Below, piece after piece: positions 1-64,000 of a stretch of DNA of 64,000 bases (the first letter of the stretch is position 1; each line of letters opens with the position of its first letter). The notes under the pieces were generated by a model. That model searched no databases and had not been told where the DNA came from. It saw only the letters and a list, made by a program, of their open reading frames with translations. The stretch comes from Dermatemys mawii. Its lineage: Eukaryota > Chordata > Testudines > Dermatemydidae. The stretch is from assembly GCA_007922305.1 (NCBI GenBank), contig ML677333.1, forward strand, positions 17,645,164 to 17,709,163, written 5' to 3'. Made by a program: the position numbers and the translations under genes.

Positions 1-590
1 TTCACTCCCTTCTCCCACCCCCCTCAGATCCCCTTCCTTCTTCCTCTACTTCACTCCCTTCTCCCACCCCCCTCAGATCTTCTTCCTTCCTCCTCTACTT
101 CACTCTCTTCTCCCACCCCCATCAGATCTCCTTCCTTCCTCCCCAGGGGACTGCACCCCTCATCACTTCACCTCTTCTTCCACTGCCATCATATCTCCTT
201 CCTTCCTTCCCTCCTCCCCCATCACTTCACCCCTTCTCCCACCCGCATCAGATCCCCCTCCTTACTCCCCACCCCCTGTCACTTCATCCCCTTCCTCTAC
301 CCCATCAGATCCCCTTTCTTCCTCCCCATTCTGTCATTTCACCCCCTTCTCCCAACCCCATCAGTTTCCCTTCCTTCCTACCTCTGCACTTCATCCCCTT
401 CTTCACCCCCATCAGTTCCCCTTCCTCCCCACCCCCACACTTCACTCCCTTCTGCCTCCTGCATCAGATGCCCTTCCTCCCTCCCGAGCTCCTGAGTCAC
501 TTTACCCCCTTCTCCCACCTCCATGAAATCCCCTTCCTTCCTCTCAACCCTCAACTATTTCACACCCTACACCTCCTTTCTCCCTAGCAC
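1..590. repeat. Pyrimidine-rich minisatellite, about 11 degenerate units
   Basis: Units of roughly 49-66 bp each begin with a TTCACTCCCTTCTCCCACC-like phrase, continue with CATCAGATC and end in a CTTCCTTCC-type tract. Unit starts are visible near 1, 50, 99, 166, 226, 283 and onward to about 560. The + strand is almost purely C/T, so the tract is strongly strand-asymmetric. The first unit begins at the window edge, so the array probably continues to the left. A short open frame at 523-783 lies in and beside it and has no coding signature. Confidence 0.85.
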
Positions 591-1504
591 AAAATTTCCT
601 CAGTCTCACTTCTTTCCCTTCCTGCTACTTATTATTCTCCCATCATGCCACCTTAAACTCAGGACGGTCATTGCTCCTCCTCTCTGCCCTCGCCCCCTTT
701 TAGCCCTTCTGCAAACCCAGAGAGCTTCCTTTGGCAACAAGCAAACTGGCAGAATTTTTGTTGGAGAAAACGCCCTAGTCTAGTTAAAGAGAAAACTGGT
801 AGAAGACTCATTTTAAAGCCTTTGATTCTACATTAGAGTAAGGTGGTATAGGACTCTTTGACAGCATTTTGGCAGCTGTCCCCAGGGGGGTGAGAGAGGC
901 AATTTTTGAAAAATAATGCAATCACCTCTGTGATTCTCCAACTGCAAAAGCTTGATTGCTACTTCTTTAACTACATCATTTCAGTTTGTGACTGATTATT
1001 TGTTACCAGTTTTAGAATAATTTTCAGGCTCGTTGGGGACTTTGTCATGCTTCTCTTGTGTGGGATTTATGGGTGAGAAATTCTCATGCTGTAACACTGA
1101 ATAAGGGAAATTTCAGATTTGTAGGCAGAAATTTGAAATGTGTTAAAAAAAATCTCATAATTATGGGGCAGATTTTAAAAACGTCAAAATGAATTGAGTA
1201 TTAGGGAGTCTCTCCCTCCAAGTGAGATTAATACCTAGCCAAGCTATGTATGATTTTTTACTTCTCATTTACTGCCCATCTCAGTTTTCTTTCCCTATGA
1301 CATTGCTTGTCTTGGTTACCTGAGTTCTTTTAACCGATTCCTTCACCTTCTGTTTAAAAAAGGGCAGGGCTGGTTCTAGTATCACAGAAAAGGATGCTCA
1401 GATGTTGAAAGTTCTTGTGTGGGAGTGGTCTACTAAAGCAAAAGCTAGAACTGGTAACCTGTATGTCATGCTGCTATATAGAAAACAAGATGACAGCAAA
1501 AAGG
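591..1504. other. Intergenic sequence, nothing recognised
   Basis: I see no splice-flanked conserved exon, no long open frame and no repeat I can name between the minisatellite and the CR1 fragment. Confidence 0.5.
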
Positions 1505-2055
1505 ATTCAATCTTACAATAACTGAAGAAGGGAAACAGAGGGGCCAAAAAGCTGAGTGGCTTCAAGACAAAGCTTGATAAGTTTATGGAGGGGATGGTAT
1601 GATAAGACTCCCTACAGTAGCATGTAGCTGATCTGCAACTGCCTGTAGCAAATATCTCCAAAGGCTGGTAATAGGACACTAGATGGGGAGGGCTCTGAGT
1701 TACTACAGAGAATTCTTTTCTGGGTGTCGGGCTGTGGAGTCTTGTCCACATGCTCAGAGGTCTAACTGATCACCATATTTGGGGTCAGGAAGGAATTTTC
1801 CCCTGGTCAGATTGGCAGAAACCCAGGGGTGGAGGCAGGGGTTGCATGGGGCAGGCATCACTTGCAGATTTAAACTAGTGTACATGGTGAGTTCTTTGTA
1901 ACTTGAAGTCTTTGAATCACGATTTGAGGACTCGAGTAACTCAGCCAGAGTTTAGGGGGTCTATTACAGGAGTGAGGTTCTGTGGCCTGCAATGTGAAGG
2001 AGGTCACACAAAGTGATCATGATCGTCCCTTCTGATCGTAAAGTCTGTGAGATGA
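1505..2055 (+). mobile_element. CR1 LINE, 3' UTR fragment
   Basis: The segment matches the 3' end of the CR1 copy at 46.8-47.57 kb in the same order: AAGCTTGATAAGTTTATGGA, a TGATCACCATATTTGGGGTCAGGAA-like stretch, then GATCGTCCCTTCTGATC near the end. It is a 5'-truncated, substituted copy with no reverse transcriptase left. Confidence 0.75.
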
Positions 2056-2234
2056 GGGACTGGGTAGACAGGTGGAAACCTACAACGTGATAAAACAGAC
2101 AACAGAAAAAGGAAATTTCTTTATTATAGCACCATACACCCTGGCCATCTAAAGGATAGAATACAAAGTAAGCTATTAAGGTTAAGAAACAAAATGGAGA
2201 AAAGCTTCATTCTTAGAACAAGACATTACAGAGA

Positions 2235-2460
2235 TGACTCATGAGAGGAAGGAAGGTCTAGTGGGGAGGGTGCTGGCCTGGCACTTGTGGGTTCAATCCC
2301 TTGTTTGGCAACAGGTTTCTTGTGTGACGTTTAGCAAAGTACTTCATCTCTCTGTGCCTCCATTCTCCATGTACAAAACGGAGATAATTGTATTTCCCTG
2401 CGTAGCAGGGTATTATGAGGAGAAACACATTAAAGATAGGGATCAGAAATACCTTGGATA
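2235..2460 (+). mobile_element. MIR-like (CORE/tRNA-derived) SINE
   Basis: Reads as the common amniote SINE layout: a tRNA-like head with GTGGGTTCAATCCC (B-box-like), then TTCTTGTGTGACGTT, CTTCATCTCTCTGTGCCTC, and an AAAACGGAGATAAT tail. Related fragments lie at 19770-19880 and 32800-32960. The open frame through it is not a gene. Confidence 0.65.
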
Positions 2461-2570
2461 GCTTGTAGTATTACGGATTAAGTATTTTTCATTGACACTT
2501 CATAAGGGTGATAAATAACATAATACTAATGAAAGCAACAAAGAGTCCTATGTCACTCATAGACTAACAG

Positions 2571-2646
2571 ATGTCTTAGTCTATAAGGTGCCACAAAACT
2601 CTTTGTCACTTTTGCAGATCCAGACTCACACGGCTACTCCTCTGAT
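2571..2646 (+). mobile_element. Orphan 3' tail of the Penelope-like element
   Basis: The phrases AAGGTGCCACA, ACTCTTTGTCACTT and CACGGCTACTCCTCTGAT recur in the same order at 59070-59125, directly after the Penelope-like element at 57.8-59.1 kb. Only the extreme 3' tail is present, as in a heavily 5'-truncated insertion. Confidence 0.7.
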
Positions 2647-2659
2647 ACATAATACTAAT

Positions 2660-4406
2660 GATGTCAGGAATATTAATTAGGTGTAAATCAAAACCATAGA
2701 TTACAAACATTATGTTATGCCACAACATATTTTGAATGCTCCCAAATACAGTGCATTAAACAAGTCAGCTACAATTTTGTAATAAACAGTTTTGTAATAC
2801 ACAGTTTTGACCCTATATAAAATATACATTATATCAAATTTCACAGTGCCAGACTACTTACATATAAAGAAAAAACAGTCCCCATTTCATGGACAAACAG
2901 TCCCCATTTCATGGACAATTCAGTTTAACTCACTGCCAGTGCCTCCATAATTGTTACAGACAAAGCTATTTTACATTCAATTATTATGCAAAATTCCATA
3001 AAATTGTTTGCCATATTGCCTTCATATAGATCATGCAGCATTTTAATTATGACAATATAAGCTTGAGTACAAAAAATTTTAAAAAACCCCACACATACCC
3101 CATGAGGAAGCCTGCCCATAACCCCAGCTATTCTCCATCATCATAACACCACTTCCCCCCAGAAGCCATGGTGCAAATGAGAGGTGCATAGGGAACAAGG
3201 CGGGAGTGGACCCGGGGTAAGGAAAGCAAAGCAGTATGTGGGGCCACCTTTTCCTATCTGCAGCATATCACGATCATGTGCCATGGCGCACAAAAAAACC
3301 TCGCTATGCCCTGTGGAGTCAGCCCCATGAGAAGTGTTGTTCATTCAGTATAATCTAAGCCCTGGGTCACAATTTTCAGAAGTGGGTGCTTAGAGCCATG
3401 CTTCTGAAGCCATATTTAGGCATTTAATTCAGTGACCTGGGTTTTTTTAAGTGTTGAGCACCCAATCACTCCCACTGAGGTCAAAGAGAACTCCAGGATG
3501 CTCAGCATTTTTGAAAGCCAGGTCACTGCTTTAGATGGCTAAATAGTATTTGGAAGCATAACTTTAAGCACTCTGTTTTGAAAATCTTAGCCTAGGCTGG
3601 CAGAGAAACAGACAATAATTGGGTGTTAGGTTACAGCAAAAAAGTGTAAGGCAAAGGAGGGGTAAAAATCACTCTATGTGTTTTCATAAAGAAATATGTT
3701 TCCAAATTCCACCAATATATTGACACACACACAAACTTGAGGTTGACAGAGAGACACAACCTGTCTTTCTTCTTAGGGTTTGGAGTCTTGGCAAAATAAT
3801 CCATGAGAGCACTTTGTACTTGATCAGAAGGAGATGCTGTAGAGATGCTTATGAATAGATAATTTATATAATGAATAATTATGAAATGGCTACACATGGG
3901 AAGTGTAGACATAAGTGAAAGCAGTAGAACATAAGTAGAGATTTTCATTGGCTTATAATTAAGACAGACCTAACAATAGAGCATAGCCTGTGTCTGATTT
4001 ATTTGTATTTAAAAATGCCATTTCTTTTCACCAGTAAGACACTACTGGCAGTGCATTTTAGGGTAATTAGTGGATTTATGAAGTGGATAAAATAATTTGG
4101 TCTTCTATTTTGAATCTCGCAAAGATGAGCTATGATCACACCGGAGTGCACTGTGTCGTCACTGATTGATTTTTCCCCAAATGATACATTTCAGCAAAAA
4201 AAATATTACATTCATTATATTCCTAGGAGTAGAGAAGTCATTATATTATTGTACAGCCATAATACATACAAAATTGTTATGTTTGAATTATTGCTGGGAA
4301 AAGGTCATGTGTACCATTCAGTGAATATAGTCAAGTTCATATAACAGGGAAAAAAGTGAACACCCATTCTAGAACCTTAAAGCCTTTTTTAGAAAATCCT
4401 CTTTGT
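2660..4406. other. AT-rich ALLC downstream flank, old repeat only
   Basis: No coding exon is recognised. At 3365-3595 there is an old dispersed repeat with TTTTCAGAAGTGGGTGCTTAG and GAGCACCCAATCACTCCCA phrases; related pieces occur at 19855-19945, 45085-45175 and 62930-62995. Confidence 0.5.
3998..4003 (-). promoter_or_regulatory. Candidate ALLC polyadenylation signal (AATAAA)
   Basis: TTTATT on the + strand gives AATAAA on the ALLC strand, about 400 bases past the ALLC stop codon. Such hexamers are common by chance in AT-rich sequence, so this is only a candidate. Confidence 0.3.
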
Positions 4407-33125
<28,719 letters not shown>

Positions 33126-36100
33126 CTTTCCTTTAAAAGCAGAAGTAAAGTATCTATTCTATTCTAAAAAGAAACAAGAGAAATGAAAAGGAGCGTATTC
33201 AGCATAACTTCTCATTTAATTAATTGTGTCCTGGCTGCTCAGCAGAGAAAACTTGGGTTCCAGGAATGAGTTATTTACCTATTAGAAGAACAATAACTGT
33301 ATATACATTCAGGATATGCTTTTATCATCTCTATTGATTTATAATATGCATCTATCTGAGATAAACAAAAATATGATTAGGTGTGTGTGTTAAATCAAAT
33401 TTTAATTAATATAAAAACCACATATTTTCCAAAGTTGTAAATAGTAAATTCTTAATTTACCTTCTTGCATCACAGTATCAAAGTTCACCTTCTATTAATC
33501 ACACCCCTTCACTCTTCTTTTCTGCAGACTAAATATGGCATGTTCTAAGAGGATTCAGAATTGCTTCAAGTCCATGTGTCTTTGTGCCAGCATAGATTGT
33601 TGGATGCTCCCAGTAGTGGGAAATCTTCTGGGAGAATCAAGTGCTAGGTGACCTCTCTTCGATGTGCAACATAAAGGTGAGCAATGCTAGCTGGAGAGCA
33701 ACCATCGCCCAGGGAGCTAGTGAATGCACCATATTAACCACAACAGCTAAGCAGCTGTCATCAATGCCACGCCACAAGCCTTGACTGAAAGCTGCCATTT
33801 CACTGCAAAGATCACAAGGAAGGATGGGTAAGAGCAGCACTGCCTGCCTTCCTTCAGGCTGAATCCCCTTGTCATTCAGATGCAGGGAAATGTACATCTA
33901 GTGTGGGTGACTCTAGGTTGGAATCCTCCCTTGGTCTGTAGATAAACATTATACCAACCATCATATTACAATAATCACTGTATCCCAGAACACTGCCTAG
34001 GGGCCAGGTGGCACGGTCTGCCAGTGGTTCCTGTGTCAGGAGATATATGCACATACTTCTTGTGCAGATACTTCATGCTCCTGCCAGCTTGGGGAGGGGA
34101 ACTACATGTAAGGCCACCCTTGTTTCCTCATAGCTTCTCCCTATGTTTATATTCTTGTCTAACTATGAGCTCTTCAGCTCAGGGATTCCACCTATAGTTG
34201 ATCTGTATAGCACCAGACACCTCTGCAATACTGTAATTACTGTAGTAATAAATATGCTGCCCCTGAAGAACATCAGCACCTACTTTGGTGACATTTCTGC
34301 AGTGAGCCTGCAAAACTGAGAAATGACCCATGTCATTTGGTTATAGAACCAGGATATGCTGTTTTCAAATTTACAGCAGAATGGGATAGCACAGAAAGGT
34401 AGGAAGGAGGAGGACAGAGAGAGGAGTGTACAGAAGCCTGACGGCTTCATTCCAGGTTGACCTCAGAACTCAAAAGTGGTTTGCCACCACAGCACTGACA
34501 TGGAACCTAAAAAGCAAACCCTGCCATCTCCTCCACAGCTGAGGAGACCCCTGGCTGATCTATAGTTGATGTGATTCTACTGGATAGAGGGACAAGATTT
34601 ATGGAGCCTGTCCAAGAGGTTTGCACCTGGTGTTCAGTGTAGATATCAGCTGTGCAGTAGCTCCCTGGAAGTGATTATAGAATATGGTTTGGGGACTGGG
34701 AAAGAGGAGGAGCCAGGGATCCCAAATTTTCAGATTCACCACTTGTTCTCTTCCGAGCTTAGGGTTTGATTGCTATGGGTGCTATTGTAGCTCTGAGACT
34801 ACAGCTCAGAGCTGTAGAGCAGTTCTGCTGTTGATCCACAAGATGGGAGGACATTATCTTGTTCCCACTCACAGGACTTGAAAGAAGAGGATTCTGTCCT
34901 CACCCCATCATGAGACACCTGTAAGCCCAGTCCTGCTATTATAATTTACCACATGTTGCCCTGAAGAGTATTTCCATTATACCCACTAAATATGATTTTT
35001 TTTTCTCCATAATAGTTAGTTGGTGGTTTTATGCTTTCTTTATAATCTGATTGAGTTCTCATTAATGTTTTACAACTGTAATTAGAGCAATCAACAGCTA
35101 GTTGATGTATTTAACTTCTTCCATGTTATTACATTCTGCCACTAAGAGGCTACACTGCAGGTTCCTATTGTTAAACATGCATTTACTGAACACCTCCAGC
35201 AATCAAAACCTTGCCATACAGTAGATACTTTTTAGAGAAAAGTGATTTCTTCTTAGTATGTCTTGTATTGAACAAATGGCACTGTCCAATATTAGAAATG
35301 AATACTATGAAGTTACATTGACATTGATCAGGATTATGGAAAAAATATCAAAAATTTGGTGCAGTGTCTCTTGGGAAATCTCATATAGAATTTCTAATAT
35401 CACTATATTCTTCAGTATTTCTGTTATCAAAAAAGGGACTCTTATTTTACACCCAAATTTACATCTGTCACATTGCTCCCATAAAAATATTAAGAGAGAT
35501 ATTTTCAATAACAGCCTCTGCTTTGGCACCTGCAATTGATTGTTGGTGCAATTTTATAGTCACATTTGATTGCGGCTAACCACTTCAGGGTCTAACTATC
35601 TGAATTCTATGGTTTGTGTCTGTAGTAAATAGCAGACACAAGATGAAAGATCAGGGTAAGGCATTTATGTTTCATAACTGGTATTTTCCAGAACCATGTC
35701 TCTTCGGATCTCAAGGGAAAAATTATGATTTTCTTGTGCTGAAGAATTTCATAATTTAGATACCTTTTAGGTTTCTAAATGGACACATCATTGTCTGATC
35801 TAGGCACATCATCACAAATAAATTAGACAACCCAAAATTTATTAAACATTGTTTGGGAGAATACCTTAGAAGTTACTTCACTTTGGAAAACAAATACTTA
35901 AATTCTTATAAAGATTAATTTCATCTGAAATATCCTTATACTCCCATGCAATGTAAAATAGCCTGTCAAAAATACAACTGATCAGCAATGGCTTTTTCAT
36001 GTTACCTTATGACTTGTTCCACTCCCGTGTCTGCTAAAGAAATAAGAAATTTTTAAGAGGTCAAAGTCTTTAAATGTTTGTCTACAGCCCAAAGTAAGCA

Positions 36101-37460
36101 TAGTGACGCAATTGATCAGTAAACAGCCACTGGACTTATTGATTCAGAAGAGCAAAGATTAACAGCTCATCTTTCCTTGTTTTAGACTGATAGAAATATT
36201 TTTCTGTGCAGTTCTTTTTGAAGCTTAGACATGTATAGCCATGGCTTATTGATATCTTGACTTCTGCAGCATGGTCAGCCTAACTGATTCAAGAAGGGAT
36301 TTAGCTCAGGGCACATTTTCTTGGCTGCACTTGGCTGTTTCGCATCATGCCACAAGCGTAAAGCAGCCCTCAAGCTGGCATAACCAGCCATAGGAGGATT
36401 ATCCCTTTGTCCTGTGATCTTCCCTTGGTACAGAGCCAGCATACTGGCTCCTTTGCCACACACACTGGTTGTTAGCACAGGAGATGTGACTAGGGAAAGG
36501 GGTCCTGGTAAAGTAATCCCTGAACCCCAGCAATTCCCGATTGCTCTTATATTTTTAGGGCCATTAGAAGTTGCTTTAACCTTGTGCAGTCTTTAGGCTG
36601 CTCAAACTTTCCCCAGACACTGGACCAAGACAGCCTAGGACTGTGAAAGTTGCAGTTACTGTTGCAGCTTCTCTCCCATGTTCTGCTGTGCATTCCATGG
36701 CTGTGCCTGAGGTTCTGGGTCTTTGTACGTAGTAGTATGAGGTAGCCAAAGGTTCTTCCCCCCTCCACTATATTATAAATGAATAGGATGAACCGTATTT
36801 AGCAGTTCTAATATCTGAACTACAGTAAAGCATTTGAAGATTCTCTTGTGCAGCCAAGTGCACTTCCTTCTGGCATTATGAGGCCAGCTGTGTCTTCTGC
36901 TGTTGCTGGATCTGCAGAAACTGACTCACCAGGCTTTCATCTGCTTCTGTTGCTCCCTACCCACAAGCAGTTGCTGTACCAGGAGGCAATCTTTCCTTGC
37001 AGGATGTTCCAAAAAGACAAAAAGGCAATCCTTCCCCTAGTGCCATGTGTGAGATACTCCCTGCCGTGGATACCTCCACTGGCAGCTTCCATCCCTTTGA
37101 GAAAGGCCCCCGCACCTGTATTTTTGATTCACAGGTTTCTTTTCTCTTTTGCATTAAAAAGGGGGTTGCGCCATACAACATCCTCTTCACTCCCAGAAGT
37201 TTTAGGTCAAGAGGGCTTCCTTTTCAAAGAAATGCAGATAAGACTCCAAGAGTCCTTTGACACAAGTGTCTGAAGCCCTTTCCATAGCGGTCTCAGGAAG
37301 CATTTCCTTCTTTCTACCCATCCCAGCTCTGATGCATAGGAAACAAAGCCTGTTGCTGGTGGAGCTGCAGTTAAGCCCAGCTGGCTCCACTACTGCCTTC
37401 CCCTGAACTTCCTTCATTGCTTTCTTCCCTATCTTCAACGTACCTAGAGTCTATGCACCC
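33126..37460. other. ALLC-COLEC11 intergenic region, left part
   Basis: No conserved exon is recognised. An L2-like tail fragment may lie at 34165-34260 (TGAGCTCTTCAGCTCAGGG). Overlapping + strand frames at 36848-37440 are discussed as a finding. The ALLC promoter should lie here, possibly with a non-coding first exon (AAG|GTAACATG near 36003 is one donor-like site), but nothing proves it. Confidence 0.4.
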
Positions 37461-37479
37461 CCCTACATTGTATGCCCCT

Positions 37480-37800
37480 GTAATAGGGTGCTGGCTAGAA
37501 GATCCAGGCCAGGCCTCTGCTAGCCCAGCTCCCTGTTGAAGGGGAATTAGTTGGGGCTGGCCAGGGAGGCCACGCCCAAATCACCTGAGGGAAGGCACCT
37601 GCAGGCCTGATTAATCAGCCAGCTATATAAAAGCTGGCAGGAAGACAACAAGGGGGAGGACACCAGAAAGGGAGGAGCAAGTGGCTCTAGATCCCTGCTG
37701 ACTGGGGAAGCTAGTGTTCCCCCAAGGTGTTGGTCTGTAGATATATGTATGTAGCAGGTGGTGGGAACGGATACGAACAATAAGAGCACTGGTGCATGCA
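37480..37800 (+). repeat. LTR-like fragment with TATA box
   Basis: TGTAATAGGGTGCTGGCTAG opens a stretch with CAGCTATATAAAAGCTGGC near 37620, a good TATA box in an LTR-like setting, followed by G/A-rich leader-like sequence. No paired LTR or target duplication found. Confidence 0.45.
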
Positions 37801-38055
37801 TGTTGGTTGGTCTCCAGCTGATTTTGTGAGAGGACTGGTTAGGGCCCAGCTACAGCCCCCTACCCATATCCCATCCCTAAGAAATCAATCCCTACCACAA
37901 GCTAACCTCCTTCATCCCACCCCAAAAACAGCCCTCGCTATTTATTTGGTTCAGTAACTGGCCTGTGACAGAAGGAAACCTTGAGCAGCAAACAAGCCTC
38001 TGATGTGCAACCAGAGGGAGGAATCTCCTAGAGCCTGGACTCCAGTCCAACCCCG

Positions 38056-38165
38056 AATGTCTACACAGCAATTTTTAGCCTTGCAGCCCAAGTCAGCTGA
38101 CCTGGGCCAGCCATGGCCATGCCCCAGGTCTTTTATTCCAGTGTAGATATCAGAGCCTTGCCTTT
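38056..38165. mobile_element. MITE fragment with AGTCAGCTGACCTGGG core
   Basis: AATGTCTACACAGCAATTTT and TTCCAGTGTAGATATC are inverted ends around an AAGTCAGCTGACCTGGGC core. A longer relative lies at 49318-49622. Confidence 0.55.
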
Positions 38166-38619
38166 CCATTGTCCACACTATAAGGGCCCTGCCCAACCAT
38201 AGGAGGCACGGAACTTAAAAATCCTTGTAGGCCCAGATCCTCAGACATAAACACTCAACACTATGGTTCCTAAGTGGGATTTGGAACCTAACCCCATGCT
38301 TTTACTTCAAGCTTTTGCCACTGGAAGTAGGCTGGCACTCCTCCCCACACCTATAGGGTGTCCAAGTTACCTTCTTGGGACTTAATTGCTGTGCTGACCA
38401 GTGTATCCCGTCTCTCTCTCTCTGCCTTTTAGCTATGTGTGCTCCAACGAGAGGACTAGATCACTAGCCTAATGCTGCTGCACAAATGAGCAAGGGAGCT
38501 ACTGGCTCCTTTATATTGCCAAGCTCAGCACATGGAGAAAAACAGCCTCCAAGGGGCATTAGCCCCCACCCGATGCAGGTGGGCTGGGAGGGGAAGGATA
38601 TGCGGGCCCGGTCCCCTTA

Positions 38620-38958
38620 GTGGTGCCTGCAATGACTAAAAAGGAGGTGCTTGTTATAAGTACCTGCCTAAAAGGCAGCAAGGGAGCATTAGCAGTGGTA
38701 AAACAGCCAGCTAAGGGAGGGCTCCCTGAAGGAGTGCTGGTTCTCAGTAAAGTCATAACCCTACCTGCTGAACCCCAGAAAAAGGTGACTATACTAATCG
38801 CCAATAAAACAAGCCGTAATGTGCTTGTAAAACCAGGGCAAAAAATTGCAGACATCTTTAAGCCTAAAACCATTGTAAGACCCCAGTGTGACGCTGACGT
38901 CCCAATGATGGATCCTGCAAAATTCAATTTCAGGAACTCACCGTTGTCTGAGGAGTGA
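38620..38958 (+). pseudogene. Ty3/Gypsy protease-RT linker remnant
   Basis: 112 codons open. VLVLSKVITLPAEPQKKV then NKTSRNVLVKPGQKIADI is the conserved linker before Gypsy reverse transcriptase. The frame stops four bases into the next one (overlap at 38955-38958), a shift from the element's expected continuous pol frame. Confidence 0.65.
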
Positions 38959-39527
38959 AAGGATCGCCTAAAAAAAAAAAGCTTAGTAAAAGATCCAAGG
39001 TATTCTCACTGCATAAGTGGAACGTGAAATGTGCCAAAGGAGTAAAACATCACATCAGGCTACAACTTCCCCGACCCTTCCAAAAAAGATCTAGAAGAAT
39101 TGCTCTCTCTAAAATGGAAGATGTACGCCATCATCTTCAAGAGCTGATTGGGATTGGTATCATTAAAGAGTCCCGCAGTCCCTACGCCTCTCCCATTGTG
39201 GTGGTTCGTAAAAAGAGTGAAAAAATCCAAATGTGTATCGACTACCGCACCCTAAACAGGCGCACTATAGTTGATCAATACACCATGCCCCAAGTACAAG
39301 ATGCCTTGGATTGTTTGCTGGGTAGCCAGTGGTTCTCTGTGTTGGATCTTCGAAGTGAATACTACCAGATCCCTCTGGGAGAAGAAGATAAGAAAAAGAC
39401 AGCCTTCATCTGCCCATTAGGGTTCTACCAGTTCAAACGCATGCCCCAAGGGATCTCTGGGGCACCTGCCACATTTCAACGTCTTATGGAAAAAGTCGTG
39501 GGGGACATAAATCTACTGCAAGTTTAG
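38955..39527 (+). pseudogene. Ty3/Gypsy reverse transcriptase remnant
   Basis: 190 codons with GIGIIKESRSPYASPIVVV, CIDYRTLNRRT, FSVLDLRSEYYQIPLG and GFYQFKRMPQGISGAPATF in family order. The usual LRSGYYQI reads LRSEYYQI. Just after the frame ends, a one-base shift leads into YLNNLIVF, where the family has a YxDD catalytic pair; both Asp codons would have become Asn by G-to-A. Confidence 0.9.
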
Positions 39528-39591
39528 TTTATTTAAATAACCTAATTGTGTTTGAAAGAACCTTAAAGGAGCATAAAAAAAACTTCTTAAA

Positions 39592-40471
39592 GTGCTTAAT
39601 AGGTTGAAGGCGTATGGTTTAAAGCTTTCGATTAACAAATGCCAGTTCTGCAGAACCTCGGTAAAGTACGTGGGTCACATCGTGTCCCAAGAGGGTGTGA
39701 GCACTAATCCCAAAAAAATAAAAGGACTCACTACCTGGCCACATCCCAATAACCATAAAAAACTCAAAACCTTTCTTAAATTTAGTGGCTACTATCGCAA
39801 ATTTGTAAAAAACTATGCTACAATCGTAAAACCTCTAAATAATCTTACCAGGGAATACCAGTCCAACAAAAACAAATCTAAGACCAAAAATAAGGAAAAA
39901 TCCCCAAAGCCTCCTGTGCAGAGACACTATGGCCCCTTCGAACCGTTTGGGCCAAGGTGGAATAAAAGATGTAAAAGGGCGTTTCAAAAAATCATTACTC
40001 ACCTAACTCACGCTCCAGTCCTAGTCTTTGGTGACCCCAACAAGCCGTTTATCCTACATACCAATGCCAGTTTGAAGGGTCTGGAAGCAGTACTGTACCA
40101 AAAAGTGGAAGGCAAACGTAGCCTTTGCCAGCCAAGGACTGTCTGACAGTAAAACTCGCTATCCCATCCACAAGCTGGAGTTCTTGGCTTTAAAATGGGC
40201 CATCACCGAGAAATTTTGAAACTATTTGTATGGGGCTCAGTTCCAGGTGTGGAACGACAACAACCCATTGACTTATGTGTTGACAAGTGCTAAGCTGGAT
40301 GCTACAGGGCAAAAATGGGTGGCCGCCTTGGCTAGCTATAAGTTCAGCATTCAATACCACTCAGGAAAAAGCAATGTCGATGCAGATGCACTGTCCAGGC
40401 GTCCGCAGGCACCAAAAGTTGCTATAATACCCACAAATAAAGTAAAAGCCATTTGCAATGTAAGTCGGTGA
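39592..40471 (+). pseudogene. Ty3/Gypsy connection and RNase H remnant
   Basis: Two frames (39592-40146 and 40226-40471). The first has YGLKLSINKCQFCRTSVKY, FSGYYRKFVKNYA and FILHTNASLKGLEAVLYQK; the RNase H Asp of HTDAS is Asn. The second has QVWNDNNPLTYVLTSAKLD and SNVDADALSRRP, with its Asp residues kept. Between them TGA at 40217-40219 stops the frame. Confidence 0.85.
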
Positions 40472-40537
40472 GGGCCAGAAGCCCATAAAAGCCTTCACGA
40501 ATGGGTTGCAAAAGCGCTGGGCCTGCCCCCGGAATGC

Positions 40538-40729
40538 GTGCCTTCTGCCTCAGTGAACTATATTGCATTGAACCAATCTCCCTTGCCCACGCTCAATGCG
40601 GCTGACTGGCAAAAAGCCCAGCTACAAAATGTTGACATGCGTAATACATTACTCGCCAAAAGGGAAGGGCAAAGCCCAGCTGCGGTTGTCCCACCTACCC
40701 CAAAGGGTAAACTACTATTAAAAAAGTAA
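40538..40729 (+). pseudogene. Ty3/Gypsy spacer between RNase H and integrase
   Basis: 63 open codons (LNAADWQKAQLQNVDMRNTL) in the usual position of the linker before the integrase H2C2 finger. The following bases read VLPKKYRALAMRVLHND then FGHLEIKKP, a typical pre-finger block, before a stop. Confidence 0.6.
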
Positions 40730-40917
40730 ACCAAACTAAAACTGTTTCAGTGCGTGCTACACCGGGTAACTATGGACCCTTTACAAAAACAGCAAGCACA
40801 GCTAGTGTTGCCAAAGAAGTATCGAGCCCTGGCCATGAGGGTGCTGCATAATGACTTTGGGCATCTAGAAATAAAAAAACCCTAAAACTTATTCATAATA
40901 GGTTCTATTGGCCCCAA

Positions 40918-41654
40918 ATGGCTAAAATTGTTCGCAAAAAATGTAAGTCATGCGCTCAATGTGTTCAAAGAAAAACTCTGCCCACGAGGGCGGCATATCT
41001 CCAAAACATCACCAGCAACAAACCGTTGAAACTAGTATGCATCAATTTTTTGTCTCTAAAAGTAGACAGAAGGAATGTCAAAAACATCCTAGTAGCAACT
41101 AACCATTTCACACGGTATGCGCAGGCATATCCCACATGTAATCAGAGGGCCACCACTGTCGCTCGAGTACTGTGGAAAAAATATTTCTCAGTCTATAAAT
41201 TCCCAGCCCAAATACACTCCAATCAGGGGCGCAACTTTAAAAAAGTCACCTTCTAAAGGAGGTGCTAAAAATAGCGAAAATTAAAAAGTCTAGGACAACA
41301 CCTTATCACCCGCAAGGGGATCCCCAGCCAAAGAGGTTCAACCGAACCCTGTTGAATATGCTGGGGACTCTGCGACCAAAGCAGAAGGCAACCTTAAGCC
41401 AGCATGTCACATTTCTGGTGCATGCCTACAACGCCACCAGAAATGATGCTACAAAAGTCACTCCATATCTCTTGATGTTTGGGCAAAAACCCAAATTACC
41501 CATAAACCTGTGCTTTGGCGTATCAAAGGATGAAAAAAGCTATAAAACACATCAGCAATATGTATCCCGTCTTAAAAAAAAGCTGCAGAATGCTTACCGC
41601 CTAGCTACGCCTGCGGCTCAAAAAAAATGCAGACCGCAACAAACATCAATATAA
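40918..41654 (+). pseudogene. Ty3/Gypsy integrase remnant
   Basis: Frames 40918-41256 and 41262-41654 carry KCKSCAQCVQRKTLP (C2 half of the zinc finger), CINFLSLK, NHFTRYAQAYPT, AQIHSNQGRNF and TTPYHPQGDPQPKRFNRTL. In active members the three catalytic acids sit in these motifs as D, D and E; here they read N, N and K. Five bases separate the two frames, which are shifted relative to each other. Confidence 0.88.
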
Positions 41655-41839
41655 CGCTAGGGTACGTTTACAGGAGCTCCAGCCGGAAAACCAAGTCCTG
41701 CTGCAAAATTTGGGTATTGCCGGCAAACACAAAATAGCTGACAAATAAAATGCTATACCTTACCTAGTAATAAAAAAAACTAAAAGATCTGCCAGTCTAC
41801 AAAATCAAACCCAAAAAGGGTCCAGGGCAAATAAAGACG

Positions 41840-42517
41840 GTGCATAAAAACCTTTTGCTCTCTGTGGGGAAATTGGTAGGCACTCCTTATAAAATGGGCC
41901 ATAACAGGGCAGCCAGGCAAAACAAAAGTGCTAGGCCAAACCCGCCATCCAACATGGCCTGCGGGCGCTCTATAGCTAACCTACCCCTATTCAGCATGTC
42001 AAAAAGTGAGGCAGAGGAGAAAAATACAATCATGGCGTATCCCAAAATAAAGACAAGATCTCACTCTCGATCAGCTAAGCCAATAGAGAGCTTCCCTTCC
42101 TCAGCTCTAAACCCCATGGCAAAGGTATTTAGGCCTGTTACTGGCACCCCTGTGCCATCAATGGGACCCTTGTGTGGTAACACAAACAGCTTATTCAACA
42201 GTAAAAACATCCAGCTAAAGGGGGCCCTAGGCACATTAAACCTTCCACGCTCAAAACCGAAAATGCAGGGACCTATGCCAGTAACCAAGAAATCCCCAAA
42301 GAAAACCTCTTCATCCGTCACCCAAAAAAATGTCACTCCCACTCCTGCCACAAAAATCTTCAATAAATGGAACAGGGTAATAAAACCAGTAAAACGGCTA
42401 ACTTATAATGCACCTGGGGTGATTAGTAAGGAGTCAATACACTTAGCACACAGGTTTGTAAGAGCTAAAGTGGGATTTCTAAGGCTCTTTGGCGGAAACC
42501 AAAAGTTGGTATTATAG
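41840..42517 (+). pseudogene. Ty3/Gypsy integrase C-terminal tail
   Basis: 225 open codons beginning MHKNLLLSVGKLV, the end of the Gypsy integrase C-terminal domain, with a long Lys/Asn/Ser-rich tail (PVKRLTYNAPGVISKE, ARAKVGFLRLF-like end). It is not an envelope: I see no signal peptide or membrane segment. The basic composition may partly reflect G-to-A change. Confidence 0.65.
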
Positions 42518-42562
42518 GAAGTGTGATTTGTCGGGACGACAAATTCTTGGCTGGGGGGTGGA

Positions 42563-44081
42563 TGTAAGCAGTGTCAAGAATAAAATATATTCTGACATCT
42601 GGTGGTAAATTATAAAAATTGCAGTAAGTTATAAAAAATAACTTTGGGGCTGATCAATTTGCATAGACACACCCACTGCGCCTAGCCTGAGCTCACAGCA
42701 GCCCACATAGCCACTTCGGCTGGTGTGGGGGCCCAGTTTCTATGTTATTGGGGCAGAAATAATAAAGTGATGTTACCCTAATTATGTAAATAAAGGACTA
42801 TAAACATGTACTTGGCCCTTGTTATGATGGAGGAACTCGCCATCATCTAGGTAGCACTCACTGGGCAAGGGCCAGGCATTTCAAAACACTCTGAGATTTG
42901 AGAGAGGCTGTGAACAAGCAGCTATACCTTTTGGTGAGGGCTTTGTCTAAGGACCCCACTGGCCTATTGTACCCTGTCTCTCTCCACTGTGAAATGTCAG
43001 AACTAAATTTTGCTTCCATTAGGAGCCTGGTTTTAGGCTGCTAAGCTAAAATTGCTTTAGGCTCACTGGGGCACCTGCACTAAGGCTCCCCTACTGTATG
43101 CTAAAATCTCTTAAAAGCTAAAATCACCTAAAAGCTAAAAAAATCACTAAGCACTGTCTTAAGTTGGGGGGCCTAAAAATAGTGCAGTGTGGTTGTTGCA
43201 GCAAAGCAGTCTGTGTGTCGGCTAGCAGGATGGCTAGCGGAGTCGTTGGTGCTGCGGGCAGAGTGACCGGCACGGCAAAGCTGTCCATGTGTCAACTAGC
43301 GGAGCCGTTGGTGCTGCTGGCGAAGTGACTGGCGCGGCAAAGCTGTCCGTGTGTCGGCTAGCAGGACGGCTAGCGAAGCCATTTGTGTTGCTAGCAGAGT
43401 AACTGGCACTGCAGAGCAGTTCGAGTATCGGTTAGCAAAGCAGCTAGCAAATCAACGAGCAGAGCGGTTCGTGGGACGGCCAGCGGAGCAGAGCGAATTG
43501 CGGTGAGGGCCGCAGCAAAACCTCACAGAGAGGCGGCGCAGTCGGCCTCGGACCATGTAAGGTGCCCCTTGCCCTACCCTCCATTTCCACCCAGGCTGGG
43601 AGGTAAAACTCTGCAAATTAACTCTTAAACTAACCAGAAACAAAAACTCTTGGGCTGTTGAACTTTTGGAACTATTGGGTGATTTCTGAATTGCTGGGCT
43701 CCAAAAACTTTTAGGCTGTGGGACTTTTGGGAACTTTGGGTAATTTTTGGGTTACTGAACTCACAAACCTAAAGGAGGGGACACAGCCCAATCAGCTGGG
43801 GTGGTGGTTTGCTCAGGGGTTGGTTTATGACCCTAGTTGTGGTGTTTTTCCCAATTTAATAATATCATTTATCTCATGTTAATAAAATTTTCTAATACAC
43901 CAATCTGTGCTTGCAAAAGAAAAAGTATTGCCTCTTTAAGGCGCCCAGTGGGGTGTTAGGATATTTCCCAGGTCACTGGGTGGGGGCTCAAGCCAGTTTT
44001 GCCTTGTGTTGTTAAAAGGGGACCCCTATGTACTAAACCTGGCCCTTACTGCTATTAACCTGGCCTGGCAAAAGGGTTACA
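42563..44081 (+). repeat. 3' LTR of the Ty3/Gypsy element
   Basis: Starts TGTAAGC directly after a polypurine tract and ends GGGTTACA, giving TGTAA...TTACA inverted ends. Contains AATAAA near 42760 and 42790, a tandem array at 43201-43480 and a second polyadenylation-like AATAAA near 43878. The boundary on the right rests only on the inverted ends. Confidence 0.6.
43201..43480 (+). repeat. Tandem repeat in the LTR, 62-74 bp units
   Basis: About 3.5 to 4 units each begin GCAAAGC(A/T)GTC, then GTGTGTCGGCTAGCAG and GTTGGTGCTG. Unit starts are near 43201, 43275, 43337 and 43411. The array is GC-rich, unlike the A-rich pol region. Confidence 0.8.
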
Positions 44082-45185
44082 CAAGACTGGGTCCTCCCTC
44101 TGACATGCTGGTCAGCACAGCCAAGCCAGCCTGCCAAGGGAAGGAATCTGCACCAGACATAGAACTCTGTCAGGCATAGGCATAACTAGAGTCACTGTCT
44201 GGTTCCCAGTCAGCTCATGGAGCAATGCAGTAGTGCGCTGCCCCTACTCAGGGTTTGTGGCAAAGCTATATCTTAGCCTCAAATGACTAAAACATCTCAG
44301 AGGTCAGCTTGTCTATTCATTTGCTATTGCAATAATGTTCCCAATGTATTCACACATTAAGTACCATCAGATTATATCATTTACCATCAATAAATTCAGG
44401 AGTTAGGAAGATGTAAGAAAACATGTGAGAATAAACTGAAATATCTAATTCACCCAAGCGAAACTTCATTACAAATGAGTTAAGGCTAATTAAAGGCAAT
44501 ATCCACTCACTCAAAGCCATAAAAGCAAGGAAATGCCAGGTTAATTATGCCCTATGACTGCATTTCTCCCACAGCTCATTTTACATGAAATATTACTAAA
44601 CCCAACACCTTCCCTTATTAGATATTTTTTTAAAAAAAATTCTTCTTTCCTAGGCTACCTTGTTTAATATTGCTTCCCACGGTGTGTTTGTCTTTGAGTC
44701 CTCTTCATTTTCATTATATTCCCAGCAACAAATTTAGCGTACATAATTTCAATCATGCTCCATTAGAACTTTTGAACTTGCGTTATTGGTTTAAATATTC
44801 TCACTTCTTTTTAACCTGTGACAAATAATCTCTCACAGTCTGTTTACTATTAAATGTGCATCTCTGAGAGGACATCCAATGGTAAGCAATATATATATGT
44901 GATACAGCAGCCTGTTTAAACAGTGCTGGTATCTGTTCTTTAGTTCATACTCAGTAGGAAGATAAGTATGACATATGAAAGTGGGGGGGATCAAAACAGA
45001 GCCGAATGGGGAAAGGCATTAAACAGAACATGAATGCAAATTAAAGGACTGTTTTACAGCACCTAACACACTTTCGACACGAGTGAGATTTTCAAAAGCC
45101 CTCCAGCATTGCCTACTTCTGCTCCCATTGAAGTCAATAGGAGAGTTAAGCCATTACAGAATGCTTTTGAAAATCCTACAAATAT
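44082..45185. other. Intergenic, only old repeat traces
   Basis: An old dispersed repeat (TGAGATTTTCAAAAGCCC, GAAGTCAATAGGAGAGTTA) sits at 45085-45175. Nothing else recognised. Confidence 0.45.
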
Positions 45186-45189
45186 TAAT

Positions 45190-46475
45190 AATCTAGATAA
45201 AGGGGGAAATGGACTTGGGATCAATGTGCATAAAAAACAGATGACTTCCTAGACACATTGGAGGATTGGGCCAAAGGAAATCTGATGAAGTTCAACAAGG
45301 ACAGGAAGAAAGAATCCCATGCACTGCTACAGGCTGGGGACCAAGCAGCTAGGCAGCAGTCCTGCAGAAAAGGACTTGGGGATTACAGTGGATGAGAAGC
45401 TGGATATGAGTCAGCAGTGTGCCCTTGTTGCCAAGAAGGTCAATGGCATGCTGGGCTGTATTTGTACAGCCATTGTCAGGAGATCGAGGAAAGTGATTAT
45501 TCCCCTCTATTTGGCACTGGTGAGGCCACACTTGAAATATTGCATCCAGTTTTGGTCCTCACACTACACAAGGGATGTGGACAAATTGGAGAGAGTCCAG
45601 CGAAGGGCAACAAAAATTATTAGGGGGCTGGGAGACATGACTTATGAGGAGAGGCTAAGAGAACTGGGGTTATTTAGACTGCAGAAGAGAAGAGTGAGGC
45701 AGGATTTATAGCTGCCTTCAACTACCAAACGGGGGTTCCAAAGAGGATGGAGCTAGGCTGTTCTCAATGGTGGCAGATGACAGAACAAGGAGCATGGTCT
45801 CAAGTTGCAGTGGGGGAGGTCTAGGTTGGACATTAGGAAACACTGTTTCACCAGGAGGGTGGTGAAGCACTGGAATCGGTTACCTAGGGAGGTGGTGATG
45901 GAATCTCCATCCTTAGAGGCATAGGCAACAACTTCTCCTGGCGCCAGTGGGAACTTGATCTGCCCCCCATCCCCCTCCTGCCCCATCCCCATTCCAAACC
46001 CTTCCCCAAAGTCCTCGCCCTAACTCTGCCCCCTCCCTGCCCCATTGGACTCCTTCCCCAAATCCCCGCCCTGGCCCTGCCTCTTCCCCACCTCCTCTTC
46101 TCAGTGCACTGCATTCCTGCTTCTCCCTCTCTCTCCCACAGTTTGTTACGCCACAAAACAGCTGTTTCACAATGGCAAGCGCTGGGAGGAGAAGAGAGGA
46201 CTTGGCACGTTCAGGGGAGGCGGCAGAGATGGAGATTAGCTGGGGCGGGCGAGCAGATAGTTTGGCTGCCAGTGGGTGGGGAGCACCCAATTTTTTCCTA
46301 TGGGTGCTCCAGCCCCAGAACACCCATGGAATTGGCACCTTAGAGATTTTTAAGGTCAGGCTTGACAAAGCCCTGGCTGGGATGATTTAGTTGGGGTTGG
46401 TCCTGCTTTGAGTAGGGGGTTGGACTAGATAACCTCCTGAGGTCCCTTCCAACCCTGATATTCTATTATTCTAGC
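45190..46475 (+). mobile_element. CR1 LINE, C-terminal ORF2 and 3' end
   Basis: The + frame at 45319-45711 reads [19 protein letters not shown] and [20 protein letters not shown], the CR1 C-terminal block. The 3' terminus GAGGTCCCTTCCAACCCTG, ATATTCTATTATTCT ends near 46470. It is interrupted by a hAT-type insert at 45919-46337. Confidence 0.88.
45919..46337. mobile_element. Non-autonomous hAT-type insert in CR1
   Basis: A 419-base insert flanked by the perfect octamer CCTTAGAG (45911-45918 and 46338-46345), the 8-bp duplication expected of hAT. CR1 joins cleanly when it is removed. The inside is GC-rich and its overlapping open frames (up to 151 codons) are not genes. Confidence 0.82.
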
Positions 46476-46479
46476 AACG

Positions 46480-47575
46480 TGCAGCTGCAAAGAGGATAAT
46501 TGATGGATGGGTATATATGAATAACAAGAATTTTAGTTATAACCTGGGGACACATCAGATGGAATTAACAGAGGAGGAGAAGGACCTCGGAGAACTGGTT
46601 GACCACAGGATGACTATGAGCTGCCAATGTGATATGGCTGTGAAAAAGGCTATTGCGGTCTTGGGATGCATCAGGCGAGGTATTCCAATAGACATAAGGA
46701 GGTGTTATACAAGGCACTGGTGAGACCTCATCTGGAATACTGTGTGCAGTTCTGGTCTCACAAGTTTAAGAAGGATTAATTCAAAGGTAGAGAGATCTAG
46801 GGTGATCCAAGACTCAAAGAGCGTGGCTTGTTTAGCCTAACCAAAAGAAGGCTGAGGGGAGATATAATTGCTCTCTATAAATATATCAGAGGGAAAAATA
46901 CCAGGGAGGGAGAGGAATTATTTAAGCTCAGTACCGATGTGGACACAAGAACAAATGGATATAAACTGGCCAGCAGGAAGTTTAGACTTGAAATTAGATG
47001 ACAGTTTCTAACTATCAGAGGAGTGAAGTTCTGGAACAGCCTTCCAAGGGGAGCAGTGGGAGAAAAGACATACCTGGCTTCAGGACTAAGCTTGATAAGT
47101 TTATGGAACAGATGGTATGATGGGATAGCCTAATTTTGGCAATTAATTGATCTCTGACTATAGCGGTAAATATGTCCAATGGCCTGTGATGGAATGTTAG
47201 ATGGGGTGAGATTTGAGTTACTATAGAGAATTATTTCCTGGGTGTCTGGCTGGTGAGCCTTGCCCACATGCTCAGGGTTTAGCTGATTGCCATATTAGGG
47301 GTCAGGAAGTAATATTCCTCCAGGGCAGATTGGCAGAGACCATGGGGGTTTTTCACCTTCCTCTGCAGCATGGGGCATGGGTCACTTGCTGGAGGATTCT
47401 CTGCACCTTGAAGTCTTTAAACTATGATTCGAGGACTTCAATAGCTCAAATATAGGTTAGAGATTTATTGCAAGAGTGGGTGGGTGAGATTCTGCGTCCT
47501 GCGTTCTGCAGGAGGTCAGACTGGATGATCATAATGGTCCCTTCTGACCTTAAAAATCTATGAGTTTATGAAGAA
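46480..47575 (+). mobile_element. Second CR1 LINE, ORF2 end and 3' UTR
   Basis: The frame at 46517-46723 reads MELTEEEKDLGELVDHRM and [19 protein letters not shown]; the following DNA encodes [14 protein letters not shown]. The 3' UTR (GATGGTATGATGGGATAGCC, GATCATAATGGTCCCTTCTG) matches the fragment at 1505-2055. The end is ATCTATGAGTTTATGA. A different subfamily from its left neighbour. Confidence 0.88.
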
Positions 47576-47579
47576 ACTT

Positions 47580-48590
47580 TTCTTGTAGGATAAGAGATGT
47601 TATAATATCACTTTACATTGCATCTGGACTACTGTACACAGTTCTTATCTGCACATTTCAAAATGGGAAAAGATGAGACAAAGAAAGATGACTAAACTAA
47701 TACAGGCACCTCCCAAAGAGACTGAAGAACTTTGTTTATCCTCAAAACCTAGACGTTTAAGTGGGTCCACATTAGCTAATGCTTTGGGCTAAATTTTCAA
47801 ATAACGTATTTTAAGTGAGTAATATGCATATATGATTGTACATGCAAATCAGTGTCCACAATAATATAAGACATAGAATATAAACTTTATAAAAGTATGT
47901 TAAATTGGCCCTGTGGGCTTGCATAGACGCAAGAAAAGAAAAGCTCTTTGAAGGGAAAATGCAACATCTCTGATTACCAGAATAATAGAAGAAACTATAT
48001 TGTCCCTGGCTTCTGGACAGATACCTATGCTTGTACAAGGTCAAGACTAAAGGGTGCAGGAGTTCTAGTCTACTCCCCAGATGTACGAATTTAAGACTTG
48101 GTAAGAAAAAACCCTGAAATCAGTGTGCCATGGTGATACCTTGCACAGTGATCAGATACAATCTTTTCCTCTACATACACTCCTTGGGCATTTAGAAGAG
48201 ATTTCACACCTTATCTGGTTTAAAGGACAAATTTTCCCTATTAAATTTGTGTCCAAAACAGGACAGAATTTATGGGGATAAAACAGCAGGGAACTAGATT
48301 AAGACAAAAACAATAGAGCTGATGTGTAGAAAAGGATGCTATTTTGTAATAATAAAGTTAATGAATTGCACTTTTGTACCATCCTATTTGCTACAGACAA
48401 GACAAATAATTAGTTGAATGTATAACTTCATTCTCCTATCCCTGAAATTTTGCACCTACTTAAGATTATGACTGCACTGAAGTATGAAGCAAGAATAAAA
48501 TATGACTTGTGGATGTTGCAATGTGAAACATAGCTTTCCTTTCCCCAATCTGTTCTAAATCAGCTTTCAGTAAAGCAAGAGTGTAGAAAG
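47580..48590. other. Intergenic, possible old LINE trace only
   Basis: ACTACTGTACACAGTTCTTA near 47630 recalls the CR1/L2 reverse-transcriptase end (YCTQF-like) but is too short to classify. Otherwise AT-rich sequence without recognised features. Confidence 0.4.
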
Positions 48591-48593
48591 CTT

Positions 48594-48811
48594 AAGGCAT
48601 AGTTACATTAGCGAGTTTACAGCTCTCCCATCAGCTTAACTACTCCTGCCCCCGCAAGCAGCTTTAACTATGTCGGGGGTAGAAGCTCACCCACCAATAT
48701 AGCACAGCCCACATCAGCACTTATGTTGGTGTAATTTGGGGGGGTAATTTATTCACACCCCTGAGTGACATCAATTATGCTGACATCAGCTGTAGTGTAG
48801 ACATAGCCTTA
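48594..48811. mobile_element. MITE family B, copy 2
   Basis: AAGGCATAGTTACATTAGC and AGTGTAGACATAGCCTT are inverted ends. The interior TAATTTATTCACACCCCTGA is close to the copy at 60173-60450. Confidence 0.6.
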
Positions 48812-49317
48812 ATTGCCTCTTTCTGCCACTAGATGATAGTATGGTAACACAGAGACCATTACACTGCACACCAGACCAGCAGTTGCTACATTTTTGATAT
48901 TTAATATATTTATACTTACAAGAACAGACAGGCACCTATGCTAGGTATCTAACCTTTGAATTATCAGCACTGGATTATGCTCCCAATAAAGAGAATACAA
49001 TAACATATCTCTACTAATATGCAGTGTTGTTGCTATGTCAGGCCCAGGCTATTAGCGAGACAAGGTGGGTGAGGTAGTATCTTTTACTGTTGGTGAGAGG
49101 ACGCTCCACCAGAAAAGTGGATCACATCATGGAACAGGCCACCCAAAGAGAACCCCAGACCTGAAGAAGAGCTCTGTGTAAACTCAAAAACTTGTCCCTC
49201 TCACCCATAGGTAGATTAAGATTTATTGGGGTCCTGGGCACAAAGAACATTATCCCTACTATATCACTAGTGTGGAGCGCACTGGTACTTGTTCACAGGT
49301 CCACAGTCATGAATTAT

Positions 49318-49622
49318 GGGTACGTCTACACTGTGATTAAAAAAAAACATGTCACCAAGTCTCAGAGCCCAGGTCAGCTGACTCAGACTTGTGGCGCTTA
49401 GGCTGCTGGTCTAAAACTTGTAGCATAGATGTTCAAGCTCAAGCTGGAACCCAGGCTTTGAGACCTTCTCCCTCACAGAATTTCAGAGCCCAGCTCCAGC
49501 CTGAGCTCAAACATCTACTCTACAATTTTATAGTACGGCAGCCCAAGTTCCACAATCCTGAGTCAGCTGACCTGAGTCAGCCACACCTATGCCATGGGTC
49601 TTTTATAGAAGTGTAGATGTCT
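49318..49622. mobile_element. MITE with CAGGTCAGCTGACTCAG core
   Basis: GGGTACGTCTACACTGTGAT at the left and AGAAGTGTAGATGTC at the right are inverted ends. Inside are two GTCAGCTGAC palindromes. Related to 38056-38165. Confidence 0.6.
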
Positions 49623-49959
49623 CGCCTTTGACCAGATGTTCAGTTGGGCTCCTCCCTTTCTCTTTTCAGACACTCCCACCCATACATATCGTTTTTTCTT
49701 TCACACAAGCATGCACACATTCATTCTCACTCACTTCTCTCATATGCTCTTCTTCCTTCAGCTTTATCACTCACTCTCCTCTACCCTCTTTATCCCTTGT
49801 CTCCTCACTCTGTCACTTACCTGAAGAGGAAGGGGAAGTGCTGGTTTGTTTTCCTAACTTTCATGTCTGGCAGTAGTACATTTTGGTCCCTTCTGTTCTC
49901 TACCTGTGGCACGCAATTGCTTAGTCTTCTAAAAGCAATAATACTATGGGGTCTAATTC

Positions 49960-50064
49960 CAGTTATTGCATTTAGTGTGTGGTGGATGGGTGGTATTGGT
50001 GGCCAGTGATATACAGGAGGTCAGATTAGATGATCTGGTGGTTCCTTCTGGCCTTAAACTCTAT
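49960..50064 (+). mobile_element. CR1 3' terminal fragment
   Basis: GGAGGTCAGATTAGATGATC, TTCCTTCTGGCCTTAAACTC and TATG form a CR1 terminus. The MITE next to it starts directly after. Confidence 0.7.
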
Positions 50065-50065
50065 G

Positions 50066-50350
50066 GGTATGTTTACAGTACCTGCCAGATCGGTGAGTAG
50101 TGATCAATCTATCGGGGGTTGATTTATCACGTCTAGTCTAGACACAATAAATCAATCCCCATGTGCTCTCCTGTCGACTCTAGTACTCCACCGTGAGAGG
50201 CGCAGGCGGAGTCAGCGGGGGAGTGGCAGCAGTCAGCTCACCACTGTGAAGATGCTGCGGTAAGTCAATCTAAGTACTTTGACGTCAGCTACGCTATTCT
50301 CATATTGCGTATCTTTGTTCGATCCTCCCTCCCGCAGTGTAGACTAGGAC
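50066..50350 (+). mobile_element. MITE family A, copy 3
   Basis: GGTATGTTTACAGTACC at the left, CGCAGTGTAGACTAGGAC at the right. Inside, GTGATCAATCTATCGGGG, CTGTCGACTCTAGTACTCC and GCGGTAAGTCAATC follow copies 1 and 2. Confidence 0.7.
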
Positions 50351-50355
50351 TAGGA

Positions 50356-52120
50356 CTCTAGAATTCTATTTTTATGGGTGGTTGACGTTGGTGTTTCCAT
50401 GCTTCCTGCTGGGAGGGAGCAGACTGTTTTGGTCTGGTTTAACACACACACAGACCTACAGACCTGCCTCCCCTGGGTTATGAAAAAGCCTGAGCACTCA
50501 TCTAGGTAACATTTACATGAGGTGTGCATACTTTGTTAACTCCACCATAGCCACTACACCTTTTCCTCCTTTTTCCTCTCTTCCCCTAAAAGTAATTTCC
50601 TCCTCATGCTAAACTGAAATGCTCCCTTCTAAACACCTTAACTTGGCAACTCTCCTCAAACCCCTCCTCCATAGTCCACCAAGTATTCATCCACACAGAA
50701 TCAGCTCTCTCTTCACCTGCCAAAATTAATCAGTTCCCCAGTCACATAATCAGCTCTTTCCCTCCATAAAATTAATCCCCCCCCAAAAAAAAAACTCCCT
50801 CCCAAATAGTCAAAACTCATCACAACCCAAAATCAGTTTTTCCCTCCAGTACCTTATGGTGATCAGGCATCTCTTCGTTACGACTGCAGGCTCAGGTCCC
50901 CCCGGAGAGCACTGTTTCACAAGGAATGATGCTGATGGATAGATTCAGTGCTGCAGGGTCCTTCAGTGAGGGGAAGGAACAGAGAGGCAGAGACACCCTT
51001 TTAGAGTCAGGAGGGAGAGGATTCTTTATCTGCTCCTGGTTACACCTCCTGTGTGCCTTGCCTGACAGAAGTAGGAGGCACAGAAAATTCACTACAAATT
51101 CCAAGGTAGCAGAGGATCACTTAACCCCAGAGATCAGAGAGACAAAGAAAGAAAGACTCTCCATTTAAAAGCTAAATAGATATGAGACACACATACACAA
51201 AAAGCTATGGGATTGGGAACTGGAAAGTTAGGAGTTAGCTGATAGGCTGAAACAAAATGAAAGCTAGAGCCCCATAAAATAAGTCTCCAGGCAGTGGACC
51301 AGTTAAGGCCAGAGTGCTACAAAGGCCAAAGCTTCCCATCAATTTGGTAACAAGTTCATTACTATCTCAACTGGTGTTACCTGAACGTATGTAAAGAGAG
51401 TCAATCATTTTCCTTATAGAGTTCCAATAAATGTGCTCTATTTTTGGCATACAATGGACTTATTTTTAATCTTCCTCTGCTTTTTGATCTAAACAAGTTT
51501 ACAACTCATGGCTACATGACAGCCACAGTGTGAGTGAGCTGTTCACCTGTCAAGTGTCTTGGAAACATATTTTCAAATGTGCAGGTGATACATAACAAAA
51601 CATCCTTTGTAAAATACACTGAATATATTATTTTGATTAAATAAATGTATTTCATACGAAGGATTGATTCAGGGGCCTGAAGAAATAAATATATTTATAA
51701 CAGAAGACTGTTAGATTGATTGACAGTTTTCCCAAAACACACCCTACATGTCCATCACTTAGGTAAAAACATTTTCTTTTAATGTTTATGGACAAATATT
51801 GGACAAGAAAACAAGACAACCAAATGCAGATTGACATAAACCTTGTATTAGTTTCTTGGAAGACCTTCTAGTTCACACTTACAGTTGCTTTTTGCTCACG
51901 TGTTCCTAATGTCTTCCATAGACATACATAACAAGTATAATATGTTTCTTGGTGTGTATGAAAAACCAATACCAATAATTTTTCTTTTCCCAGCTAAAAA
52001 AAAAAATCTCACCAATACAACAATTTTCAAACAAAGTCCATGCCATACAATATTACTGTTTAATCTCCTTTATTTATTAGACTAGCTAGTGATCACCAGT
52101 TCCATCGCTAAATTGCACAC
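50356..52120. other. Intergenic, nothing recognised
   Basis: Contains a C-rich stretch near 50560-50800 and open frames at 50926-51168 with no family motif. No conserved exon or named repeat seen. Confidence 0.4.
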
Positions 52121-52124
52121 TAAG

Positions 52125-52480
52125 CCTGGGCTCCGATTTGGGTTTCAGCCCAGTCCCCACTTCCATCCACACACACATATTAGTTTGACTTGGGTCAGCA
52201 AGAACTCTGTCCTAGGACCCTTCTAGGGGGATGGGTCTGAGCCTATATCCTACTATGACTCAGGTCCAAGCTCTGTCACTTTGCAGTGTGGGTGCAGGTC
52301 AAACCACAGGCCCAAGTCAGAAGGTCCACACAGTGCAGTATGGACAAATTAGCATGGCTTTCAGTCCCAGGTCCAGCCATTTTAAACCTAGATTTATAAT
52401 GCAATGTGAATGCTCAAGCACAGTCTCAGAAATGCTGAGTCTACAAACTCAGATCCAGCAGTAGACATATCCTAGGAATC
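52125..52480. repeat. Possible MITE-like repeat
   Basis: AGCCTGGGCTCCGATTTGGG, CTTGGGTCAGCAAGAACTC and AGCAGTAGACATATCCTA recall other short TIR elements in the window, but the ends are not clear inverted repeats. Confidence 0.35.
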
Positions 52481-52524
52481 TTGCCATTCACTTCAGTAGC
52501 CTTTGGACCAGGCCCTTAGAGCTA

Positions 52525-52572
52525 GACCAGAAGTGGGCAAACTTTCTGGCCCAAGGGCCACATCTGTTGAAA
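52525..52572 (+). mobile_element. hAT-type 5' end fragment
   Basis: AGAAGTGGGCAAACTTTCTG then GCCCAAGGGCCACATCTG is the recognisable end of a common hAT family. It is cut short by the SINE to its right. Confidence 0.5.
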
Positions 52573-52574
52573 AA

Positions 52575-52800
52575 AATGATGTAAGTGTAACACCAACAGA
52601 CCCCAATCATTGAAAGGTGGAATCGAACCTAGGGCCTCTGGAACTTAGTGCATGAGCCTCTACGGAATGAGCTAAAAACCATAGAACTGTTGGCTAGGGT
52701 TGTAAAGCAGACTCATTAATCTCTCTCTCTCTCTCAAGTAGTCTTCATGTCACTAGACGGGACAGAACACCACACCCAGAAGGTGTGTGGGTTACACAAT
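52575..52800 (-). mobile_element. tRNA-derived SINE
   Basis: On the minus strand TAGCTCATTCCGTAGAGG (A-box-like, 52674-52657) and GGTTCGATTCC (B box, 52629-52619) are spaced as in a tRNA. The rest of the unit contains a CT repeat (52720-52736) and ACACACCTTCTGGGTGTGG. Such SINEs are known from hidden-neck turtles. It is not a functional tRNA gene, because the acceptor stem does not close. Confidence 0.7.
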
Positions 52801-55475
52801 ACCATGAAAAATGGAGGGAAATTAATAGGTTTCCTGCTGTTTAATATTAATTAGCAATTTGGCTAGAAATTCAGATTGTTCACTGAACTCCTATGAATCT
52901 GTGAAAATGTTGTGTGCCTGCTGCCCAGCTCAAGTATGTCTTTTAGGCATGCAGGCCTATTTTCTAGCTCATCCGAAGGAATCTGCAAAGAGGACATAAA
53001 TTCATACAAGCAGAATCAACCAACCATATCACTATCTTGCAAAAATGGGTAAAGAGTGGGCAAAGCTGACAGCTTAGGAACACCAGGTATCTTCAAGATA
53101 CTTTATGTGGGCAAGTGCCATCCTAGGCAGGCAGGAACCCAGGCTTAGATTGCCCTGATTTGTTACCATACAGTTACAGTGACTTGACCCAAACATACTG
53201 GTGGTTTAAAAGCCTCTGGGGATTTTTATTAGCAGGAGACAAACCATTACAAAACTCAAAAGGAAATGTTCCCTGGGTGGAAACTGACCCACAGGAATAC
53301 ATTTGTAGTCCTTCTCAGATTTTGTAGACTAAGAACCTTTGTATGTTAGTGTACAACCACACCAAGATTATTTGAGTTAAAGCCCTGGGAAAGCCAAACA
53401 TACGAGCCATACTTTACTAGTACCAGACAGAAACGCTGGCAGGCAGAACCAGTCACCATCTGAATTGTTCTTTAGGGTTATGGCTCTCTACCACTATGGC
53501 CTGCACAATTTTCATATATTAGAATAATATTCTACCAGTTTTAGGAGTTCCTCGGTAAACCTTTATAGATAACAGGTTCAACTTCACAACAGTGAGCGTG
53601 CTAGGATGAAATTGTTTATTTCCTTGAGAATAAAATTAACATGTAATTTCAGATGTTGTCATGCATTGAGGAACCGAGCAAAAGTCCTATGGTCAGTAAT
53701 CTTCCATTAATTATAGCACTGTACAAGTAGCTTATTAATTTGGTCTTGCCTAATAGGTGGAGGCTATCTGAAATCACACACCAAGCCTGTTTTGAGTTTC
53801 TTCTAGATATTTCCTCCAGATTGATCATACATGCTTTGTGATTGTTTCGTATTTAGTGTTGTTTATCCTTAAAAATTATTTAACATTGAAAGCACACCGT
53901 TTCTGAAAAACACAATAGACAGAGGTTTCCCATGACCTTCATATGCAGAGTAATTGACTAAAAGATGAGAGGAATTGCAAAAGGCCACTACAATATCCAA
54001 TATTCATCACTCTTCAGTCATACCCCTCAAAAATATACCACATTTTTCAGTCACATGTAGTTGTGAATTGGATATACAAAGAAGTGGGACAAAATGACTT
54101 ACTGCATTCCTTTGGAACTATATCCCTATTGTACTGAATGTATTTTTAAATAAGATTTTATTTAAGAGAAGATATCACCAAGAAGAGTAGCAAGGAAGAG
54201 TAGTAATCACAAGAACAAAATATAGGACCAATTTCTCAAGTCCTTACTCAGAGATAAATTCTCTGCTGGGACAAATGACTGAAATCCACTGAAGCCAAAG
54301 GAGCTGTGCTCATTTATGCCTGCAGAGAATTTGGCCCTTTTTAGAGAGTCCTTATTAAGGCAATCTTCTGCTGACATCAATTTAAGGACTGAGTGTAAGC
54401 TAATGAAGACTTCAGCATTTGTCCCAGTGAAAGGAACTGTTGGACAACAAAGATTTTGTGAGACTCATGATGTGCTCAGGAAGCCCTCCTTGTATGTTGT
54501 AACCAAAAATATCAATCATGAATATCTTAAGCAAAAATAGACGAGTGAGTGCTGTGTTCAAGAAGTGCCAGAATGCAAGTATCCAAAGAGCCACAAAACA
54601 CCATTCCAGCTCCCCCAAAAAAGTTCTGGAATGCCATCCAAGAGTGTTCCAGCAGGGCTCAAATACAACGCTAGAGTACTGGCTTACTTTGGCAAATTCT
54701 TTTATCACTCAAATAGTTTATGCACCGTCCCACCCTTAGGTAAACAAGATGTAAAACAAATAGAACCTGGCATTGCATTTTCTGAAGAAATACAAAGTTG
54801 GCTTATCTCCTTCTAGTCCTGAATTACGAGCCATTTAGATTCCCCGAGGCAGTGTAAATGAGTTGGCTCTCTGAAGTGTGTCTCTGTGTTGGTATTTGCA
54901 AACCGTTTAATAAAAAGATGTTACAAAAATGGTAGACCTGATGGGTGGGTTGGCTTGTGTATGTGTCACACAAAACACAGGTATAAAGCCTGTCCATTCA
55001 GAACCCTACTGCAATAGTTGTACTAAGTAGCTGGAATATACAAAAACTTTTCCTTATGGCTTGAAATAGCCAGAAATGTCATCTTTGTAAACCAGTATGA
55101 GCAATTAACGTTAACAATTAAAAATGTTGTTAAAATAAAACAATATCAAAAATCTACGTCTTCAGAAACAACATTATAACAACAAAGAGCCAAATTCTGT
55201 CCTCTGTTGCTGACATGCAGCTTCATTCATTAATTGCAGTGAGGGCAAAATATAGATCTTATCTAAATACACATTTCTAAAGACAAGACAAACTATGTCT
55301 TATTTAACTCTGCTCTTCCCTTCTGAAGGGTAAATATTGATATTTGAAATACCTAATTATATTTACAGCTGTACAACACTGATGTTATATACTTGCAAAA
55401 TATAACTAGTACTTTATAAACAAGGGGTAAGTTATACAATCTGCTTTAAACAGGGGAATGGGGGAGCAGACATCC
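52801..55475. other. COLEC11 downstream region
   Basis: No exon recognised. Should hold the COLEC11 3' UTR and polyadenylation site; AATAAA on the minus strand occurs at 54161-54156, about 1.3 kb past the stop, but this is only a candidate. A palindromic old repeat lies near 54245-54340 (AGAGATAAATTCTCTGC / GCAGAGAATTTGGC). Confidence 0.4.

Positions 55476-64000
<8,525 letters not shown>

Follow-up and report, generated by a model that had tools for sequence, protein, structure and literature searches.

Hypermutation of HIV-1 by APOBEC3G, with a preference for GG-to-AG changes, was described by Armitage et al. (2012; PMC3310730), whose account of gradients reports them as not evident in every case. 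In mice, Shaffer et al. (2025; PMC12548423) report 3′-LTR-specific G-to-A hypermutation of endogenous MMTV by Apobec3, and they present edits confined to the 3′ LTR as new for proviruses. Knisbacher and Levanon (2016; cited via PMC6523648 and PMC6497032) surveyed vertebrate LTR retrotransposons for DNA editing, which was strong in the zebra finch. Lindic et al. (2013; PMC3880073) described G-to-A editing of lizard L1 together with lizard APOBEC1 activity, in a report that gives APOBEC3 as absent from non-mammalian genomes.

Here, we describe an edited Ty3/gypsy copy in a 64-kb window (the whole stretch of DNA analyzed) from the turtle Dermatemys mawii. The phenomenon is already known; this case extends it by host, element class, and 3′-LTR pattern. 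As in MMTV edited by Apobec3, the changes are plus-strand G-to-A, 3′-LTR edits are absent from the 5′ LTR, and successive edits create targets, but in place of a mammalian retrovirus and an APOBEC3 enzyme there are a turtle Ty3/gypsy element and APOBEC1-like candidates (PMC12548423). The turtle element shares with HIV-1 and APOBEC3G an all-or-nothing distribution and the hypothesis of a gradient with minima at polypurine tracts, whereas its edits prefer GA over the GG-to-AG change of that enzyme (PMC3310730). It resembles the vertebrate survey in being a G-to-A-edited LTR element of a non-mammal (PMC6523648, PMC6497032), and the lizard L1 case in having a reptile host and APOBEC1 as the candidate enzyme (PMC3880073). 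We conclude that a host deaminase almost certainly edited this element during reverse transcription, a reading put forward in an earlier note on the same DNA that is supported by our results and can be extended.

The window copy and the direction of its substitutions

The window element is a 5′-truncated Ty3/gypsy copy on the forward strand. Its internal part (38599 to 42562), delimited by blastn against sister pieces, is G-to-A edited and runs from upstream of the reverse transcriptase (RT) to the polypurine tract; a 3′ LTR follows at 42563 to 44081. Flank letters place the truncation junction at 38598 to 38599. Among nine sister pieces that reach this point, the blastn alignment starts at 38599 in seven (L004 to L006, L008, and L012 to L014); that of L011 starts at 38598 and that of L003 at 38613, and L004 has further sequence upstream of the point matching 38599. 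Four sister copies (C49, C6b, C46, and C16) have two LTRs and 4-bp target duplications. In contrast, the window copy lacks a 5′ LTR, there being no second LTR in the 64 kb, and shows no matching 4-bp target duplication at its flanks.

The order of RT, RNase H, and integrase is that of a Ty3/gypsy LTR retrotransposon, with some of the Pfam matches below curated cut-offs. An open frame at 38952 to 39524 encodes an RT fragment (PF00078, E = 9.5e-18) whose best match is a Lepidochelys kempii protein at 82% identity. The end of RT and the RNase H occupy broken frames at 39577 to 40468 (PF17919, E = 6.7e-14; PF17917, E = 1.1e-4 and 1e-4, both below the curated cut-off). Integrase zinc-binding and core domains lie in two frames at 40855 to 41651 (PF17921, E = 5.1e-9; PF00665, E = 2e-5, and PF13683, E = 0.004, the latter two below their cut-offs), and a C-terminal open frame of 247 amino acids (41774 to 42514) had no match in a Pfam search. 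By sister comparison, the polypurine tract (42549 to 42562), which abuts the 3′ LTR, has an intact G-run; its 14 bases are identical in four of seven sister copies and one base off in the other three. The 3′ LTR is edited as well. Its ends (TGTAA...TTACA) match those of sister LTRs, in its R-U5 part it is a member of an abundant LTR subfamily, and a repeat search found three copies of a degenerate tandem repeat (family D1) within it at 43189 to 43441.

The catalytic motifs read YLNN, HTNAS, CINF, HSNQG, and PKRFNRT, as the earlier note had claimed. The two RT Asp codons (39536 to 39541) are now Asn-Asn, the RNase H Asp codon at 40063 is Asn, and the integrase codons at 41044, 41221, and 41331 specify N, N, and K in place of D, D, and E. 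Most sister loci keep the acidic residue: 26 of 28 at each RT codon, 23 of 30 at the RNase H site, and 29 of 34, 21 of 29, and 28 of 29 at the three integrase sites, where each denominator counts the readable loci among 34, some of them pieces of one copy. Several sister copies also carry Asn at catalytic positions, and these are mostly edited copies themselves; unedited close relatives retain the acidic residues at most positions.

Hypermutation from G to A, also claimed previously, goes far beyond chance. In the window lineage between 38.6 and 41.2 kb, comparison of sister copies gave 144 G-to-A, 11 C-to-T, 11 A-to-G, and 14 T-to-C changes, polarized by a third copy (L003/C57) that is itself mildly G-to-A biased (79 versus 52 C-to-T). 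The two rates were likewise very unequal with another reference, at 91 versus 5 in 38613 to 40400 and 145 versus 14 in 40410 to 42410. Equal rates were one of two outcomes that the earlier note named as refuting its reading, the other being Asn/Lys residues shared by close relatives; we checked both, and the reading was supported. For the LTR tail, three reference pairs without L081 gave 33 to 34 G-to-A versus 0 to 2 C-to-T changes, with 27 of 41 to 42 GA sites edited, and three pairs including L081, which is itself edited, gave 22 to 23 versus 1 to 2. These values replace noisy counts against C16-type LTRs, because the R-U5 tail of the window copy comes from another, abundant subfamily. The region from 38955 to 42517, proposed as hypermutated, is indeed edited but is too narrow, since the edited element extends from 38599 to the LTR end at 44081.

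Other measures of the window gave the same direction. The top segment for AA over GA in the 64 kb is 39393 to 43204, with a log-likelihood gain of 54.5 (60 block shuffles, ≤19.9); the mirror TC/TT test gave a gain of 13.4, with shuffles reaching 15.7. Indels are few: gap runs in the window row, ends excluded, are 1, 1, 8, and 1 columns over 2.58 kb. At the protein level, 100 of 545 columns differ; 63 of these are explained by G-to-A alone, with A as the next base in 54, and 4 by C-to-T. Counting against the reading, as do the sister copies with Asn at catalytic positions, the window residue also occurs in some turtle or alligator relative at 12 of the 100 differing columns (2 in RT and 10 in RT/RNase H). 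In a control, 22 of 36 differences in the window were G-to-A-only changes, compared with 0 to 9 such changes in 15 relatives, the highest being Alligator P0085 (9 of 30). The integrase piece found eight proteins, the best at 53% identity, too distant for close counts. A scan of viral contigs with the RT fragment yielded 15 stretches fitting a pattern, none of them confirmed.

Candidate deaminases in the turtle genome

Besides AID, the genome contains about seven APOBEC1-like genes, and five of these adjoin AID. The best solved match of the AID gene (L016) is AID (E = 5.7e-55). The zinc site H-x-E...P-C-x2-C stands in an open frame in each of L017 to L022 (a second C231 gene lies outside the set read), and an NCBIfam search of four deaminase pieces returned no families. 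On sequence grounds, the editor was probably at least one APOBEC1-like protein from the tandem array beside AID. A different or unrecognized member of the deaminase family is a distinctly less likely editor. One APOBEC_N match (C30) falls outside the sequences read and leaves some room for it, but the 13 exon matches of that search are mostly AID and the seven APOBEC1-like genes, the others being one each in C98, C30, and C42 (broken). Moreover, human APOBEC1 was the top solved match for all three of the APOBEC1-like pieces searched, out of seven.

Edited and unedited sister copies

Near-identical unedited copies of the element family occur alongside heavily edited ones, which makes the family a clean test bed. 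Of 30 aligned rows, nine show editing, which represent about seven insertions, and the other 21 are unedited. The edited rows carry 20 to 59 G-to-A and 0 to 4 C-to-T changes each; L031 is intermediate, with 20 G-to-A, and L049 and L051 have six edited GA sites each. The sister copy C508 has 140 G-to-A changes, no C-to-T, no A-to-G, one T-to-C, and one transversion in 3,808 sites.

It is conceivable that a single edited ancestor multiplied and that the edits were inherited rather than made in repeated events. In 20 of the 21 pairings among edited copies, more edits are shared than independence would give (P < 0.05 in 8 of the 21), and the GA edits of L028 are nearly nested in those of L025 (29 of 30). 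However, the excess is mostly small, each edited copy has edits absent from the others, and just one derived change other than G-to-A is common to edited copies. Target duplications also differ (TGTG, CTCT, and ATTA), as do the combinations of catalytic residues lost. We therefore regard inheritance as unlikely, and the excess of shared edits reflects either hot spots or some shared history.

Repeated editing during reverse transcription, the reading we prefer, is supported by the position of edits in the sister copies. In five of them, the edited fraction of GA sites rises from 99/624 in gag through 256/639 and 178/350 to 230/400 in the stretch that precedes the 3′ LTR; gag is below the rest in all five (Fisher P, 2e-6 to 4e-19), with C46 not monotonic. 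In the R-U5 tail of three insertions, 31 sites pair a G of the 5′ LTR with an A of the 3′ LTR, and none show the reverse. All three have matching 4-bp target duplications, as does the unedited C16, which has no R-U5 differences between its LTRs. Asymmetry is weak in the U3 heads, which were compared over 380 bases in place of a 600-base alignment (754 columns): 13 GA sites are edited in the 3′ LTR only, 4 in the 5′ LTR only, and 16 in both, and C20 has 1 and 1. Here, the two LTRs differ at other bases as well, which the editing model leaves unexplained. Three LTR stretches (L053, L060, and L061) contain runs of N.

Together, the gradient and the R-U5 asymmetry point to minus-strand editing during reverse transcription. 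Since the window copy has neither 5′ LTR nor gag, both tests are confined to sister copies; the earlier note's placing of the edits in the copy's own reverse transcription is supported in the sister insertions and would apply to the window copy, which lacks a 5′ end, by extension. We propose that a host cytidine deaminase that acts on DNA and prefers 5′-TC gained access to the cDNA and acted on the single-stranded minus strand, where C-to-U changes would appear as plus-strand G-to-A, chiefly at G before A. The window copy would have been dead at integration, with its 5′ part later lost or never present.

A broader possibility seems somewhat more likely than not. The turtle APOBEC1 array may fill the role of APOBEC3 in placental mammals, repeatedly mutating Ty3/gypsy cDNA and, late in reverse transcription, returning to the 3′ LTR to edit its displaced minus strand again; two-LTR insertions would then record when in replication the enzyme acted. 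Because non-mammals are without APOBEC3, repeated editing of a young family in a reptile would show enzymes able to hold such a defense. The finding of 3′-LTR-only edits in Ty3/gypsy suggests that they are a general outcome of reverse transcription and cautions against using LTR divergence to date such insertions.

Sequence context of the edits

In the window lineage, the base after the edited G was A in 110 of 144 cases. Expressed per available site, 110/185 GA, 23/144 GG, 4/127 GC, and 7/127 GT were edited, the last three pooling to 34/398. This GA preference corresponds to a 5′-TC target on the minus strand, which argues against AID and against APOBEC3G-like preferences. Although the gene for AID is present in the genome, editing through its WRC preference is very improbable, as G in GYW, the minus-strand WRC, was edited at only 8 of 122 sites, compared with the 110 of 185 for GA. 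In the earlier note's description of the editor as APOBEC/AID-type, the AID part is not supported. Slow post-integration decay, such as methyl-CpG deamination, or repeat-induced point mutation can be set aside: 16 of the 144 G-to-A changes are at CpG, and C-to-T equals or exceeds G-to-A in several unedited rows (e.g., 25 versus 16 in L052), but decay works on both strands and repeat-induced point mutation expects roughly equal numbers of the two changes, against the 144 and 11 observed, while 128 of the 144 lie outside CpG and C508 has no C-to-T changes beside its 140 G-to-A.

We rejected an APOBEC3G-type CC target (plus-strand GG), as GG was edited at 23 of 144 sites and almost exclusively where the next G had changed too. 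Under editing by a deaminase that prefers GA, the first edit in GGA would turn the adjoining G into a fresh target. In segments A and B, GG was edited at 33 of 65 sites where the second G had turned to A and at 4 of 155 where it was kept.

Direction and context of change in the window element

The window (G000:C8:17645164-17709163 of the 1.815-Gb, 1,030-contig host assembly, G000) carries, on the plus strand and in this order, pieces of RT, RNase H, and integrase, found by a Pfam domain search; together they make up a Ty3/gypsy copy. Sister copies were found by an RT domain search and by searching the DNA with the integrase piece as query (40 matches with the window counted; 40 of 67 candidates scored). 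The earlier note had proposed G-to-A editing of this copy by an APOBEC/AID-type deaminase during reverse transcription, to be checked by counting G>A against C>T on sister copies, and that count was strongly one-directional. Using sister copy L004 as reference and a third copy, L003, for polarity, we assigned 144 G>A and 11 C>T changes to the window lineage, along with 11 A>G, 14 T>C, and 17 transversions. The same treatment gave the L004 lineage 12 G>A, 9 C>T, 31 A>G, and 8 T>C, where parallel G>A changes in both L003 and the window would produce the A>G excess. The bias was mild in L003's own changes (79 G>A, 52 C>T, 63 A>G, and 47 T>C). With another sister copy (L011) as reference, window segment 38613-40400 had 91 G>A versus 5 C>T, and segment 40410-42410 had 145 versus 14. 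For the LTR tail (43480-44081), six reference pairs were formed from four LTRs of the tail's subfamily. The three lacking L081 (G000:C7:84994563-84995174) yielded 33-34 G>A versus 0-2 C>T, and the three with it yielded 22-23 versus 1-2. L081, also an LTR of this abundant subfamily, shows editing of its own at 14-15 of 41-42 GA sites (plus-strand G followed by A), so editing reaches beyond the copies listed.

Composition of the plus strand marks the same region. GA observed/expected was 0.58 in 38600-42560 versus 0.98 in 1-38600 and 0.92 in 42560-64000, a range that takes in the LTR, while mirror TC was not lowered (0.96 versus 1.01 and 0.98). A best-segment test identified the tract 39393-43204 with a gain of 54.5, whereas 60 block shuffles reached 19.9 at the highest. 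In the mirror test, the gain (13.4) stayed inside its shuffle range (maximum 15.7).

The base after each edited G, which the earlier note had also wanted tabulated, was A in most cases: 110 of 185 GA sites were changed, versus 23/144 GG, 4/127 GC, and 7/127 GT sites. This preference is a 5'-TC target on the minus strand. At GYW, which is how the AID hot spot reads on the plus strand, G was edited at 8 of 122 sites, and CpG positions held 16 of the 144 window changes. GG sites were edited in 33 of 65 cases when the second G became A and in 4 of 155 when it stayed G (38613-40400 plus 40410-42410, L011 reference, two sites with another next base excluded). Sequential editing, TCC -> TUC -> TUU, would leave this pattern.

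The element is truncated at its 5' end at 38599, where alignment starts in seven of the nine sister pieces that reach the left end (38598 in L011 and 38613 in L003). Its 3' LTR (42563-44081, plus strand) follows a polypurine tract, starts with TGTAA, and ends with TTACA, and these ends match sister copies. No second (5') LTR was found in the window, and no matching pair of 4-bp target duplications was found around the copy. Degenerate tandem repeats lie within the LTR at 43189-43441; LTR length ranges from 1,372 to 1,764 in copies whose two ends were both read, and some of these contain runs of N. The R-U5 part (43480-44081) belongs to a far more abundant subfamily than the LTRs of copies near the internal part (3,094 first-look candidates, 40 scored; best other match 91% identity among those scored). 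Judged by this difference in subfamily, the element appears to be a mosaic. Among the matches listed for the RT fragment (best 120 of 515), identities were 86% for Lepidochelys olivacea, 82% for Lepidochelys kempii, and 81% for Caretta caretta; with turtles among the highest-identity named matches, the host is turtle-like.

Edited and unedited sister copies

The integrase-piece alignment comprised 30 rows, made up of the window plus 29 of the other 39 matches. Nine rows (the window and L024-L031) were edited, with 20-59 G>A and 0-4 C>T, and 21 (L032-L052) were unedited, with 0-16 and 0-25, a share that is not a population estimate because the query was itself edited and the rows were best-scoring matches. 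L031 falls between the classes, with 20 G>A; 6 GA sites were edited in each of L049 and L051. L026 and L027 appear to be the same place assembled twice, and L029 and L030 share a short contig and equal counts; these doublings leave approximately seven independent edited insertions. Different combinations of catalytic residues were lost in different copies. In the aligned stretches, each of the unedited insertions on contigs C72, C9, and C26 had 0-2 GA sites edited.

In 20 of 21 pairs of edited copies, more edited GA sites overlapped than independence predicts; in one pair, the overlap equaled the predicted value. The permutation p was below 0.05 in 8 of the 21. The strongest overlaps were L025-L028 (29 versus 22.4 expected) and window-L024 (33 versus 27.6). 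A single derived change other than G>A was shared between edited copies. We attribute the overlap mainly to preferred sites being edited repeatedly; a degree of common history among edited copies, above all L025 and L028, may also contribute.

Near-equal match positions on paired contigs (C45/C46, C2/C3, C32/C33, and C860/C861) suggest that both haplotypes were assembled in places. On each of the short contigs C290, C508, C926, and C839, two RT regions are separated by 5.2-7.1 kb (6.96-7.10 kb for the first three), and on C508 the intervening LTR passes straight into the next internal region. These are either tandem elements or assembly artefacts.

Editing along the element and between LTRs

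Across five sister copies (C49, C6b, C46, C20, and C508), the GA sites edited were 99/624 in gag, 256/639 in RT-RNase H, 178/350 in integrase, and 230/400 in the stretch before the 3' LTR. Gag was lower than the rest in each copy (Fisher p = 2e-6 to 4e-19). Shares in C46 were not monotonic (0.27, 0.51, 0.57, and 0.45), and C508, whose gag piece has only 650 sites, dips a little in its last stretch, from 0.51 to 0.46. C6a, whose gag piece had no match, climbs from 49/83 to 71/79; the last three stretches of the window had 79/127, 52/70, and 55/80. With 140 G>A and 2 other changes in 3,808 sites, C508 displays editing over almost no background change.

Matching 4-bp target duplications in C49 (TGTG), C6b (CTCT), C46 (ATTA), and unedited C16 (GACA) indicate that the two LTRs of each came from one insertion. 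Over the 389-400 bases of the R-U5 tail (C20 left out because of a run of N), the LTRs differed at 14 positions in C49, 15 in C6b, and 7 in C46, of which 11, 13, and 7 were G in the 5' and A in the 3' LTR; the reverse was never found in these three. All nine differences in C45, probably a second assembly of C46, had this direction, and C16 had no differences. Tail GA sites in C49, C6b, and C46 were edited in the 3' LTR only at 24 sites, in both at 9, and in the 5' LTR only at none. In standard reverse transcription, both LTRs derive from one template, but late in the process displacement leaves the 3' LTR's minus strand single-stranded a second time. Shaffer et al. (PMC12548423) explain mouse MMTV in this way.

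U3 heads were less clear than tails, with 13 edited GA sites exclusive to the 3' LTR, 4 exclusive to the 5' LTR, and 16 present in both, and with 25 G/A and 13 A/G differences (5'/3'). C20 contributed one 3'-only and one 5'-only site. Non-G/A differences in C46 numbered 10/378 in the U3 head versus 0/396 in the tail. The heads of the C49, C6b, and C46 pairs (L053, L054, and L057-L060) differ beyond 5'G/3'A, and their tails hardly do. Right after the 5' LTR in L054, L058, L060, L062, and L066 is a short conserved sequence with the appearance of a primer-binding site, presumably resembling the tRNA-Pro type of some retroviruses.

Relation to known editing and candidate enzyme genes

LTR-element editing is established in vertebrates (Knisbacher and Levanon 2016, as cited in passages of PMC6523648 and PMC6497032), and our finding is a further case, with unusually complete mechanistic marks. 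In the lizard, Lindic et al. 2013 (PMC3880073) describe editing of L1 and not of LTR elements. Best-ranked titles and abstracts in the literature searched included none on turtle Ty3/gypsy editing or a turtle APOBEC1 array, which is no proof of absence, as most subscription papers and the 2016 survey lay outside that coverage.

A Pfam APOBEC_N search of the genome returned 13 exon matches above the cut-off. Three belong to AID (L016; C28, ~35.90 Mb), whose best solved match is AID. By APOBEC_N matches and open-frame reading, five APOBEC1-like frames adjoin it (C28, 35.91-35.97 Mb; G000:C28:35897680-35965498 with AID), an array that appears to be a tandem expansion, and two further APOBEC1-like matches lie at C231:2964-17290. 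The zinc-site motif stands in an open frame in L017-L022. Human APOBEC1 (6x91) was the top solved match of L017, L018, and L022; L019-L021 and the second C231 gene were called APOBEC1-like by their look beside these three. TC is among the targets favored by APOBEC1. APOBEC3 also favors it, according to PMC7449416. Further matches lie on C30 and C42 (interrupted by stops). Another, on C98, we take to be APOBEC2-like.
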